Positions 1 to 64,000 of a stretch of DNA of 64,000 bases are shown one piece after another. This stretch comes from Halomarinibacterium sedimenti. Its GTDB lineage: Bacteria > Bacteroidota > Bacteroidia > Flavobacteriales > Flavobacteriaceae. Every line of letters begins with the position of its first letter. Position 1 is the first letter of the stretch. The stretch is taken from assembly GCF_019312585.1 (NCBI RefSeq), contig NZ_JAHWDP010000001.1, positions 744,001 to 808,000 of the forward strand. The letters run 5' to 3'. A program made the translations under genes and the position numbers. A model generated the notes under the pieces. It saw nothing but the letters and a program-made list of their open reading frames with translations, did no database searches and had not been told where the DNA came from.

Positions 1-1219
1 ATTTTGAAAGAGCATACTCATTTAATTCCTCATTAAAATGAAACATTACGGCATAAGAATTTTCTTGAACATCAAATACTCCAATGTTTCCGGTTGAAGA
101 ATCATTCCATTGATGAATTAATAATCTATTACCTGAAACATCTAAATCGATAATTTCATTAAAAAATTGGGGGAATTGGCTGTTAAGCTTGGCTACTTTT
201 TCTGAAAAACTAGAAGACAACCATTTATATTTTGGAGTGAGACAGGTGTATTTAAAGCCCGCAATTTCAGCATTATTATAATCGAAAATGAATTTAATTC
301 CTTCACCGTCTAAATCCTTTACATCACAATTAACATCAGCAACAAAAGTTTCTATAACTTCTTCTTTTTCAATATCATAACTAAACATCTCTCTTTTATC
401 AGAAAAAATATTCGACGTTATGTATATTATATTTGGGTTATATCCAAAACCTTCAAAAGTTAAATATTGTTTTAAATGGGTTCTTGGGTCTATAGTAAAA
501 GAATACTGGTTCCCACCAATTTTAATAATGCAGGGCTTCAATGTTTTGGTTTCTGGGTCATATTTATAATAATAGCTCATGCCCTTGTCCGATATTTTAA
601 CTGCCATTCTAATATTTCCAAAAGCATCCGTAATCCAATGATTTACTTTATGAGTGTCTGCATTCATTATAACATACTCTTCTCCAGTGTAAATATTAAT
701 CTCCTTGATCGCGGCATGAAGATTACTGTCATAAGTTTGTACTAAGATTTGATGGCTTTTGTTGTGTAAAAGGCTGATTATTGAATTATAACGGAGATTT
801 GCCTGCCAGTTCCAATAGGTTGATTTCTTTTTATAATTTATTCTACTTACTATTTCAACTAAATTTTTTCCATCAATATCAACCGCTTTAATTGCTCCTT
901 TCGATTCATAAATAATACGTTCATTGGTAAGCCAATATACAGCGTCAATTCCAAAAAAATCTAACGGTATTCTATGGACTAATTCGTATTTATCTATATC
1001 AATAATATTAATGGTTGTAGAACGATTAAATAAATAGCTATCCTCATTCTTATCTATAACTTCTATATAATATTTTCCATTAGGCGAAATAGTAAAATGA
1101 CTTCGATTATTTTGTTTAAACATTACGTCCAATGGTATTAACTTTTGGATGGAATCCTGAGAAAAACAATACAGACAAGAACTAAATAATAAAAATATTG
1201 CTAAAGGAAATCGTACCAT
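1..1219 (-). CDS. Peptidase S9 family protein, N-terminal propeller part (cut by window edge)
   Basis: An open frame of 406 codons with no stop runs from an ATG at 1217-1219 off the left edge. The protein starts MVRFPLAIFLLFSSC, a hydrophobic signal (lipobox-like FSSC or signal peptidase I cleavage after FSQ). Propeller-like repeats follow, such as FTISPNGKYYIEVIDK, ADVNCDVKDLDGEG and LDVSGNRLLIHQWND. This layout, including the stretch around IFDYNNAEIAGFKY, resembles the N-terminal beta-propeller of the prolyl-oligopeptidase/acylaminoacyl-peptidase family S9. The alpha/beta-hydrolase catalytic domain would lie outside the window, so activity cannot be confirmed. If complete it would be an envelope or periplasmic peptidase. 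The family call is from remembered sequence pattern, not a search. Confidence 0.7.
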   Translation of the reverse strand, partial: MVRFPLAIFLLFSSCLYCFSQDSIQKLIPLDVMFKQNNRSHFTISPNGKYYIEVIDKNEDSYLFNRSTTINIIDIDKYELVHRIPLDFFGIDAVYWLTNERIIYESKGAIKAVDIDGKNLVEIVSRINYKKKSTYWNWQANLRYNSIISLLHNKSHQILVQTYDSNLHAAIKEINIYTGEEYVIMNADTHKVNHWITDAFGNIRMAVKISDKGMSYYYKYDPETKTLKPCIIKIGGNQYSFTIDPRTHLKQYLTFEGFGYNPNIIYITSNIFSDKREMFSYDIEKEEVIETFVADVNCDVKDLDGEGIKFIFDYNNAEIAGFKYTCLTPKYKWLSSSFSEKVAKLNSQFPQFFNEIIDLDVSGNRLLIHQWNDSSTGNIGVFDVQENSYAVMFHFNEELNEYALSK

Positions 1220-1328
1220 TTTTAAATTAAAATATTGTATTGATAAATATAAATATCTACAATAAGTTGAATTAATTTAAAAGTATTAATTTTTCAGAAT
1301 AATTTATAGTAATTATTTTAAACATTTT

Positions 1329-1400
1329 GGCCTCGTAGTTCAATGGATAGAATAGAAGTTTCCTAAACTTTAGATCCAAGTTCGATTCTTGGCGAGGCTA
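1329..1400 (+). tRNA. tRNA-Arg, anticodon CCU
   Basis: A full cloverleaf can be folded by hand. The acceptor stem GGCCTCG pairs with CGAGGCT (the first pair is G-U). U8 A9 follow, then a D-stem GTTC/GAAT. The anticodon stem is GAAGT/ACTTT with loop TTCCTAA, putting the anticodon CCT at 1362-1364. The T-stem is CCAAG/CTTGG with loop TTCGATT, and the discriminator is A1400. CCA is not encoded. Anticodon CCU reads AGG, so it is an arginine tRNA. The last 17 bases plus one flanking base are duplicated at 1440-1457. Confidence 0.92.
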
Positions 1401-1457
1401 CGAGACAAGATGAGAAGTTTACCCTGAGCTTGTCGAAGGGATTCTTGGCGAGGCTAC
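1384..1457 (+). repeat. 18-bp direct repeat of the tRNA-Arg 3' end
   Basis: The 18-mer gattcttggcgaggctac occurs at 1384-1401, covering the tRNA T-loop to the 3' end plus one base, and again exactly at 1440-1457. The 38 bases between hold a REP-like palindrome. Duplication of a tRNA 3' end is the usual footprint of site-specific integration or of small-element insertion, but there is no integrase here and only 38 bp of cargo. Confidence 0.85.
1422..1440. repeat. REP-like imperfect palindrome
   Basis: CCCTGAGCTTGTCGAAGGG is an imperfect inverted repeat: CCCT..AGC can pair with the distal GTC..AGGG with mismatches. It closely resembles the dispersed CTTCGACAAGCTCAG-type palindromes found in intergenic DNA of many bacteria. 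I saw no second copy in this window. It sits exactly between the two copies of the tRNA 3' end and its last G is shared with the second copy. Confidence 0.6.
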
Positions 1458-1460
1458 TTA

Positions 1461-2408
1461 TTAATATTTCCCTTTCAAATTCTCTAGCATAATCTTGGTC
1501 ATATCCTCCAAAGAAAATTGGTGCTCCCAACCCCAATCTTCTCTAGCTTCGCTATCATCTATACTCTGTGGCCATGAATCTGCAATGGCTTGTCGAAAAT
1601 CTGGTTCGTAAGAAATAGTAAAATCTGGAATGTGTTTTTTTATACTTTCGGTTATTTCTTCAGGATTAAAACTAAAAGCAGAAAGGTTATAAGCGCTTCG
1701 CGTTTTTATTTTTTTGGCTGGAGTTTCCATAATATTGATAGTGGCATTAATTGCATCATCCATAAACATCATGGGTAGCGTAGTTTCAGCATTCAAAAAA
1801 CAAATATATTTTTTATGTTTTAAGGCCTTATGGTAGATGTCTACTGCATAATCTGTAGTGCCACCGCCAGGCATAGTTTTATAGCTAATTAATCCTGGAT
1901 AGCGTACACTGCGCACATCTACTCCATATTTATTATAGTAATACTCACACCAACGTTCTCCCGTTTGTTTGCTAATACCGTATACGGTGCTAGGCTCCAT
2001 GATAGTGCGCTGCGGGGTATTTTCTTTGGGCGTTGTTGGCCCAAAAACCGCAATACTAGAGGGCCAAAATATCTTTTCAATTTTTCCTTCTTTAGCTAAG
2101 TTTAATACATTAAACAAAGAATTCATATTCAAATTCCAAGCCTTCATAGGGAACTTTTCTCCCGTAGCAGAAAGCATAGCTGCCATTAAATAGACTTCAG
2201 AAATCTCATGTCTTATTACAATATCCTCAATTTCACTATAACTTGTTGCATCTAAGAGTTCGAAAGGACCACTTTTCATCATTTCTTCATCACCTTCTAC
2301 AATGTCCGATGCAATGACCTTATGTGCAGGATACAATTCTCTAAGTTTTGCCGTAAGCTCTGTCCCTATTTGACCACAAGCCCCTATAATAAGAATTCTT
2401 TTTTTCAT
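1461..2408 (-). CDS. tdh: L-threonine 3-dehydrogenase, SDR/epimerase type
   Basis: A 315-residue extended short-chain dehydrogenase. The N-terminal NAD-binding motif is G9-A-C-G12-Q-I-G15. The catalytic tyrosine and lysine are in Y143-G-I-S-K147, preceded by the serine pair in WPSSIAVFG (about 117-118). Overall length and motifs match the UDP-galactose-epimerase-like L-threonine dehydrogenases known from Flavobacterium, which oxidise threonine to 2-amino-3-ketobutyrate in the cytoplasm. A sugar-nucleotide epimerase is the main alternative, but the GACGQIG start and the FGPTTPKENTPQ region favour threonine dehydrogenase. The gene is transcribed away from the lipoprotein gene at 2518. Confidence 0.85.
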   Translation of the reverse strand: MKKRILIIGACGQIGTELTAKLRELYPAHKVIASDIVEGDEEMMKSGPFELLDATSYSEIEDIVIRHEISEVYLMAAMLSATGEKFPMKAWNLNMNSLFNVLNLAKEGKIEKIFWPSSIAVFGPTTPKENTPQRTIMEPSTVYGISKQTGERWCEYYYNKYGVDVRSVRYPGLISYKTMPGGGTTDYAVDIYHKALKHKKYICFLNAETTLPMMFMDDAINATINIMETPAKKIKTRSAYNLSAFSFNPEEITESIKKHIPDFTISYEPDFRQAIADSWPQSIDDSEAREDWGWEHQFSLEDMTKIMLENLKGKY

Positions 2409-2493
2409 TTAATTAAATATTTGACGGTAAATATAAGGATATCTCAATGGTTCTTTTTAATTAAATTTTAATAGAAGTTTACTGTAAGTCCTT

Positions 2494-2501
2494 TATATTT
2501 G
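2494..2501 (+). promoter_or_regulatory. Bacteroidetes -7 box (TATATTTG)
   Basis: TATATTTG fits the Bacteroidetes TAnnTTTG consensus and ends 16 bases before the ATG at 2518. No clear -33 TTG was found at the usual distance. It probably drives the lipoprotein and the M13 peptidase that follows. Confidence 0.55.
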
Positions 2502-2517
2502 TACAGTTAGATTTACA

Positions 2518-3093
2518 ATGAATTATTTACCTTTTTTTACACTCCTCTTCTTAGTGTTTTTATCTTGTGGTGATGCTACTTCTGAAGAAAATATATCTCA
2601 AGAAGTTGTAGTTGATACATCTGTCTATGGAAATACCCAATTTGAGGTTCCCAAACTCATCCCTCAAGCAAATGCATTGGTAGATAATTGGCCTATTTTT
2701 CAGGATTTTAGAGGTGAAGCTTTAACACTAAAAAATATAAAATTAGAAGATTTAAAAATAAAGTCTGAAAAACTATTGGCGCATACCGATTCGCTTTCAA
2801 AAAATATTCCAGATACTCTGTATTCGAATGCAATTCAATCAAGATTAACTATTGTAAAAACGAGAATACATTTATTAAAACAAGAAGTAAACAGAGGAAA
2901 AACTCGCCCTGAAGAAATAGAAAACAATCTTTTAGAAGCGCAAAAAGCGATTGAAACATTTATCATTCAAATTAACGAGAAAGTACTCAAAGACAAAATA
3001 GACTTTCAACGAAAAGATGACGAACAGAAAGAACTCGAAAAGCAAAAAAAAGCAAGAGATTCAATATTTAAATTAGAATTAGAAGATCAATAA
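2518..3093 (+). CDS. Lipoprotein of unknown function with a helical core
   Basis: 191 residues. The N-terminus is a lipoprotein signal ending in FLSC with the lipidated cysteine at 17. The rest is charged and helix-prone: residues about 70-190 are rich in Lys/Glu with heptad-like spacing, ending in a run of charged residues, consistent with a coiled coil. I do not recognise a domain. The gene sits 41 bases upstream of the M13 peptidase, with a promoter before this gene and none obvious between the two, so co-transcription is likely. It is probably attached to the outer membrane facing the periplasm. Confidence 0.7.
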   Translation: MNYLPFFTLLFLVFLSCGDATSEENISQEVVVDTSVYGNTQFEVPKLIPQANALVDNWPIFQDFRGEALTLKNIKLEDLKIKSEKLLAHTDSLSKNIPDTLYSNAIQSRLTIVKTRIHLLKQEVNRGKTRPEEIENNLLEAQKAIETFIIQINEKVLKDKIDFQRKDDEQKELEKQKKARDSIFKLELEDQ

Positions 3094-3134
3094 TCACTTT
3101 TACACCAAAAAATATAATAACAAACTAAAAAACA

Positions 3135-5198
3135 ATGAAAAAAATACTTTTAAAATCCCTTCTTTTATTTGGAATTTTCGCTGTTACTTTTTCTTCATGT
3201 AAGGAAAAAGAAACTGCCCAAATAGAAGACGAACCAAGAGGAATTATCTTGGCTAATATGGATACACTTGTAAGTCCAAAAGATGACTTTTATAGTTATG
3301 TAAACGGAACTTGGATGAAAAATACAGAAATCCCTGAAGACGAAGTTCGCTGGGGCGGTTTTAATGTATTGCGCAAAAAAACAGATCAAGACATGCTTGC
3401 CATTTTGGACAAAGCCCAAAAAAGCGACAAATATGCTCCCGAAACAGATCAAGCAAAAGCAATTATGATATTCCAAACCGAGTTGGATACTCTTTCTCGA
3501 AATAAAGAAGGAATTACACCACTTCAGCCTATTTTGGATAAAATTGCTGCCATAACATCTATTCAAGATTTTCAAAAGGTTATGACCGAAAATGCTGCCG
3601 AAGTATCACAACCCTTCTTTGGTATTGCTGCCTTTTCAGATCCTAACGATAGTTCTATGAACGCTTGTTATATTACCCCTGGCGGATTAGGATTACCCGA
3701 TCGTGATTATTATACAAATACCGATGCAAAATCTATTGAAATAAGACAACAATACGTAGATCATATCACTAGAATGCTTCAGTTTTTGGGAGATACGGAA
3801 GAAGAAGCTCGCAAACAAGCGGAAACGATCCTTGCTTTCGAAACTAATTTAGCCATTCCTCGTCTAGACAAAGTAGCTCGCAGAGATTTCAGAAATTTCA
3901 ACAATCCTCGTTCCTTGGAGGAGGTTCAAAAAATGGTTCCATCAATTGCTTGGAAAGATGCCTTTACTTCTATGGGAGTTACTAAAAAGGTAGATACCAT
4001 CATGGTAATGCAACCTGCTTATATGAAAGTAGTAGAAAATACTATGAAAAAGGGCGATATCAACACTTGGAAAACCGTGATGCGTTGGGCAACTCTTAAC
4101 AATGCTGCTGGCATGCTTTCTACCGAAATTGAAAAAGCCAATTGGGATTTTTACAGCAAAACCTTACGTGGTGCTAAAAAGCAAAAATCGGCCGAAGAAC
4201 GTGCGCTGGCTACGGTAAATAACACGGTTGGAGAAGCCTTAGGAAAATTATATGTGGATGAAATGTTCCCGCCTGAAGCAAAAAAGAAAGCCGAAGATAT
4301 GATTGCTAACGTGATTGAGGCTTTTAAGGAACGTATTCAGAAATTAGATTGGATGGGAGACACCACAAAAGTGAAAGCTATTCAAAAGCTAGATAAATTT
4401 ACCGTTAAAATTGGCTATCCAGACAAATGGAAAGATTTTTCTACTATGTCTGTAAAGCCTGAAAACAATTATTATCAAAATATGGTAGCGGTAGCAGAAT
4501 GGCAATTAAAGGATAATCTTGATAAAATTAATGAGCCTGTAGATAGAACCGAATGGGGCATGTCACCACAAACTGTGAATGCGTATTTCAACCCATTTAA
4601 TAATGAAATTGTATTCCCAGCCGCAATTTTACAACCCCCTTTTTATGATTATTTAGCCGATGAAGCGGTTAATTACGGCGGAATTGGTGCTGTAATTGGA
4701 CACGAAATTTCACACGCTTTTGATGACAGTGGCTCTCGATTTGACTCTGATGGAAACTTAGTAAACTGGTGGACGGAAGGCGATTTAAATCAGTTTACTG
4801 AAAGAGTGAATAAATTAGCCGAGCAATACGACCAAATTGAGGTATTGGATAGTGTTTTTATTAACGGAAAATTTACTTCGGGTGAAAACATTGGAGATTT
4901 AGGTGGTCTTTTAGGGGCTTATGACGGACTTCAAAGATTTTACAAAGAAAATGGAAGACCTGAAAATATTGACGGATTTACACCAGAACAACGTTTCTTT
5001 ATGAGTTGGGCTACCATTTGGAGAACCAAGCAAAGAGACGAAGCTTTGAGAACACAAATACAAACCGACCCCCATTCTCCAGGACGCTATAGAGCGACAC
5101 AACCATTATTAAATATTGATGCTTTTTACGAAGCTTTTGATATAAAAGAAGGAGATAAGATGTATGTAAAACCAGAGGACCGAGTGCGGATTTGGTAG
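3135..5198 (+). CDS. M13 family zinc metallopeptidase (neprilysin/PepO type), lipoprotein
   Basis: 687 residues. The lipoprotein signal ends FSSC (Cys22). The zinc site is H523-E524-I-S-H527, with the third ligand E584 in GENIGDLGG and D588 four residues later. These are the HExxH and ExxxD motifs of family M13. NAYFNPFNNEIVFPAAIL, ahead of the zinc site, is the family's conserved substrate-binding stretch. Length matches bacterial PepO-like oligopeptidases (about 650-700). It would degrade peptides in the periplasm or at the outer membrane. The gene ends just before a perfect palindromic terminator shared with the convergent MATE gene. Confidence 0.95.
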   Translation: MKKILLKSLLLFGIFAVTFSSCKEKETAQIEDEPRGIILANMDTLVSPKDDFYSYVNGTWMKNTEIPEDEVRWGGFNVLRKKTDQDMLAILDKAQKSDKYAPETDQAKAIMIFQTELDTLSRNKEGITPLQPILDKIAAITSIQDFQKVMTENAAEVSQPFFGIAAFSDPNDSSMNACYITPGGLGLPDRDYYTNTDAKSIEIRQQYVDHITRMLQFLGDTEEEARKQAETILAFETNLAIPRLDKVARRDFRNFNNPRSLEEVQKMVPSIAWKDAFTSMGVTKKVDTIMVMQPAYMKVVENTMKKGDINTWKTVMRWATLNNAAGMLSTEIEKANWDFYSKTLRGAKKQKSAEERALATVNNTVGEALGKLYVDEMFPPEAKKKAEDMIANVIEAFKERIQKLDWMGDTTKVKAIQKLDKFTVKIGYPDKWKDFSTMSVKPENNYYQNMVAVAEWQLKDNLDKINEPVDRTEWGMSPQTVNAYFNPFNNEIVFPAAILQPPFYDYLADEAVNYGGIGAVIGHEISHAFDDSGSRFDSDGNLVNWWTEGDLNQFTERVNKLAEQYDQIEVLDSVFINGKFTSGENIGDLGGLLGAYDGLQRFYKENGRPENIDGFTPEQRFFMSWATIWRTKQRDEALRTQIQTDPHSPGRYRATQPLLNIDAFYEAFDIKEGDKMYVKPEDRVRIW

Positions 5199-5214
5199 TA
5201 GAATCTATAAACTG

Positions 5215-5242
5215 AAAAGGGAGCTCATGAGCTCCCTTTTTT
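5215..5242. terminator. Bidirectional intrinsic terminator
   Basis: A perfect palindrome with arms AAAAGGGAGCTCA (5215-5227) and TGAGCTCCCTTTT (5228-5240), flanked by A and T runs. It lies between the M13 peptidase and the convergent MATE gene, whose stop codon abuts it, so it can end transcription from both sides. Confidence 0.9.
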
Positions 5243-6614
5243 ATTCTATTAAATCCTTTTTAACCGCCCTATTTAAATAGTAGGCTGTGACTAAAGTGGA
5301 AAGGACATCGGCAATTGGAAAAGCTATCCAAACCCCAAAAATACCTATAAAAGGAGGAAGTATTAACAGCAACGGAATTAAAAAGAACCCTTGCTTTGTG
5401 AGGCTTAATAATAATGCGGGTATGGCTCTGCCAATCGCTTGAAAATAAGATGCACCTATGAGTTGCACCACAATAACAGGAGTAGCGGCGAATACCCAAC
5501 GCAGTGCAGAAGGGGTTCGTTTCAATAATTCTTCATTGTTGGCTAAGGTTACCGTATCTAGGCTTTCAGAATTACTTATAAATATGGATACAATTTCAGT
5601 GGGAAAGACCATAATAATCGCAAAAATAAATAATGCAATGGCTCCCGAGTACTTAATAGAGGTGTTGATTGCCTCTCTCACCCTTCCGAAGTTTTGTGCC
5701 CCATAATTATATCCAGCTATAGGCATAAATCCTTGGTTTACCCCTATCACTGGAAATAATGCAAACATGAGCATTCTGCTAATAATTCCGTAGGAAGCCA
5801 CATCCAAAGAATCCCCATAAGTAATAAGGACATTGTTCAGTAAAATAGTAAGTACCGCAATAGTTCCTTGACGCGCAAGCGTTACAAAGCTTAAGGCGTT
5901 AATTTCTCTAACAATTTTTCCATTTAAAAAGAAAGACGAAATCTTCAATTTTAATTCACTTTTAGCTACGAAAAACCAGAAAATAAATAGAAAACAAATC
6001 GCATAACTTATGAATGTTGCCCAAGCAGCCCCTTCCATTCCAAAATCAAACACTTTAATAAGTATCCAATCCATGAATATATTACCAATGGCAGGAAGCA
6101 TCATAGCGTACATGGCAAATTTGGGTTTTCCTTCGGCTCGAATCACGTTGTTTCCCATCATACACATGGCAAGCATTACAATTCCGTAGAGAACTATTCG
6201 GTAATAGGTTAATGCAAGTTCTTTAAAGGATTCATCGGCGCCAAAAAATTCAATAAGTTGGTGTTGAAAAATCAATCCCAAAAGTGCCAATATTCCTGAA
6301 GTGAAAAAGGTTAAGGTAATCTGATTCCCAAAGACTTTTAGCGCCTTTTCATGATTTCCAGAACCCAATGCACGTGAAAGGACTGAAGTACCTCCTATCC
6401 CAACCGATAGACCAATGGCTCCAATAAAGAAGGTGACTGGTATCACTACAGTGATAGCAGAAATGGCTAGTGGACCAATCCAACGACCTACAAAAATGGT
6501 ATCCACAATCATATTAAGAGACATAACCAAAATACCTATCGAGGCAGGAACTGCCTGCTGAACAAGTAATTTGCTAATGGGTGAAGTTCCTAATAAAGTG
6601 GATTTATTACTCAT
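5241..6614 (-). CDS. MATE family multidrug/sodium efflux transporter
   Basis: 457 residues with about 12 hydrophobic segments in two repeats, typical of MATE antiporters that export cationic drugs or metabolites in exchange for Na+ or H+. Conserved stretches include VPASIGILVMSLNMIVDTIFVGRWIG near the start and GVNQGFMPIAGYNYGA at the beginning of the second half. I place the start at the ATG 6612-6614 (MSNKSTLLG). It overlaps the hemH stop by one base (TAATG), which implies translational coupling. A longer frame upstream to 6662 would intrude into hemH and starts with a charged stretch unlike the family. Coupling to ferrochelatase is suggestive of porphyrin or drug export, but the substrate is unknown. 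Confidence 0.9.
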   Translation of the reverse strand: MSNKSTLLGTSPISKLLVQQAVPASIGILVMSLNMIVDTIFVGRWIGPLAISAITVVIPVTFFIGAIGLSVGIGGTSVLSRALGSGNHEKALKVFGNQITLTFFTSGILALLGLIFQHQLIEFFGADESFKELALTYYRIVLYGIVMLAMCMMGNNVIRAEGKPKFAMYAMMLPAIGNIFMDWILIKVFDFGMEGAAWATFISYAICFLFIFWFFVAKSELKLKISSFFLNGKIVREINALSFVTLARQGTIAVLTILLNNVLITYGDSLDVASYGIISRMLMFALFPVIGVNQGFMPIAGYNYGAQNFGRVREAINTSIKYSGAIALFIFAIIMVFPTEIVSIFISNSESLDTVTLANNEELLKRTPSALRWVFAATPVIVVQLIGASYFQAIGRAIPALLLSLTKQGFFLIPLLLILPPFIGIFGVWIAFPIADVLSTLVTAYYLNRAVKKDLIE

Positions 6615-7654
6615 TAAGCGATGGCGGTTTTGACATCGGTAAGTTGCCATTCTTCTATCCAATTGGCAAGCAATTGTGCAAAATCATCACGGTCATTTAA
6701 ACATGGAATGGTTGTAAACTCTTTCCCCCCCACTTCGTGAAATATTTCTTCCCCTTCCATTGCTATTTCCTCTAATGTTTCAAGGCAATCACTTACAAAA
6801 GCTGGGGTAACAATTGCCATATTCTTGATTCCTTTCTTTCCAAAACGCTCAATGGTTCTATCGGTATAGGGTTGTAACCAAGGGTCAAATCCTAATCGAG
6901 ATTGAAAGGAGCTCGAGTACGTTCCCTCTTGTAAATTCAACTTTTCTGCAACCAGTTGAGTAGTTTTAAGGCATTGGTGTCGATAGCAAAATGTATGTGC
7001 TTCGGAAGGAGTTACACAACATTGCCCATCGATTTTACAGTGGCTCTTTGTAATATCACTTTTTCGAATATGTCTTTCAGGAACTCCGTGATAACTGAAC
7101 AATACATGCTCATAATTTTTCCCTTTGAGTCCTTCAGCTATACTTTTTGAAAGCACTTCAATATAATCTTCCCGGTTATAGAATGCCGAAAAAGTATCTA
7201 CCTCGAGATTCGGGAAAAACTCCTTTTGAAGCTCTTCAACTTTTACATTAATCGTTTCAGTAGTTGCCATGGCAAACTGCGGATATAATGGCATCACCAA
7301 TACTTGATTCACACCCTTATCGACCAATTCCTGTAGCCCTTTTTTCAAGGTCATGCTTCCATAGCGCATTGCTAAAGACACAGGAATGTTGGTGCTTTGT
7401 TGTACTTTTTCTTTAAGTCTTTCAGAAATTACAATTAATGGAGACCCTTCTTCCCACCATATTTTTTGATAGGCTTCTGCCGATTTCTTTGGGCGTGTAT
7501 TTAAAATGATTCCTCGAACTAGCAAAATTCTTGCCCATTTTGGGACATCAATAACACGAGGGTCCATTAAAAACTCATCGAGGTATTTTTTTACATCTTT
7601 AGGATTGGTACTATCTGGGGAACCTAAATTTACAAGGAGCACTCCTTTTTTCAT
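6614..7654 (-). CDS. hemH: Ferrochelatase
   Basis: 346 residues, the usual length. It catalyses insertion of Fe2+ into protoporphyrin IX, the last step of protoheme synthesis. Recognised motifs are VNLGSPDSTNPKDVKKYL at the start, the catalytic-histidine region LFSYHGVPERHI, and the C-terminal TPAFVSDCLETLEEI with its conserved glutamates. Several cysteines cluster around DGQCCVTPSEAHTFCYRHQC. It is the first gene of a two-gene minus-strand unit with the MATE transporter. An AraC-type regulator lies upstream on the same strand, and the rest of the heme operon is divergent from that regulator. Confidence 0.97.
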   Translation of the reverse strand: MKKGVLLVNLGSPDSTNPKDVKKYLDEFLMDPRVIDVPKWARILLVRGIILNTRPKKSAEAYQKIWWEEGSPLIVISERLKEKVQQSTNIPVSLAMRYGSMTLKKGLQELVDKGVNQVLVMPLYPQFAMATTETINVKVEELQKEFFPNLEVDTFSAFYNREDYIEVLSKSIAEGLKGKNYEHVLFSYHGVPERHIRKSDITKSHCKIDGQCCVTPSEAHTFCYRHQCLKTTQLVAEKLNLQEGTYSSSFQSRLGFDPWLQPYTDRTIERFGKKGIKNMAIVTPAFVSDCLETLEEIAMEGEEIFHEVGGKEFTTIPCLNDRDDFAQLLANWIEEWQLTDVKTAIA

Positions 7655-7743
7655 AATTCTTTTTTACGAAACAAAAATAGTATGCATTACTGGAAACTTT
7701 CTTAAAAAAGTATCAAACTTCCTCATTTACATATTTAATAATT

Positions 7744-8634
7744 CTATTGGCTTAGACTCATTACAAATTTCTTTGGTGTCACCCCATATTTCTTTTTAAA
7801 GGCAGCAATAAAATGGCTAGCTGTGCTATACCCAATTTTAAGACCTACTTCATTTACATTAAATGAACCCGAAACCAATAATTGCCGTGCAACTTCCATT
7901 TTATAATCGAATAAAAAGCTAAACACGGGCTCACCATACACTTGTTTAAAACCCTCTTTTAGTTTATTTAAGGATAAACCAATCTCCTTAGACAGCTCCT
8001 GTAAAGTAGGAGGTTCCGCCATTCTTTCAATAATAATATCCTTTGCTTTTTTAATTTTAGCCACATTGGTTTCGTCTACTAAAAAAGGGCATCGTTCAAT
8101 ATCTACACTTTGCGGAGTATTAAAATAAAGACTTAATAATTCATAGGTTTTTGCCTTAAAATAGAGTGGTTTCACCATGGGATGCAAACTAAATTGTAAC
8201 AACTGATTTAATACAATCGCCATAGAAGGAGAAAAAATAGTGTCTTTATAATATTTACGGTCCCTATTTTCTCCGCTTAAAAAAGAAATATAATTGGCCT
8301 CCTTAGAAAATAACTCATGAAGTTTTTTAATGGGAAGTAATATTGAAATCAGCCAACTTTTTGGCTGCAAGGACAGTTCAATGGGTAAATCCAATTTCGG
8401 ATTATATAGTAGTAGTGTGTGGTCTTCTAGAATGGGTAAGCTGTAACTTCCTTCATTAAAAACAAAGGCTCCTTGCCCCTTAACACAAAAGTGAAACTGA
8501 ATAAAATTAGAATTTACTTCACGCTTAAAATATTGATTTTCAGTAGAATCATTTGTAAACTTTAAAATAAAAAAACCTGTTTCTACTTGCGTCTCTTCAT
8601 ATATACCTTGAGCGATACTTTTTTCAGAAATCAT
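7744..8634 (-). CDS. AraC family transcriptional regulator
   Basis: 296 residues. The C-terminal 100 residues form a double helix-turn-helix of the AraC/XylS type (LQELSKEIGLSLNKLKEGFK, then VNEVGLKIGYSTASHFIAAFKKKYGVTPKKF). The N-terminal 180 residues are a cupin-like sensing region of unknown ligand. It is divergent from the hemA operon (180 bases between starts) and upstream of hemH on its own strand, so it is well placed to control heme synthesis. That role is inferred from position only; no operator was identified. Confidence 0.9.
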   Translation of the reverse strand: MISEKSIAQGIYEETQVETGFFILKFTNDSTENQYFKREVNSNFIQFHFCVKGQGAFVFNEGSYSLPILEDHTLLLYNPKLDLPIELSLQPKSWLISILLPIKKLHELFSKEANYISFLSGENRDRKYYKDTIFSPSMAIVLNQLLQFSLHPMVKPLYFKAKTYELLSLYFNTPQSVDIERCPFLVDETNVAKIKKAKDIIIERMAEPPTLQELSKEIGLSLNKLKEGFKQVYGEPVFSFLFDYKMEVARQLLVSGSFNVNEVGLKIGYSTASHFIAAFKKKYGVTPKKFVMSLSQ

Positions 8635-8793
8635 AAAGATAATTTTTTATGTTATTTAGAATAATTCCAAATAAATACTCAATCACATACCGAAAATACT
8701 ACAAAAAACTGATATTTATCATTGAAAAAGGCAAATTAACACCTAACGATACTATATATACTTATAGCGTTACTTTTTATTACCACAGACTAC

Positions 8794-8801
8794 TACATTT
8801 G
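8794..8801 (+). promoter_or_regulatory. Bacteroidetes -7 box of the heme operon (TACATTTG)
   Basis: TACATTTG is a full TAnnTTTG match ending 13 bases before the hemA ATG, giving a leader of under 10 nt. A -33 TTG is not exact (GTTAC at about 8769-8773), so activation by a factor such as the divergent AraC protein would make sense. Confidence 0.55.
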
Positions 8802-8814
8802 CACTTGTAATTCA

Positions 8815-10077
8815 ATGATGAGAAGCCAGAATCAACATTTTACACCTTCTACTGAAGAACATTTTTTTGTAATTGGTCTTAATTACCTTAAGGCCGATGC
8901 CGAAACTCGTGGGCATTTTAGTCTTTCAGAAGCATCACAGGAAGTCCTTTTGCGAAATGCAAAACAAATTGGTTTTCAGTCTTTAAGCGTTATTTCAACT
9001 TGCAATCGTACCGAACTATACGGGTTTGCAAAAAATGAAAATGATATTATTGCACTTTTATGTAAACACACTGTTGGAACGGTGGCGGAGTTTGAAAAAG
9101 TTGGATATACGTATAAAAATTCTGATGCCGTCTCGCATCTCTTCAAAGTAGGAACGGGCTTAGACAGTCAGATTCTTGGTGATTTCGAAATTATAAGTCA
9201 GTTAAGAAAGAGTTTTCGCTTTGCAAAGGAACTTGGATTGCTAAACGCTTATATGGAGCGGCTTATTAATGTAGTGATTCAATCTAGTAAGCGGATAAAG
9301 AATGAAACGGGCATATCTTCGGGGGCAACATCGGTGAGTTTTGCAGCGGTGCAGTATATTATGGCACGTGTTCCGTATGTTTCAGAAAAAAATATTTTGT
9401 TATTCGGCGTTGGTAAAATAGGAAGAAATACTTGTGAAAACTTAATTAAACACACTCGAAATAATCACATTACGCTTATTAATAGAACCAAAGTTAAGGC
9501 AGAAGAAGTAGCTGGAAAATTTAACCTGTTGGTAAAGGATTATGCTAATATTCAAAGTGAAATTGCCCAAGCCGATATTCTTGTGGTAGCCACAGGAGCG
9601 CAACAACCTACTATTAATAAAGAGCTTCTATACTTAAAAAAGCCCTTATTAATCTTAGACTTATCTATACCAAAAAATGTTTCTGAAAATGTTTCTGAAA
9701 ACCCTTTGGTGACCTTAGTGCATTTGGATGAGCTTTCAAAAATGACCGATCAAACACTGTCGCAAAGAAAGGCAGATCTACCCAAGGCATTAAAGATAAT
9801 TGAAGAAGCGAAAGAGGAATTTAATACCTGGGCATCTCATCGAAAATTTGCTCCAACTATAAAAGCTATTAAAGAAAAGCTTTCAGAAATTAAAGCAGGA
9901 GAGATAGATTTTCAGAAAAAGAAAATTGAAGGGTTTCACGAAGAACATGCTGAAATCTTAGCCGATCGATTAATTCAAAAAATTGCCACACAGGTAGTTG
10001 GTCACTTAAAAAATGCTAACGGTACTTCTCAGGATAGCATTGAAATACTAAAACAAGTTTTTGAACTTGAAACCTAA
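8815..10077 (+). CDS. hemA: Glutamyl-tRNA reductase
   Basis: 420 residues. It reduces glutamyl-tRNA(Glu) to glutamate-1-semialdehyde with NADPH, the committed step of the C5 heme pathway. The catalytic Cys63 is in STCNRTELYG. The GLDSQILGDFEIISQ block and the NADPH-binding LLFGVGKIGRNTCENL stretch are present, followed by the C-terminal dimerisation helix. Two ATG codons are adjacent at the start; I used the first. It is the first gene of the hemACDE-x-x-FB operon, and hemC starts 5 bases after its stop. Confidence 0.97.
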   Translation: MMRSQNQHFTPSTEEHFFVIGLNYLKADAETRGHFSLSEASQEVLLRNAKQIGFQSLSVISTCNRTELYGFAKNENDIIALLCKHTVGTVAEFEKVGYTYKNSDAVSHLFKVGTGLDSQILGDFEIISQLRKSFRFAKELGLLNAYMERLINVVIQSSKRIKNETGISSGATSVSFAAVQYIMARVPYVSEKNILLFGVGKIGRNTCENLIKHTRNNHITLINRTKVKAEEVAGKFNLLVKDYANIQSEIAQADILVVATGAQQPTINKELLYLKKPLLILDLSIPKNVSENVSENPLVTLVHLDELSKMTDQTLSQRKADLPKALKIIEEAKEEFNTWASHRKFAPTIKAIKEKLSEIKAGEIDFQKKKIEGFHEEHAEILADRLIQKIATQVVGHLKNANGTSQDSIEILKQVFELET

Positions 10078-10082
10078 ATCCC

Positions 10083-10997
10083 TTGAGCAAAGTAATCCGC
10101 ATAGGAACACGTAACAGCCCTTTAGCCCTTTGGCAAGCGAATGTTGTTAAGTCACAACTAGAAAGATTGGGTTATCAAACACAACTCATTCCCATTACCT
10201 CAACCGGCGATATAGTCCTAGATAAACCCTTATACGAATTAGGCATTACTGGCATATTTACCAAGACTCTAGATGTCGCTATGATTCAGGGACAAATTGA
10301 TATTGCCGTTCACAGTATGAAGGACGTCCCAACGCTTCTTCCTAAAGGGATCATTCAAACGGCTGTTTTGGAAAGAGCTTCTCACGATGACATTTTAGTT
10401 ACCAAAGAATTGTTTAATTATGAAGAAGAATGTACCATCGCTACAGGAAGTTTACGCCGAAAAGCCCAATGGCTTAACCGCTATCCGCACCACAAAGTGG
10501 TGGGTTTACGTGGTAACGTAAACACGAGGCTACAAAGCCTCGCGAATAGCGACTGGCAAGGTGCTATTTTTGCAAAAGCTGGTTTAGAGCGTATCGATTT
10601 ACTCCCCGAAAATTATCAAGATTTACATTGGATGATTCCTGCTCCGGCGCAAGGTGCGATGGTGGTTGTAGCCAATGAAGATGATACCTTTTGTGTTGAA
10701 GCTACAAGTAAATTGAACCACAAAGATTCACAGGTATGCACGGGAATAGAACGAGAATTTTTACGTGTTTTGGAAGGCGGATGTACTGCCCCCATAGGTG
10801 CCTTTGCAGAAGTGATTGGGAATCAAATTCTATTTAAAGGAATATTACTTTCCTTAGACGGAAAAGAAAAAATTGAGATTGAAGAAACTACAACGTTAAG
10901 TCAAATGCAAGGATTCGGACGAAAATGTGCGGAGTATATTCTGTCCAATGGCGGAAAAACACTTATGCAACAAATCAAAAATGAGATGTCAAATTAA
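10083..10997 (+). CDS. hemC: Hydroxymethylbilane synthase (porphobilinogen deaminase)
   Basis: 304 residues. It joins four porphobilinogens into hydroxymethylbilane. The dipyrromethane-cofactor cysteine is Cys234 in LEGGCTAPIGAFAE, and the classic motifs IGTRNSPLALWQAN, DIAVHSMKDVP and GSLRRKAQ are present. The start codon is TTG: the family's N-terminal sequence begins directly after it and no in-frame ATG is available. This may lower its translation relative to hemA and hemD. It overlaps hemD by one base (TAATG). Confidence 0.97.
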   Translation: MSKVIRIGTRNSPLALWQANVVKSQLERLGYQTQLIPITSTGDIVLDKPLYELGITGIFTKTLDVAMIQGQIDIAVHSMKDVPTLLPKGIIQTAVLERASHDDILVTKELFNYEEECTIATGSLRRKAQWLNRYPHHKVVGLRGNVNTRLQSLANSDWQGAIFAKAGLERIDLLPENYQDLHWMIPAPAQGAMVVVANEDDTFCVEATSKLNHKDSQVCTGIEREFLRVLEGGCTAPIGAFAEVIGNQILFKGILLSLDGKEKIEIEETTTLSQMQGFGRKCAEYILSNGGKTLMQQIKNEMSN

Positions 10998-11647
10998 TGA
11001 CGGTGCTTTCCACTAAAATATTGACTAAAACTCAGAAAGAGTTATTTAACGATTCAGGAATGGATGTGCTTGACTATGATGCAATATCTATCGAGTTTTT
11101 AGATTTTGACGCACCTCAATTTGTGAAAAATGGAATTTTTACAAGTCAGAACGCAGCAAGGTCAGTTTTGGGTAAAAATATCCAAATTTCCAATGCTTTT
11201 TGTGTAGGAGAAAAAACAAAACAACTTTTGGAAGAAAATGGACAAAATGTGGTTAAAATGTCCGAATATGCTTCAGAATTAGCCATATTTATTCAAAATA
11301 ACTACCAAAATGAGGAATTTTACTTCTTTTGTGGAAACCGAAGGAAAGAGGAGATTCCCTACTCTTTTAAAAATTTAAAAAACACACTTTTTGAGCTAAA
11401 AACGTACAAATCCGAGTTAAATTCAATGAAATTTGATCAAAAATGGGACGGAATCTTATTTTTTAGTCCAAGCGGGGTGCAAAGTTTTACCACTAAAAAT
11501 TCACTTGGAACTACCCCAGTTTTTTGTGTTGGGAATACCACCGCAGAAGAAGCAAAATTACATATAAAGAGTCCTATTTATATAGCTGATGACACTACTA
11601 TTGAAAGCGTTATTAAAAAGGCTATTAATACTTTAAATAATGATTAA
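10997..11647 (+). CDS. hemD: Uroporphyrinogen-III synthase
   Basis: 216 residues. It cyclises hydroxymethylbilane with inversion of ring D. Sequence conservation in this family is low. Support comes from length, position between hemC and hemE, and family-like features: [15 protein letters not shown] at the start, [13 protein letters not shown], and [14 protein letters not shown] plus [11 protein letters not shown] in the second half. It starts inside the hemC stop (TAATG) and overlaps hemE by 8 bases, so it is translationally coupled on both sides. Confidence 0.9.
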
Positions 11648-12668
11648 AAACGATTTATTCTTGAGAGCCTTAAAAGGCGAATCTGTGGACCGACCCCCCG
11701 TATGGATGATGCGCCAGGCTGGAAGATATTTACCCGAGTTTCAGGAAATAAAAGCCAAATACGACTTTTTTACGCGTTGTCAAACCCCAGAACTCGCCAG
11801 TGAGATTACAGTGCAACCTATTCGCCGATACGGTATGGATGCAGCTATTTTATTCAGTGATATTCTGGTAATACCCCAGGCCATGAATATTGAGGTAGAA
11901 ATGAAAGCTGGAGTGGGTCCATGGCTACCAAAACCTATTAGAAGCCGAAAAGAATTAAATGAAGTTGTTGTTCCAAACATAGAGCAAACGTTAGGCTATG
12001 TGATGGAAGCAATTAAAATGACAAAGGATAAACTCAACAACGAAATTCCGTTGATTGGATTTGCAGGAAGTCCGTGGACTATTTTATGTTATTGTGTGCA
12101 AGGCCAGGGAAGTAAAAACTTTGATAAGGCCAAAGAATTTTGCTTTACACAACCCGAATTGGCACATGAATTACTTCAGAAAATAACCGATACGACTATC
12201 CTTTATTTAAGAGAGAAGGTACAGGCTGGCGTTAATGCTGTTCAAATCTTCGACAGCTGGGGAGGAATGCTTTCCCCAGTGGATTACAAAGAATATAGCT
12301 GGAAATATATTCAGCAAATAATTGATGCGTTAAAAGACATCACCCCTGTCATCGCTTTTGGAAAAGGTTGTTGGTTTGCTTTGGATACCATGGCAAAAAG
12401 TGGAGCTTCTGCACTAGGAGTGGATTGGACGTGTTCTCCAAAAAATGCGAGATCCCTTACTGGTGGTAACATAACACTGCAAGGGAATTTTGATCCTACT
12501 CGATTATTTAGTCCACCAAAAGAAATCAAAAAAATGGTAAAACAAATGATCGATGAGTTTGGGAAAGACCGTTATATCGTAAATTTAGGACACGGTATTT
12601 TACCCAATATTCCTTTGGAAAATGCGGGAGCTTTTATTGAAGCTGTAAAAGAGTACAAAGCTGAATGA
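11640..12668 (+). CDS. hemE: Uroporphyrinogen decarboxylase
   Basis: 342 residues, the usual length. It removes four carboxyl groups from uroporphyrinogen III to give coproporphyrinogen III. The signature [16 protein letters not shown] is near the N-terminus, the substrate-binding [11 protein letters not shown] and [16 protein letters not shown] follow, and [14 protein letters not shown] is near the end. It overlaps the hemD end by 8 bases and the next gene by 4 (ATGA), within a single operon. Confidence 0.97.
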
Positions 12669-13153
12669 ATTTGTGGAAAAAATTAAAGCGAATAAGTTTA
12701 ATAAAGCTGGTTAAATTTAGCTTTTTATTGCTTCAAAAACCGCTGTTAATTTTACCCATTTTAAAGGCAACAAAACAGGCGTTACAAGTGAGCCAAAAGT
12801 TATATGGAAATACTCATAATACCAACGGAAAAGCAAATGCTTTTCGACATGCATATTGGAATTATCTAATTTGTGAAAAAACGTTGAATTTTACCAAAAA
12901 TGAGCAAAAAAGTGCCATTTGGACTGAAAAAGTGGTGGATTACTACGAAAAAGTGACAAAAAATGACATTTTAGACACTGAAATGGATTTTCACAATAAC
13001 GAAATTGGAAGAAAACAATTTTTGATACATTTTGAAGAAAAATCATTCAATTCTGTTCAGTTTTTCCAAAATATGGCTCAAAATGCACAAAAAATAACCA
13101 AAATTCAAGAAATTCAGCATTTCGATAATCAATTAGTGTATATTTCAGATTAA
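12665..13153 (+). CDS. DUF6973-like protein embedded in the heme operon
   Basis: 162 residues. The N-terminal 45 residues are basic and hydrophobic. The conserved-looking core is [15 protein letters not shown], followed by a tryptophan (AIWTEKVV) and [10 protein letters not shown]. This AFRHA..W / MD..NN..GR pattern matches my memory of the DUF6973 domain, whose function I do not know; the conserved His, Asp and Asn residues could be an active or metal site. It overlaps hemE by 4 bases and precedes the EI24 gene by 2, so it is certainly co-expressed with the heme enzymes. Confidence 0.7.
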
Positions 13154-13155
13154 CC

Positions 13156-13905
13156 ATGTTTAAAAACTTTTTTATCGGAATAAAAGCATACGGAGGCGCC
13201 TTTTCTTTAATAGGAAAATTAGGGCTCTGGAGGTACTTTTTTGTTCCTATTTTAATCAGTATTGTAACTGCTTTTTCCATTGGTTTTTTAGCTTGGGGGT
13301 TATCAGATAACATAGGGCAATGGATTGCCAAAATTTGGGTTTGGGAATGGGGCACAGAAACTTTTAAAACCATTAGTGATATCATTGCTGGAATTGCCAT
13401 CATCGCTGTGGGGTTAATTTTGTATAAGCATATTATTATGGCATTAAGCGCACCATTTATGGGTGCTGTTTCAGAAAAAATTGAAGAGCATCTTATAGGG
13501 AAGGAAGTAAAGCAAGAGCGCTCTCAATTTTTACCATTGCTATGGCGAGGAATTCGAGTAAACCTTCGAAATTTACTAATGGAATTACTGTTTACCATTC
13601 CTATTCTTCTCCTTGGATTTATCCCAATTATTGGGTTTATATCCACTCCTCTTTTATTTTTAGTTCAGGCGTATTATGCGGGCTACGGAAACATGGATTA
13701 CACCTTAGAAAGGCATTTTAGCTATTCAAAAAGTAATGCATTTGTAAGAGCACATAGCGGAATTGCCACCGGAATAGGCTCCGTATTTATGTTATTATTG
13801 CTCATACCTATATTGGGCATTATTTTAGTGCTTCCTCTTTCGGTGACTGCCGCAAGTACAACAACACTCGAAATTATCATTCCTTCAGAAAACAAAAAAC
13901 AATGA
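13156..13905 (+). CDS. EI24/CysZ-like integral membrane protein
   Basis: 249 residues with four or more hydrophobic segments (about 27-50, 75-97, 140-180 and 205-235). The arrangement and the stretch AYYAGYGNMDYTLERH match the EI24 domain family, which includes the CysZ sulfate-uptake proteins. Substrate is unknown here. It lies between DUF6973 and hemF with overlaps of a few bases (ATGA with hemF). This suggests a role linked to tetrapyrrole synthesis or simply conserved operon membership. Confidence 0.85.
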   Translation: MFKNFFIGIKAYGGAFSLIGKLGLWRYFFVPILISIVTAFSIGFLAWGLSDNIGQWIAKIWVWEWGTETFKTISDIIAGIAIIAVGLILYKHIIMALSAPFMGAVSEKIEEHLIGKEVKQERSQFLPLLWRGIRVNLRNLLMELLFTIPILLLGFIPIIGFISTPLLFLVQAYYAGYGNMDYTLERHFSYSKSNAFVRAHSGIATGIGSVFMLLLLIPILGIILVLPLSVTAASTTTLEIIIPSENKKQ

Positions 13906-14804
13906 AAGAAGCGTTTGTTGCCTATATAAAAGAACTTCAAAACACTATCACTTCTTCTTTGGAAGAAATCGATGGGAAAGCGACCTTTCGTGAAGATCTT
14001 TGGGAACGACCCGAAGGAGGTGGTGGTCGAACGCGAGTGATTGAAAACGGTACTGTTTTTGAAAAAGGCGGAGTGAATATTAGCGAAGTTTTTGGAAAAC
14101 TTCCCGCAAGCATGCAACAGTATTTTGGTGTGGGTGATGTCGATTTTTTTGCCTGCGGACTCAGTTTGGTGCTTCACCCTAAAAACCCCTTTGTGCCAAC
14201 GGTACACGCCAATTGGCGCTATTTTGAAATGTATGACCAAAAAGGTAACATAGTCGATAGTTGGTTTGGTGGCGGACAAGATCTAACGCCCTATTATCTT
14301 TTTGAGGAAGATGCCATTCACTTTCATAACATCTGTAAAAAAGCGTGTGATGCGCATAATCCTGAATTTTATACAGCTTACAAAAAGAAATGTGATGCCT
14401 ACTTTTGGAATACACATCGCGAGGAAGCACGTGGCATAGGAGGTTTGTTTTTCGATTATTTGAAAAAATCTATAAAAATGTCAATGCAGGATTGGTATAA
14501 CTTTGTAACAGAAGTTGGCGATAGTTTCTTGGAGGCCTATCTCCCCATTGTGGAAAAGAGAAAAAACATCCAATACACGAAAGAACATCGTGATTGGCAA
14601 GAAATTAGACGTGGAAGGTATGTGGAATTTAACTTAGTACACGATAAAGGAACACTTTTCGGTTTAAAAACCAACGGTAGAATTGAAAGCATTTTAATGA
14701 GTCTTCCTTCCCACGTACAATGGAGATACAACCATCATCCTGAAAAAGGAAGCGAAGAAGAAAAATTAATTGAAGTATTAAAATCACCCAAAGATTGGGT
14801 ATAA
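13902..14804 (+). CDS. hemF: Oxygen-dependent coproporphyrinogen III oxidase
   Basis: 300 residues, the family's usual length. It uses O2 to convert coproporphyrinogen III to protoporphyrinogen IX. Family hallmarks are GGGGRTRVIENGTVFEKGGVN near the N-terminus, WFGGGQDLTPYY in the middle, RGIGGLFFDYL, and RRGRYVEFNLVHDKGTLFGL near the end. Presence of the aerobic enzyme implies at least microaerobic growth. It starts within the end of the EI24 gene and is followed after 10 bases by hemB. Confidence 0.98.
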   Translation: MKEAFVAYIKELQNTITSSLEEIDGKATFREDLWERPEGGGGRTRVIENGTVFEKGGVNISEVFGKLPASMQQYFGVGDVDFFACGLSLVLHPKNPFVPTVHANWRYFEMYDQKGNIVDSWFGGGQDLTPYYLFEEDAIHFHNICKKACDAHNPEFYTAYKKKCDAYFWNTHREEARGIGGLFFDYLKKSIKMSMQDWYNFVTEVGDSFLEAYLPIVEKRKNIQYTKEHRDWQEIRRGRYVEFNLVHDKGTLFGLKTNGRIESILMSLPSHVQWRYNHHPEKGSEEEKLIEVLKSPKDWV

Positions 14805-14814
14805 AATTAAACGC

Positions 14815-15804
14815 ATGTTTCCATTAAATAGAAGCCGAAGATTACGCACCAGCGAGGCTATTAGAAGTCTTGTAAGAGAAACTGTAATTACTCCCAATGA
14901 TTTTTTAGTGCCTCTTTTTGTGGTAGAAGGTAAAGGTGTCAAGGAAGAAATTCCATCCATGCCTAATTATTATCGATATAGTTTGGATTTACTTCAACAA
15001 GAAGTAAAAGAACTTTGGAAGCTTGGCTTAAAAAGCGTTTTGCTGTTTGTAAAAGTTCCTGAAAACCTAAAAGACAATGCTGGAAAAGAAGCTTTAAATC
15101 CTAATGGACTTATGCAACGAGCCATTAAAACGGTGAAGAACACCGTTCCAGATATGCTAGTCATGACCGATGTTGCTCTTGATCCTTATTCAGAATACGG
15201 ACATGACGGAATTATTGAAAAGGGAGTTATTCTAAATGATGAAACCTCTGAGGTTTTAGCAGAAATGAGCATTTCTCACGCCAATGCTGGGGCAGATTTT
15301 GTGGCACCTAGTGATATGATGGATGGGCGTATAATAACCATTCGTGAAGCCTTGGAAGACGAAGGGTTTTACAATACCGGAATAATGAGTTACAGTGCCA
15401 AATATGCTTCGGCATTTTATGGACCGTTCCGTGATGCTTTGGATAGTGCCCCTGTCAATATGAAAAACATCCCGAAGGATAAAAAAACTTATCAAATGGA
15501 TCCTGCCAATAGAGACGAAGCCATTCGTGAAGTTGAAATGGATATTGACGAGGGAGCCGATATTGTCATGGTAAAACCAGGTTTATGTTATCTCGATATT
15601 GTCCGGGAAATTAGAAACCATGTAGAAGTCCCTGTGGCAGTATATCAAGTGAGTGGAGAGTATGCCATGCTTAAAGCAGCGGCAGAAAAGGGATGGTTGG
15701 ATCACGACGCCGTGATGATAGAACAAATTACCGCTATTAAAAGAGCAGGTGCTCATATTATTGCGTCCTATTTTTCGAAAGATGTTGTGAAATTGATTTC
15801 GTAA
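14815..15804 (+). CDS. hemB: Delta-aminolevulinic acid dehydratase (porphobilinogen synthase)
   Basis: 329 residues. It condenses two aminolevulinates to porphobilinogen. The Schiff-base lysines are K196 (SYSAKYASAFYGP) and K254 (DIVMVKPG). The metal region reads DVALDPYSEYGHDG. It has aspartate and alanine where zinc enzymes carry a cysteine cluster, so this looks like a magnesium-type enzyme (family knowledge plus visible residues). It is the last gene of the heme operon, although biochemically it acts second to third, so its level will follow hemA expression. Confidence 0.97.
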   Translation: MFPLNRSRRLRTSEAIRSLVRETVITPNDFLVPLFVVEGKGVKEEIPSMPNYYRYSLDLLQQEVKELWKLGLKSVLLFVKVPENLKDNAGKEALNPNGLMQRAIKTVKNTVPDMLVMTDVALDPYSEYGHDGIIEKGVILNDETSEVLAEMSISHANAGADFVAPSDMMDGRIITIREALEDEGFYNTGIMSYSAKYASAFYGPFRDALDSAPVNMKNIPKDKKTYQMDPANRDEAIREVEMDIDEGADIVMVKPGLCYLDIVREIRNHVEVPVAVYQVSGEYAMLKAAAEKGWLDHDAVMIEQITAIKRAGAHIIASYFSKDVVKLIS

Positions 15805-15857
15805 AAGGAATAGAAAAAAATTAGTAAAACTTTATCAATTCGTGATTCCTTTTCGTA

Positions 15858-15865
15858 TACATTTG
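15858..15865 (+). promoter_or_regulatory. Bacteroidetes -7 box (TACATTTG)
   Basis: A full TAnnTTTG match ending only 4 bases before the GTG start at 15870. The transcript would begin at or very near the start codon, implying a leaderless mRNA for the small secreted protein. Confidence 0.5.
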
Positions 15866-15869
15866 TTGT

Positions 15870-16226
15870 GTGAAAAGGACGGTTATATTTTTATTCCTTC
15901 AACTTCTGATGTCAATCTTATTGACTTCAGAGAGTTTCGCTTTTTCAACGCAAGAAGAAGGAACTAAATCTACTTTACAGGATGGAACTGCATCCATTCA
16001 AGTCCCGCTAAATCATCGAGCTCTTATTGTTGAAGAATTTGGTACAACCAAAACGTTTGAGCAGAATTTCTATCCTCAAATACATTTCTTTTCTAATAAA
16101 AATTCACGTTTCAATACACTTTTTTTTGTTAGTTCACTTTCAGAAAATAAAGACAATTTTTTATTTAAAAAGAACCTTAAAAAGCTTCTTACCCAACAAA
16201 TCTTCCCCTTTCATTTATTTTGGTAA
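15870..16226 (+). CDS. Small secreted protein of unknown function
   Basis: 118 residues from a GTG start. The N-terminus is a clear signal peptide (MKRTVIFLFLQLLMSILL, cleavage probably after SFA at about 25). The mature part has no motif I recognise; it is Phe- and Lys-rich at the C-terminus. The start is supported by the signal peptide beginning directly after GTG and by a -7 box 4 bases upstream. A competing frame at 16027-16254 lacks any such signals. It is probably periplasmic or exported. Confidence 0.5.
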   Translation: MKRTVIFLFLQLLMSILLTSESFAFSTQEEGTKSTLQDGTASIQVPLNHRALIVEEFGTTKTFEQNFYPQIHFFSNKNSRFNTLFFVSSLSENKDNFLFKKNLKKLLTQQIFPFHLFW

Positions 16227-16231
16227 TGCAT

Positions 16232-16260
16232 GTTTATTTAAATCGGAAATTTAAATAAAC
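16232..16260. other. AT-rich hairpin between two small genes
   Basis: Arms GTTTATTTAAAT (16232-16243) and ATTTAAATAAAC (16249-16260) are exact inverse complements with a 5-base loop. It could be a weak terminator or an mRNA-stabilising stem after the small secreted gene. There is no GC core and no T-run. Confidence 0.5.
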
Positions 16261-16285
16261 CTATTAATTATCAATACTTTACAAA

Positions 16286-16756
16286 ATGAAATCAAGCACT
16301 TTAATTATCAGCGCTATACTTTTAGCAGCAACCTTTTTACCCTTAATTTATTTAATTACTCAAACATCTCGAAAAGAAAGTAAGGTTCGTAAGGCAATTC
16401 AAAAATTATGCGAATTGAATAAAATAACTCTTAGTGAAATGGAAATAAATGGAGACCTAATTTTAGGAATTGATCAAACTAGCAAAAAATTAATTTGTTC
16501 CAATAGAAAACTTCTTTCAGAAAAATTTGAAATCATTGATTTGAATCTACAATCTGATTGTAAAATAAAAACCCTAAGAAACCATGGAAAGCACTTGGAA
16601 TGGGTAGGTCTTGAACTTTCAAATACTACTTCAAAAAAAGAGATTGTTTTTTATCAAGAAGATGAAGATGATGCGCCTATTGTTGATCCTCACAAATGTT
16701 TAAAAGAGGCCGAAAAATGGCAGAATATAATTAAGCCTTTACTTAAGGCATCATAA
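16286..16756 (+). CDS. Small membrane-anchored protein of unknown function
   Basis: 156 residues. One N-terminal transmembrane segment (about residues 5-27, STLIISAILLAATFLPLIYLI) is followed by a soluble part of about 125 residues containing three cysteines. The soluble part looks like a mixed alpha/beta fold with predicted strands such as LILGIDQTSKKLIC and ends with an acidic EDEDDAP stretch. No family is recognised. A strong terminator follows at once, so it ends its transcription unit. Confidence 0.65.
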   Translation: MKSSTLIISAILLAATFLPLIYLITQTSRKESKVRKAIQKLCELNKITLSEMEINGDLILGIDQTSKKLICSNRKLLSEKFEIIDLNLQSDCKIKTLRNHGKHLEWVGLELSNTTSKKEIVFYQEDEDDAPIVDPHKCLKEAEKWQNIIKPLLKAS

Positions 16757-16785
16757 AAAAAGGAGGCAAAAAAGCCTCCTTTTTT
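16755..16785 (+). terminator. Intrinsic terminator
   Basis: Stem GGAGGC/GCCTCC extended by A and T runs, loop of six A, then a T-run. It starts inside the stop codon region of the 156-residue membrane protein. Confidence 0.9.
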
Positions 16786-16859
16786 ATTTCAAATAAAGTA
16801 TTTTAGTATTCGAAATTTGCTTCAAACATACTTTAGTATCTTTAAGAAAAATTAACTAT

Positions 16860-17948
16860 ATGACACTGCTTATTGTTTACGCAGTACTTTCCATTGCATT
16901 TTCATTTCTATGCTCCATACTAGAAGCAGCTTTGTTAAGCTACACCCCTTCCTTTATTAAAATGAAAAAACATGAAGGAAAAGCGTATGCTTCGCATTTG
17001 GCCGAGCTAAAAAGAAATATTGATGAACCGCTTATTGCTATTTTAACTGTTAATACTATTGCGCATACGGTAGGTGCTATTTTGGTAGGCGTACAAGCCG
17101 AAAAACTACCCTATAAAGTAGAAGTTTTTGGGATAAACATCGTGGGAATTGTTTCGGCAATTATGACGCTTCTTATTTTAGTTATTTCAGAAATTATTCC
17201 TAAAACTATTGGTGCTACCTATTGGAAAAAACTTGGAAGTTTCACAGCAATAGGTTTAAAGCTTATGATTTTTCCTTTAAGATATACAGGCATACTCTGG
17301 ATTTTAACCCAAGTTACCAAGCTCATCGGTAAATCGGCCCACGTCAGCACGATGAGTCGTGAAGAATTTATTGCACTTACGGATGCTGCAGAGCAGGAAG
17401 GTGTTTTCGATGATAATGAAGGTGCCGTTATTAAAAACCTGTTAGTTTTTAAAAGTATTTATGCCAAAGACGTGATGACTCCCTTCCCAGTGGTAACCAT
17501 GGAAGACGAGACAGTGACCCTAGAAGCATTTCACGAGTCTCATAAAAATCTTCGATTTAGTAGAATTCCTGTGTATAATGAAAAAAGCCACAACATTACG
17601 GGTTTTGTTTTAAAGGACGATATTCTGGAAGAAATAGTAGAGGAAAAGGGTAAAAAAACTCTAGCGGATATTAAAAGAGAGATATCTGTAGTGGAAGCAC
17701 AAAAACCTATCCCCGAACTTTTCAATAAGTTTATTCATCAACGAAACCATATAGCACTTGTTGTGGACGATTTTGGGAATACTATAGGTGTCGTAACTAT
17801 GGAGGATATCATTGAAACGCTTTTAGGTCTAGAAATTATGGATGAAAGCGATGCTATTGAAGACATGCAGGCTGCTGCCCGTAAAAACTGGGAAAGACGC
17901 GCACGAAGAATGGGTATAGATTTACAGTCTGAAAATACAAGGGAATAA
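16860..17948 (+). CDS. CNNM/DUF21 and CBS-domain membrane protein (hemolysin-like)
   Basis: 362 residues. The N-terminal half is a CNNM (DUF21) transmembrane domain with three to four helices; LEAALLSYTPSFIKMKKHEG is typical. A pair of CBS domains follows (about 205-325: MTPFPVVTMEDE, RIPVYNEKSHNITGFVLKDD, VVDDFGNTIGVVTMEDIIE). The CorC_HlyC domain seen in longer relatives is absent. Related proteins handle Mg2+ or other divalent cations. It overlaps the next gene by one base (TAATG). Confidence 0.92.
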   Translation: MTLLIVYAVLSIAFSFLCSILEAALLSYTPSFIKMKKHEGKAYASHLAELKRNIDEPLIAILTVNTIAHTVGAILVGVQAEKLPYKVEVFGINIVGIVSAIMTLLILVISEIIPKTIGATYWKKLGSFTAIGLKLMIFPLRYTGILWILTQVTKLIGKSAHVSTMSREEFIALTDAAEQEGVFDDNEGAVIKNLLVFKSIYAKDVMTPFPVVTMEDETVTLEAFHESHKNLRFSRIPVYNEKSHNITGFVLKDDILEEIVEEKGKKTLADIKREISVVEAQKPIPELFNKFIHQRNHIALVVDDFGNTIGVVTMEDIIETLLGLEIMDESDAIEDMQAAARKNWERRARRMGIDLQSENTRE

Positions 17949-18418
17949 TGAACCAGTATTCAATGAATAGTCCTATTGGTACTCTTTCAATTTACGGAGA
18001 TGACATGGGTATTTCTAAAGTTGTATTTCGGGAAAGTGAAATAACCTCTGAACAAATCCCAGATAGTTTAAAAGACGCTGTTAATCAATTAACCGAATAT
18101 TTTGAAGGAAAAAGGAATCATTTTAATCTTCAATTAAACCCAAAAGGAACTGATTTTCAGAAAAAAGTCTGGCAGCAATTACAGCAAATTCCTTTCGGAA
18201 AAACAACCAGTTATCGGGCAATGGCTAATTTATTAGGCGATCCAAAAGTGATAAGAGCCGCTGCTTCTGCAAACGGAAAAAACCCCATTGCCATCATTAT
18301 ACCTTGCCATCGAGTTATTGGCAGTGATGGTTCTTTAACTGGGTATGCTGGCGGATTGCATAGAAAGAAATGGTTGCTTCAACATGAAAACCCCGTAAAA
18401 CAAGGTGAACTTTTTTAG
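17948..18418 (+). CDS. ogt: Methylated-DNA-protein cysteine methyltransferase
   Basis: 156 residues, the size of Ogt/MGMT proteins. It repairs O6-alkylguanine by transferring the alkyl group to its own Cys120 in the motif IIPCHRV. The DNA-binding helix-turn-helix region TSYRAMANLLGDPKVIRAAASANGKNP precedes it, and GYAGGLHRKKWLL follows. It is translationally coupled to the CNNM gene by TAATG. It has no Ada regulatory domain. Confidence 0.96.
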   Translation: MNQYSMNSPIGTLSIYGDDMGISKVVFRESEITSEQIPDSLKDAVNQLTEYFEGKRNHFNLQLNPKGTDFQKKVWQQLQQIPFGKTTSYRAMANLLGDPKVIRAAASANGKNPIAIIIPCHRVIGSDGSLTGYAGGLHRKKWLLQHENPVKQGELF

Positions 18419-18427
18419 CTTAATTCA

Positions 18428-19588
18428 ATGAAAATACTCAAGAAATTCTTCAAATGGCTGACAATTATTATAGTACTTTTAGTTGCGACACTCTATATCA
18501 CAGATACAGATTACCTCCTAAAAGCGGTCCGAACTATTTATCTCAATGGTCACACCACTGCCTATCTTGAAGATTATCAAAAATTCGATAATCACACAGT
18601 TGAAAATGGAGCACCACCACCTTGGCTGGAACATCGTGAATATAATACCGCTTCGGAGACTGAAAAATTAGCTCAATGGAATTTGGATCTAGGTACAGTA
18701 GCCTACCTCATTATTAAAAATGATAGTATTTGGTTTGAAAAATATTACGAGGGGTATGCCGAAGATTCTAAGTCCAATTCTTTTTCTATGGTAAAAAGCA
18801 TGGTAACGGCTATGCTGGGGAAAGCCATTATGGATGGGTATATTGAGAGTTTAGATCAACCTGTAGGAGATTTTATTCCAGAATTTAATGAAGGTCTCGC
18901 TGCGCAAATGACCGTAGGTGATTTATCTTCTATGGCCTCTGGAACCAATTGGGACGAAGCCTATTATTCACCGTTTTCTATTACCACCAGAGCCTATTTT
19001 GATGATAACTTACGGGAAGTCATAAAAGGGTTAAAAGTAATAGAAACCCCAGGAAAAGTCTTTAAATATGCGAGTGGCGATACAGAACTGTTAGGCATGG
19101 TCATTGAAAAAGCCACTGGAAAAACTCTCTCAAAATATTTAAGTGAAAGCTTTTGGAAGCCTCTTGGTGCTGAGCACCAAGCCCTTTGGCAAGTAGATAG
19201 TGAAGCAGAAGGTATGGAAAAATGTTTTTGTTGTCTGGCTAGTAATGCAAAAGATTTTGCGCGATTTGGAAAATTATATAAAGATTCCGGAAAGTGGAAC
19301 GGTCAACAACTATTAGATTCTTCTTTTGTGGCAAAAAATATTACTCCAAGGTTTCCAGAAAGCCCTCAATACGGCTACGGTTGGTGGTTATATAACACAG
19401 ATGACAAAAACTTTTTTATGATGCGAGGACACCTTGGTCAATACGTAATAGTTGAGCCCAATGATAATATTATTATCGTTCGATTAGGGCATCAAAAAAG
19501 TCCCGATGCAGGAGTAGGTGTATTTACCGAAGACATTACGGTTTATATTGAAGAAGCATATAACATGCTTGAAGGTAATAGTTTGTAG
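18428..19588 (+). CDS. Serine hydrolase of the class C beta-lactamase family, membrane-anchored
   Basis: 386 residues. An N-terminal membrane anchor (about 10-24) is followed by a beta-lactamase-like domain. It has the catalytic S120-M-V-K123 (SxxK), the Y214-A-S216 (YxS/N) motif, and RGHLGQY in the place of the KTG-like third motif. The family includes esterases, D-aminopeptidases and PBP-like enzymes acting in the periplasm. A true beta-lactamase is less likely given the anchor and context. It follows ogt after 9 bases, in an operon starting at the CNNM gene. Confidence 0.9.
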   Translation: MKILKKFFKWLTIIIVLLVATLYITDTDYLLKAVRTIYLNGHTTAYLEDYQKFDNHTVENGAPPPWLEHREYNTASETEKLAQWNLDLGTVAYLIIKNDSIWFEKYYEGYAEDSKSNSFSMVKSMVTAMLGKAIMDGYIESLDQPVGDFIPEFNEGLAAQMTVGDLSSMASGTNWDEAYYSPFSITTRAYFDDNLREVIKGLKVIETPGKVFKYASGDTELLGMVIEKATGKTLSKYLSESFWKPLGAEHQALWQVDSEAEGMEKCFCCLASNAKDFARFGKLYKDSGKWNGQQLLDSSFVAKNITPRFPESPQYGYGWWLYNTDDKNFFMMRGHLGQYVIVEPNDNIIIVRLGHQKSPDAGVGVFTEDITVYIEEAYNMLEGNSL

Positions 19589-19634
19589 AAAATTTGTAAT
19601 TTTACGTAACTCCCCTTTATAAAATTTTCAAAAT

Positions 19635-20348
19635 ATGTTACACCGAATTAATTTGGAGCATATCCTATTTTTGGATATTGAAACGGTTCCCTTATTTGAT
19701 GATTTCAACAAATTAGATGATACTTCAAAAGTGCTTTGGGGGCAAAAAACACAATACCAGCGCAAAGACGAATTCACCCCTGAAGAATTCTATGACAGAG
19801 CAGGAATTTGGGCAGAATTTGGTAAAATAATTTGTATCTCGGTAGGATATTTTAAAATGAAAGGCGATATAAGAAATTTTCGCGTAACCAGTTTTTATGG
19901 TGAAGAAGTGAAAATTCTAAGAGACTTTAAATCACTTTTAGAAACTCATTTTAATAAACCTCAACATGTACTTTGTGCACATAACGGAAAAGAATTCGAT
20001 TTTCCTTATATCGCTCGCCGTATGATAATTAATAGAATGGATATTCCGTTCAAGTTAAATTTCTTTGGTAAAAAGCCCTGGGAAGTGCCTCATTTGGATA
20101 CACTTGAATTGTGGAAATTTGGTGATTATAAAACCTTTACTTCCTTAAAATTAATGGCGCATGTATTAGATATCCCTTCTCCAAAAGACGATATTGACGG
20201 CAGTCAAGTTCGGGACGTGTTTTATGAAGAAAAAGATTTGGATAGAATTATACAGTATTGCGAAAAAGATGCTATCACAGTGGCTCAAATATTTTTAAGA
20301 CTCCGGAATGAAGAAATTTTAGACGAAAGTGAAATATTAAGCGTATAA
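19635..20348 (+). CDS. PolB-like 3'-5' exonuclease
   Basis: 237 residues. The DEDD exonuclease motif I is LDIETVP (Asp14, Glu16). A second acidic motif is AHNGKEFDFPYIARR, and the last is YCEKDAITVAQIFLRL. This is the predicted 3'-5' exonuclease family related to the proofreading domain of family B polymerases, here free-standing. It is probably a DNA-repair nuclease. It is separated from the serine hydrolase by 46 bases and ends in a terminator. Confidence 0.88.
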   Translation: MLHRINLEHILFLDIETVPLFDDFNKLDDTSKVLWGQKTQYQRKDEFTPEEFYDRAGIWAEFGKIICISVGYFKMKGDIRNFRVTSFYGEEVKILRDFKSLLETHFNKPQHVLCAHNGKEFDFPYIARRMIINRMDIPFKLNFFGKKPWEVPHLDTLELWKFGDYKTFTSLKLMAHVLDIPSPKDDIDGSQVRDVFYEEKDLDRIIQYCEKDAITVAQIFLRLRNEEILDESEILSV

Positions 20349-20376
20349 AAAAACCCGCCAAACAGGCGGGCTTTTT
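20347..20376. terminator. Bidirectional intrinsic terminator
   Basis: Stem CCCGCC/GGCGGG (20354-20359, 20365-20370) with loop AAACA, flanked by an A-run and a T-run. It lies between the convergent exonuclease and M4 protease genes. Confidence 0.88.
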
Positions 20377-20388
20377 AAAAATTGAATA

Positions 20389-23300
20389 TTATTCTTTTAT
20401 AAACCGTTGTGAAATTATTTCTTCTCCATCATTAATTTCAATGATATAAATTCCACTTTTCAGTCTTCCAACATTTAAAGGTTGTTGGGTTAATAAACCA
20501 GACATTACTTCTTGGCCTAGTGTATTTACAATTTTGAAGGTTGTATTGTCGATTGACTCTAGTAATCTTACATTTAAGAAAGTTGTTGTAGGATTAGGAT
20601 ACAATAACATATCCCCTTCAAACGCAGCATCGCTGTCTCCACTACCAAATCCTTGAACACCTCCTATAGCTGTAATTGAATTCCCTGCAAAAGCAGTTCC
20701 AGTATTACCAGTAATAGTTACTTGATCAATATAAATGTGATCTGAATTTGAACTTGCATCGCATCTAAATCTGAATTGGGCATTACTTGGGAAATTATAA
20801 CTTGTGCTAGGTATATTTACAGTTGCTACATAAAATGAATTATTATTGAAGCTCGTTCCACTTGCATATGATGCCACAGTTCTCCAAGTAGAGCCATCGT
20901 AGAATTGTACCCAGAAGTCTTCACCCGTTTCCATACTCCAAGAATAGAAATAGAACTCTATATCAATTGAATTATAACTGGTCACATTGAAACTTCCTAA
21001 TGTCATTGTAGAAGAGTTTGTATTATCTCGCAATCGAATCGAATAATTTCCTTGATAAGATCTTGATCCAGAGTAACGATAGGAGTCACTTCCTCCATCT
21101 ATCCATCCATCCCAACCAGTTTCAAAGGATCCTTGGTGTAACACTGTTGAACCTCCGCCGCCGCCACCAGTAGTAGTAACAGAAACTGTATTACTTAATC
21201 CCGAATTGTTCCCAGCAGCATCAAATGCTCTAACATTAAAAGAATAGGATGTTCCAGCTGTTAAACCTGTAACATTGGCAGAAGTACCTGTAACAGTTCC
21301 TATACTTGATCCTCCTTCAAAAACTTCATATCCAGTAACACCAACATTATCTGTGGAAGCATTCCAAGAAAGGTCAACCGTAGTATCTGTTACATTAGAG
21401 GCAGAAAGATTTGAAGGGTTTGTAGGGGCTTCGGTATCTCCTCCACCGGTCCCAAGATTCACGGTATAATCTTCCACTTCACCATAGGTAAAGGTTTCGC
21501 ATGAAGTTGGAATTCCATTGTACTTCATCGAAACACGCATTCTTACAGAGTTCCCAGACGTCCCGCTTGGCACTGTAAAGGATCCGCTATTAGGAGTATT
21601 GGTTGAAGCTGCTTTAGACCAAACTAATTCCCCTGCATCATTAAAATCTTTGTCATCATTATAGTCAATCCAAACGGCGTACCCTTCGGCATAAACAGTT
21701 CCAGTCCAGGTAGGAGTTACTGTAATAGTATATGACTGACCTTCGGTTAAATTCGTAGAAACGGAAGTAAAATCAGAATAAAACTGTGCGCCAGAAGAGT
21801 TATCTATGGTGTTTAATTGAACTCTACTTATATATTCGTCATTTACATTAGTACTACTAGAGGCACAATAGGAGCCGCCACCACCACCACCGCCATAGGC
21901 AGAACCAACTCCAACTGCATACCAGGCATTGGTAGTGGCAATTTCTTCAGCACTTCCTGCACCATATAAATCAATAGCAGCTTGAATGGCACCTGTTCTA
22001 GCGTCACTATACTGAGAATTTGTACTTAAATAAACCGATAAGTTTCTATACGCGATAGCGGCCGCTTTATCCATTCCAATTCCAGTTACAGTATAGCTGT
22101 CACCGTTATCATTTGTACCACTACCACCAACAGTTAATAAATAGAACCAAAAATTTTGCACTCCAGAATTATAGTGTACGCCACCATTATCTCCTGAACC
22201 AGAATACCAATTAGTTCCTAAATAAGTGTCAGGATCCCCGTAGGCATTTGGGTTGCTCATGGAGCGTAAAGCGCCACCACTTCCGCCAGCTCCTATTTGG
22301 TCTCCCATAAGCCAATCATTACTCCCCGAAGCATAGTTTTCAATAGATTCACCAAAAATATCGGAGAAAGACTCGTTTAAAGCACCCGACTGATAACTAT
22401 AAACCAAATTAGCAGAGTATTCTGTAACCCCATGGGTTATCTCATGACCTACAATATCTAACGACACTAAGGGTCCATAATTTACTCCGTCTCCATCACC
22501 ATAAGTCATTCTACTACCATCCCAAAATGCATTTACATAATTGTTTGAATAACTTACGTAGGAACGAATAATTGCTCCTGCATTATTATAGGAGTTCCTA
22601 TTATGTTTACCTAAGAAATATTTATGAGTTTGTTCTGCCCCAAAATGTGCTTGCACACCTGTTGGGTGATTAAAACTAGTAGAACCACTAGTAATATCAG
22701 AAGCATTATTATAATTGGTGCCATTATTCATATCATAGGTTTGGATACCGTTACCATCTGCTGTTTGACGTAGCCTATAAGGCCCTGAAGCATTATCTGC
22801 TGTAAAGGATACATTTCCGTTATAAAGACTATTCCCAGAAGCTGGTACATTGGCATGATGAATTTTCTTGTTCTCTAGAAGAATTTCACCCGTTATAGCA
22901 TCTACATAAACATCGGCTCTATAAAGTGGCTCCGATGCATAGATATCAAACTTATAAGCAAGTCTATTTTCCTTGGTTACATTTTCAAGGACTGGAAAAA
23001 TAATAAGCTCTCCTTGAGGCAATTCATAATTGGCAAGTTCACTTTCTTGTACATTTTGCCATAAATATCTTGTAGCTCCTACTTTGGCGATTGCATAATT
23101 AAATGCCTGATTTGCGCCAAGTGCGGGCGTAGTATTTAACTCTTTAATATCCGCTAGACTATTGGTCATAGATGTTATAACACCCGATTTTGAGTGAAGC
23201 GTAAAGGTTGAAAACTCAACTTTAATACCATTATAGTATTGCTGGTATTTGTCGTGAGTAAAACCTAATGGATCTTGGTTTTGATTTACATACTGAAAGG

Positions 23301-23514
23301 AAGTTTGCGGGGAGAATTTAAATTCCTGTTGCAGTAATTGAGAAGTGTTTTGAGAATTGTAATTTTTTGAAGCATCAAATACTCTGAGGCTTGGTGGTCT
23401 TTTAATATTTCTTTGCTCATCGGACTTGTTCTGGGAACTAACTTCAATCGTCCCAAAAGCGAAAGTAAGGACCGATAAAAAAACAAGAAATACATTTTTA
23501 CTAATTTTTTTCAT
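20389..23514 (-). CDS. T9SS-exported M4 (thermolysin-like) metalloprotease with accessory domains
   Basis: 1041 residues. The order is a signal peptide and an N-terminal FTP-type propeptide (to about 215), then the M4 catalytic domain. That domain has H357-E358-I-T-H361 and the third zinc ligand E381 in [12 protein letters not shown] run of six glycines leads to a GEVED domain (about 555-690) and then a fibronectin type III domain (about 697-785). A second glycine-rich linker precedes a jelly-roll/MAM-like region (about 795-940). The C-terminal type A T9SS sorting signal contains [15 protein letters not shown] and SGIYIIEI. It is secreted and then processed or anchored by the type IX system. 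It probably digests extracellular protein. Confidence 0.96.
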
Positions 23515-23702
23515 AATGATTAGTGTTTTTGTTAATGATTAGTATTTATTTGTAATAATTATTTAAAACAAAGGCTTTTTTTTTATAAATAAAATTATTT
23601 TCGATGAACTACATTAAGATTTTATTAACAATTTTTTTCCTACAAAACTAAACCTACTGATTTAGTAGACTTTACAGTTTTTATTTAAAATTTTAATTGA
23701 AG

Positions 23703-23710
23703 TATCTTTG
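23703..23710 (+). promoter_or_regulatory. Bacteroidetes -7 box (TATCTTTG)
   Basis: A full TAnnTTTG match ending 5 bases before the ATG of the ABC gene, implying an almost leaderless transcript. The 201 bases between the divergent M4 and ABC genes also hold a repeated aatgattagt motif next to the M4 start. I found no other structure there. Confidence 0.5.
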
Positions 23711-23715
23711 AGCTA

Positions 23716-25404
23716 ATGAAAAAAGAACCCCTTATTACTATTAAAAACCTTTTGGTCTCATTTGGAAATAAGAAATCCAAAACCGAAGTGCTTCATCATA
23801 TCTCATTTACAGTTTTACAAAATGAAGTTCTAGGGATTGTAGGAGAGTCTGGCTCGGGAAAATCGGTTACCTCATTAGCGCTTATGGGGTTGTTACCAAA
23901 GAAAACCTCCCATCTTTCTGGAGACATATTGTTTGAAAATAAAAACCTTGCCTTTCTAAAAGAAACGGATTACCGAAAGCTAAGGGGAAATGAAATTTCT
24001 ATGATTTTTCAAGAACCCATGAGTGCCTTAAACCCTTCCATTAAGTGCGGTGAACAAGTTTCTGAAATGCTTCAGCTACATAAAAAAATGTCCTCTTCGG
24101 ATGCCAAAAAAGAAACGCTTTCGCTATTTGAAAAGGTAAAACTGCCTCAACCTAAAGAATTGTACCATAGATACCCACACCAGATAAGTGGAGGGCAAAT
24201 GCAACGAGTTATGATTGCTATGGCTATTTCTTGTAAGCCAAAATTATTGATCGCAGATGAGCCTACAACTGCTTTGGATGTAACGGTTCAAAAAGAGATA
24301 CTTCAGTTACTAAAAGAGCTTCAGAAAGAAACTGGAATGAGTTTAATTTTTATATCTCATGATCTAGCCTTAGTTTCTGAAATTGCAGATCGTGTTGTAG
24401 TAATGCACAAGGGAATAGTCGTTGAAGAAGGTTCAGTTTTTGAAATATTCAAATTACCAAAACAAGAATACACAAAAGCCCTTCTTGCTTCCCGTCCACC
24501 ACTAGATAAGCGTTTTGAAAAACTTCCAACCATTGCTTCTTTAGCAGACAAGTCTTTTACTCCAAAAGAAATAACCCTTTCTCAAAGGGCATTTCAGCAT
24601 AAACAAATTTATTTGCAAAAGCCTATTTTAGAAATTAAAAACTTAGAAAAGGAATATTTTCAAAATACAGGACTTTTCACCAAAAAGCGTTCTATTAAAG
24701 CTGTTAACAAGGTCTCTTTTAGTGTTTTTGAAGGAGAAACCCTAGGATTGGTGGGTGAGTCTGGTTGTGGAAAATCTACCTTAGGAAAGGTAATTCTACA
24801 GTTGGAAAAAGCGACCGCAGGGAGCGTTTATTTCAAAGGAAAGGACATCACAAAACTTTCTAATACTGAAATAAAAAAACTAAGAAAGGATATCCAGCTA
24901 ATATTTCAAGATCCATATTCTTCATTAAACCCAAGGCTAACTATTGGACAAGCCATCGTTGAGGTCATGAAAGTTCATAATATTGGAACATCCAAAAAAC
25001 ATCGAGAAGATAAAGTTGCCAAACTTTTACAAAAAGTAGGTTTAGACGAAAACTATTTTAATAGATATCCGCATGAATTATCTGGCGGTCAGAGGCAAAG
25101 GGTGGGCATTGCACGCACCATTGCATTAGAGCCTAAACTCGTTATTTGTGATGAAAGTGTAAGTGCTTTGGATATCTCGGTGCAAGCTCAGGTTTTAAAT
25201 TTATTAAATGAACTGAAAGACGATTTTGGTTTTACCTATATATTTATCTCCCACGATTTAGCCGTGGTAAAATTTATGGCAGACCAACTCATTGTAATGA
25301 ATGAAGGCAAAATTGAAGAAATAGGTGATGCGGATGAAATTTATGCCAATCCATCAACAGAATACACCAAAAAACTTATTGAAGCAATTCCAAAAGGGAT
25401 TTAA
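23716..25404 (+). CDS. ABC transporter protein with two fused ATPase domains (Opp/Dpp type)
   Basis: 562 residues. Two complete nucleotide-binding domains are visible. The first has Walker A GESGSGKS, signature ISGGQMQR and Walker [10 protein letters not shown]. The second has GESGCGKS, signature LSGGQRQR and LVICDESVS. Both resemble the DppD/DppF ATPases of peptide importers, and the fused arrangement is that of YejF and GsiA. No permease or binding protein is nearby, so the partners must be encoded elsewhere. The role is likely import of oligopeptides or microcin-like compounds, inferred from the family. Confidence 0.93.
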
Positions 25405-25524
25405 AAAAAGACTTCCTTGCCCTTATAACATCAGAATGGGTCGTTTAACGAATAAAAAATTGTATTTCAATATTATATGGTTTATTACTCTATCTTTAAT
25501 AGACTAACTAAAAACCAAATAATT

Positions 25525-26328
25525 ATGAAAAAAATTACACTATTATTGTTTGCAGTATTACTTTCTGCAAGTGGATTTTCACAGTTCACAATTAATGAAG
25601 ATTTTAATTCTGGTGCTCCGGCAGGATGGGGTACGGCAGTATGGGAAGGTACTTGTGATTTCCAATTTGGAACAGATTTACCTACAGGAGATGACTTTTT
25701 AACGCAGGCTTGGTTTTATGATGACGATGCTTGTGGTGATATTCCAGATGTAAACTTTCTATCCATTATTAGTGCCTCTTATAATTTAAGTGGCGCGACA
25801 ACAGCTGTATTAACAGTTGATGTTGCGTTTCAAGAATCTGGGGATCAATATTTCGATATTGAAGTTTGGGAAGGGAGCACCACTCAATTGGCGGTCATAG
25901 CTCATTTTGAGGATGATATGGATCCGGACATTCAAACTTTAAGTTATGATGTTTCAGCCTACGTTAATTCTAGTTTAACATTTAGGTTTACTTTTATGGA
26001 TGATCCAGAGTTTGATGGTACTGGTAGTTGGGGATGGCATGGAGGAATTGACAATTTTAGATTGGAAACAGATGCCTTAGGCGTTGCAGACAATCAAGTT
26101 GAAGGTTTTTCAATGTATCCTAATCCAGCTAAAAATAGCCTAAATATTTCTGCAGCTAATACTATTGATCAAATAGCTATCTATGATGTATTGGGAAGAA
26201 AAGTTATTGATCAGTCAATCAACTTAAATAATGTAGAAGTTAATGTGTCAGAACTAACAGCTGGAGCTTATTTTATCCAAGTTTCCTCTGGGACTCAAAA
26301 AGGGTCTTATAAGTTCATAAAACAATAA
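25525..26328 (+). CDS. Secreted protein with jelly-roll domain and T9SS sorting signal
   Basis: 267 residues. I chose the ATG that begins MKKITLLLFAVLL (a clear signal peptide cleaved after GFSQ); a longer frame upstream adds 16 residues that do not fit. Residues about 25-190 form a beta-rich, Asp-rich region (DFNSGAPAGWG at the start, WGWHGGIDNFRLE at the end) like MAM or cleaved-adhesin modules. The C-terminal 75 residues are a T9SS type A signal with FSMYPNPAKNSLNIS and AGAYFIQVSSG. It is exported to the cell surface or released, with a likely binding role. A near-consensus -7 box (TATCTTTA) lies at 25491-25498. Confidence 0.82.
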   Translation: MKKITLLLFAVLLSASGFSQFTINEDFNSGAPAGWGTAVWEGTCDFQFGTDLPTGDDFLTQAWFYDDDACGDIPDVNFLSIISASYNLSGATTAVLTVDVAFQESGDQYFDIEVWEGSTTQLAVIAHFEDDMDPDIQTLSYDVSAYVNSSLTFRFTFMDDPEFDGTGSWGWHGGIDNFRLETDALGVADNQVEGFSMYPNPAKNSLNISAANTIDQIAIYDVLGRKVIDQSINLNNVEVNVSELTAGAYFIQVSSGTQKGSYKFIKQ

Positions 26329-26366
26329 AGGAAACTACTAACTTTCCCTTAAAAGAAGTAAATAAA

Positions 26367-26398
26367 AAACCCGTTCTAACCTCACAAAGAACGGGTTT
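26367..26398 (+). terminator. Intrinsic terminator-like hairpin
   Basis: Arms AAACCCGTTCT (26367-26377) and AGAACGGGTTT (26388-26398) with a 10-base loop. The T-run after the stem is short. It follows the small T9SS protein and faces the convergent scoB gene. Confidence 0.75.
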
Positions 26399-26700
26399 AC
26401 CTTTATCTGAATCGTTGCAGATTTGGGGAAAAAGGATTTTTAATAAGCTACATCAACAAGAATACTTTTTTAGCAACATAAAACAAACTTTTTATAAGCT
26501 GCGAAGTATTTTTTATCCAGTTGGTTACACTTTTCATTACATAAGTTGGTTAAGCGTGGTTAATCAAATTTGGGAAAGCTAAATTGTAAAAAAAATTAAA
26601 TAAACACGATTAAAAACATATTTTTTCGATGAAATGCGTAATACTTTAACATTTAATCGTAAAAACTATAGAACTCAAGATGAAAATTGGGGAAGAATAC
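26399..26700. other. Non-coding AT-rich spacer, nothing recognised
   Basis: About 300 bases between the terminator and the end of scoB. I found no open frame with coding character, no tRNA-like fold and no repeat. Both flanking genes point into it, so it is most likely simple intergenic DNA. Confidence 0.6.
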
Positions 26701-27357
26701 TTAAAATTTCATTTCAGGAATGCTGCCATCGATTACCATTTCACCTTCAGTAGCCGCTTTTATTTCTTCTACTGAAACCCCCGGAGCTCTTTCCAGAAGG
26801 TGAAATTTATTATCTCTTATTTCTAGAACGGCAAGATTGGTTACAATCTTCTTAACGCATCGTACACCCGTCAATGGAAGCGAACATGTTCTGAGAAGTT
26901 TAGACTCCCCAGCTCTGTTGGTATGCATCATGGCAACGATAATATTTTCGGCAGAAGCCACTAAGTCCATCGCTCCTCCCATTCCCTTTACCATTTTCCC
27001 TGGTATTTTCCAGTTGGCAATGTCCCCTTCTTGAGAAACTTCCATGGCTCCTAAAATGGTTAAATCTACATGTTGCCCACGAATCATAGAAAAACTCATG
27101 GCAGAGTCGAAGAAGGAAGCGCCAGGCAATGCAGTAATGGTTTGCTTTCCTGCATTAATTAAATCTGGATCCTCTTCCCCTTCAAAAGGAAAGGGTCCCA
27201 TTCCCAAAATTCCATTTTCGCTTTGAAATTCTACTTCAATATCGTTTCGAACAAAATTTGCCACCAACGTGGGTATTCCAATTCCTAAATTAACATAATA
27301 GCCATCATTTACTTCCTTGGCGATACGTTGTGCTATTTGGTTTTTATCTAATGCCAT
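26701..27357 (-). CDS. scoB: 3-oxoacid CoA-transferase, subunit B
   Basis: 218 residues, matching subunit B of bacterial succinyl-CoA:3-ketoacid CoA-transferase. The catalytic glutamate lies in the motif SENGILGMGP (Glu at about 52). YYVNLGIGIPTLVANF near the start and PLTGVRCVKKIVTNLAV are family stretches. It transfers CoA between succinate and acetoacetate or similar acids in ketone-body and branched-chain catabolism. Its ATG overlaps the scoA stop by one base, so the two subunits are coupled for stoichiometric synthesis. Confidence 0.95.
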   Translation of the reverse strand: MALDKNQIAQRIAKEVNDGYYVNLGIGIPTLVANFVRNDIEVEFQSENGILGMGPFPFEGEEDPDLINAGKQTITALPGASFFDSAMSFSMIRGQHVDLTILGAMEVSQEGDIANWKIPGKMVKGMGGAMDLVASAENIIVAMMHTNRAGESKLLRTCSLPLTGVRCVKKIVTNLAVLEIRDNKFHLLERAPGVSVEEIKAATEGEMVIDGSIPEMKF

Positions 27358-28058
27358 TATGCCTTTTTTCTTACCGTTAATTGTTCAATCCTTTTTTCAT
27401 AATTGGTTCCTTGAAAAATTCGCTGCACAAAGATCCCAGGAATATGCACCTGATTTGGATCAAGCGCTCCTGCAGGAACTAATTCTTCCACTTCTGCCAC
27501 CGTAATTTTTGCGGCACCACACATATTTGGGTTAAAATTTCTTGCGGTTCCTTTAAAGATTAAGTTTCCTGCTGCATCTCCTTTCCATGCTTTTATAAAT
27601 GCAAAATCGGCTTTAAAAGCATGTTCCATAATGTGCATTTTCCCATTAAACTCTCGCACTTCTTTTCCTTCGGCTACTTCAGTTCCGTAGCCAGCAGGTG
27701 TGAAAAAAGCAGGTATACCGCTTTGTGCTGCTCGACATCGTTGCGCTAGGGTTCCCTGTGGAATTAATTCTACATCTAATTCTCCACTTAACATCTGTCT
27801 TTCAAACTCGGCATTTTCACCTACATAGGAGGAAATCATTTTTTTTATTTGATGCTTTCGAAGCAATAGCCCCAATCCAAAATCATCGACCCCAGCATTA
27901 TTGGAAATACAAGTCACTCCTTTTACATTTAATCGAACCAATTCTGCGATGCAATTCTCTGGTATTCCACTTAGTCCAAAGCCTCCCAACATAAAGGTCA
28001 TTCCGTCCCTCACCCCTTTACATGCGTCTTGAACATTGGCAACTGTTTTAGTTATCAT
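27357..28058 (-). CDS. scoA: 3-oxoacid CoA-transferase, subunit A
   Basis: 233 residues from the ATG at 28056-28058 ([13 protein letters not shown]), the usual length for subunit A. Motifs are [19 protein letters not shown] near the N-terminus, [13 protein letters not shown], and [25 protein letters not shown]. The same frame stays open for 95 more codons upstream into the PBP1A gene, but that part is not like the family. A terminator and a -7 box lie between, so I reject the longer start. It forms a heteromer with ScoB. Confidence 0.95.
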
Positions 28059-28084
28059 TTGCTTTACAATTTTTACTAAAATTA

Positions 28085-28092
28085 CAAAAATA
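28085..28092 (-). promoter_or_regulatory. Bacteroidetes -7 box for scoAB (TATTTTTG on the minus strand)
   Basis: Read on the minus strand this is TATTTTTG, a TAnnTTTG match. It lies 26 bases upstream of the scoA ATG and downstream of the PBP1A terminator, the expected place for a scoAB promoter. Confidence 0.5.
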
Positions 28093-28102
28093 TAGGCATT
28101 AA

Positions 28103-28124
28103 AAAACCCGATTTCTCGGGTTTT
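28103..28124 (-). terminator. Intrinsic terminator of the PBP1A unit
   Basis: Stem AAAACCCGA (28103-28111) with TCGGGTTTT (28116-28124), loop of four. In the minus direction it is followed by a T-run. It ends the ricT-gldH-PBP1A transcript. Confidence 0.85.
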
Positions 28125-28143
28125 ATGGATTTTATTTTTAGGA

Positions 28144-30462
28144 TTAAGGAGTAAAGTCAAACTCGTCATCCGGAAGTTCATTCCCCTCTCCAGAACCACC
28201 ACTATATTTAGCACAATCTGTCTCAATGGAAAGTTTTGAAGGTTTGCTAAAGTTGTTTTTTGAAACATCCAAAGATGGGTCTTCATAACATTTTCGCATA
28301 TAAATTCCCCATATAGGCAATGCCATGGTAGCTCCTTGGCCATAGGCCGTGCTTGAAAAACGCACCGAACGATCTTCTCCTCCTACCCAAACTCCTGTTG
28401 CCAAATTGGGCACCATCCCCATAAACCATCCGTCACTATTATTTTGAGTTGTTCCTGTTTTTCCAGCAATTGGATTTGTAAATTCATAAGGATATCCTGT
28501 TACTGCATTTTTATAAGTTGCTGTATTAGTTGCCCAAGAATGTCTTAATCGCTGTCCTGATCCTGCTTGTGTAACCCCTTCCATTAAACTTACTGTTACA
28601 TAGGCAGATTCTTTACTTATAACATCTTTTGTTTCGGGTACATTTTGAAACAAAATGGTTCCATTTTTATCTTCGATCCGTTGCACTAAAATAGGCTTTA
28701 CATAAACGCCCTCATTGGCAAAGGTGCTATACGCTCCTACCATTTCGTACAATGAAATATCTGCCGTCCCTAGAGCAATGGAGGGTGCTTCTGGAATATC
28801 TTTAGATTCAACTCCCATTTTTTCTACTAAATCAATAACGGGTCGAGGCCCAACACGATCAATAAGTCTCGCTGTAACGGTATTCACAGAATTAGCTAAT
28901 GCCCGTTTTAATGTTAACATCCCACCATAACTACCATCACTGTTTTTTGGACACCAATCTTTTAAAAGTCCATACTTCCCTGTAGGAATACAATAGGGAG
29001 TATTAGGTAATGTGTCACAAGGAGACATATGCATTTGATCAATAGCCGTTGCATATACAAACGGTTTAAAAGTAGAACCAATTTGCCGCTTCCCTGTTTT
29101 CACCATATCATACTTAAAATGTTTATAATTAACCCCTCCTACCCATGCTTTAATCTCACCTGTTTGAGGCGTCATAGACATCATGGATGCTCTTAAAAAA
29201 GACTTATAATATCTTATAGAATCTATAGGAGTCATTAAGGTGTCTATATCTCCTCCCCAAGCGAAGATGGTCATTTCCGTTTTTTTTCTGAAACTTTCCA
29301 AAATTTCCTTTTCACTTTTCCCTTGTTTTTTTAACTCCCTCCAGCGATCACTTCGTCTCATTGCAGATTCTAAAATTTGATCTTCTTCTTCTTGTGTAAT
29401 ATCCCGAAATGGTGCTGTTTTATTCTTTTCGTTTTGAATTGTAAATTGCTTCTGAATATTTGCAATGTGAGCATCTATAGCTTGCTCAGCATACAATTGC
29501 ATTTTGGAATCTAAGGTTGTGTAAATCTTTAACCCATCACTATTAATGTCATAAAAGGAGCCATCGGGCTTTGGATTATCTTTTGCCCATTGTTTCATAT
29601 AACCTCTAATGTATTCTCGCACATAAGTTCCAATTCCTTTGTCATGATCTTGTGGCGTAAATTTTACGCCTAAAGGTAATTCACGTAAAGAGTCTCTTTC
29701 TTTTTCCGTAATGAAATCGTATTTTTCCATTTGAGAAAGAACCACATTTCTTCGATTCATAACTCCTTCAGGGTTTCTCTTCGGATTATAGAGAGAAGAA
29801 TTTTTAAACATCCCAACCAACATAGCCGATTCTTGAAGGTTTAATTCTTGTGGCGATTTATCGAAATAAATATTTGAAGCAGATTCTATCCCAATAGCTA
29901 AATTCAGAAAATCATAGGTGTTAAAATACATGGTGATGATCTCTTCCTTAGTGTACCGTCGTTCTAGGCGAGTAGCAATAATCCATTCTTTTATTTTTTG
30001 AACACCTCTTTCAAGTTTACTACTTGCCACTTGATCTGTAAAAAATTGTTTTGCCAATTGTTGCGAAATAGTACTTGCTCCTCCACGTGTTCCTAAAAAT
30101 GCTACCGCTCTAAGAGTTCCTTTACCATCAATCCCAGAATGGTCATAAAAACGAGCGTCTTCTGTTGCAATAAGAGCATTTACTAGGTCTTCAGGAAGGT
30201 CTTCATATTGTATTGGCGTTCTATTTTCCTTAAAAAACTTTCCGATCACTTGTCCATCTGAAGAAATAATCTGAGTAGCAAGGTCTTTTTCGGGATTTTC
30301 TAAACTAGTCTCATCGGGTAGGCTTCCAAACACACCCCAAGAGGCTAGAAGAAATATTAAAAGAATCAATAAAATTCCAACACCAAAAATCTTCCAAAAA
30401 GTTTTTATATGCTTTTTGTTTTCTGGTTGATTTCCCTTCTTTTTTATGGTTTTTGCTTCCAT
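28144..30462 (-). CDS. Penicillin-binding protein 1A (bifunctional transglycosylase/transpeptidase)
   Basis: 772 residues. A cytoplasmic Lys-rich start and one transmembrane helix (about 23-45) are followed by a GT51 glycosyltransferase domain ([41 protein letters not shown]). The transpeptidase domain has S463-T-F-K466, the SVN motif in [11 protein letters not shown], and KTGTT. It polymerises and cross-links peptidoglycan at the inner membrane. The C-terminal tail is low complexity with Gly/Ser and Asp. It is the last gene of a minus-strand unit with ricT and gldH, the latter ending 3 bases upstream. Confidence 0.96.
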
Positions 30463-30465
30463 TTT

Positions 30466-30948
30466 TTACTCCGTTACTTCTTCTATACTATAGCCTACGT
30501 CTGTGATACCACTTAATTGAGAAACGCCACCAACATTGCCATTATTGCGCACTGCTTGTGAAACTCTTAAGACATAACTCCCTTCTTCAAAAAAAGATAT
30601 ATTTTCTTTGTACCAAAGTTTGCTTTCTTTAATACTCCCTACTCCTGTTCCTAACCAAGTGCCATCTGATTCAGCCATACGATATTCTAGGGTGTCTGTG
30701 ACTACTTTCCCGTGGGGGAAATTGATACTGGCAATAATAAATATATTATTAAAAGGATAATCGTTCGTGTTTCTTACATGTAGAAACATATTATACTTTT
30801 TAAGAGAGTCTAATTGTGGAATTGTAAACTCAATTATATCCTGTTGACCCCAATGACCCGGCAGTGTTTTCATTTCACTAACCACAGTTTTACCATCACA
30901 AGCTATAAACGTTATGACTACTAAAAGTGTCCAAAAAATGCTACGCAT
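30466..30948 (-). CDS. gldH: Gliding motility lipoprotein GldH
   Basis: 160 residues from the ATG at 30946-30948. A lipoprotein signal (MRSIFWTLLVVITFIAC) puts the lipidated cysteine at 17. A longer frame to 31023 adds 25 charged residues before the signal and is rejected. The body, with LPGHWGQQDIIEFTIPQLDSL and LWYKENISFFEEGSYVLRVSQA, matches the GldH family needed for gliding and chitin use in Flavobacterium johnsoniae. The start lies inside the last codons of ricT (8-base overlap). With the T9SS-tagged proteins in this window it supports a gliding/T9SS-capable flavobacterium. Confidence 0.92.
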   Translation of the reverse strand: MRSIFWTLLVVITFIACDGKTVVSEMKTLPGHWGQQDIIEFTIPQLDSLKKYNMFLHVRNTNDYPFNNIFIIASINFPHGKVVTDTLEYRMAESDGTWLGTGVGSIKESKLWYKENISFFEEGSYVLRVSQAVRNNGNVGGVSQLSGITDVGYSIEEVTE

Positions 30949-32104
30949 TTCTTTTTCGGTTTTTATTTCTGTTTTTACTTCGGCTCTTTCCTTTTTTGTT
31001 TCTAGCACGCTTGGGTTGGTCAAATCTAGTTAAACTATCCTGCCCAACGACATTGTTGAAAAGTTCTGCATCTTCAATAATTTTTTCTTCAATAAATTCT
31101 TCAAGACTAGCTACTTTCTTCCCTTTTTTATTGATAGCAATTATTTCGTTTACCTTTTCTACTGAAAGCTCATGCCAAGCCATGGCTTGTTCTTCATAAG
31201 AAAACCACATTAAGCCTTTAAAAATATCTATTTTTTGACATTGCGCTTTTCCTTTTTCAGTCAAAAGCTTTACGTCCATTTTTGGAAACTCCTTTAAAGC
31301 CTCCATATAGCTATCTAACTCATAGTTAAGACAACATTTTAACTTGCCACATTGCCCTGCTAGCTTTTGTGGATTTAAGGAAAGTTGTTGATATCTGGCT
31401 GCCGATGTATTGACTGATCTAAAGTCCGTAAGCCATGTAGAGCAACAAAGTTCTCTTCCACAAGATCCAATTCCTCCTAAACGTGAGGCTTCCTGTCTAA
31501 AGCCAACTTGTTTCATCTCAATTCGAGTACTAAATGCTCTTGCAAAGTCTTTAATAAGTTGTCTAAAATCTACACGTTCTTCTGCGGTATAGTAAAAAAT
31601 AACTTTGGATCCGTCTCCCTGAAATTCAACATCACTAATCTTCATTTTAAGGCCTAAAGCCATAGCAATTTCTCGAGAACGTTTTTGCACATCTTCTTCT
31701 CTATCTCGCACTCCCTGCCAAATATCAATATCTTTTTGCGTTGCTTTTCGATATATTTTGGGAAGTTCTTCTAGATTTAAGAGTTCTTTCTTTCGTTTCA
31801 TCTGGACTCTAACTAACTCTCCTGTTAATGTTACAATTCCAATGTCATGACCAGGAGAAGATTCTGTAGCAACTACATCACCAATGGCTAAGGGAAGATT
31901 TTCGGGGTTTGAATAAAAATGCTTTCTGCCATTTTTAAAACGAACCTCAACAGCATTAAAAGGCACCATGTCTTTAGGTAAAGACATGTTAGATAGCCAA
32001 TCGAATACTGTTAATTTATTGCATCCATCAGTACCACAAGTCCCATTGTTCTTGCAGCCTTTTGGTTGTCCGTCAGCGCCACTGGCACAACTGGTACAGC
32101 CCAT
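30941..32104 (-). CDS. ricT: RicT/YaaT-like PSP1-domain protein
   Basis: 387 residues. The PSP1 domain contains GSCGRELCCSTWLTDF and LAGQCGKLKCCLNYEL, two cysteine pairs expected to hold an iron-sulfur centre. The N-terminus has a further cysteine cluster (Cys3, 6, 17, 23 and 28). The C-terminal about 30 residues are a Lys/Arg/Asn-rich tail. In Bacillus the Ric proteins form a complex that acts with RNase Y on mRNA maturation; the role in Bacteroidetes is not established to my knowledge. It overlaps gldH by 8 bases and is divergent from recA. Confidence 0.88.
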   Translation of the reverse strand: MGCTSCASGADGQPKGCKNNGTCGTDGCNKLTVFDWLSNMSLPKDMVPFNAVEVRFKNGRKHFYSNPENLPLAIGDVVATESSPGHDIGIVTLTGELVRVQMKRKKELLNLEELPKIYRKATQKDIDIWQGVRDREEDVQKRSREIAMALGLKMKISDVEFQGDGSKVIFYYTAEERVDFRQLIKDFARAFSTRIEMKQVGFRQEASRLGGIGSCGRELCCSTWLTDFRSVNTSAARYQQLSLNPQKLAGQCGKLKCCLNYELDSYMEALKEFPKMDVKLLTEKGKAQCQKIDIFKGLMWFSYEEQAMAWHELSVEKVNEIIAINKKGKKVASLEEFIEEKIIEDAELFNNVVGQDSLTRFDQPKRARNKKGKSRSKNRNKNRKRNA

Positions 32105-32333
32105 ATTTTATGTATATATAGCTCTTTTAAAGGAAAAAGAGACGAAGATGAAACTTGATTTTAAAAAAGTAAAGATACCGTATTTTGAAGAAAAAATACC
32201 TATTTATGAAAACAATCACTTTACTTGGGTATTGTTAACAAAAAATATACTCTCATGGGATTTCCTATTGTAGTGAAACCAAAGAAATAGTACCTTAGCC
32301 TATTCAAATATTTTCTTATCAATTTAAAGACTC

Positions 32334-33341
32334 ATGAGTACCGAAAAAGACGCAAAACTAAAAGCCCTTAAACTAACACTTGATAAACTAGATAAAACCT
32401 ACGGAAAGGGAACCGTAATGAAATTGGGGGATTCTGCCGTCCAAAAAGTAGATGTTATTTCAACAGGTTCTTTGGGACTTGATGTTGCTCTGGGAGTGGG
32501 AGGATATCCTCGTGGAAGAGTTATTGAAATTTACGGCCCAGAATCCTCTGGTAAAACAACGTTAACGCTGCACGCTATGGCTGAGGCACAAAAAAAGGGA
32601 GGTCTCGCTGCCTTTATTGATGCTGAACACGCTTTTGATCGAAACTACGCCGAAAAATTAGGAGTGGATATTGAAAACCTAATTATTTCCCAACCAGACA
32701 ATGGAGAGCAAGCCTTGGAGATTGCCGATAACCTTATACGAAGTGGCGCCATTGATATTATTGTTATTGACTCCGTTGCTGCCTTGACACCTAAAAGCGA
32801 AATTGAGGGGGAAATGGGAGATAGTAAAATGGGATTACACGCGCGTTTAATGTCTCAAGCCTTGAGAAAATTAACGGGTTCAATTAGTAAAACCAATTGT
32901 ACTGTGATATTTATTAATCAGTTACGAGAAAAAATTGGTGTAATGTTTGGAAATCCAGAAACCACTACCGGTGGTAATGCCTTAAAATTTTATGCTTCAG
33001 TTCGATTAGATATTCGTAGATCCACACAAATTAAAAATTCTGACAGCACCTCTGTAGGTAATAAAACTAGGGTGAAAGTGGTTAAAAATAAAGTAGCGCC
33101 ACCGTTTAAAACTGCCGAATTCGATATCATGTACGGTGAGGGAATTTCTAAAGTTGGAGAAATTATAGACCTTGGTGTTGATTTTGAAATCATTAAAAAA
33201 AGTGGCTCTTGGTTTAGCTATGATGACACAAAACTAGGACAAGGTAGAGACGCTGTTAAAGCCCTTCTTTTAGACAATCCTGAGTTAATGGAGGAGTTAG
33301 AGCAAAAAATAAAAGAAGCCATTGCAGCAATTTCATCATAA
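32334..33341 (+). CDS. recA: Recombinase RecA
   Basis: 335 residues. Motifs are Walker [11 protein letters not shown], Walker [13 protein letters not shown], and the L2/filament region [20 protein letters not shown]. It forms ATP-dependent filaments on single-stranded DNA for recombination and the SOS response. The C-terminal acidic tail of the E. coli protein is shortened here. A plausible promoter is TTG at 32268-32270, then 20 bases, then TACCTTAG at 32291-32298. No LexA-like palindrome was recognised in the 229-base gap to ricT. Confidence 0.98.
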
Positions 33342-33356
33342 AAAATAATCTAATAC

Positions 33357-33385
33357 GCAACCTAACACCATGCCTTGTATCTATA
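33357..33385 (+). promoter_or_regulatory. Possible autoregulated ECF-type promoter
   Basis: GCAACC (33357-33362) followed 14 bases later by GTATCTATA (33377-33385). The AAC-containing -35 and TCTA-like -10 pattern is typical of promoters used by ECF sigma factors, and it lies upstream of an ECF sigma gene. The inverse arm GGTTGC at 33408-33413 could instead form a long stem with GCAACC. This is inference from pattern. Confidence 0.35.
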
Positions 33386-33445
33386 AATTGTAAAGTGAAA
33401 TGGGAAAGGTTGCCTACTTTAAATTAGTAGATTAACACAAACTCA

Positions 33446-33976
33446 TTGACTTTAGAAGAGCTCATAGCAAGGTGTAAAAAGCAAGATGCAAAAGCGCAGG
33501 AAACGCTCTATAGGGATTATTCCAGAATTCTTTTCGGAATTTGTTTAAAATACTCCCCCAATAAAGCTGAAGCCGAAGATAGTTTGCAGGATGCCTTTAT
33601 CACTATTTTTAAACGAATTGAGCAGTTTGAAGGCAAAGGTTCTTTTGAAGGTTGGATGAAACGAATTACTGTGAATACAGTGCTTCAAAAATACCGAAAG
33701 AAAAAAACATTCGATATCCCCAATGAGCAGCAAATTGAAGATGCTGACGTTGACATTGAGCAAACCTCCATTCCATTGGATTATCTTTTAAAGATTATCC
33801 AAGACTTGCCAGACAGGTATCGATTAGTGTTTAATCTTTATGTAATGGATGGATATTCGCATAAAGAGATAGGAGAAATGTTAGGAATTAGTGATGGCAC
33901 GTCTAAATCTAACCTAGCAAGAGCTAGAGGAATTTTAAAAACGAAAGTAGAAGATTATAAAGAAAAATTACAATAA
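33446..33976 (+). CDS. ECF RNA polymerase sigma factor
   Basis: 176 residues. Sigma region 2 includes NKAEAEDSLQDAFITIFKRIEQFEGKGSFEGWMKRITVN. Region 4 is a helix-turn-helix with LPDRYRLVFNLYVMDGYSHKEIGEMLGISDGTSKSNLARAR. The start codon is probably TTG at 33446: the frame upstream reaches a stop at 33428 without an ATG. The gene pairs with the downstream membrane protein after 24 bases, the usual sigma/anti-sigma arrangement in flavobacteria. The signal sensed is unknown. Confidence 0.94.
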   Translation: MTLEELIARCKKQDAKAQETLYRDYSRILFGICLKYSPNKAEAEDSLQDAFITIFKRIEQFEGKGSFEGWMKRITVNTVLQKYRKKKTFDIPNEQQIEDADVDIEQTSIPLDYLLKIIQDLPDRYRLVFNLYVMDGYSHKEIGEMLGISDGTSKSNLARARGILKTKVEDYKEKLQ

Positions 33977-34000
33977 CCTTCCTCTCCACGGAAGATTACT

Positions 34001-35557
34001 ATGAAACATAAAAAAAACATAGACGATTTATTTAAGGAGCAACTTAGTTCCTTTGAAGCTACGCCCTCTCCCGAAGTTTGGAAGCATATTGAGGCACAGC
34101 TTAAAAAGGAAAAAGAAGATCGTAAAATCATTCCTATTTGGTGGAAACTAGGAGGTGTTGCGGCTGTGTTGGCTATCCTTTTAACCGTTTCAGATGTTTT
34201 TAAATCTAATGAAATACTAGACGACAATAATACCATTGTTGAAGAGAACACCAACAAATCTGAAAATAATACTTTAAACAATACTGAAGAATCTGTCTTA
34301 AATAATTTAGATAAAACGACAGACGCTATTGTTACCGAGAATCAGGATTCGGAAAATGACAAGTTTATAGATAATTCTGAAAAATTAAATTCAGACAAGC
34401 TAATAAACAACACTGAAAATGCTGTTTCTACTACTGAAAAATCTCAGGTAAAAAAAGATTCCAAAAAGAAGGCTTCAGTATTGAAAAACACTACAGTTAA
34501 AGATGGAGTTGCTATTTCAACTACCACTAAAACCAATAAAAAAGAATCCAATTCATTTTTAAAAGAGGCGGGTTCAAAAGATAAAATAGTTTCAGAAAAA
34601 GAAGTTAATAGTGCCGTTGCTAAAGTAGAAAAGACTAATGCTGAAAAAATTCCTTCAGAAAAAGAGGAAAAGATAATTAGTCCTAATACTACCGGAGAAA
34701 GTATTGCCATAGAGGATATTACTGAAAAGACCGAAAAAGACATTCAACCAGCAAACAAAAAATCTATTTTCGATGCTATTGAAGAAAACAAAGATTCTGA
34801 AGTTGCAAAAAAAGACGACAAAAAATCGAATCCTTATTGGGAGGTAACCCCAAATGTAGGCCCTGTTTATTACAACAGTATTAATGGAGGTTCTTCCATT
34901 TCTTCCTCGTTTGCAGATAATCCACAATCTGGAGACACTAATATAAGCTACGGTGTTCAAGTAAGTTATAATGTAAATGACCGATTGAGTGTAAGAACAG
35001 GTATTAACAATGTAAGTTTAGGATATGCTACAGGAGATGTTGTTTTAGCAACTAGCCCTACAGAAGTTGCCCTTAAAAGTATTACTTACGAAAGTGGCGG
35101 AAGAACTGTGTTAACTGCTTTTGACAAGGGATCTCTTGAAAATTTACCAACGGACCCCAATAATCCTTTCTCTCAAGTAACTTTAAAATCTACTTCTGGA
35201 AATGCAGAAATAATTCAGAATATCTCTTACTATGAAGTTCCCATGGAGTTAAAATATGCTTTAGTTAATAACCGTTTTGGAATCAATATGATTGGTGGAT
35301 TTAGCACTTTATTCTTAGGCAATAATGAAATTTCTGTAACGGATGGAGAATTTAGAAGTGTCTTAGGTGAGGCGAATAATCTAAACTCTATGAGCTTTTC
35401 TACCAATATTGGTCTAGGATTTGATTATAAAATAAGTAAACGATTTAAGTTTAATATAGAACCCATATTTAAGTACCAACTTAATCCCTATAGTACCTCG
35501 GTAGATTTTAATCCCTACTATTTTGGAATTTATAGTGGTTTAAGTTTTAAATTTTAG
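34001..35557 (+). CDS. Probable trans-envelope anti-sigma protein with C-terminal beta-barrel-like domain
   Basis: 518 residues. Residues 1-42 are a cytoplasmic, charged segment (DDLFKEQLSSFEATPSPEVWKHIEAQL) like anti-sigma N-termini in this phylum. One transmembrane helix is at about 46-66. A linker of about 220 residues is very rich in Asn, Lys, Glu, Ser and Thr. The last about 230 residues (from YWEVTPNVGPVYYNS to FYSGLSFKF-like ends) have the alternating pattern and aromatic terminal residue of outer-membrane beta-barrel proteins. The design suggests a single protein reaching from the cytoplasm to the outer membrane that restrains the adjacent sigma factor. This is inferred from layout, not proven. 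Confidence 0.75.
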   Translation: MKHKKNIDDLFKEQLSSFEATPSPEVWKHIEAQLKKEKEDRKIIPIWWKLGGVAAVLAILLTVSDVFKSNEILDDNNTIVEENTNKSENNTLNNTEESVLNNLDKTTDAIVTENQDSENDKFIDNSEKLNSDKLINNTENAVSTTEKSQVKKDSKKKASVLKNTTVKDGVAISTTTKTNKKESNSFLKEAGSKDKIVSEKEVNSAVAKVEKTNAEKIPSEKEEKIISPNTTGESIAIEDITEKTEKDIQPANKKSIFDAIEENKDSEVAKKDDKKSNPYWEVTPNVGPVYYNSINGGSSISSSFADNPQSGDTNISYGVQVSYNVNDRLSVRTGINNVSLGYATGDVVLATSPTEVALKSITYESGGRTVLTAFDKGSLENLPTDPNNPFSQVTLKSTSGNAEIIQNISYYEVPMELKYALVNNRFGINMIGGFSTLFLGNNEISVTDGEFRSVLGEANNLNSMSFSTNIGLGFDYKISKRFKFNIEPIFKYQLNPYSTSVDFNPYYFGIYSGLSFKF

Positions 35558-35600
35558 GTTAGTTTTTAGTTGGTTAGGTTTGGTTATACCGAACAAAGAT

Positions 35601-35633
35601 AAAACCGCTCTGTCGCCATAGAGCGGTTTTTTT
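35601..35633. terminator. Bidirectional intrinsic terminator
   Basis: Arms AAAACCGCTCT (35601-35611) and AGAGCGGTTTT (35620-35630) with an 8-base loop and flanking A and T runs. It separates the anti-sigma/barrel gene from convergent plsC. Confidence 0.9.
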
Positions 35634-36372
35634 ATACTGTAGGATTATTGAGTTCGTTTAAAATTAATTCTCTGGTTTGCATACGCAACATTCTTTTATC
35701 CTCCATTTCTAAAATCCCCGTAGGAATAATCTTGTGAATTTTTACTCTCATTTTCCCTGGACTACCGCTAAAAAAAGTATAAGAAAACCGTTTTTTATTA
35801 TCGTGAAATGTCATAGGAGCAATTGGTATTTTATGTTCAATTGCCAATCGGAAAGCTCCATCCTTAAACTCGTCTAAAAGAATTGATTCATCGGGTACAC
35901 CACCTTCCGGAAAAATACAAACACTCAACCCTTGATTAAGCTTTTCTTGGGCACTTTTAAACACCTCTCTTCTACTTTTCGGGTTATCTCTATCTACCAA
36001 AATGCAGGTGCGTTTGTAAAAAAAACCGAATAAAGGAATTTTTGCCAATTCCATTTTACCAACAAAAACAAAAGGATTTTTGGAAGCATATAACATGAGC
36101 ATTATATCTGTCATAGAGGTATGATTGGCAACAAACATATAGCTTTTCCCCTCTTCATAATCTAAATCTCTTTTAATAATTGGAATGAAGCCCATACCAA
36201 AAAGAATGATTTTTGACCAAAACCTCGCAAGCCTAAAAAAATAGGGATACCAACTTTCTTTGGATATGCTCAATAGCAAAATTGGGAATAAAACTAGTAT
36301 AGGTACGGTTACCAGTATATAAAACCAGATTCGGTAAAAAAGTAGTAATGGATATTTTAAGATTTTCATCAA
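35632..36372 (-). CDS. plsC: 1-acyl-sn-glycerol-3-phosphate acyltransferase
   Basis: 246 residues. An N-terminal hydrophobic segment (about 13-35) anchors it in the membrane. The acyltransferase motif is H84-T-S-M-T-D89 (HX4D). The second conserved block FPEGGVPDES corresponds to the EGTR-like motif, with a glycine replacing the usual threonine. It acylates lysophosphatidic acid in phospholipid synthesis. It is a single gene divergent from trpS. Confidence 0.9.
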   Translation of the reverse strand: MMKILKYPLLLFYRIWFYILVTVPILVLFPILLLSISKESWYPYFFRLARFWSKIILFGMGFIPIIKRDLDYEEGKSYMFVANHTSMTDIMLMLYASKNPFVFVGKMELAKIPLFGFFYKRTCILVDRDNPKSRREVFKSAQEKLNQGLSVCIFPEGGVPDESILLDEFKDGAFRLAIEHKIPIAPMTFHDNKKRFSYTFFSGSPGKMRVKIHKIIPTGILEMEDKRMLRMQTRELILNELNNPTV

Positions 36373-36417
36373 ACTTCAAAAATACACATTTGAAACAAGC
36401 AAATACTTCAAAAAAAT

Positions 36418-36425
36418 TACCTTTG
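36418..36425 (+). promoter_or_regulatory. Bacteroidetes -7 box for trpS (TACCTTTG)
   Basis: A full TAnnTTTG match ending 16 bases before the trpS ATG. The nearest TTG is at 36390-36392, 25 bases upstream, slightly farther than usual. Confidence 0.55.
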
Positions 36426-36441
36426 CAGAAAATTACTATTT

Positions 36442-37413
36442 ATGTCCCGCATTTTAACAGGAATTCAAAGTACAGGAACGCCTCACTTAGGAAATATTTT
36501 AGGTGCCATTTTGCCTGCAATCAATATGGCAAATGACCCTAATAATGAGTCTTTTTTGTTTATTGCCAATATGCATTCGCTAACGCAAATTAAAGATGCT
36601 GAAACCTTAAAAAACAACACCTACAGTACAGCAGCTACTTGGTTGGCCTTTGGATTAGACATAAATAAGACTGTTTTTTATCGCCAAAGCGATATCCCAC
36701 AAGTAACAGAACTCACTTGGTTTTTAAGCTGTTTTTTTCCATATCAACGATTAACCTTGGCACATAGTTTTAAAGATAAAGCAGATAGATTAGAAGATGT
36801 AAATGCTGGCTTGTTTACGTATCCTATGCTTATGGCCGCAGATATCCTTTTATATGATGCTGAGATTGTTCCCGTAGGAAAGGATCAACTACAGCATCTT
36901 GAAATCACTCGTGATGTGGCTTCTCGTTTTCACGCAAAAATGAATACTGAAGTATTTGTGCTCCCCGATGCCAAAGTACAAGAAAATACCATGCTTATCC
37001 CTGGAACTGATGGTGACAAGATGAGTAAGTCTAAAGGCAACATCATCAATATCTTTTTGCGAGACAAGCAACTGCGTAAGCAGATAATGAGTATTCAAAC
37101 CGATAGCACTCCTTTGGAAGAGCCTAAAAACCCAGATACCTGTAATGTATTTGCAATATATAATTTATTAGGATCAGAAAGTGAAATTGCACAAATGCGA
37201 AAAAATTACGAAGGAGGCAATTACGGCTATGGGCATGCCAAACAAGCCCTTTTCGAATTAATCCTTCAAAAATTTGAAACACCAAGAGAGCGCTATAATT
37301 ACTATATGGATAATCTTAATGAAGTTGATAAAGCATTACAACTTGGAGCCGAAAAAGCTACCAAAGTCGCAAACGATGTGCTTAAGAGAGTCCGAACCAC
37401 TTTAGGGTACTAA
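36442..37413 (+). CDS. trpS: Tryptophanyl-tRNA synthetase
   Basis: 323 residues, a class I aminoacyl-tRNA synthetase of normal bacterial length. The HIGH-like motif is TPHLGN in GIQSTGTPHLGNILG. The KMSKS motif is DKMSKSKGN. The tryptophan-pocket region YPMLMAADILLYDAEIVPVGKDQLQHLE is well conserved. Its stop codon overlaps the convergent dprA end by four bases, and no terminator is visible between them. Confidence 0.98.
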   Translation: MSRILTGIQSTGTPHLGNILGAILPAINMANDPNNESFLFIANMHSLTQIKDAETLKNNTYSTAATWLAFGLDINKTVFYRQSDIPQVTELTWFLSCFFPYQRLTLAHSFKDKADRLEDVNAGLFTYPMLMAADILLYDAEIVPVGKDQLQHLEITRDVASRFHAKMNTEVFVLPDAKVQENTMLIPGTDGDKMSKSKGNIINIFLRDKQLRKQIMSIQTDSTPLEEPKNPDTCNVFAIYNLLGSESEIAQMRKNYEGGNYGYGHAKQALFELILQKFETPRERYNYYMDNLNEVDKALQLGAEKATKVANDVLKRVRTTLGY

Positions 37414-38516
37414 ATTACTTGAAACATTTTGCCAGGTAAAGGACGAATGACTCCTTTAAGTTCCATATTCAATAAAATAGAGGCTAATTTAAAGGTGGGT
37501 ACATTGCATTCTATGGCAATGACATCAAGGAGTTCTTTGTCTTTTTCCTTAAGGTAGTTCCAAATAATTTTTTCATCAGTGGTTAATTCTACAAATAACT
37601 GGGTTTGTTTGGGTTTTGATTTTTGTTCATCAATCTCCCAACCCAAATGATACACCAAATCGGCAGCAGAGGTTAATAAATGTGCCTGCTGACTTTTAAT
37701 TAGGTTATTACATCCTTGGCTTTGCGAGTCGGTGGTTCGCCCTGGCACGGCAAATACCTCACGATTATACGAATTGGCAATATCTGCCGTCACCAAACTT
37801 CCCCCTTTTTCAGCAGATTCAATTACAATTGTTGCCTCGCTTAATCCCGCAATAATTCTATTTCGTTTTAAAAAATTATTCCTGTCAAAGTCATCATTAC
37901 TCCAAAATTCTGTGATAAAGCCTCCATTCTCTTCCATTTTTGCCACATACTTTTTGTGAGTTTTTGGGTAGATTTGATTAAACCCGTGAGCTAAACAACC
38001 AATGGTTTGCAACCTTAAATCCATGGCCTTTTTCTGTGCTGTGATATCAATTCCATAAGCAAATCCCGAAATAATGACAGGATTTAAAGGTGCAAGATCT
38101 TCAAGAAGCTTTTCGCAAAAGGTAATTCCGTAGGTAGTAGCATTTCGTGTTCCAACAATACTAATGAGTTTTTTATTTTGAATATCAATATTCCCCTTCA
38201 TGAAAAAAAGGATGGGACCATCCAAGCAATGCTTAAGTCCTTCAGGGTAGTGTTTATCTAGGAAATAAGAATAGTTAATTTTATGTTCTTCAATAAATGA
38301 TAATTCAGCTTCAGCTTCGGGTAAATGGAGATCCAGAGAAAGTTCTTTCAGTTTTATTTGCCCAATTCCTTCTATTTTTAATAATCTCGATTTTTTTTCT
38401 TTGAAAATTCCTTCCGCAGAGCCGACCGCTTGGACTAACTTTTTTGCCGAAGTATCGCCAAGGTTAGGAACACGCTGTAAAGCAAGGGTATATAATAATT
38501 CCTTTTTAGAAAGCAT
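37410..38516 (-). CDS. dprA: DNA-processing protein DprA
   Basis: 368 residues. A helix-hairpin-helix-like N-terminal part (RVPNLGDTSAKKLVQAVGS) precedes the Rossmann-like DprA core (SIVGTRNATTYG, VISGFAYGIDITAQKKA, LAHGFNQIYPKTHK). It ends with EVFAVPGRTTDSQSQGCNNLIKSQQAHL and a winged-helix C-terminal domain. DprA binds single-stranded DNA and loads RecA during natural transformation. It suggests competence potential, though the protein is widespread. Confidence 0.96.
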   Translation of the reverse strand: MLSKKELLYTLALQRVPNLGDTSAKKLVQAVGSAEGIFKEKKSRLLKIEGIGQIKLKELSLDLHLPEAEAELSFIEEHKINYSYFLDKHYPEGLKHCLDGPILFFMKGNIDIQNKKLISIVGTRNATTYGITFCEKLLEDLAPLNPVIISGFAYGIDITAQKKAMDLRLQTIGCLAHGFNQIYPKTHKKYVAKMEENGGFITEFWSNDDFDRNNFLKRNRIIAGLSEATIVIESAEKGGSLVTADIANSYNREVFAVPGRTTDSQSQGCNNLIKSQQAHLLTSAADLVYHLGWEIDEQKSKPKQTQLFVELTTDEKIIWNYLKEKDKELLDVIAIECNVPTFKLASILLNMELKGVIRPLPGKMFQVI

Positions 38517-38626
38517 AGATTAGAAAAGCTGTGGGGAGATGCTCAAAAATAACTAAAAAATTATTTGTTGAAAAGTTCCTCTATGAACTTTTGATAGTGG
38601 CGTAAAAAAAATTTAAGTTTGTTTCT

Positions 38627-39547
38627 ATGCAATTGGTAACATACATAAAAGACTTATTATATCGATATGAATGTGTTATCGTGCCTGGCTTTGGTGCATT
38701 TTTAACACGGTATCGTGCCGCTCAAATTGATGACAATCATACCTTTTACCCTCCAGGAAAAACTCTTTCTTTTAATAGGCAACTACAAACAAACGATGGC
38801 ATTTTAGCACATCATGTAGCGTCTAACGAAAATTGCAGTTATGAAGTAGCTTTACAAAAAGTGAGAAATTTTGCAGGAAAGATTTCGCTTCAACTATCTG
38901 AAGGAGAAACTGTAGTGCTTCAAAACATAGGTGAGTTTTTCTTAAATAAAGAAAGAAAAATTCAATTTATTCCTTCGGAAAAAGAAAATTACAGTCCTTC
39001 TTCTTTTGGTTTATCTTCGTTTGTATCTCCAAAAATTGAACGTATTTCTGAAGAATCCCCTTCAAAACTAGTTTCTATAGCACAAGAGAAAAAGAAAACT
39101 GTCATTCCGTATATGCGGTATGCAGCTATTGGGCTACTGGCAATAACCATAGGTGGGTTTAGCGGTTTGAAAATTTATGAAGGAGAAGTAGAAAAACACA
39201 ATTTTGCTGAAAAGAAAAAAGCAGACGCACTTGTTGAAACTCAAATTCAAGAAGCAACATTTGTCATTGAAAGTTTCCCTCCTTTAACTATTTCTATACC
39301 GAAAGAAAGTGGCAAATACCATATTGTTGCAGGTGCTTTTAGAATTGAAGAAAACGCTCATAAAAAAGTAACCCAACTTACCGAAAAAGGCTTTTCGGCA
39401 AGAATTATTGGCGCTAATAAATACGGGCTTCACCAAGTTGTATATAGTTCTCATCAAGATAGGTTAGAAGCACTACATATGCTGCAATCCATAAAAAATT
39501 CTGAAAATAAAGAAGCTTGGTTATTAGTCCAAGACCTTTCGGAGTAA
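38627..39547 (+). CDS. HU-like domain and SPOR domain membrane protein
   Basis: 306 residues. The first about 130 residues resemble the paired prokaryotic HU-like domains of the CCDC81 type (YECVIVPGFGAFLTRYR, then VVLQNIGEFFLNKERKIQF). One transmembrane helix lies at about 164-183. A SPOR domain at about 226-306 (KYHIVAGAFRIEENA...) would bind denuded glycan strands in the periplasm. A protein with a cytoplasmic nucleic-acid-like fold and a periplasmic septal-peptidoglycan domain could link chromosome or polymer to the division site. That is inference. It is transcribed divergently from dprA. Confidence 0.82.
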   Translation: MQLVTYIKDLLYRYECVIVPGFGAFLTRYRAAQIDDNHTFYPPGKTLSFNRQLQTNDGILAHHVASNENCSYEVALQKVRNFAGKISLQLSEGETVVLQNIGEFFLNKERKIQFIPSEKENYSPSSFGLSSFVSPKIERISEESPSKLVSIAQEKKKTVIPYMRYAAIGLLAITIGGFSGLKIYEGEVEKHNFAEKKKADALVETQIQEATFVIESFPPLTISIPKESGKYHIVAGAFRIEENAHKKVTQLTEKGFSARIIGANKYGLHQVVYSSHQDRLEALHMLQSIKNSENKEAWLLVQDLSE

Positions 39548-39619
39548 TTCCATATTTCTTTTCTGCTTTATATTCCTTTACTAAAGACAAATACTTTTTA
39601 CCTTTGTTAAAAATTTATA

Positions 39620-40132
39620 ATGGAAGCGAAAACTCCTAAGGATTCTAGAACCATCATTACAGACATAGTCCTCCCTAGTGAAACAAATCCCATTGGCAAT
39701 ATGTTTGGAGGAGAATTACTTGCAAGAATGGATAGAGCTGCAAGTATCGCTGCAAGAAGACATAGCCGAAGAATCGTTGTAACCGCTTCTGTAAATCATG
39801 TGGCTTTTAATAAAATGATTCCTTTAGGAAGTGTTGTTACCGTTGAAGCCAAAATTTCTAGATCTTTTAACAGTTCTATGGAAGTCTATATGGATGTATG
39901 GATTGAAGATAGAGAAAGCGGACTTAGAAGTAAAGCCAATGAAGCTATATATACTTTTGTAGCTGTTGACGAAATGGGTAGCCCAGTAAAAGTTCCAGAA
40001 TTAATCCCCGAAACTGAATTAGAAAAAGAACGTTTTATTGCTGCTTTACGCAGAAAACAATTAAGCCTTGTCTTAGCTGGTAAGATGAAGCCCGCAGATG
40101 CTACCGAACTAAAAGCGCTTTTCGAATCCTAA
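39620..40132 (+). CDS. Acyl-CoA thioesterase, hotdog fold (YciA-like)
   Basis: 170 residues. A single hotdog domain with the typical stretch GNMFGGELLARMDRAASIAARRHS and the following VTASVNHVAFNKMIPLGSVV. It hydrolyses acyl-CoA thioesters in the cytoplasm. The C-terminal 25 residues form a helical tail. It sits alone between the HU-SPOR gene and the subtilase gene. Confidence 0.93.
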   Translation: MEAKTPKDSRTIITDIVLPSETNPIGNMFGGELLARMDRAASIAARRHSRRIVVTASVNHVAFNKMIPLGSVVTVEAKISRSFNSSMEVYMDVWIEDRESGLRSKANEAIYTFVAVDEMGSPVKVPELIPETELEKERFIAALRRKQLSLVLAGKMKPADATELKALFES

Positions 40133-40185
40133 AATAAACTCCTCCTTTAGGGTGTTAATATTCTGATTTTTTAAATGTTTATATA

Positions 40186-40193
40186 TATATTTG
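40186..40193 (+). promoter_or_regulatory. Bacteroidetes -7 box upstream of the subtilase (TATATTTG)
   Basis: A full TAnnTTTG match within a TA repeat. It would give a leader of about 130 nt. That leader holds two mutually exclusive short stems: AATGCCC 40245-40251 with GGGCATT 40288-40294, or CCCAA 40267-40271 with TTGGG 40286-40290. Confidence 0.45.
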
Positions 40194-40326
40194 AAATTCT
40201 ATAAATATTTAGAACGTTTTTAGTTCAAATTCAGTCTATTGTGAAATGCCCTTTTATTATTACTAACCCAACCGAAGATGACTCTTTGGGCATTCCATCT
40301 TCCTGTTTTTCAAATACCTTATACCT

Positions 40327-43300
40327 ATGAAAAAAATTATCTTCCTGCTTTTTACGTTTACTACATTTTTTGGATTATCCCAAAATTTCCTTCAGTTTCA
40401 AGATGAGACGATTGAGATACAAGAAAACATTCAATCTTTTGATTGGGATCAAATGCCCGAAAATTCACATTTAGCCAACGGTTATGTAGGATGGGTTCAA
40501 TTCTATAATACTCCAACTCAGAATATTCAAGATGATTTTAAATCAAGAGGCCTTGAGCTTATCAGTTATATTCCTCATAAAACCTATCTGTTTTATTTCC
40601 CTAGAAATACTTCAATAGCGTATTTACAATCTAAAGGGGTTAGAGCTATAATTCCTGTAGAAGGTCGTTTTAAGTTGAGCGAAGAGCTCAAAAATGGTGA
40701 CATTGGGGAATGGGCTCAAATAGATGATAAAATATTGGTTACACTTCAATACCTTGACTATGTCGATTACAATTTTGTTATTAACGATTTAGCCGAAAGA
40801 CAAATCTCTTTACAACAATCTTACAAAGGATCTAATAATATAGATTTATTAATACCAGATAATTGCCTTGAAGAACTTTCAAGTTTGGCTTACGTAAAAT
40901 GGGTTGAACTTATTGTTGCTCCAGATGTAAAAGATGATACAAGAGGTAGAAGTCTTCATAGATCGAGTAACCTTGACACGCAAGGTGCTGGTAGAAATTA
41001 TACTGGTGTTGGAATTGGCGTGATGGTTAGAGATGATGGAATCGTTGGCCCTCATATAGATTTTGAAGGAAGAATAGACAATACTGGAGCTACCGGTTCT
41101 GGTCCAAGCCATGGAGATGGGGTTGGAGGTATTATGGCTGGCGCAGGAAATTTAAATCCAGATATGAGAGGAATGGCTGCAGGATCTGATGTATATGTAG
41201 TTGATTATGTTTCTAGTTTTTTGGATTCTGAAACAGTAACGCTAATTAATTCTGGAGATGTTCAAATTACAAATTCATCTTATAGTAATGGATGTAATGC
41301 TGGATATACAACTGTAACACAAACAGTAGATACCCAAACACAAGCAATCCCAAGTTTATTGCATGTTTTTTCTGCTGGAAACTCAAACAATAATAATTGT
41401 GGTTATGGTGCAGGAAGCCAATGGGGAAATATTACAGGAGGTCATAAACAAGGCAAGAATGTTATTGCTACAGCCAATGTTTTTTACAACGGAAATTTAG
41501 TCTCTTCTAGTAGTAGAGGACCTGCACATGATGGTAGAATTAAACCAGATATCGCCGCAAATGGGCAAAATCAAAATTCGACAAATGAAAATAACACCTA
41601 TCAAGTTTTTGGTGGAACATCTGGAGCAGCTCCAGGGATTGCTGGAATTTCTGCGCAATTATATGAAGCCTATGGCAATTTAAATGGAGGAGCTTTGCCA
41701 GAATCTGCTTTAATAAAAGCTACTCTATTAAATACTGCAAATGACTATGGAAATGTAGGTCCAGATTTTAAATTTGGGTGGGGAATTGTAAATGCCTTAA
41801 GAGCTGGGATCTTAATTGAAGATGGAAGATATTTATCTAATAACATCATTCAAGGAAATACAAATACTCATACCATTAATGTACCGTCTGGTACGACACA
41901 AGTTCGCTTTATGCTTTATTGGAGTGATGCCCCTGCAACGCCAGGTGCATCCCCAGCTCTTGTAAATGATTTGGATTTGGTTGTTACCGATCCTTCTAAT
42001 AATGCGGAGCTTCCTTGGGTATTAGACCACACTCCAGATCCTACGTTGTTAGATTTACCTGCAACAAAGGGTCCTGACCATTTAAATAATATGGAACAAG
42101 TATTAATAAACAATCCTGCTGCTGGAAATTATGATTTAGAGGTTACGGGATTTAATGTTCCAGTTGGTCCGCAAAGCTATTATATTGTTTATGAAATAAT
42201 TCAAGATAATTTAACAATAACCTATCCAAATGATGGCGAGAGTTTTGTTCCTGGCCAAACGGAAACCATTCATTGGGATGCAGTTAATACAACAGATGCA
42301 TTTACCTTAGAGTATTCTACAGATAATGGAGGTACTTGGAATGCAATTAATACAGTTTCTAACAATGTAACAAATTATAATTGGCTTGTTCCTAGCGCAT
42401 TAACAGGAGAAGCGAAAATTCGAATTACAAGTGGAGCATTTTCAGATGAAAGTGATGGAACTTTTTCTATTGCAGCTCAGGTTACAGGTCTAACCATCAC
42501 TCAAGTATGTCCTACACAAGCTATCTTTAATTGGAATGCCACTGCAGGTGCTGAAAATTATGATGTATACATTCTTGGACAAAAGTATATGGAAATAGCT
42601 GGTAATAGTACAACCAATACTATTACAGTTCCAATTTCCAATGCAACAGACCCTATTTGGTATTCTATTGTGGCTAAAAATGATACAGATGGATGGAAAA
42701 CAAAAAGACTAATTGCTTTGAACCACCCTGGAGGGTTATTAAATTGTTCTTTAACTAATGATATGGAATTAACTTCTATTAATAATGCTCCTGGAGAGTT
42801 TTCTGGAGCATGTGGTGGAGGCACAGACACAATTGTATCAGTTAATATAACTAACACAGGCATAAACCCTCAAAGTAATTTTACTGTTAGTTATCAGCTT
42901 TCGGGAGGCCCCATAGTAGATGAAACCTATACCGGTACCTTAAATTCTGGAGAGCAAGTAACTTATGAATTTGCAACACCTGTTTCCATAACATCAAATG
43001 GCACCTATACATTAACAAGTTATGTGACTTTAACGGGTGACCAAAATTCAGCAAACGATGAAAAAACACTAGAATTCTATGCTCAAACGGATGCCACTGG
43101 GGTTCCTTTTGAAGAAACTTTTGAATCTATTGGAGTGCCACCACTTGGTTGGTTCGTGAATAATCCAGACAATGACATTACGTGGGAGGCTAGAGAAAAT
43201 ATTGCCGGAATAGATGGCACATTAACAACAGTAGCATTTGTGGATAATTATAGTTATAACGCTGCTGGCGAAGAAGACCAACTGGTTACGGAGTATTTCG

Positions 43301-43896
43301 ATTTAACATCTAGCACCGAGCCCTATTTGGAATTTGCACTTGCTAAAGCACAATATTCGGCTACTTTGTTTGACACATTGCGAGTTGAGATATCAACAGA
43401 TTGTGGGGTATCATTTTCAACTATTTATGAAAAAACTGATTTAGAATTATCTACCATTCCAGATTACAACACTGATAATGATTGGGCTCCTGCTACTCCA
43501 AACGATTGGAGAGTTGAATCTATAGATTTAAGTGCTTACGCTGGAGAAATAGTTTTCTTTAGATTTATAAATATTACTGGATATGGAAACAGTACACATA
43601 TTGATAATATTAATGTTACTGGTGTGCTTTCTTCACCTAGCTTTATAGCAAGCCAAATTATCATGTACCCTAATCCTTCCTCAGAAACAGTTTCTATTTC
43701 GTTTGGGAATATAGTTTCCAACAATGCTCAAGTGATTGTTTCAAATAGTTTAGGTCAGATTGTTTCAGAAATTAATGAAGACATAAATTCAAATGCTACA
43801 GTAAACATCAATGTAAGCAACTATGCAAGAGGTATCTATTTTGTTACTATTAAAACTGACACAGGTACTATTACCAAAAAATTACTTAAAAAATAA
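40327..43896 (+). CDS. T9SS-exported S8 (subtilisin-like) serine protease, multidomain
   Basis: 1189 residues. A signal peptide (cleaved after GLSQ) and a propeptide lead to the catalytic domain. The catalytic triad is Asp236 (RDDG), His262 (SHGDGVGG) and Ser432 (GTSGAAP), with the oxyanion asparagine in FSAGNSNN. The serine motif has Gly where GTSMAAP has Met. After the protease come a beta-sandwich, a Kre9/Ser-Thr-rich-like repeat (TYPNDGESFVPGQTETIHWDA, about 630-715), a fibronectin-like part, a CARDB-like part and a MAM/adhesin-like part (about 920-1100). A T9SS type A signal (MYPNPSSETVSIS, GIYFVTI) ends the protein. It is an extracellular protease. Confidence 0.95.
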   Translation: MKKIIFLLFTFTTFFGLSQNFLQFQDETIEIQENIQSFDWDQMPENSHLANGYVGWVQFYNTPTQNIQDDFKSRGLELISYIPHKTYLFYFPRNTSIAYLQSKGVRAIIPVEGRFKLSEELKNGDIGEWAQIDDKILVTLQYLDYVDYNFVINDLAERQISLQQSYKGSNNIDLLIPDNCLEELSSLAYVKWVELIVAPDVKDDTRGRSLHRSSNLDTQGAGRNYTGVGIGVMVRDDGIVGPHIDFEGRIDNTGATGSGPSHGDGVGGIMAGAGNLNPDMRGMAAGSDVYVVDYVSSFLDSETVTLINSGDVQITNSSYSNGCNAGYTTVTQTVDTQTQAIPSLLHVFSAGNSNNNNCGYGAGSQWGNITGGHKQGKNVIATANVFYNGNLVSSSSRGPAHDGRIKPDIAANGQNQNSTNENNTYQVFGGTSGAAPGIAGISAQLYEAYGNLNGGALPESALIKATLLNTANDYGNVGPDFKFGWGIVNALRAGILIEDGRYLSNNIIQGNTNTHTINVPSGTTQVRFMLYWSDAPATPGASPALVNDLDLVVTDPSNNAELPWVLDHTPDPTLLDLPATKGPDHLNNMEQVLINNPAAGNYDLEVTGFNVPVGPQSYYIVYEIIQDNLTITYPNDGESFVPGQTETIHWDAVNTTDAFTLEYSTDNGGTWNAINTVSNNVTNYNWLVPSALTGEAKIRITSGAFSDESDGTFSIAAQVTGLTITQVCPTQAIFNWNATAGAENYDVYILGQKYMEIAGNSTTNTITVPISNATDPIWYSIVAKNDTDGWKTKRLIALNHPGGLLNCSLTNDMELTSINNAPGEFSGACGGGTDTIVSVNITNTGINPQSNFTVSYQLSGGPIVDETYTGTLNSGEQVTYEFATPVSITSNGTYTLTSYVTLTGDQNSANDEKTLEFYAQTDATGVPFEETFESIGVPPLGWFVNNPDNDITWEARENIAGIDGTLTTVAFVDNYSYNAAGEEDQLVTEYFDLTSSTEPYLEFALAKAQYSATLFDTLRVEISTDCGVSFSTIYEKTDLELSTIPDYNTDNDWAPATPNDWRVESIDLSAYAGEIVFFRFINITGYGNSTHIDNINVTGVLSSPSFIASQIIMYPNPSSETVSISFGNIVSNNAQVIVSNSLGQIVSEINEDINSNATVNINVSNYARGIYFVTIKTDTGTITKKLLKK

Positions 43897-43915
43897 TTTC
43901 AATTACTAGTGTTAT

Positions 43916-43942
43916 AAAAGCCCCAATATTGGGGCTTTTTTT
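43916..43942 (+). terminator. Intrinsic terminator after the subtilase
   Basis: A perfect palindrome, AAAAGCCCCAAT (43916-43927) with ATTGGGGCTTTT (43928-43939), followed by more T. It insulates the subtilase from the regulator gene that starts the sulfur module. Confidence 0.92.
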
Positions 43943-43967
43943 ATATTTAAATAGTATTTTGAAACTT

Positions 43968-44594
43968 ATGATACAAGAACTTAAAAATAGTTATGGTCAT
44001 CTTTTTGAAAATGAACTTCTTGAAGAAATAAATCAAGTTGGTACTTTTAAAGAAATTCCACAAGACTTTACTTTAATTGAAATAGGTGAGTATATAAAAT
44101 CTATGCCTTTACTTATTTCCGGGGCTATAAAAGTGTTAAGAGAAGATAATGACGGAGATGAGCTTCTTCTTTATTTTCTTGAAAGAGGAGATACATGTGC
44201 GATGACTCTAAGCTGTTGTTTGGGGCAAACCAAAAGTGAAATAAGAGCCATTGCGGAGTTGGATACCAAACTAGTCATGATTCCCATTCAAAAAATGGAG
44301 GAATGGACAGGAAAATATAGGACCTGGAGGAACTTTGTATTTGAAAGCTATCATAACAGGCTTATGGAAATGCTTGAGACTATTGACAACATTGCGTTTA
44401 TGAAAATGGACGAACGCCTATTAAAGTATCTAAACGATAAAGTAAAAGTTACCAAGGAACATATGTTACACATTACGCATCAAGAAATAGCATATGATCT
44501 TCATACCTCAAGGGTAGTAATTTCTAGGCTGCTTAAAAGTTTAGAGAAATTAAAAAAGATTAAGCTCCATAGAAATAATATAGAAATATTGTAA
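43968..44594 (+). CDS. Cysteine-rich Crp/Fnr family regulator of the sulfur module
   Basis: 208 residues from the ATG at 43968. An upstream TTG at 43929 lies inside the terminator stem and is rejected. An N-terminal cyclic-nucleotide-binding-type beta-roll (about 20-125) is followed by a long dimer helix and a winged helix-turn-helix (ITHQEIAYDLHTSRVVISRLLKSLEKL). The sensor domain holds Cys77, Cys83 and Cys84 (GDTCAMTLSCC). There is no N-terminal Fnr iron-sulfur cluster motif. These cysteines are candidates for sensing persulfide, metal or redox stress. It probably binds the GTAAC-N4-GTTAC palindromes upstream of the three following units. Confidence 0.88.
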   Translation: MIQELKNSYGHLFENELLEEINQVGTFKEIPQDFTLIEIGEYIKSMPLLISGAIKVLREDNDGDELLLYFLERGDTCAMTLSCCLGQTKSEIRAIAELDTKLVMIPIQKMEEWTGKYRTWRNFVFESYHNRLMEMLETIDNIAFMKMDERLLKYLNDKVKVTKEHMLHITHQEIAYDLHTSRVVISRLLKSLEKLKKIKLHRNNIEIL

Positions 44595-44610
44595 TTCTAA
44601 TTTTAGAATA

Positions 44611-44626
44611 TGTAACCTTTGTTACA
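44611..44626. promoter_or_regulatory. Operator 1: TGTAACCTTTGTTACA palindrome
   Basis: Arms TGTAAC and GTTACA are exact inverse complements separated by 4 bases, the geometry of Crp/Fnr-type dimer sites. It lies between the Crp/Fnr gene and tauE-like 44672. The core GTAAC-N4-GTTAC recurs at 45482-45497 and 47873-47888. Confidence 0.75.
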
Positions 44627-44647
44627 GCTTATCTTATCTAAAGACTT

Positions 44648-44655
44648 TACTTTTG
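44648..44655 (+). promoter_or_regulatory. -7 box for the TauE-like gene (TACTTTTG)
   Basis: A full TAnnTTTG match starting 21 bases after operator 1 and ending 16 bases before the ATG. The operator centre would be about 41-43 bases upstream of transcription start, as for class II Crp activation. Confidence 0.65.
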
Positions 44656-44671
44656 CCTTCTAATAGATTAC

Positions 44672-45475
44672 ATGGAAATTACTCAAATTTTAGGATATTT
44701 TGGTGCTTTAGTAATAGGAATAATATTGGGGTTAATCGGTGGGGGCGGTTCGATTTTAACAGTTCCCGTTTTAGTTTATCTTTTCTATATTAATCCTGTT
44801 ACTGCTACAGCTTATTCACTTTTTGTTGTTGGTATTTCAGCATTAGTAGGTGCAATAAATAATATCAAAAAGCGACTAATTGACTTTAGAACAGCTATAG
44901 TTTTTTCTATCCCCGCTTTTATAGCTGTTTATATTTCAAGGAAATATTTAGTGCCTGCTATCCCGGAAGAACTTATAACCATTGGTACTTTTGTTTTAAC
45001 AAAAAATGTTGCAATCATGGTATTCTTTGCCATTATTATGCTCATTGCCTCCATTTCAATGATTCGAGATGTAAAGGAAACATCAGAAGGTGCCCTTCAA
45101 AGAATTGCTTACAATTATCCTTTAATTATTGTTGAAGGCTTAGTGGTTGGAATCCTAACAGGAATTGTAGGCGCTGGTGGAGGATTTCTCATAATACCAG
45201 CTTTGGTATTATTTGCAAAACTCCCCATGAAGAAAGCCGTAGCAACCTCCTTATTAATTATTGCTATTAAATCACTCATAGGCTTTATAGGAGATATTGA
45301 AACACTTAATATAGATTGGTATTTTCTTTTAACTTTTACTTTTATTTCCACAATAGGAATATTTATTGGAGTATGGCTCAACAGATTCATAAATGGTAAA
45401 AAACTAAAGAAGAGCTTTGGCTGGTTTGTACTAATTATGGGAATTTATATTATTATTATGGAAATTAGCAGGTAA
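44672..45475 (+). CDS. TauE/SafE (TSUP) family membrane exporter
   Basis: 267 residues with about 8 hydrophobic segments in two halves. Each half carries the family's glycine-rich signature: GLIGGGGSILTVPVLVYLF near residue 20 and GIVGAGGGFLIIPALVLF near 165. TSUP proteins move sulfur-containing anions such as sulfite, thiosulfate or sulfoacetate. The direction cannot be told from sequence, but location beside a persulfide dioxygenase suggests export of the sulfite it makes. It is preceded by operator 1. Confidence 0.92.
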   Translation: MEITQILGYFGALVIGIILGLIGGGGSILTVPVLVYLFYINPVTATAYSLFVVGISALVGAINNIKKRLIDFRTAIVFSIPAFIAVYISRKYLVPAIPEELITIGTFVLTKNVAIMVFFAIIMLIASISMIRDVKETSEGALQRIAYNYPLIIVEGLVVGILTGIVGAGGGFLIIPALVLFAKLPMKKAVATSLLIIAIKSLIGFIGDIETLNIDWYFLLTFTFISTIGIFIGVWLNRFINGKKLKKSFGWFVLIMGIYIIIMEISR

Positions 45476-45481
45476 TTATAT

Positions 45482-45497
45482 TGTAACCATTGTTACT
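45482..45497. promoter_or_regulatory. Operator 2: GTAAC-N4-GTTAC palindrome
   Basis: TGTAACCATTGTTACT keeps the five-base arms GTAAC/GTTAC of operator 1 with the same 4-base spacer; the outermost pair is lost. It is upstream of the persulfide dioxygenase unit. Confidence 0.75.
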
Positions 45498-45518
45498 GCA
45501 AATGTCCAAAAGCTATTA

Positions 45519-45526
45519 TATCTTAG
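45519..45526 (+). promoter_or_regulatory. -7 box for the persulfide dioxygenase unit (TATCTTAG)
   Basis: Seven of eight positions fit TAnnTTTG (A replaces the third T). It starts 21 bases after operator 2, the same distance as at the TauE-like gene. A weak -7 box fits a promoter that needs an activator. Confidence 0.5.
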
Positions 45527-45552
45527 CACTTTGAAAATAAATACATTGAATT

Positions 45553-46965
45553 ATGCACATTGAACAAATATATACTGGATGTCTTGCACAAGGGGCATAT
45601 TATATTGAAAGTAAAGGAGAAGTGGCCATTATTGACCCGCTTCGAGAAGTACAACCTTACATTGAAAAGGCAAAACGAAGTAATGCAACTATAAAATACA
45701 TTTTTGAAACGCATTTTCACGCAGATTTTGTGAGCGGTCACGTAACCCTTTCAAAAGAAACTGGCGCCCCTATTGTTTATGGCCCTACTGCCAATCCCTC
45801 ATTTGAAGCAATCATTGCAAAGGATGGACAAGAATTTAAGCTTGGAGAAATAACTATTATAGCGTTACACACACCTGGTCATACCATGGAAAGTACAACC
45901 TACTTATTGAAAGATAAACATGGAAAAGACTACGCTATATTTAGTGGAGACACGTTGTTTTTAGGAGACGTCGGAAGACCCGATTTGGCTCAAAAAGCTG
46001 CACATATGACTCAAGAGGAATTAGCAGGAATGCTCTTTGAAAGCCTTCGAAATAAAATTATGCCTTTGGCAGATGATGTGATTGTATATCCTGCTCACGG
46101 GGCAGGCTCTGCATGCGGAAAAAACATGATGAAAGAGACGGTAGATACACTTGGCAATCAAAAGAAAATGAACTATGCCTTACGAGCCAATATGACAAAA
46201 GAAGAGTTTGTTAAAGAAGTAACAGACGGTTTATTGCCTCCTCCTCAATACTTCCCTTTAAATGTAAAAATGAATAAAGAAGGGTACGATGATATTGATA
46301 AAGTAATAGAAAGAGGAACAAAGTCACTTTCGCCAGATGCTTTTGAAACAGCGGCAAACGAAACAGGAGCCATCGTTTTGGATGTTAGACATCAAGACGA
46401 TTTTGTGAAGGGGCATATCCCACGGTCTATTTTTATTGGCTTAGACGGCGGTTTTGCACCTTGGGTGGGAGCTTTAATTGCAGATGTAAAACAACCCATA
46501 TTACTTGTTACTCCAGGGGGTAGAGAAGAAGAAGCTGTAACACGACTCTCTAGAGTGGGTTTTGACAACACCCTTGGCTACCTCAATGGAGGATTTGAAG
46601 CTTGGAAAAATGCCTCAAAGGAATATGATACACTTACCTCCATTCCAGCAACTTCATTAGAGAAAAAACTACATGAAGAAACTGTTCCCGTGTTTGATGT
46701 TCGAAAAGAGGGAGAATTTACTTCAGAACATATTGAAGGAGCGAAAAATACCCCACTTGATTTTCTTAATGATTATTTAGCTGAATTCCCTAAAGAAGAA
46801 ACTTTTTATGTTCATTGTGCTGGTGGATACCGAAGTGTTATTGCAGCATCTATCCTTAAAAGCAGAGGAATTCATAATGTAATAGATGTTGCGGGAGGTT
46901 ATAAAGACATCAAAGAAACAAGTATTCCAAAAACAAATTATGTGTGTCCAAGTGAATTAAAATAG
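45553..46965 (+). CDS. Persulfide dioxygenase fused to two rhodanese domains
   Basis: 470 residues. Residues 1-250 are a metallo-beta-lactamase fold of the ETHE1/persulfide-dioxygenase group: H54-F-H56-A-D58-F-V-S-G-H63, TPGHT, and SGDTLF for the metal-binding aspartate. Two rhodanese domains follow. The first (about 270-345) has VTPGGRE where the catalytic cysteine loop should be, so it is probably inactive. The second (about 370-465) has the active loop C422-A-G-G-Y-R-S. The reaction expected is oxidation of glutathione or other persulfide to sulfite, with sulfane sulfur handed over by the rhodanese part. It heads a unit with the HMA and methyltransferase genes. Confidence 0.93.
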   Translation: MHIEQIYTGCLAQGAYYIESKGEVAIIDPLREVQPYIEKAKRSNATIKYIFETHFHADFVSGHVTLSKETGAPIVYGPTANPSFEAIIAKDGQEFKLGEITIIALHTPGHTMESTTYLLKDKHGKDYAIFSGDTLFLGDVGRPDLAQKAAHMTQEELAGMLFESLRNKIMPLADDVIVYPAHGAGSACGKNMMKETVDTLGNQKKMNYALRANMTKEEFVKEVTDGLLPPPQYFPLNVKMNKEGYDDIDKVIERGTKSLSPDAFETAANETGAIVLDVRHQDDFVKGHIPRSIFIGLDGGFAPWVGALIADVKQPILLVTPGGREEEAVTRLSRVGFDNTLGYLNGGFEAWKNASKEYDTLTSIPATSLEKKLHEETVPVFDVRKEGEFTSEHIEGAKNTPLDFLNDYLAEFPKEETFYVHCAGGYRSVIAASILKSRGIHNVIDVAGGYKDIKETSIPKTNYVCPSELK

Positions 46966-46971
46966 TGCGCT

Positions 46972-47241
46972 ATGAAACATATCATTGAAATACAAAATCT
47001 TAAATGCGGAGGCTGTGCTAAAACTATTGAAAACAACCTAAGACAAATCGACAACTTAGAATTGATAAATATTGAGATTGAAACAGGAAGTATTACTTTT
47101 AAAACAACTTCTGAAGATGCCTTATCTCTAGCTGAAAGGAAACTTCAAGAAATAGGGTATCCTATTGTTGGAGAGAAAAACTCTGTTGTAACAAAGGCAA
47201 AATCCTTTGTTAGTTGTGCTACGGGTAAAATGAGTAAATAA
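46972..47241 (+). CDS. Small HMA-domain protein (metal or thiol binding)
   Basis: 89 residues. A ferredoxin-like heavy-metal-associated domain with the binding motif KC12-G-G-C15AKT after the first strand, and the family's second helix SLAERKLQEIGY. A third cysteine, Cys82 (FVSCATGK), lies in a short C-terminal tail not usual for metallochaperones. HMA proteins carry Cu+ or similar soft metals between proteins. Here, 6 bases after a persulfide dioxygenase, carriage of sulfane sulfur or a soft metal is possible. Its last base overlaps the next gene's start (TAATG). Confidence 0.85.
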   Translation: MKHIIEIQNLKCGGCAKTIENNLRQIDNLELINIEIETGSITFKTTSEDALSLAERKLQEIGYPIVGEKNSVVTKAKSFVSCATGKMSK

Positions 47242-47825
47242 TGACTCCTTTTGACCAATCCTATTGGGACAATAGATACAAAGAGGGTAGCACCGGTTGG
47301 GACATTGGAACTATTTCAACACCATTAAAAGAATATTTTAATCAACTAAAAGATACTTCTCTTAAAATTTTAATCCCTGGAGGAGGCAATGCTTACGAAG
47401 CAGAATATCTTTATAAGAAAGGATTTAAAAATGTTACCATTGTAGATATTTCAGAAACGGCACTTAACAATGTTCAAAAAAGAGTAACCGATTTTCCAAA
47501 ATCACAATTAATACACCAAGATTTTTTTGAATTTGAAGGAAGCTTCGATTTAATTATTGAACAAACCTTTTTCTGTGCTTTAGATCCTTCTTTACGAAAG
47601 GAATATGCAAAAAAAATGCACGCGCTTCTAAATCCTAATGGAAAAATAGTTGGTTTGCTATTCGACTTTCCGCTAACTTCTGACGGCCCTCCTTTTGGTG
47701 GAAGTAAAGAAGAATACCTTACCTATTTTAAACCCTATTTTAATATTAAGATACTTGAAAGATGCTACAATTCTATCCTACCAAGGGCTGGGAGAGAGCT
47801 ATTTTTTAAATTTCAGAAATACTAA
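47241..47825 (+). CDS. TPMT-like SAM-dependent methyltransferase
   Basis: 194 residues. The N-terminus SYWDNRYKEGSTGWDIGTISTPL is the signature of the thiopurine S-methyltransferase group. The SAM-binding glycine loop is ILIPGGGNAYEAEYL, with VTIVDIS as the acidic second strand. Bacterial relatives methylate thiols, selenium or tellurium compounds, producing volatile or less reactive species. In this operon a thiol or chalcogen substrate fits, but no substrate can be read from the sequence. Confidence 0.85.
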   Translation: MTPFDQSYWDNRYKEGSTGWDIGTISTPLKEYFNQLKDTSLKILIPGGGNAYEAEYLYKKGFKNVTIVDISETALNNVQKRVTDFPKSQLIHQDFFEFEGSFDLIIEQTFFCALDPSLRKEYAKKMHALLNPNGKIVGLLFDFPLTSDGPPFGGSKEEYLTYFKPYFNIKILERCYNSILPRAGRELFFKFQKY

Positions 47826-47872
47826 AAGAACTTCCCTCCCTAAAAAAACACTTTTTGTAGTTTTCTTTTCTC

Positions 47873-47888
47873 GGTAACAAAAGTTACT
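47873..47888. promoter_or_regulatory. Operator 3: GTAAC-N4-GTTAC palindrome
   Basis: GGTAACAAAAGTTACT: perfect GTAAC/GTTAC arms with a 4-base spacer, the same core as operators 1 and 2. It is upstream of the TolC-RND unit. Confidence 0.75.
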
Positions 47889-47910
47889 GACTCGCCTATA
47901 CCCTTCCCTC

Positions 47911-47918
47911 TATATTTG
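47911..47918 (+). promoter_or_regulatory. -7 box for the TolC-RND unit (TATATTTG)
   Basis: A full TAnnTTTG match starting 22 bases after operator 3 and ending 18 bases before the tolC-like ATG. The operator-to-box spacing is within one base of the other two promoters. Confidence 0.65.
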
Positions 47919-47936
47919 CCACAAAATATATAGTAG

Positions 47937-49238
47937 ATGAAATACACATATATCATTATTCTTTTGTTTTTGACTGGCACAATGTTTTCTCAAGAATCCA
48001 TTTTAATTACAAAAAAAGAAGCCATTTCAAAAGCGCTAGAAAACAATAATAGTATAAAAATTGTTGGTGAACAGGTAAACGAAAGCAAAGCTGATTACAA
48101 ACAAACAAATGCGATATTTTTACCCAATATTTCTGCATCATATACTGGAATTACTACTACAAATCCTTTAATGGCTTTTGGTTCAAAACTTAATCAAGAA
48201 GTAATTTCTCAAAGTGATTTTAATCCGCAATTTTTAAATGACCCTAATCGTACTACTAATTTTGCCACAAAAATTGAAGTACAACAACCTTTAGTAAATA
48301 TTGATGGGCTTTTTCAAAGAAAAGCAGCAAAAGCTAAATTTAATGCCTCCCAAATGCAGTGGGAACGCACCAAAGACTATGTAGCTTTAGAAACACAAAA
48401 AGCCTATATGCAATTACAACTGGCTTACAAAATGGTTGAAGTGCTTGAAAAAGCTAAAGTAGCTGCAAATGCAAATTTAAAATTAGCACAAAATAACTTT
48501 GCACAAGGGTATCTTCAAAAAGCTGATGTATTGGCGGTTCAAGTGCGCGTTACCGAGGTGGAAAATCAATTACAGTACGCAAAGAGCAATGTAAAAAATG
48601 CATCCAATTATCTATCGGTACTTATTAATGACAATCGTTTTTCTCTTTTACAACCTTCCGATTCATTAGCGGTAGAAGGATTAAATAATCCTACCTCAAA
48701 TCTTTCTAATGAAAGAGCCGATATTAAAGCAATGGAATATGCGACGCAAGCATACGAAAAAATGTATAAGGCCGAAAAAATGACCTTTCTGCCTCGCCTA
48801 AATGCTTTTGGAAGTTACGAACTCTATGACAATGAAATCTTTCAAGCAGATGCCAATGGATACCTTGTAGGAGCTAGTTTAAGTTGGGACATTTTGGAGG
48901 GAGCACAACGCTTTGCTAAATCCAAAAAAAGTAAGGCCTCTTTTGAAAAATCGAAGTATGAACTCAACCAGTATAAATTGGAAAGTCAAATTGCATTAAA
49001 CCAAGCAGAACGAATGTTAGAAGATGCAGAAAATAGTTTAAAACTATCCAAGTTAGCCCTGGAACAATCTGAAGAATCATTACGCATACGAAGCAATCGC
49101 TATAAAGAAGGATTAGAAAAAACAACTGACTTACTTATGGCAGAAACACAATATGCACAAAAACAATTAGAATATTATCAAACCATTTTTCAATATAACT
49201 ACGCTAAGGATTACGTAGAATTTTTAACCAAAGAATAA
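47937..49238 (+). CDS. TolC family outer-membrane efflux protein
   Basis: 433 residues. The signal peptide is cleaved after FSQ. The mature protein has the long coiled-coil helices and internal duplication of outer-membrane factors (EKAKVAANANLKLAQNNFAQGYLQKADVLAVQ in the first half, RYKEGLEKTTDLLMAETQYAQKQLEYYQT in the second). It provides the exit duct for the adaptor and RND pump encoded directly downstream. It is preceded by operator 3 and its own -7 box. Confidence 0.93.
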   Translation: MKYTYIIILLFLTGTMFSQESILITKKEAISKALENNNSIKIVGEQVNESKADYKQTNAIFLPNISASYTGITTTNPLMAFGSKLNQEVISQSDFNPQFLNDPNRTTNFATKIEVQQPLVNIDGLFQRKAAKAKFNASQMQWERTKDYVALETQKAYMQLQLAYKMVEVLEKAKVAANANLKLAQNNFAQGYLQKADVLAVQVRVTEVENQLQYAKSNVKNASNYLSVLINDNRFSLLQPSDSLAVEGLNNPTSNLSNERADIKAMEYATQAYEKMYKAEKMTFLPRLNAFGSYELYDNEIFQADANGYLVGASLSWDILEGAQRFAKSKKSKASFEKSKYELNQYKLESQIALNQAERMLEDAENSLKLSKLALEQSEESLRIRSNRYKEGLEKTTDLLMAETQYAQKQLEYYQTIFQYNYAKDYVEFLTKE

Positions 49239-49246
49239 TTATTAAA

Positions 49247-50332
49247 ATGAAAAACTATATATACTTAACCTCTTTTATTTCACTTTTAATTACCACGATA
49301 AGTTGTGGTGGTGATTCAAAAAAAGAAACTTTAGATAACACCCCTCCAATTTCGGTAACTGTAAATGCAATACAAGACACCACAAACAATCCATTTCTTA
49401 ATGTGAGCGGAAAAATACAATCAGTACAAAGTGCCGACTTAAGTACCCGAATGATGGGCTTTGTTAATAAAGTACATGTAAAAGTGGGTGATAAAGTAAA
49501 AAAGGGACAACTATTAGTTTCAATTAACAACACCGATTTACAAGCACAACTTGCACAAATAAATGCGAGTATTACCGAAGCAAATGCGGCATACAATAAT
49601 GCCAAAAAGAATTACGATCGTTTTCAAAATCTATTTGCAGAAAATAGTGCGTCACAAAAAGAAGTAGATGATATGACTGCTCATTACGAAATGGCTAAAG
49701 CCAGATTGGAAGCTGCAAAACAAATGAAAAACGAAATCAATGCCCAATTTACCTATTCAAATATTACCGCTCCTTTTAACGGCGTAATTACAGGAAAGTC
49801 AGTTGAAGAAGGAAATATGGCGAACCCAGGAATACCTCTAATTTCAATGGAAGCTCCAGGTAATTTTGAAGTAATTGCAATGGTTCCTGAAACCGAAATT
49901 TCAAAAATAAAAAACGATAGTAAGGTAGACGTTATTGCCAAGTCTATAAGTAAAACCATTTCTGGAAATGTAGTAGAAATAAGCACCTCTGCTAGAAATA
50001 CAGGCGGACAATACTTAGTAAAAATTGCTTTGGACAAAACCGAAGCCCCCATATTATCTGGAATGTTTGTGAATGTACAATTCCCTCTAGAAAAAAAGGC
50101 AAATGCCGTCTCTTCAACCTTGTATGTGCCAGAAATTGCTTTAGTAAAACAAGGACAATTAACAGGGGTTTACACCATTGGAAATGGCAATGTCGCCCTA
50201 TTAAGATGGCTGCGAATTGGGAAAACCTTTGGTGATCAAGTAGAGGTACTTTCAGGATTATCTAAAAATGAACAATATATTATATCTGCGGAAGGGAAAT
50301 TGTATAATGGAGCAAAAGTTACGGTTCAATAA
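49247..50332 (+). CDS. RND efflux periplasmic adaptor (membrane fusion protein), lipoprotein
   Basis: 361 residues. The lipoprotein signal ends TTISC (Cys20). A biotinyl-lipoyl-like hairpin (VNKVHVKVGDKVKKGQLLVSI) is followed by a coiled-coil hairpin, the second lipoyl half (APFNGVITGKSVEEGNMANPG) and beta-barrel domains. It bridges the inner-membrane RND pump to the TolC duct. It starts 8 bases after the tolC-like stop. Confidence 0.95.
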   Translation: MKNYIYLTSFISLLITTISCGGDSKKETLDNTPPISVTVNAIQDTTNNPFLNVSGKIQSVQSADLSTRMMGFVNKVHVKVGDKVKKGQLLVSINNTDLQAQLAQINASITEANAAYNNAKKNYDRFQNLFAENSASQKEVDDMTAHYEMAKARLEAAKQMKNEINAQFTYSNITAPFNGVITGKSVEEGNMANPGIPLISMEAPGNFEVIAMVPETEISKIKNDSKVDVIAKSISKTISGNVVEISTSARNTGGQYLVKIALDKTEAPILSGMFVNVQFPLEKKANAVSSTLYVPEIALVKQGQLTGVYTIGNGNVALLRWLRIGKTFGDQVEVLSGLSKNEQYIISAEGKLYNGAKVTVQ

Positions 50333-50368
50333 CCGCTAACCACGCACTGAAACTTAAAACTCAAGAAA

Positions 50369-53300
50369 ATGCAAGAAGGAATATCAGGTAAAATTGCTCA
50401 GTTTTTTATCAATTCAAAGCTAACCATTTTATTAATGTTAGCCTTAATGATTATTGGATCCTACAGTTCCTTTCTCATACCAAGAGAAGAAGAGCCACAA
50501 ATTAATGTCCCTATGGCCGATGTTATGGTAGGATACCCAGGAGCAAGCCCTTCGGAGGTAGAAAGTAGGGTGCTAAAACCCCTTGAAAAAATTATTGGTA
50601 ACATAAAAGGGGTAGAGCATATCCATAGCATGGCCATGAACGGACAAGCCGTCATGGTAGTTCAATTTTATGTCGGAGAAAACACAGAAGACTCTTATGT
50701 AAAGTTATATGATGAATTAATGAAACATCAAAACATGTTTCCCGAAGGTGCCATGCAGCCTATGGTAAAAACTCGTTCTATTGACGATGTGCCTATGTTA
50801 GGATTAACACTTTGGAGCGAAAACTATAACGACTTTCAACTAAGACAAATTGCTGAAGAAGTTACCAACGAAATTGAAAAAGTAAAAGACGTTTCCATTA
50901 CCAAAGAAATTGGTGGGAGAACAAGAGCTCTCAAAGTAGTTCTCGATAAAGCTAAAATGGCTGAAAACGGCGTGGATGCATTAGGAATAATGCAAATGAT
51001 TCAAGCTAATAATGGAAGCTCGCAATCGGGTAGTTTTGTACAAAACGATACAGAATATTTAATGACTACTGGAAAATTTTTAACCTCCTCAGAGGATGTC
51101 GAAAACCTTGTAATAGGTATACATAAAAATATGCCCGTGTATTTAAAACAAGTTGCTTCCATCCAAGACGGTCCACAAACCCCAAAAAATTATGTGACTT
51201 TTGGCTATGGTAAAGCCAACAAACAATATTCAAATTATAAATCGGAATACCCCGCAGTAACTATTTCTATTGCAAAAGTGAAAGGAGCCGATGCAATGAA
51301 AATTTCAGAAAAAATCCTTTCTCATGTAGAAAATTTAAAGAAAACCTTACTCCCTTCCGATGTTCACGTTGAGGTGACTCGTAATTATGGGGAAACTGCC
51401 TCATACAAAGTAGGAGAATTATTGCTTCACTTGGGTGTCGCCATTCTCGCCGTTACAATTCTTGTTATGCTTGCAATGGGCTGGCGAGGGGGATTGGTAG
51501 TATTCTTTTCGGTGCCCTTAACCTTTGCCCTTACCTTATTTAGTTATTATATGCTGGGGTACACATTAAACCGAATCACTCTTTTTGCTTTGGTATTTGT
51601 GGTTGGTATTGTGGTAGATGATAGTATTATTATTGCCGAAAATATGCACCGGCATTTTAAGATGAAACGCTTGCCCTTTAAACAAGCCGCAATTTATGCC
51701 ATTAATGAGGTGGGAAATCCGACCATCTTAGCCACTTTTACCGTTATAGCAGCAATACTGCCCATGGCGTTTGTTTCGGGAATGATGGGGCCATATATGA
51801 GCCCTATGCCCATTGGCGCGTCCATAGCAATGTTGCTATCGTTATTTGTTGCATTAACGGTAACACCATATTTAGGGTATCACCTCTTGCGAGAAAAACA
51901 TACCGAAGAAGAAAAAGAAGAGAAAGGACTTGAAACTAGCTGGATTTTTAAAATTTATAAGAAAATCGAGCAGCCCTTATTGGATAATTCCAAAAAACGA
52001 AACCTAATGTTTTTGGTTACCATTGTTTTGTTATTTGGTTCCATGCTTATGTTTTTTACAAAATCAGTAGCCGTTAAAATGTTGCCATTTGATAATAAAA
52101 ATGAATTTCAAATAGTAGTTGATATGCCCGAAGGAACTACCTTAGAAAGAACTGCTGTGGTCACGAAAGAAATTGCTCAATATCTTTCTACAGTTCCAGA
52201 GGTGGTAAATTATCAAAACTATATAGGAACCTCCGCTCCTATCACCTTTAATGGACTTGTAAGGCATTACGATATGCGAGGGGGTAGTAATATGGCAGAC
52301 ATACAGGTAAACTTGCTTCACAAAGAAGATCGCGATTTACAAAGTCACGATATTGCAAAAGAAGTTCGTACTGAGGTTCAAAACATTGCCAAAAAATATG
52401 GCGCTAATGTAAAAATAGTGGAGGTTCCGCCTGGACCTCCAGTATTATCTACGTTGGTGGCCGAAATTTACGGTCCTAATTATGAAGAGCAAATAAAAGT
52501 TGCCAATCAGGTTAAAACAATTTTAGAAAACACAGCAGATGTAGTAGATACCGACTGGATGGTAGAAGCCCCTCAAGTTGAATACAAATTAGAAATTGAT
52601 AGGGAAAAGGCGATGTTAAATGGCATTGCACCGCAACAGATAGTAGGTAATTTAACCTATCTCCTTCGTGAGATGCCAGTTTCAAATCTCTACGATGAAG
52701 CTTCTGTAGATCCTGTTGGTATAGTTCTTTCACTAGACGATGCCGATAAAACTTCGCTTCAAGATATTCAGAATTTAAAAATTAAAGGGAGTCAAGGAAA
52801 TGTAATTCCCGTGAGTGACTTAGTAAATGTAAAGGAGGGGACTCTTAAAAACACCATTTACAGAAAAGACCAGAAACGTGTTGTTTATGTATTGGCCGAT
52901 ATGGCAGGCGAATTAGAAAGTCCTGTATATGCTATTCTAGGAATGAATGAAAAGTTGCAACAAATGGAATTGCCTAAAGGATATTCGGTTAGTGAATTAT
53001 ACCTAGGACAACCCGAATCTGAAGATGATTTTACCGTAAAGTGGGATGGGGAGTGGCAAATTACCCTAGAAGTATTTAGAGATTTAGGGACTGCATTTTT
53101 AGTAGTTATTATTATTATTTATATGCTTATTGTAGGCTGGTTTCAAAACTTTAAAACTCCCCTTGTTATGATGGTTGCAATACCTCTTTCCCTAGTAGGT
53201 ATTGTATTAGGCCATTGGATTTTAGGAGCTTTCTTCACAGCGACTTCTTTTATTGGAATGATTGCATTGGCTGGTGTTATGGTGCGAAATTCGGTTCTAT

Positions 53301-53572
53301 TAATCGATTTTATTGAAATTCGTTTAAATGATGGCATCCCAATGAAACAAGCTATTATAGAAGCAGGAGCCGTAAGAACTACACCCATATTATTAACTAC
53401 TGGAGCCGTGGTCATAGGAGCCTCAATTATTTTGTTTGACCCCATTTTTCAAGGCTTGGCTATTTCCTTGGTTGCGGGTGCTATCGTATCCACATTGTTA
53501 ACACTTATTGTGGTTCCCTTGATTTACTATATCACCGAACGAAAAAAATGGGAGAAAAATCTTAAAAAATAA
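50369..53572 (+). CDS. RND family efflux permease
   Basis: 1067 residues, full length for an RND pump with 12 transmembrane helices and two large periplasmic loops. The proton-relay aspartates D417 and D418 lie in VGIVVDDSIIIAENMHRH. YPGASPSEVESRVLKPLEK near the start and the second-half GMIALAGVMVRNSVLLIDFIE are typical. The DD motif is closer to the hydrophobe/amphiphile pumps than to the heavy-metal pumps. Substrate is unknown. Promoter context (operator 3) ties it to the persulfide genes. Confidence 0.95.
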   Translation: MQEGISGKIAQFFINSKLTILLMLALMIIGSYSSFLIPREEEPQINVPMADVMVGYPGASPSEVESRVLKPLEKIIGNIKGVEHIHSMAMNGQAVMVVQFYVGENTEDSYVKLYDELMKHQNMFPEGAMQPMVKTRSIDDVPMLGLTLWSENYNDFQLRQIAEEVTNEIEKVKDVSITKEIGGRTRALKVVLDKAKMAENGVDALGIMQMIQANNGSSQSGSFVQNDTEYLMTTGKFLTSSEDVENLVIGIHKNMPVYLKQVASIQDGPQTPKNYVTFGYGKANKQYSNYKSEYPAVTISIAKVKGADAMKISEKILSHVENLKKTLLPSDVHVEVTRNYGETASYKVGELLLHLGVAILAVTILVMLAMGWRGGLVVFFSVPLTFALTLFSYYMLGYTLNRITLFALVFVVGIVVDDSIIIAENMHRHFKMKRLPFKQAAIYAINEVGNPTILATFTVIAAILPMAFVSGMMGPYMSPMPIGASIAMLLSLFVALTVTPYLGYHLLREKHTEEEKEEKGLETSWIFKIYKKIEQPLLDNSKKRNLMFLVTIVLLFGSMLMFFTKSVAVKMLPFDNKNEFQIVVDMPEGTTLERTAVVTKEIAQYLSTVPEVVNYQNYIGTSAPITFNGLVRHYDMRGGSNMADIQVNLLHKEDRDLQSHDIAKEVRTEVQNIAKKYGANVKIVEVPPGPPVLSTLVAEIYGPNYEEQIKVANQVKTILENTADVVDTDWMVEAPQVEYKLEIDREKAMLNGIAPQQIVGNLTYLLREMPVSNLYDEASVDPVGIVLSLDDADKTSLQDIQNLKIKGSQGNVIPVSDLVNVKEGTLKNTIYRKDQKRVVYVLADMAGELESPVYAILGMNEKLQQMELPKGYSVSELYLGQPESEDDFTVKWDGEWQITLEVFRDLGTAFLVVIIIIYMLIVGWFQNFKTPLVMMVAIPLSLVGIVLGHWILGAFFTATSFIGMIALAGVMVRNSVLLIDFIEIRLNDGIPMKQAIIEAGAVRTTPILLTTGAVVIGASIILFDPIFQGLAISLVAGAIVSTLLTLIVVPLIYYITERKKWEKNLKK

Positions 53573-53884
53573 ATGATGAAACTACTAATTATTACCGCTA
53601 TTACAGCCTTTGAAGAAGATATAAAACAAATGCTTAAAGAAGCAGAAGTAACCACGTTTACATATAAACATGTTACAGGTTACCGAGATTCAACCATGGA
53701 TTCAATTGAAAATAATTGGTTTGGTTATGAAATGAATGAAAACGAATCGGTTTTGTTTTATGCCTTTCTAAAAAAAGAAAAAGTGGATGTATTTTTTGAT
53801 TTAGTAGAACAAAAAAATGCAAAAAAAGAATCAAAATCAAGCATCCACGTAGCGAGTATCAACATTGAAAAAATCAATTCCTAA
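53573..53884 (+). CDS. Small PII-like (ferredoxin-fold) protein
   Basis: 103 residues, beginning directly after the RND stop codon. The order of predicted elements fits a PII-like fold: a strand (MKLLIITAITAF), a helix, a strand, a loop (YRDSTMDSIENNWFG), a strand (ESVLFYAFLKKEK), a helix and a strand (SIHVASINIEKI). In canonical PII proteins the loop after strand 2 is the partner-contact loop. Here it might touch the RND pump or the following membrane protein. I cannot name a ligand. It overlaps the next gene by one base. Confidence 0.6.
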   Translation: MMKLLIITAITAFEEDIKQMLKEAEVTTFTYKHVTGYRDSTMDSIENNWFGYEMNENESVLFYAFLKKEKVDVFFDLVEQKNAKKESKSSIHVASINIEKINS

Positions 53885-54093
53885 TGAAAACAAGAATTAT
53901 TCACGCTGTCGCAGGCACCTTTATCTTAGTCAGTCTTTTATTAGCCATTTATGTACATATTAATTGGCTTTGGTTTACTGCATTTGTTGGTGCTAACTTA
54001 TTACAATCATCCATAACAAATTGGTGCCTCATGGGAACTATTTTGGAAAAAGCAGGAATTAAGGACAACGAAAAAGAGAGCTGTTGTAACTAA
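53884..54093 (+). CDS. DUF2892/YgaP-tail-like small inner-membrane protein
   Basis: 69 residues with two hydrophobic segments (about 8-25 and 28-46). The segment NWCLMGTILEKAGI is like the DUF2892 family, the membrane part of the rhodanese protein YgaP. The C-terminus ends in two cysteines (ESCCN). DUF2892 proteins accompany sulfur-transfer genes in many bacteria. It starts in the stop codon of the PII-like gene (TAATG) and closes the module; the next gene is convergent, 1 base away. Confidence 0.82.
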   Translation: MKTRIIHAVAGTFILVSLLLAIYVHINWLWFTAFVGANLLQSSITNWCLMGTILEKAGIKDNEKESCCN

Positions 54094-54094
54094 G

Positions 54095-55342
54095 TTACAT
54101 TTTGTAGATCCAATCGGCAGGATTCATTTTGTTCGTGTTTTGATACACAAAAAACTTTAAAATAGCTTTGCCTGTTGTTGGATGCGTAAAGACAGTTCCT
54201 ATTACTTGCTTTGTTGAAACTTTATCTCCCTTTTTAACAGCTACAGTAGCTAGATTGTTATAAATCGTGATATAGTCTCCATGGCGAATATATACGGCCT
54301 TATTGGCACCTTTAAGCTGTTGCACCTGCATGACTTCCCCATTAAATACTGCCCGAGCGGTAGCATTGGATTCGGTAATTATTTCTACTCCATTGTGATC
54401 CTGCATCACGTTGGGGAATTGAGGATGTTGCCTTCGTCCAAAAGGGGTAATTACCTTCCCCTTTTCAACAGGCCAAATAAGCTTCCCTTTATTATTCTTA
54501 AAATCTTTGGCAAGTAATTTTGCCTCTGGAGTTAATGTAAATGTGGTAGCTGAACTCGTTGTAGTTGTGGTTGAAGTTGTATTTCCAGCGGAAGCCTTTT
54601 TATTTGCTTCAGCAATGGCTGCTTTAATTAAAGCATCTATTTCCCTTTCTAGTCTGTCTGCTTCTTTTTGCTTATCCCGTATTTGACTAGCAAATTTACC
54701 TTCCTCCTTTTTTAAGGTAGCCACCAATGCTTGCTGGTTCTTCTTCTCTTCGTCTAGTTTTGCTTTTTCAATTTTATTTTGAGCAATTAATTTTTCTTTG
54801 TCCTTTTTTTGTCTAATTAAATCTTCATTTAGCTTCTGAAGCTCCCCTGTTTTAACTTTAATTTCCTCTCCTTGCTTTTTGCGAAACTTGGTGTACTGCT
54901 TCATATATTGCATGCGCTTGTAGGCTTGCAAAAAGTTTTCCGAAGACAATAAAAACATGATTCTACTTTGCTGTGATTTGCTTTTATAGGATTTTGAAAT
55001 CATCCCAGCATAGTCGGTCTTCAGTACTTTTAGTTCGGTTTTTAACTGATCTATCGAATTGAGGTTGGTATTAATTTCTCGCGTTAATAAATTGGCTTGT
55101 TCATTAGTAACCCTTATTAAAGTTTCACGAGTTGAAATGCGTTGATCCAAATCTTCAACCTCTGCTAATACAGATTTTTTTTCGCCTTTTGTTTTAAATA
55201 ATAAGGAATTTATCTTCTGAATTTCTTCAAGTAATGCTTGACGCTTTTCCTCTAATTCTTTTTGTTTTTTGGACTGGGAAAAAGAAGGTGCTGCTATAAA
55301 AAAAAGTAATAACCCGAAAAGAAAGAAGCCTTTTTTTCTCAT
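54095..55342 (-). CDS. EnvC-like murein hydrolase activator (degenerate M23 domain)
   Basis: 415 residues. Signal peptide, then a long coiled coil (about 20-250), a Ser/Thr-rich linker (about 255-270) and a C-terminal LytM/M23 domain. The metal-binding HxxxD motif of active M23 enzymes reads HNGVEI, with Glu for Asp. The later HxH motif is absent (YNNLA where active enzymes have YAHLS). This matches EnvC-type proteins that activate amidases and do not cut peptidoglycan themselves. It overlaps the DUF4292 gene by four bases. Confidence 0.88.
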   Translation of the reverse strand: MRKKGFFLFGLLLFFIAAPSFSQSKKQKELEEKRQALLEEIQKINSLLFKTKGEKKSVLAEVEDLDQRISTRETLIRVTNEQANLLTREINTNLNSIDQLKTELKVLKTDYAGMISKSYKSKSQQSRIMFLLSSENFLQAYKRMQYMKQYTKFRKKQGEEIKVKTGELQKLNEDLIRQKKDKEKLIAQNKIEKAKLDEEKKNQQALVATLKKEEGKFASQIRDKQKEADRLEREIDALIKAAIAEANKKASAGNTTSTTTTTSSATTFTLTPEAKLLAKDFKNNKGKLIWPVEKGKVITPFGRRQHPQFPNVMQDHNGVEIITESNATARAVFNGEVMQVQQLKGANKAVYIRHGDYITIYNNLATVAVKKGDKVSTKQVIGTVFTHPTTGKAILKFFVYQNTNKMNPADWIYKM

Positions 55343-56124
55343 TTGGACAACTGTATTTGCTCATATCCCTGCGGAATTTCAAATGGAAAACTCACGGGGG
55401 CGTTTACATCAATATTTTTATAGGTAACGGAAATTTTGGTCTTTTCGTCCTTTTCAGATGCATCAATTAATATATCTGAAGGGTAATAACTCCCTTCCAC
55501 AAATTGATAGTCTCCATAGCGAATAGACAATAATCGATTGTCATTAGGCTGTGAAACTGATCCAGAAACAACCTTGTATGACGTTGGGTTCAAAAATAAA
55601 GAATGAATAAAGTTAAAGGGTTGTTTCTTAGGCTGGATTTTATAAAGATTGTTTACCACATCCACTTTATAATTTGAATCATCCAAGTTAAAAATAGATT
55701 GCCCTAAAAGAATGGACTGTGTTTTTTCAAAATCCAAATGGGTGCTTAACCAATCACTTAATAGTGAAAAATCTCCGTCGAAATAGGTGTTCGAAACGGT
55801 TTCATAATAGCTTACTCTATCGGGAGTTATAATGGCCTTTGCCAAAGTAATGCCTAAAACAGAAGCTTTAATCCAAATAGTTTTGTCCTTTTCCATTCTA
55901 AGGCTTACGGTAATGGATTGTTGTTTATCTTCATCCTCATATACAACTTGAACTCTGGAAGCCAAGGTGTTGAAATTGGGTGAAGCCCCTTGGTGTAAAG
56001 ACATCACTTTTTGAATGCTTAGGCTAGTAGCTGTTTCTCCACCAATTACAGATTTTGTCCCCTTACAGCTATTTAAAATAAAAGCAAGACAGATAAATAC
56101 TATATAAATTCCTTTTTTCAGCAT
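55339..56124 (-). CDS. DUF4292 lipoprotein
   Basis: 261 residues. The lipoprotein signal ends NSC (Cys20). The body (LASRVQVVYEDEDKQQSITVSLRMEKDKTIWIKASVLGITLAKAIITPDRVSYY...) matches the DUF4292 family, with a beta-rich fold reminiscent of LolA/LolB lipoprotein carriers. Function is not established. It lies between the TPR and EnvC-like genes with overlaps at both ends, an arrangement I recall as conserved in Bacteroidetes. Confidence 0.88.
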   Translation of the reverse strand: MLKKGIYIVFICLAFILNSCKGTKSVIGGETATSLSIQKVMSLHQGASPNFNTLASRVQVVYEDEDKQQSITVSLRMEKDKTIWIKASVLGITLAKAIITPDRVSYYETVSNTYFDGDFSLLSDWLSTHLDFEKTQSILLGQSIFNLDDSNYKVDVVNNLYKIQPKKQPFNFIHSLFLNPTSYKVVSGSVSQPNDNRLLSIRYGDYQFVEGSYYPSDILIDASEKDEKTKISVTYKNIDVNAPVSFPFEIPQGYEQIQLSK

Positions 56125-57494
56125 TAATTTGACAAGTTAATTTCAGAAGCTTTCTTAGCGTAAAAGTTTGCCTTTTTAGTATCTCCTTTTTGGGTGTATG
56201 CTTTACTTAATTGCACATAAAAATCCTTTTCCATCTTTGGGTCATCGAGTAAAAAGTCGACCCCCATTTCAAGGCTTTCAATGGCATTATCGGCATTATT
56301 TAAATGATTATTTGCTACGCCATTTAAGAGATAAAGTAATGCCTGTGCTGGAAAAACCATCAAACTATTCTCACTTAAATTAGCTGCTTCAGTAAATTTT
56401 CCCGTATCAATTTGAAGCAAAATAGTATTTTTAATTAAGCTATAATTATCAGTGTCCAGCGCTGCTCCTTTTTCAAAAAATTGAAGGGCAACTTCCTTAT
56501 TTTTCTTCTGAATAAAATAATTTCCTAGTTGTTCATAGAAGTTCCCGCTATTGCTATCTGAAAGTAATGGGATGAGTGATTCCAATTCGGTTTCAAATTG
56601 AGGATGTTCTGAAACAAAATTCAAAAAATCTGAAAGCACTTTATACTTTTCGGCTGTATCAATTTCTGAAGCCTTAAAGACTATTTTCATAGATTTAATG
56701 GCATCTGTAGTATTTCCTTCTTCCAAATAAAATTTATACAAAGCCAAATGGGCTTTTTTGGAATTAGGATTATTTTTTAATAGTTCTTCTGCTATTTCAA
56801 AGGCTTTTTGGGTGTTTCCTTCTTGACTATATAAATAAATTAGGTTGAGATAATCCTGTTCATTCTTGGAGTTCTTTTCAATTTTAGATTCTAAATTGGT
56901 AATGGCTCCTTCACTATTTCCGGTAATTTGATAAATCTGCTTTCGTAACGAATCTCGATACACACTTTCTCCCCAATCTTCATCTAACTCATCCAACAAT
57001 TTCAATGCTTTGTCATATTGCTTCGTTCTATGGAAAAGATTGGCTAAATCCTCTTTATAATCATCATCCTTTTTTGCTAGTTTTTCAACGAGTGGGATGG
57101 CTGCCGTGTAATTTCGTTGTTGGTAATACAACTCGTACAAGGCTTCCATAACGTCTATTCTTTCACCTGTAGTAAGAAGTACGCTTTTAAAATTATCTTC
57201 AGCTTCGTCAAAACGTTTGAGCTTGGTAAGGTTTTTTGCCATTTCAAAATGCACCACCGCTTCTTGAATAGGATCCTTTTTAGCCGCTTTCTCAGCTTTT
57301 TGAAGTGCTTCAAGTGCTAACTCATAGTTTTCTATTCCTTTTTGCTTTAAAGCTTCGAAAAAGCTCTCCTGAAAAGCATCACTTACATTTCCTAAATCAT
57401 CTGTGGGTGCTTCTTCAAGTTCTTGTGAAAATAGGGTTGCTTCAGAAAAAAATATTCCGAAGAGAAACAACGCTATTTTCAATTTTTCTATCAT
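56124..57494 (-). CDS. Tetratricopeptide repeat protein, secreted
   Basis: 456 residues. A signal peptide (cleaved after LFSQ) is followed by about 10 TPR-like helix pairs, for example ENYELALEALQKAEKAAKK, DNALKLL-like repeats, and KAYTQKGDTKKANFYAKKA at the end. It is probably a periplasmic scaffold. The start overlaps the nucleotidyltransferase gene by four bases, so the envelope genes here are translated as a coupled set. Confidence 0.88.
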   Translation of the reverse strand: MIEKLKIALFLFGIFFSEATLFSQELEEAPTDDLGNVSDAFQESFFEALKQKGIENYELALEALQKAEKAAKKDPIQEAVVHFEMAKNLTKLKRFDEAEDNFKSVLLTTGERIDVMEALYELYYQQRNYTAAIPLVEKLAKKDDDYKEDLANLFHRTKQYDKALKLLDELDEDWGESVYRDSLRKQIYQITGNSEGAITNLESKIEKNSKNEQDYLNLIYLYSQEGNTQKAFEIAEELLKNNPNSKKAHLALYKFYLEEGNTTDAIKSMKIVFKASEIDTAEKYKVLSDFLNFVSEHPQFETELESLIPLLSDSNSGNFYEQLGNYFIQKKNKEVALQFFEKGAALDTDNYSLIKNTILLQIDTGKFTEAANLSENSLMVFPAQALLYLLNGVANNHLNNADNAIESLEMGVDFLLDDPKMEKDFYVQLSKAYTQKGDTKKANFYAKKASEINLSN

Positions 57495-58507
57495 TTTAAC
57501 TCACTGTAATCGCCAATGCTTATTTGGGTAAAGTTACCGTCGTACATAACGTGATTACCAATCATTGCATTGTCTAAAGTAGCATTTTTAATAACCGATT
57601 GGGTTTGTATTATAGAATTTTTAACGGTACAGTTTTCTAAGGTTGTTTCGTTTCCAATGGAAACAAAAGGACCCACTGTTGCGTTTTTTAAAACCACACC
57701 ATCCCCAATATAACAGGGAGGAATCACTTTAGAGTTTTCTGAAGTATACTTTTCTGAAAGTAATTGTTTCCCATCATCCATCAAAAACTGAAGCATTTTT
57801 CCATTGGTTTCTACCGTAACTTCTTTGTTTCCACAATCCATCCATTCCTCAACAGTCCCAGTTTTGAATACTTTTCCAGCATACATCATTCTTTTAATTC
57901 CGTCGTTTATTTGGTATTCGCCTCCATGAATAATTTCGTTATCTAGCACGTATTGAAGTTCCTTTTTCAATTCACTTACTTCTTTAAAATAGTATATACC
58001 AATAACTGCTTGGTCACTCACAAAAGTCTTTGGTTTTTCGACCAATTCGATGATCTCTTCTTTTTCATTAAGGTTAACTACGCCATACGCCTCAGGATTA
58101 TCCACTCTTTTGGTCCAAATAACACTATCAGCCTCTTTATCAAGGTTAAAAGTGGCTCGAATTAGCGTGTCGGCATAAGCAATTACTGCTGGGCCCGAAA
58201 GAGAAGGTTCTGCGCACATAATGGCGTGACCCGTACCTTTTGGGTTTAACTGCCTATAAATGGATACTTTCGCACCTAAATTTTCTCCTAATTCCTGTAA
58301 ACTTGTAACAACATCCTCTCCAAAAAAGGCAGGGTCTCCAAGGATAAAGGCAATTTCTTCAATGGGTTCTCCTAGGACTTGGGTAATATCGGTGACTAAT
58401 TGGTGTACAATGGGTTTCCCAGCAACGGGAATTAATGGTTTAGGAATGGTTAAGGTATGTGGGCGAAGTCGCGAACCACGACCGGCCATAGGGACAATTA
58501 TTTTCAT
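57491..58507 (-). CDS. Sugar-phosphate nucleotidyltransferase with left-handed beta-helix tail
   Basis: 338 residues. The nucleotide-binding signature is MKIIVPMAGRGSRLRPHTLTIPKPLIPVAGKP. The metal-binding Asp is in AYADTLI. The C-terminal hexapeptide-repeat region (VGPFVSIGNETTLENCTVKNSII) forms a left-handed beta-helix. This architecture is that of glucose-1-phosphate thymidylyl/uridylyl or mannose-1-phosphate guanylyl transferases; substrate cannot be decided. It makes an activated sugar for envelope polysaccharide. The neighbours are envelope genes. Confidence 0.9.
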   Translation of the reverse strand: MKIIVPMAGRGSRLRPHTLTIPKPLIPVAGKPIVHQLVTDITQVLGEPIEEIAFILGDPAFFGEDVVTSLQELGENLGAKVSIYRQLNPKGTGHAIMCAEPSLSGPAVIAYADTLIRATFNLDKEADSVIWTKRVDNPEAYGVVNLNEKEEIIELVEKPKTFVSDQAVIGIYYFKEVSELKKELQYVLDNEIIHGGEYQINDGIKRMMYAGKVFKTGTVEEWMDCGNKEVTVETNGKMLQFLMDDGKQLLSEKYTSENSKVIPPCYIGDGVVLKNATVGPFVSIGNETTLENCTVKNSIIQTQSVIKNATLDNAMIGNHVMYDGNFTQISIGDYSELK

Positions 58508-58532
58508 TTTATATGTTCAAAAAATTCTAGAT

Positions 58533-58967
58533 TTATTTTACTCCTGTACTCCCAAAACCACCTTCTCCTCTGTTGGTTTCAGAAAGTTCAATGGTTTCTT
58601 CCCATTGTGCACGTTCGTGTTTCGCAACAATCAATTGTGCTATACGTTCTCCGTTTTCTATGGTAAAATTTTCATTGGAGAGATTTACCAATATTACCCC
58701 TATTTCACCACGATAATCTGCATCTATAGTGCCAGGAGCATTTAATACTGTAATTCCTTTTTTTGCCGCCAATCCACTCCTTGGCCGAACTTGCGCTTCA
58801 AACCCTATAGGGAGCTCAATAAAAAGGCCTGTTTTTACAATGGTTCTTTCGAGTGGCTTTAAAAGAATAGGATTTTCATTATTTGCTCTAAGATCCATCC
58901 CGGCAGAAGCGTCAGTTTCGTAATGCGGCAATGGGTGTGAGGACTTGTTAATAATTTTAATGACCAT
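58533..58967 (-). CDS. dut: Deoxyuridine 5'-triphosphate nucleotidohydrolase
   Basis: 144 residues, the usual size of the trimeric enzyme. All five dUTPase motifs are seen: [44 protein letters not shown], and the C-terminal [10 protein letters not shown]. It hydrolyses dUTP to dUMP, keeping uracil out of DNA. It is the first gene of the minus-strand set dut-nucleotidyltransferase-TPR-DUF4292-EnvC. Confidence 0.98.
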
Positions 58968-58984
58968 AAAGTGTTTAAAAAGAT

Positions 58985-59485
58985 TTAATTCCTTCCGTTA
59001 GGGTTGCTACTTGGGTAAGCAATAAGAGGCTTTTCTTCAAGATTTGAAATTTTGTAATAATGCATTTCGCCCTTAATTGTATAACTTAAAATGGCTTCAT
59101 TTTTTCTAAGGCTAAAAGGAGATTTCTCAGGAGGTATATTTTGTGATTCTTTTACTGCATCGCCATCCATAACAACATCCTGTCTAGCTTCATCTTTAAA
59201 ATCTGCAGTATAACTATCAATATTTTGTGGGTGTCTATGAGCACTTAAAATTCGATCTCCAAAAAATATTTCCTTTACTGAAATCTCTTCCTTTATATTC
59301 TCAATGGTAATATGGACTTTAGTTCCTGAACCTCCTTCTTTAATCCCCGCAACCCATTTTTGAAAATAAGCAGTCGAAACGGTAAAAGGTGGATTTTGCT
59401 CAAGTAGATAATCCTTACCACCTGCACAACCTGATATTCCTATTACAAAGATGGAAAGACTTAATATTTTAAATAGTTTTTTCAT
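58985..59485 (-). CDS. Lipoprotein of unknown function
   Basis: 166 residues. The lipoprotein signal ends GISGC (Cys20). The mature part is beta-rich with a [10 protein letters not shown] segment and contains no domain I can name. It lies between the ATP synthase genes and dut on the same strand, 17 bases before dut, and is likely the head of that transcription unit. Confidence 0.7.
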
Positions 59486-59521
59486 AATTGATACAAATCA
59501 AAAGTCTTGCCATAAAGGTAT

Positions 59522-59554
59522 AAAAAAACCTTCCGTTTATGGCGGAAGGTTTTT
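59522..59554 (-). terminator. Intrinsic terminator of the ATP synthase operon
   Basis: Arms AAAAACCTTCCG (59524-59535) and CGGAAGGTTTTT (59543-59554) with a 7-base loop; the minus-strand reading ends in a T-run. It lies 20 bases after the atpG stop, marking the end of the operon without atpD or atpC. Confidence 0.92.
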
Positions 59555-59573
59555 AATACTTTTCTCATCAATA

Positions 59574-60443
59574 TTATCCAGCAAGAGCCTCTGCCCCACC
59601 AACAATCTCAAGTATCTCTCCAGTAATGGCTGCTTGACGTGCTTTGTTATATTGAAGTTTTAATTCATCACGCAATTCGGTAGCATTATCGGTTGCTTTA
59701 TGCATAGCCGTCATACGAGCACCGTGCTCACTTGCCACACTATCTCTCAACGCTTTAAACAATTGTGTTTTAAGCATCTTAGGAATTAATTCTTCTACAA
59801 TTTTTTCTTTTGAAGGTTCAAAAATATAATCTGTGGTTGTTTTCGTATCTGTATCTTCATTCGTTAAAGAAGCAATAGGCAAATACTGCTCATGCATAAC
59901 TATTTGGGTAGCAGCATTCTTAAAGTTATTGTATACTAAAACAATTTTATCGAATTTTCCTTCTGCATAAAAACCCATTAGCTTTTGAGCTAATTCTGAA
60001 GCATTTTCAAAAGAAAGATCATCAAAAATTGCGTTGTTATTTTCAACAACATTTCCTGTTTTCTTTAAAATGTCATTCCCTTTTTTCCCAAAAGTTACAA
60101 ATTGAACATTTTTCCCTTTATAAACTTCCGAAAGGCTTCTTCTGCATTCCTTTACAATATTACTATTGAAAGCGCCAGCCAATCCACGATTAGATGTGAT
60201 TGCCACAATTAAAACATTGTTTACTTCTCGTTGCTCTGCAAATTTACTTCCGCTATCACCCTCTAGGGTAGCGCTTAAATTTTGAAGAAGCTTGGTAAGG
60301 GTTTCAGAATAGGGTCTCATCGCAGTAATGGCATCTTGTGCTTTTTTCAACTTTGCAGCAGATACCATTTTCATGGCACTCGTAATCTGCATGGTTGAAC
60401 CTACTGAGGTGATTCTATTTCTAATTTCTTTAAGATTCGCCAT
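59574..60443 (-). CDS. atpG: ATP synthase F1 subunit gamma
   Basis: 289 residues. The N-terminus MANLKEIRNRITSVGSTMQITSAMKMVSAAKLKKAQ and the C-terminus TDNATELRDELKLQYNKARQAAITGEILEIVGGAEAL are the conserved coiled helices of gamma, the central stalk that turns inside the alpha3beta3 ring. It is the last gene of this operon. A 12-bp hairpin lies in the 69-base gap between atpA and atpG. Confidence 0.97.
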   Translation of the reverse strand: MANLKEIRNRITSVGSTMQITSAMKMVSAAKLKKAQDAITAMRPYSETLTKLLQNLSATLEGDSGSKFAEQREVNNVLIVAITSNRGLAGAFNSNIVKECRRSLSEVYKGKNVQFVTFGKKGNDILKKTGNVVENNNAIFDDLSFENASELAQKLMGFYAEGKFDKIVLVYNNFKNAATQIVMHEQYLPIASLTNEDTDTKTTTDYIFEPSKEKIVEELIPKMLKTQLFKALRDSVASEHGARMTAMHKATDNATELRDELKLQYNKARQAAITGEILEIVGGAEALAG

Positions 60444-60472
60444 TTCTCTTTTGAGTTAAGCTAAAAAATATC

Positions 60473-60501
60473 CTCCAATCTCATTATAAATGAGATTGGA
60501 G
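60473..60501 (-). other. Strong hairpin between atpA and atpG
   Basis: Arms CTCCAATCTCAT (60473-60484) and ATGAGATTGGAG (60490-60501) are exact inverse complements with a 5-base loop. In the transcribed (minus) direction the stem is followed by GATATTTTTTAG, a short T-run. It could be a partial terminator or an RNase barrier that sets gamma levels. Confidence 0.75.
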
Positions 60502-60512
60502 AAAATAATATA

Positions 60513-62090
60513 TTAGTTATATCTTGATGAAAGGTCTTTAGCAACCGAAGTTAACACATCAATTACCTCATCGGTTAATTTACCTGCTTTAAGGTCATCT
60601 AGTGTGCTTCTATGCTTAGCGTTCAACAATTCTATATAATCTCTTTCAAATTCTTTTACTTTTTCAACAGGTACATTACGAAGTAGGTTTTTTGAACCTG
60701 CATAAATAATAGCTACCTGATCTTCTACTTTAAAAGGATCGTTTTGTGCTTGTTTTAAAATCTCAACGTTACGCTGTCCTTTTGAAATTACATTCATTGT
60801 AGCGGCATCAAGGTCTGATCCGAACTTCGCAAACGCTTCCAATTCACGGAACTGTGCCTGGTCAAGCTTTAAAGTACCCGCTACTTTCTTCATAGATTTA
60901 ATCTGTGCAGAACCTCCCACACGAGATACTGAAATACCTACGTTAATCGCTGGACGTACTCCTGAGTTGAATAAATCTGACTCTAAGAAAATCTGACCAT
61001 CTGTAATCGAAATTACGTTGGTTGGGATATATGCCGAAACGTCTCCTGCTTGTGTTTCAATAATAGGTAAAGCCGTTAACGATCCTCCTCCTTTTACAAT
61101 TCCTTTTAAAGATTCTGGAAGGTCATTCATATCTGCTGCAATGGCATCATCTGCAATTACTTTTGCAGCACGCTCTAATAATCTTGAGTGTAGGTAGAAA
61201 ACATCCCCAGGGTATGCTTCACGTCCTGGTGGACGACGTAATAAAAGAGATACCTCACGATAGGCCACCGCTTGCTTTGATAAATCATCATAGATAATTA
61301 AAGCAGGACGCCCCGTATCACGGAAATACTCTCCAATTGCTGCTCCGGCAAAAGGCGCATATACTTGCATTGGTGCAGGGTCTGAAGCGTTTGCAGCTAC
61401 AATAGTAGTATACGCTAGCGCTCCTTTGTCTTCTAATACCTTTGCAATGTTTGCCACAGTAGAAGCTTTTTGTCCTACTGCTACATAAATACAATACACA
61501 GGTTCTCCTGCATCGTAAAATTCTTTTTGATTCAAAATAGTATCGATACAAACAGTTGTTTTTCCTGTTTGACGGTCACCAATTACCAACTCACGCTGCC
61601 CTCTTCCAATAGGAATCATCGCATCGATAGACTTAATCCCTGTTTGAAGTGGCTCGTTTACTGGTTGACGAAAGATTACTCCAGGTGCTTTACGCTCTAG
61701 TGGCATCTCGTAAGTTTTCCCTTCAATAGGACCTTTACCATCGATAGGTTGCCCAAGGGTATTTACAACACGTCCTACAATTCCTTCACCTACGTTGATA
61801 GAAGCAATACGTTGGGTACGTTTTACAGTAGCTCCTTCTTTAATTTCTTTTGAAGGACCTAATAATACAACCCCTACGTTGTCTTCTTCAAGGTTTAATA
61901 CAATTCCTTCAAGACCGTTTTCAAATTCTACCAATTCTCCGTATTGTGCATTAGCAAGACCATATACGCGGGCAATACCATCCCCCACAGTCAATACAGT
62001 TCCTACTTCGTCTAGTGAAGCGGTAGCTTCAAAACCTGAAAGTTGTTGCTTTAAGATTGCTGAAACTTCAGCTGGTTTAACTTCTGCCAT
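60513..62090 (-). CDS. atpA: ATP synthase F1 subunit alpha
   Basis: 525 residues, the normal length. P-loop [13 protein letters not shown], and [29 protein letters not shown], the family signature [17 protein letters not shown], and the arginine-finger region are present. It forms the non-catalytic half of the F1 hexamer and couples proton flow to ATP synthesis. It is transcribed with the F0 genes upstream. The partner beta subunit (atpD) is not in the window. Confidence 0.98.
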
Positions 62091-62128
62091 TTTTTTGTAT
62101 CTATGTTTTGGCTTAACGCCAAATGGTT

Positions 62129-62671
62129 TTATAAACTTTTACTAAATTCTCTTTTTAAATTTCCTAATTGGTTTGCAATACTTGCATTGTATTGTAAATC
62201 TCCTACACGAAGAATAAATCCTCCTATAATAGACTCATCTATTTCGTTTTCCAAAGTCACACTTTTGCTTCCTGTTAATTCTTCAACTTTAGCAAGCACT
62301 TGCTTTTCTAAAGCTTCTGATAGAGGAACCGCAGTAGTAACCTTTGCACTTTTTACTCCTTTTGCATCATTGTACAAAGCAGTATAGGCATTTGCTACAT
62401 TTCCTAGTTGATTGATTCTATGGTTTGAAATTAAAACCTCAATCAAAGAATGTGTCGCTTTGGACTGTGAATTAAATATTTTTAAAAGGGCTTCTTTTTT
62501 ATCTTCTCCCTTAATTACTGGGCTTTGCAATACAACGCGAAGCTCTTTGCTATCTGCTAGGGTAGTAGATATGTCCTGCATATCTGCAAACACTTCCTTA
62601 GCATTTCCTGCCTCAGTTGCTTGTTGCAAAACTGCTTTTGCATATCGAATTCCTGATTTGCTTCCGCTCAT
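62129..62671 (-). CDS. atpH: ATP synthase F1 subunit delta
   Basis: 180 residues. The N-terminal [17 protein letters not shown] and the C-terminal [27 protein letters not shown] are the conserved delta (OSCP) ends. It clamps the F1 head to the b-subunit peripheral stalk. It starts 7 bases after atpF. Confidence 0.95.
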
Positions 62672-62678
62672 TTCTTCC

Positions 62679-63173
62679 TTAGTTTAGTTTGGCATCACCC
62701 AACATATCCTCTACCAATTTTAATTGCTTGTCTTTGTTGGATAGTTCTGCTTTTACTACTTTTTCAGCTATATCAAGAGAAAGATTAGCAACTTGTGCTT
62801 TCAATTCAGAAATAGCAGCTTTCTTTTCAGTTTCAATTGCTGCTTGTGCATTGGCAATTAACTTGTCAGCCTTTACTTTTGCATCTTCTTCAGCATCGGC
62901 AATCATTTTGGTCTTAATCTCTCTTGCTTCTTTTAATAACGTTTCTCTTTCGGCACGAGCTTCTTTTAAAATACGCTCATTATCTGCAGTAAGGTTTTCC
63001 ATTTCACGCTTCGCAGCTTCTGCGGCAGCAAGAGCATCTTTAATAGATTGCTCTCTTGTGTTCACCGAATTTAAAATAGGCTTCCAAGCAAACTTTTTAA
63101 GAATAAAAAGTAAGATCAAGAACGATATTCCTGTCCAAAAAATAAGTCCGAATTCTGGAGTAATTAATTCCAT
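62679..63173 (-). CDS. atpF: ATP synthase F0 subunit b
   Basis: 164 residues. One N-terminal transmembrane helix (about 5-27, FGLIFWTGISFLILLFILKKF) is followed by a long charged coiled coil rich in Ala, Glu and Lys. It is the peripheral stalk that holds F1 against rotation. The 71-base gap from atpE contains a GC-rich hairpin. Confidence 0.95.
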   Translation of the reverse strand: MELITPEFGLIFWTGISFLILLFILKKFAWKPILNSVNTREQSIKDALAAAEAAKREMENLTADNERILKEARAERETLLKEAREIKTKMIADAEEDAKVKADKLIANAQAAIETEKKAAISELKAQVANLSLDIAEKVVKAELSNKDKQLKLVEDMLGDAKLN

Positions 63174-63211
63174 ACTTTTGTTTTAATCTAATTAATTAAA
63201 ATACAAAACTA

Positions 63212-63232
63212 GGCGCAACCAACCGTTGCGCC
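63212..63232 (-). other. GC-rich hairpin between atpE and atpF
   Basis: Arms GGCGCAAC (63212-63219) and GTTGCGCC (63225-63232) with loop CAACC. It lies directly after atpE in the direction of transcription. Such a stem protects or partly terminates the atpE message, whose product is needed in many copies per enzyme. The long T-run of a full terminator is missing. Confidence 0.75.
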
Positions 63233-63244
63233 CTTGTTTATTGT

Positions 63245-63487
63245 TTATCCTGCAACAAGGAAAGATACTACCACACCAAAAAGTGCTACCGCCTCGATAA
63301 ATGCAATCAATACGATTGCAGAACCTTGCAGTTTTCCTTGCATCTCTGGTTGACGTGCCATGGCTTCCATAGCTGCCCCACCAATTTTACCTACACCGAT
63401 ACCACCACCAATGGCTGCAAGACCAGCTCCAATTGCTGCAAATGCTCCATAGTTTGCTACGGCTTCTTGTACTAATGCTAAACTCAT
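63245..63487 (-). CDS. atpE: ATP synthase F0 subunit c
   Basis: 80 residues: two transmembrane helices joined by the polar loop ARQPE. The glycine zipper is GGGIGVGKIGG. The ion-carrying glutamate is in helix 2 (LIAFIEAVALFG). Helix 1 lacks the glutamine, and the residue after the glutamate is alanine, whereas sodium-type rings have serine, so this ring should use protons. It forms the rotor ring of F0. Confidence 0.97.
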   Translation of the reverse strand: MSLALVQEAVANYGAFAAIGAGLAAIGGGIGVGKIGGAAMEAMARQPEMQGKLQGSAIVLIAFIEAVALFGVVVSFLVAG

Positions 63488-63509
63488 AGTTTATATATTT
63501 AAAAATTAA

Positions 63510-64000
63510 TTAATGTTCTTCTTCTAATGCTTGTCCAAAATACAATGCCGAAAGCATGGTAAATATATATGCCTGTATTGCCACTACTAAAACTTCAATA
63601 ACACTAATAAAAACTACAAACACCACAGAACCAACTCCTACAAAGTAGTTTTTGAAAATAAAGGTTAAGGAAATTAAACTTAGTACGATAATGTGTCCGG
63701 CAGTAATATTTGCGAACAAACGTATGGTTAAAGCTATGGGTTTAATAAACATCCCCATAAACTCAATGGGAGCAAGAAATAACTTCATGGGCACAGGTAA
63801 ACCTGGCATCCAAAGCATATGCTTCCAATAATATTTTTTACTACTAAATAAGGTAATGATAAATGTAAATAACGCTAAGGTTACTGTAAAAGCAATGTTA
63901 CCACTTAAGTTACTACTAAATGGGAAAAATGGAATTAGCCCTATTACATTATTAATCCAAATAAAGAAAAACAAAGTCAACAAAAATGGCATATAACGCC
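63510..64000 (-). CDS. atpB: ATP synthase F0 subunit a (cut by window edge)
   Basis: The C-terminal 160 or so residues of subunit a, running off the right edge. The visible start in this frame (ATG at 63992) is internal: codons RY precede it and the family's N-terminal half is missing. The essential arginine lies in PIALTIRLFANITAGHI, which faces the c-ring glutamate. It is followed by atpE after 22 bases. Confidence 0.95.
   Translation of the reverse strand, partial: RYMPFLLTLFFFIWINNVIGLIPFFPFSSNLSGNIAFTVTLALFTFIITLFSSKKYYWKHMLWMPGLPVPMKLFLAPIEFMGMFIKPIALTIRLFANITAGHIIVLSLISLTFIFKNYFVGVGSVVFVVFISVIEVLVVAIQAYIFTMLSALYFGQALEEEH

Follow-up and report, generated by a model that had tools for sequence, protein, structure and literature searches.

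A Crp/Fnr-family regulator tied to persulfide-clearing genes in Bacteroidota, with an invariant cysteine in its former cyclic-nucleotide loop as a candidate sulfur sensor

The window analyzed here, a stretch of 64,000 nucleotides from Halomarinibacterium sedimenti (contig NZ_JAHWDP010000001.1, positions 744,001 to 808,000), contains the gene of a Crp/Fnr-family regulator followed by genes for an exporter and for a persulfide dioxygenase (pdo). Crp is the textbook ligand-switched activator, and the question raised by this locus is which signal its regulator perceives, and by means of which residues. The features needed to approach it are the following:

43968..44594, + strand: Crp/Fnr-family regulator, 208 aa from the ATG, with cNMP_binding (PF00027) and HTH_Crp_2 (PF13545) domains; the fold of its predicted model matches 3dv8 and Crp
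44196..44219, + strand: C77-AMTLS-C83-C84, the former cyclic-nucleotide loop; C77 invariant, C83 and C84 variable
44196-44198, + strand: codon of C77
44214-44216, + strand: codon of C83
44217-44219, + strand: codon of C84
44672..45475, + strand: TauE/SafE-family exporter, tauE (PF01925, E 5.9e-45)
45553..46965, + strand: pdo, CstB-like persulfide dioxygenase with two fused rhodanese domains, 470 residues, assigned by structure-profile matches
46972..47241, + strand: small heavy-metal-associated (HMA) domain protein (PF00403), likely on the same transcript as pdo
47241..47825, + strand: TPMT-like S-methyltransferase (PF05724), likely on the same transcript as pdo

The cysteine motif in the former ligand loop

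The architecture of the Crp/Fnr superfamily (an N-terminal beta-roll, a long helix and a C-terminal HTH) was recognized by both domain and fold matches. The predicted model, with a mean pLDDT of 88.5 (77 over residues 71-80 and 75 over residues 81-90), has a standard Crp fold, and its nearest folds were those of cAMP-bound Vfr, 3dv8 (Z 21.7) and Crp (Z 21.6 for 3ryp). The regulator has matches at E 1e-10 or better in 118 of 296 sampled Bacteroidota genomes. The sole other protein of its own genome above the HTH_Crp_2 cut-off is a response-regulator-Crp fusion (L334, in the region C9:424254-424457), which has no cysteine at the C77 site.

The three-cysteine motif described in an earlier note on this DNA occupies exactly the codons from C77 to C84, and its assignment to the ligand loop of the beta-roll was confirmed by alignment to E. 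coli Crp and by the predicted model. The motif aligns with GDFIGELGLFEEGQERSA of E. coli Crp, C77 immediately preceding the Gly-Glu of the cAMP phosphate-binding cassette. In the model, C77 is flanked by strands 65-71 and 92-96, and C83 and C84 form part of a short helix (81-84). Since these three are the only cysteines of the 208-aa protein, it lacks the N-terminal Fe-S ligands of Fnr, as the same note had stated. Fnr, a 4Fe-4S sensor of O2, uses four cysteine ligands, three of which are near the N-terminus, and at least two cysteines before residue 35 were found in just 2 of the 222 aligned rows described below. CprK, which has a disulfide pair, CooA and Fnr share the Crp fold with the window protein. 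Unlike CooA, the window protein has no His in the ligand loop: it begins with MIQ and is without histidine in residues 70-90. The heme ligands of CooA are given as Cys75/His77 and the N-terminal Pro2 in the available text of PMC6955866.

A regulator that still binds a cyclic nucleotide, its cysteines being structural, would agree with the cNMP_binding match and with the nearest folds listed above. It is nevertheless extremely improbable. The position of Crp Glu72 is occupied by Met79 in the window protein and by Glu in 0 of the 222 aligned members, while that of Crp Arg82 is Lys89 in the window protein and Arg in 11 members (replaced in 211/222). With both contacts replaced, the cassette of the cAMP type (Gly-Glu ... 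Arg-Ser) is gone. In addition, a cAMP analogue was not bound by PgRsp of Porphyromonas gingivalis, a probable relative discussed below, according to the accessible part of PMC12040651.

Conservation of C77, C83 and C84 among relatives

An alignment of 222 rows was prepared from the window protein and 221 relatives, which were drawn from 80 loci of named contigs, 10 plasmid loci (10 of 31 matching plasmid records) and 120 of the matching regions across Bacteroidota, some of the loci contributing two family members. Rows with 45 bits or less, 90 aligned residues or less, or an open frame below 150 aa were excluded; a member with an in-frame stop (L196) was included in part. The genes in the loci of the relatives were called as longest open frames by a simple script.

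C77 did not vary in any of the 222 rows. All three cysteines (CCC) were present in 116 of the 221 relatives, C77+C83 in 42, C77+C84 in 4 and C77 alone in 59, so that a second cysteine of the motif stands beside the invariant C77 in 162 of them. Six residues were invariant in the 222 sequences (G52, Y69, C77, H171, R182 and R187), the last three of which are HTH residues. Of the six search words used to obtain loci L051-L130, one included C77; this cysteine was also kept in all 123 rows obtained from a whole-protein search (loci L154-L273), which had been chosen independently of it. Cysteines outside the motif were lacking in 173 of the 222 rows: exactly three cysteines occurred in 110 of the 117 CCC rows, exactly two in 14 of the 42 C77+C83 rows and in 1 of the 4 C77+C84 rows, and a single one in 48 of the 59 C77-only rows. 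No other cysteine was common to a whole pattern group, the commonest being that of position 43 (19/42 C77+C83 rows).

Invariance of the cysteines among orthologues with the same targets had been the test proposed for the motif. C77 passed it, and C83 and C84 did not: either or both are absent in members with the same neighbours. Among the rows of a 147-row set with PDO or TauE encoded in the next four genes, 25 were CCC, 17 C77+C83, 1 C77+C84 and 9 C77-only. The three cysteines as an invariant unit were therefore rejected, the pattern varying both in the alignment and beside PDO and TauE.

A tree of these 147 rows, built after removing the three cysteine columns, needs nine changes of pattern. 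All of its 46 CCC rows fell within one clade of 69 rows (support 95), and one C77+C84 row (L244) lay outside this clade. A deep branch containing the Alpha- and Gammaproteobacteria together with one member of the Clostridia is C77+C83 (GESCVLTTACML, GETCIVTTSCLL and CLFSASCML), and C84 appears to be mostly an addition of the Bacteroidota. The best solved relative, the Crp/Fnr structure 3dv8 from Eubacterium rectale (profile E 1e-52), keeps C77 and C83 and, unlike the window protein, lacks C84.

Two close relatives without C84 (L095:8001-8630 and L100:8001-8630) carry the same operator in front of the next genes. Downstream of both regulators an FeS subunit was recognized by sequence, and in L095 a molybdopterin oxidoreductase as well, which might act on sulfite or polysulfide.

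Neighbouring genes, operators and promoter layout

The protein encoded by pdo matched 3tp9 over residues 1-453 (E 3.2e-68) and 3r2u, which we take to be CstB of S. aureus, over residues 2-454 (E 4.9e-55). In loci with a single family member, PDO was encoded in the next four same-strand genes after 65/106 CCC, 13/42 C77+C83, 8/49 C77-only and 1/2 C77+C84 regulators, and TauE after 60/106, 12/42, 8/49 and 1/2, respectively, in counts where the CCC members are over-sampled near the window and thus biased to near relatives. The phylum sample is less biased, and in it PDO or TauE came next in 18/37 CCC, 14/32 C77+C83, 0/3 C77+C84 and 9/51 C77-only rows; of its 37 CCC rows, 19 had neither of the two within four genes downstream and 11 had no named sulfur or thiol gene there. 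A CCC copy and a C77-only copy occurred together in ten loci (L059, L068, L069, L085, L093, L094, L096, L118, L157 and L182). The CCC copy was followed by PDO in 8 of them and by TauE in 6, and the C77-only copy by PDO in 0 and TauE in 0; several of these C77-only copies precede YeeE/YedE genes. A phylogenetic paired test of the second cysteine against PDO/TauE contained three independent pairs only, too few for a verdict, and the same test against any named sulfur or thiol gene leaned slightly against an association.

Outside the phylum, the regulator was found in 4 of 5 alphaproteobacterial plasmid loci (about 30% identity) beside a persulfide dioxygenase-like gene of the metallo-beta-lactamase fold, a YgaP-type gene and SulP. 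Of these four loci, three also contained YeeE/YedE, and an SQR-type fusion or a sulfurtransferase was present in three. Only a YgaP-type gene accompanied the regulator in Azospirillum (L144) and in the gammaproteobacterium Thiothrix (L146). No PDO was seen within 6 kb at these two loci or at the CCC locus of Persicobacter (L151), and no sulfur-oxidation gene was annotated within 6 kb of the clostridial member (L149, C77+C83). The linkage of the regulator to sulfur genes is strong.

The predicted operators and the promoter boxes of the window are listed below:

44611..44626, + strand: predicted operator TGTAACCTTTGTTACA before tauE, the single perfect copy of TGTAAC-N4-GTTACA that the 2.96 Mb genome contains
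44648..44655, + strand: -7-type promoter box TACTTTTG, ending 36.5 bases from the operator centre
45482..45497, + strand: predicted operator TGTAACCATTGTTACT before pdo, a sequence match
45519..45526, + strand: -7-type box TATCTTAG, one mismatch, with the same spacing of 36.5
47873..47888, + strand: weak operator-like site GGTAACAAAAGTTACT before the TolC/RND operon, two mismatches, doubtful
47911-47918, + strand: box TATATTTG before the TolC/RND operon, at a spacing of 37.5, one base longer

Both tauE and pdo are preceded by the palindrome TGTAAC-N4-GTTACA, in the window as in most CCC relatives. When it was searched with at most one mismatch in the 200 bases upstream of the genes of CCC loci, it was found before TauE in 49/68 cases, PDO in 50/86, the first YeeE gene in 22/34 and SQR in 10/15. 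The corresponding values were 0/28 for the second YeeE gene, 49/855 for other neighbours and 13/116 for crp itself. Downstream, a box TAnnTTTG (at most one mismatch) ended 36.5 bases from the centre at 122 of the 137 operators of the named genes, and at any other distance in 4 at most. The box occupied this fixed distance at 161 of 207 distinct operators of the CCC loci and at 127 of 168 after dereplication, compared with a background of 164/12320 (1.3%); by gene, this was so for PDO in 51/52, TauE in 46/49, YeeE in 16/25, SQR in 9/10 and unnamed genes in 18/47. TAnnTTTG is the -7 element of Bacteroidota, and the centre of the operator would therefore lie near -41.5, the place where Crp class II activators have their site. 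The fixed spacing of operator and box is thus the predicted layout of a class II activator, and binding at the operator would be activating.

The composite of operator and promoter was then considered as a genome-wide signature. It occurs with 0-1 mismatch twice in the genome of the window, at tauE and at pdo. With at most one mismatch it was present in 66 of the 118 genomes of the phylum with a regulator match versus 13 of the 178 without one, and 95 times in 30 genomes of the family of the window, all with the regulator, versus 12 times for the reversed control, the tests in these comparisons being inflated by the kinship of the genomes. The bare palindrome was rejected as a marker of the regulon, since its one-mismatch sites numbered 13 per strand in the genome of the window versus 23 for the reversed control. 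With up to three mismatches, the composite also showed no excess over the control (59 versus 74 matches in this genome), and the claim was therefore limited to the 0-1-mismatch sites of tauE and pdo. Of the four composite sites with two mismatches elsewhere in the genome, two were read (L276 and L277), and no sulfur gene was seen beside either. One genome (G269) has eight operator-promoter matches in about 26 kb (contig C1, 2653669-2679504), which suggests a large sulfur gene island.

These promoters bear on a second explanation, in which C77 is a general thiol redox switch in the manner of OxyR, responding to peroxide, disulfide stress or an electrophile, with the sulfur genes as part of an oxidative response. 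The genes that often follow C77-only relatives encode OsmC (16/49), thioredoxin (15/49) or a short membrane protein that matches no Pfam family (12/49). The first two would suit such a switch, and mutants in PgRsp are described as sensitive to oxidative stress (available text of PMC6955866). As the only 0-1-mismatch composites are those of tauE and pdo, however, no oxidative-stress target is visible in the genome of the window, and this explanation is considered distinctly unlikely.

The TolC/adaptor/RND efflux operon, together with its weak operator-like site, takes up positions 47873-53884 of the window. This site is doubtful because such matches are not above the genome-wide background. A sensor of a soft metal (Cu, As or Cd) bound by C77, C83 and C84 could be imagined from the three thiols within eight residues, from the HMA protein and the RND pump downstream, and from the second-best match of the pump adaptor to the CzcB/NccB metal-efflux family, which stayed below the cut-off (145.8 of 319.3 bits). 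It is very unlikely. Members with the same targets lack the third thiol and in many cases the second, the strong operators of the window precede tauE and pdo and no metal pump, and the RND permease matched drug efflux (NF033617, 455.8 bits) better than heavy-metal efflux (TIGR00914, 238.8 bits), neither match reaching the cut-off.

Further evidence on the operator came from residue 183, the equivalent of Crp Glu181, which is Val in 135 and Glu in 86 of the 222 rows. Of the sites adjoining Val183 proteins, 165/176 had no GTGAC half (GTAAC type), whereas 15 of the 23 sites adjoining Glu183 proteins had at least one, the sites not being independent of each other. This co-variation connects the regulator with the sites without recourse to gene order. 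The same link between the operator and the Glu181 position is described for the HcpR2 group, whose predicted operator GTAACnnnnGTTAC is the core found here; HcpR2 controls hcp and has Pro at that position, where the window regulator has Val (Rodionov 2005, available text of PMC1274295). The possibility that 3dv8 is an HcpR2 protein was discarded, as it has Glu at that place instead of the Pro reported for HcpR2.

GTGAC-N3-RTYAC was present in 5 of 6 proteobacterial gaps between regulator and YgaP gene, two of them found by script and the others by eye. This 13-base palindrome before the YgaP-type gene (L145, L147, L148, L153 and L146) is one base shorter than the Bacteroidota site.

A candidate mechanism and the known sensors

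A mechanism can be drawn from the following observations: the regulator is linked to the sulfur genes, an operator stands at a fixed distance from the promoter box and co-varies with residue 183, C77 is invariant, and the glutamate that contacts cAMP in Crp has been lost. On the likeliest reading, C77 would be the reactive thiol and the sensor, sulfane sulfur the signal, and C83/C84 the resolving residues in this lineage. On balance, a Crp-type activator driven by reactive sulfur at C77, with C83/C84 resolving, that turns on tauE and pdo is considered probable by a modest degree. The protein would be a dimer in which the cyclic-nucleotide pocket has been turned into a thiol pocket. A persulfide or polysulfide would modify C77 and, in the lineage of the window, C83/C84 would form a resolving bond with it (a di- to tetrasulfide) instead of the binding of cAMP. 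The modified regulator would bind TGTAAC-N4-GTTACA at about -41.5 and recruit RNA polymerase to the promoters of tauE and pdo, whose products would remove persulfide and export the resulting sulfite or thiosulfate.

The chief difficulty of sensing by C77 is posed by the C77-only members with the same targets. Given the nine such rows with PDO or TauE, a Cys-Cys bridge within the motif is not general, and these members may employ persulfidation of the single cysteine or a mixed disulfide, a bridge between subunits, or another cofactor.

Such a cofactor might be heme, and a heme-based sensor of gas or redox state is the main rival because PgRsp, the probable relative from P. gingivalis, binds heme. 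Heme would sit in the pocket with C77 and/or M79 as its ligand, in the way of CooA, HcpR or PgRsp, the signal would be NO, CO, O2 or the redox state of heme, and the connection to sulfur genes would be indirect. According to the available text of PMC6955866, PgRsp is, like the window regulator, a Crp/Fnr protein (207 aa) outside the named subfamilies with 3dv8 as best template, described as heme-binding and redox-sensing. Its Cys76-x-Met78-x6-His85 has the spacing of C77-x-M79-x6-H86 and fits the C77-only subfamily, the kinship resting on motif spacing and length. Unlike for the window protein, no second cysteine is reported there, and the work on PgRsp dealt with heme binding and oxidative stress rather than with sulfur (PMC6955866). 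The window protein departs from this motif, having C77 and M79 but G86, and the pair M79+H86 occurs in 21 of the 59 C77-only rows, which places the two proteins, as judged by these residues, in the same broad branch and in different subgroups. A heme ligand in this loop has precedents in the Cys/His of CooA (PMC6955866) and in Met68 of the P. gingivalis HcpR (accessible part of PMC12750200), and position 79 is Met in 168 of the 222 rows. Against it, position 79 is not Met in 54 rows, 40 of which are C77+C83, the spectra of PgRsp were unaltered by single replacement of C76, M78 or H85 in the available text of PMC6955866, and the neighbour clusters that were identified, among which few of the smaller ones, consist of sulfur and thiol genes. 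A heme sensor is judged unlikely.

Returning to reactive sulfur at C77, the genes involved are of the kind that a known persulfide sensor controls: CstR of S. aureus, with its cst operon, governs tauE, cstB and sqr (available text of PMC5480029). In the window, tauE and a CstB-type dioxygenase gene adjoin the regulator under its predicted operator, and relatives also have sqr and yeeE. CstR is a dithiol sensor (available texts of PMC5480029 and PMC9774590) of the CsoR family, an all-helical repressor of another fold, whereas the window protein is a Crp-type predicted activator with a cysteine in the pocket. SqrR/BigR of the ArsR family and the sigma-54 activator FisR likewise sense reactive sulfur by cysteines (PMC9774590, available text); their folds are unrelated to that of the window protein, SqrR/BigR being repressors and FisR acting with sigma-54. 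The suggestion in the earlier note of a Crp-family regulator tied to persulfide-clearing genes is supported by gene order, operator and promoter layout, and a thiol in its ligand pocket is indeed conserved, and its Crp fold sets the family apart from CstR, SqrR/BigR and FisR, as was also anticipated.

The reactive-sulfur sensors in the available text of a review are CstR, SqrR/BigR, PigS and FisR, Crp appearing in two reference titles alone (PMC9774590). A Crp-type sulfane-sulfur sensor was not found among the open-licence papers searched, nor in the accessible parts of PMC8014003, PMC12170894 and PMC12915319; the closest reports, as far as their available texts go, are those of a persulfidated Crp-like protein in Acinetobacter (PMC7315123) and of PgRsp (PMC6955866). 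If the proposed mechanism is true, this would be an unrecognised kind of sulfur sensor, with an invariant cysteine at the spot where Crp holds cAMP, and, if a pocket thiol replaces cAMP, a fourth fold would join the CsoR-, ArsR- and Fis-type persulfide sensors, as a Crp-type activator among mostly repressors. Uncharacterised regulators of many genomes would then share one explanation, which might also cover why the heme ligands of PgRsp, a redox regulator, have eluded identification, and the operator would immediately predict sulfide-detoxification regulons in Bacteroidota. The wider proposal, that the whole Crp/Fnr branch of Bacteroidota, Alpha- and Gammaproteobacteria and Clostridia has a one-cysteine sulfane-sulfur pocket, with C83 or C84 as a lineage-specific refinement, and is an overlooked major class of activators driven directly by sulfane sulfur, is a real possibility that falls somewhat short of probable.

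Two minor observations concern the loci of the relatives. A contig filed under a Rokubacteria assembly (L066) has a regulator locus like those of Flavobacteria and is perhaps misbinned. Bd oxidases are tolerant to sulfide, and cytochrome bd oxidase genes are annotated near the regulator at two alphaproteobacterial loci (L147 and L153) and were recognized, by sequence only, near it at some Bacteroidota loci (neighbour clusters 19 and 20).
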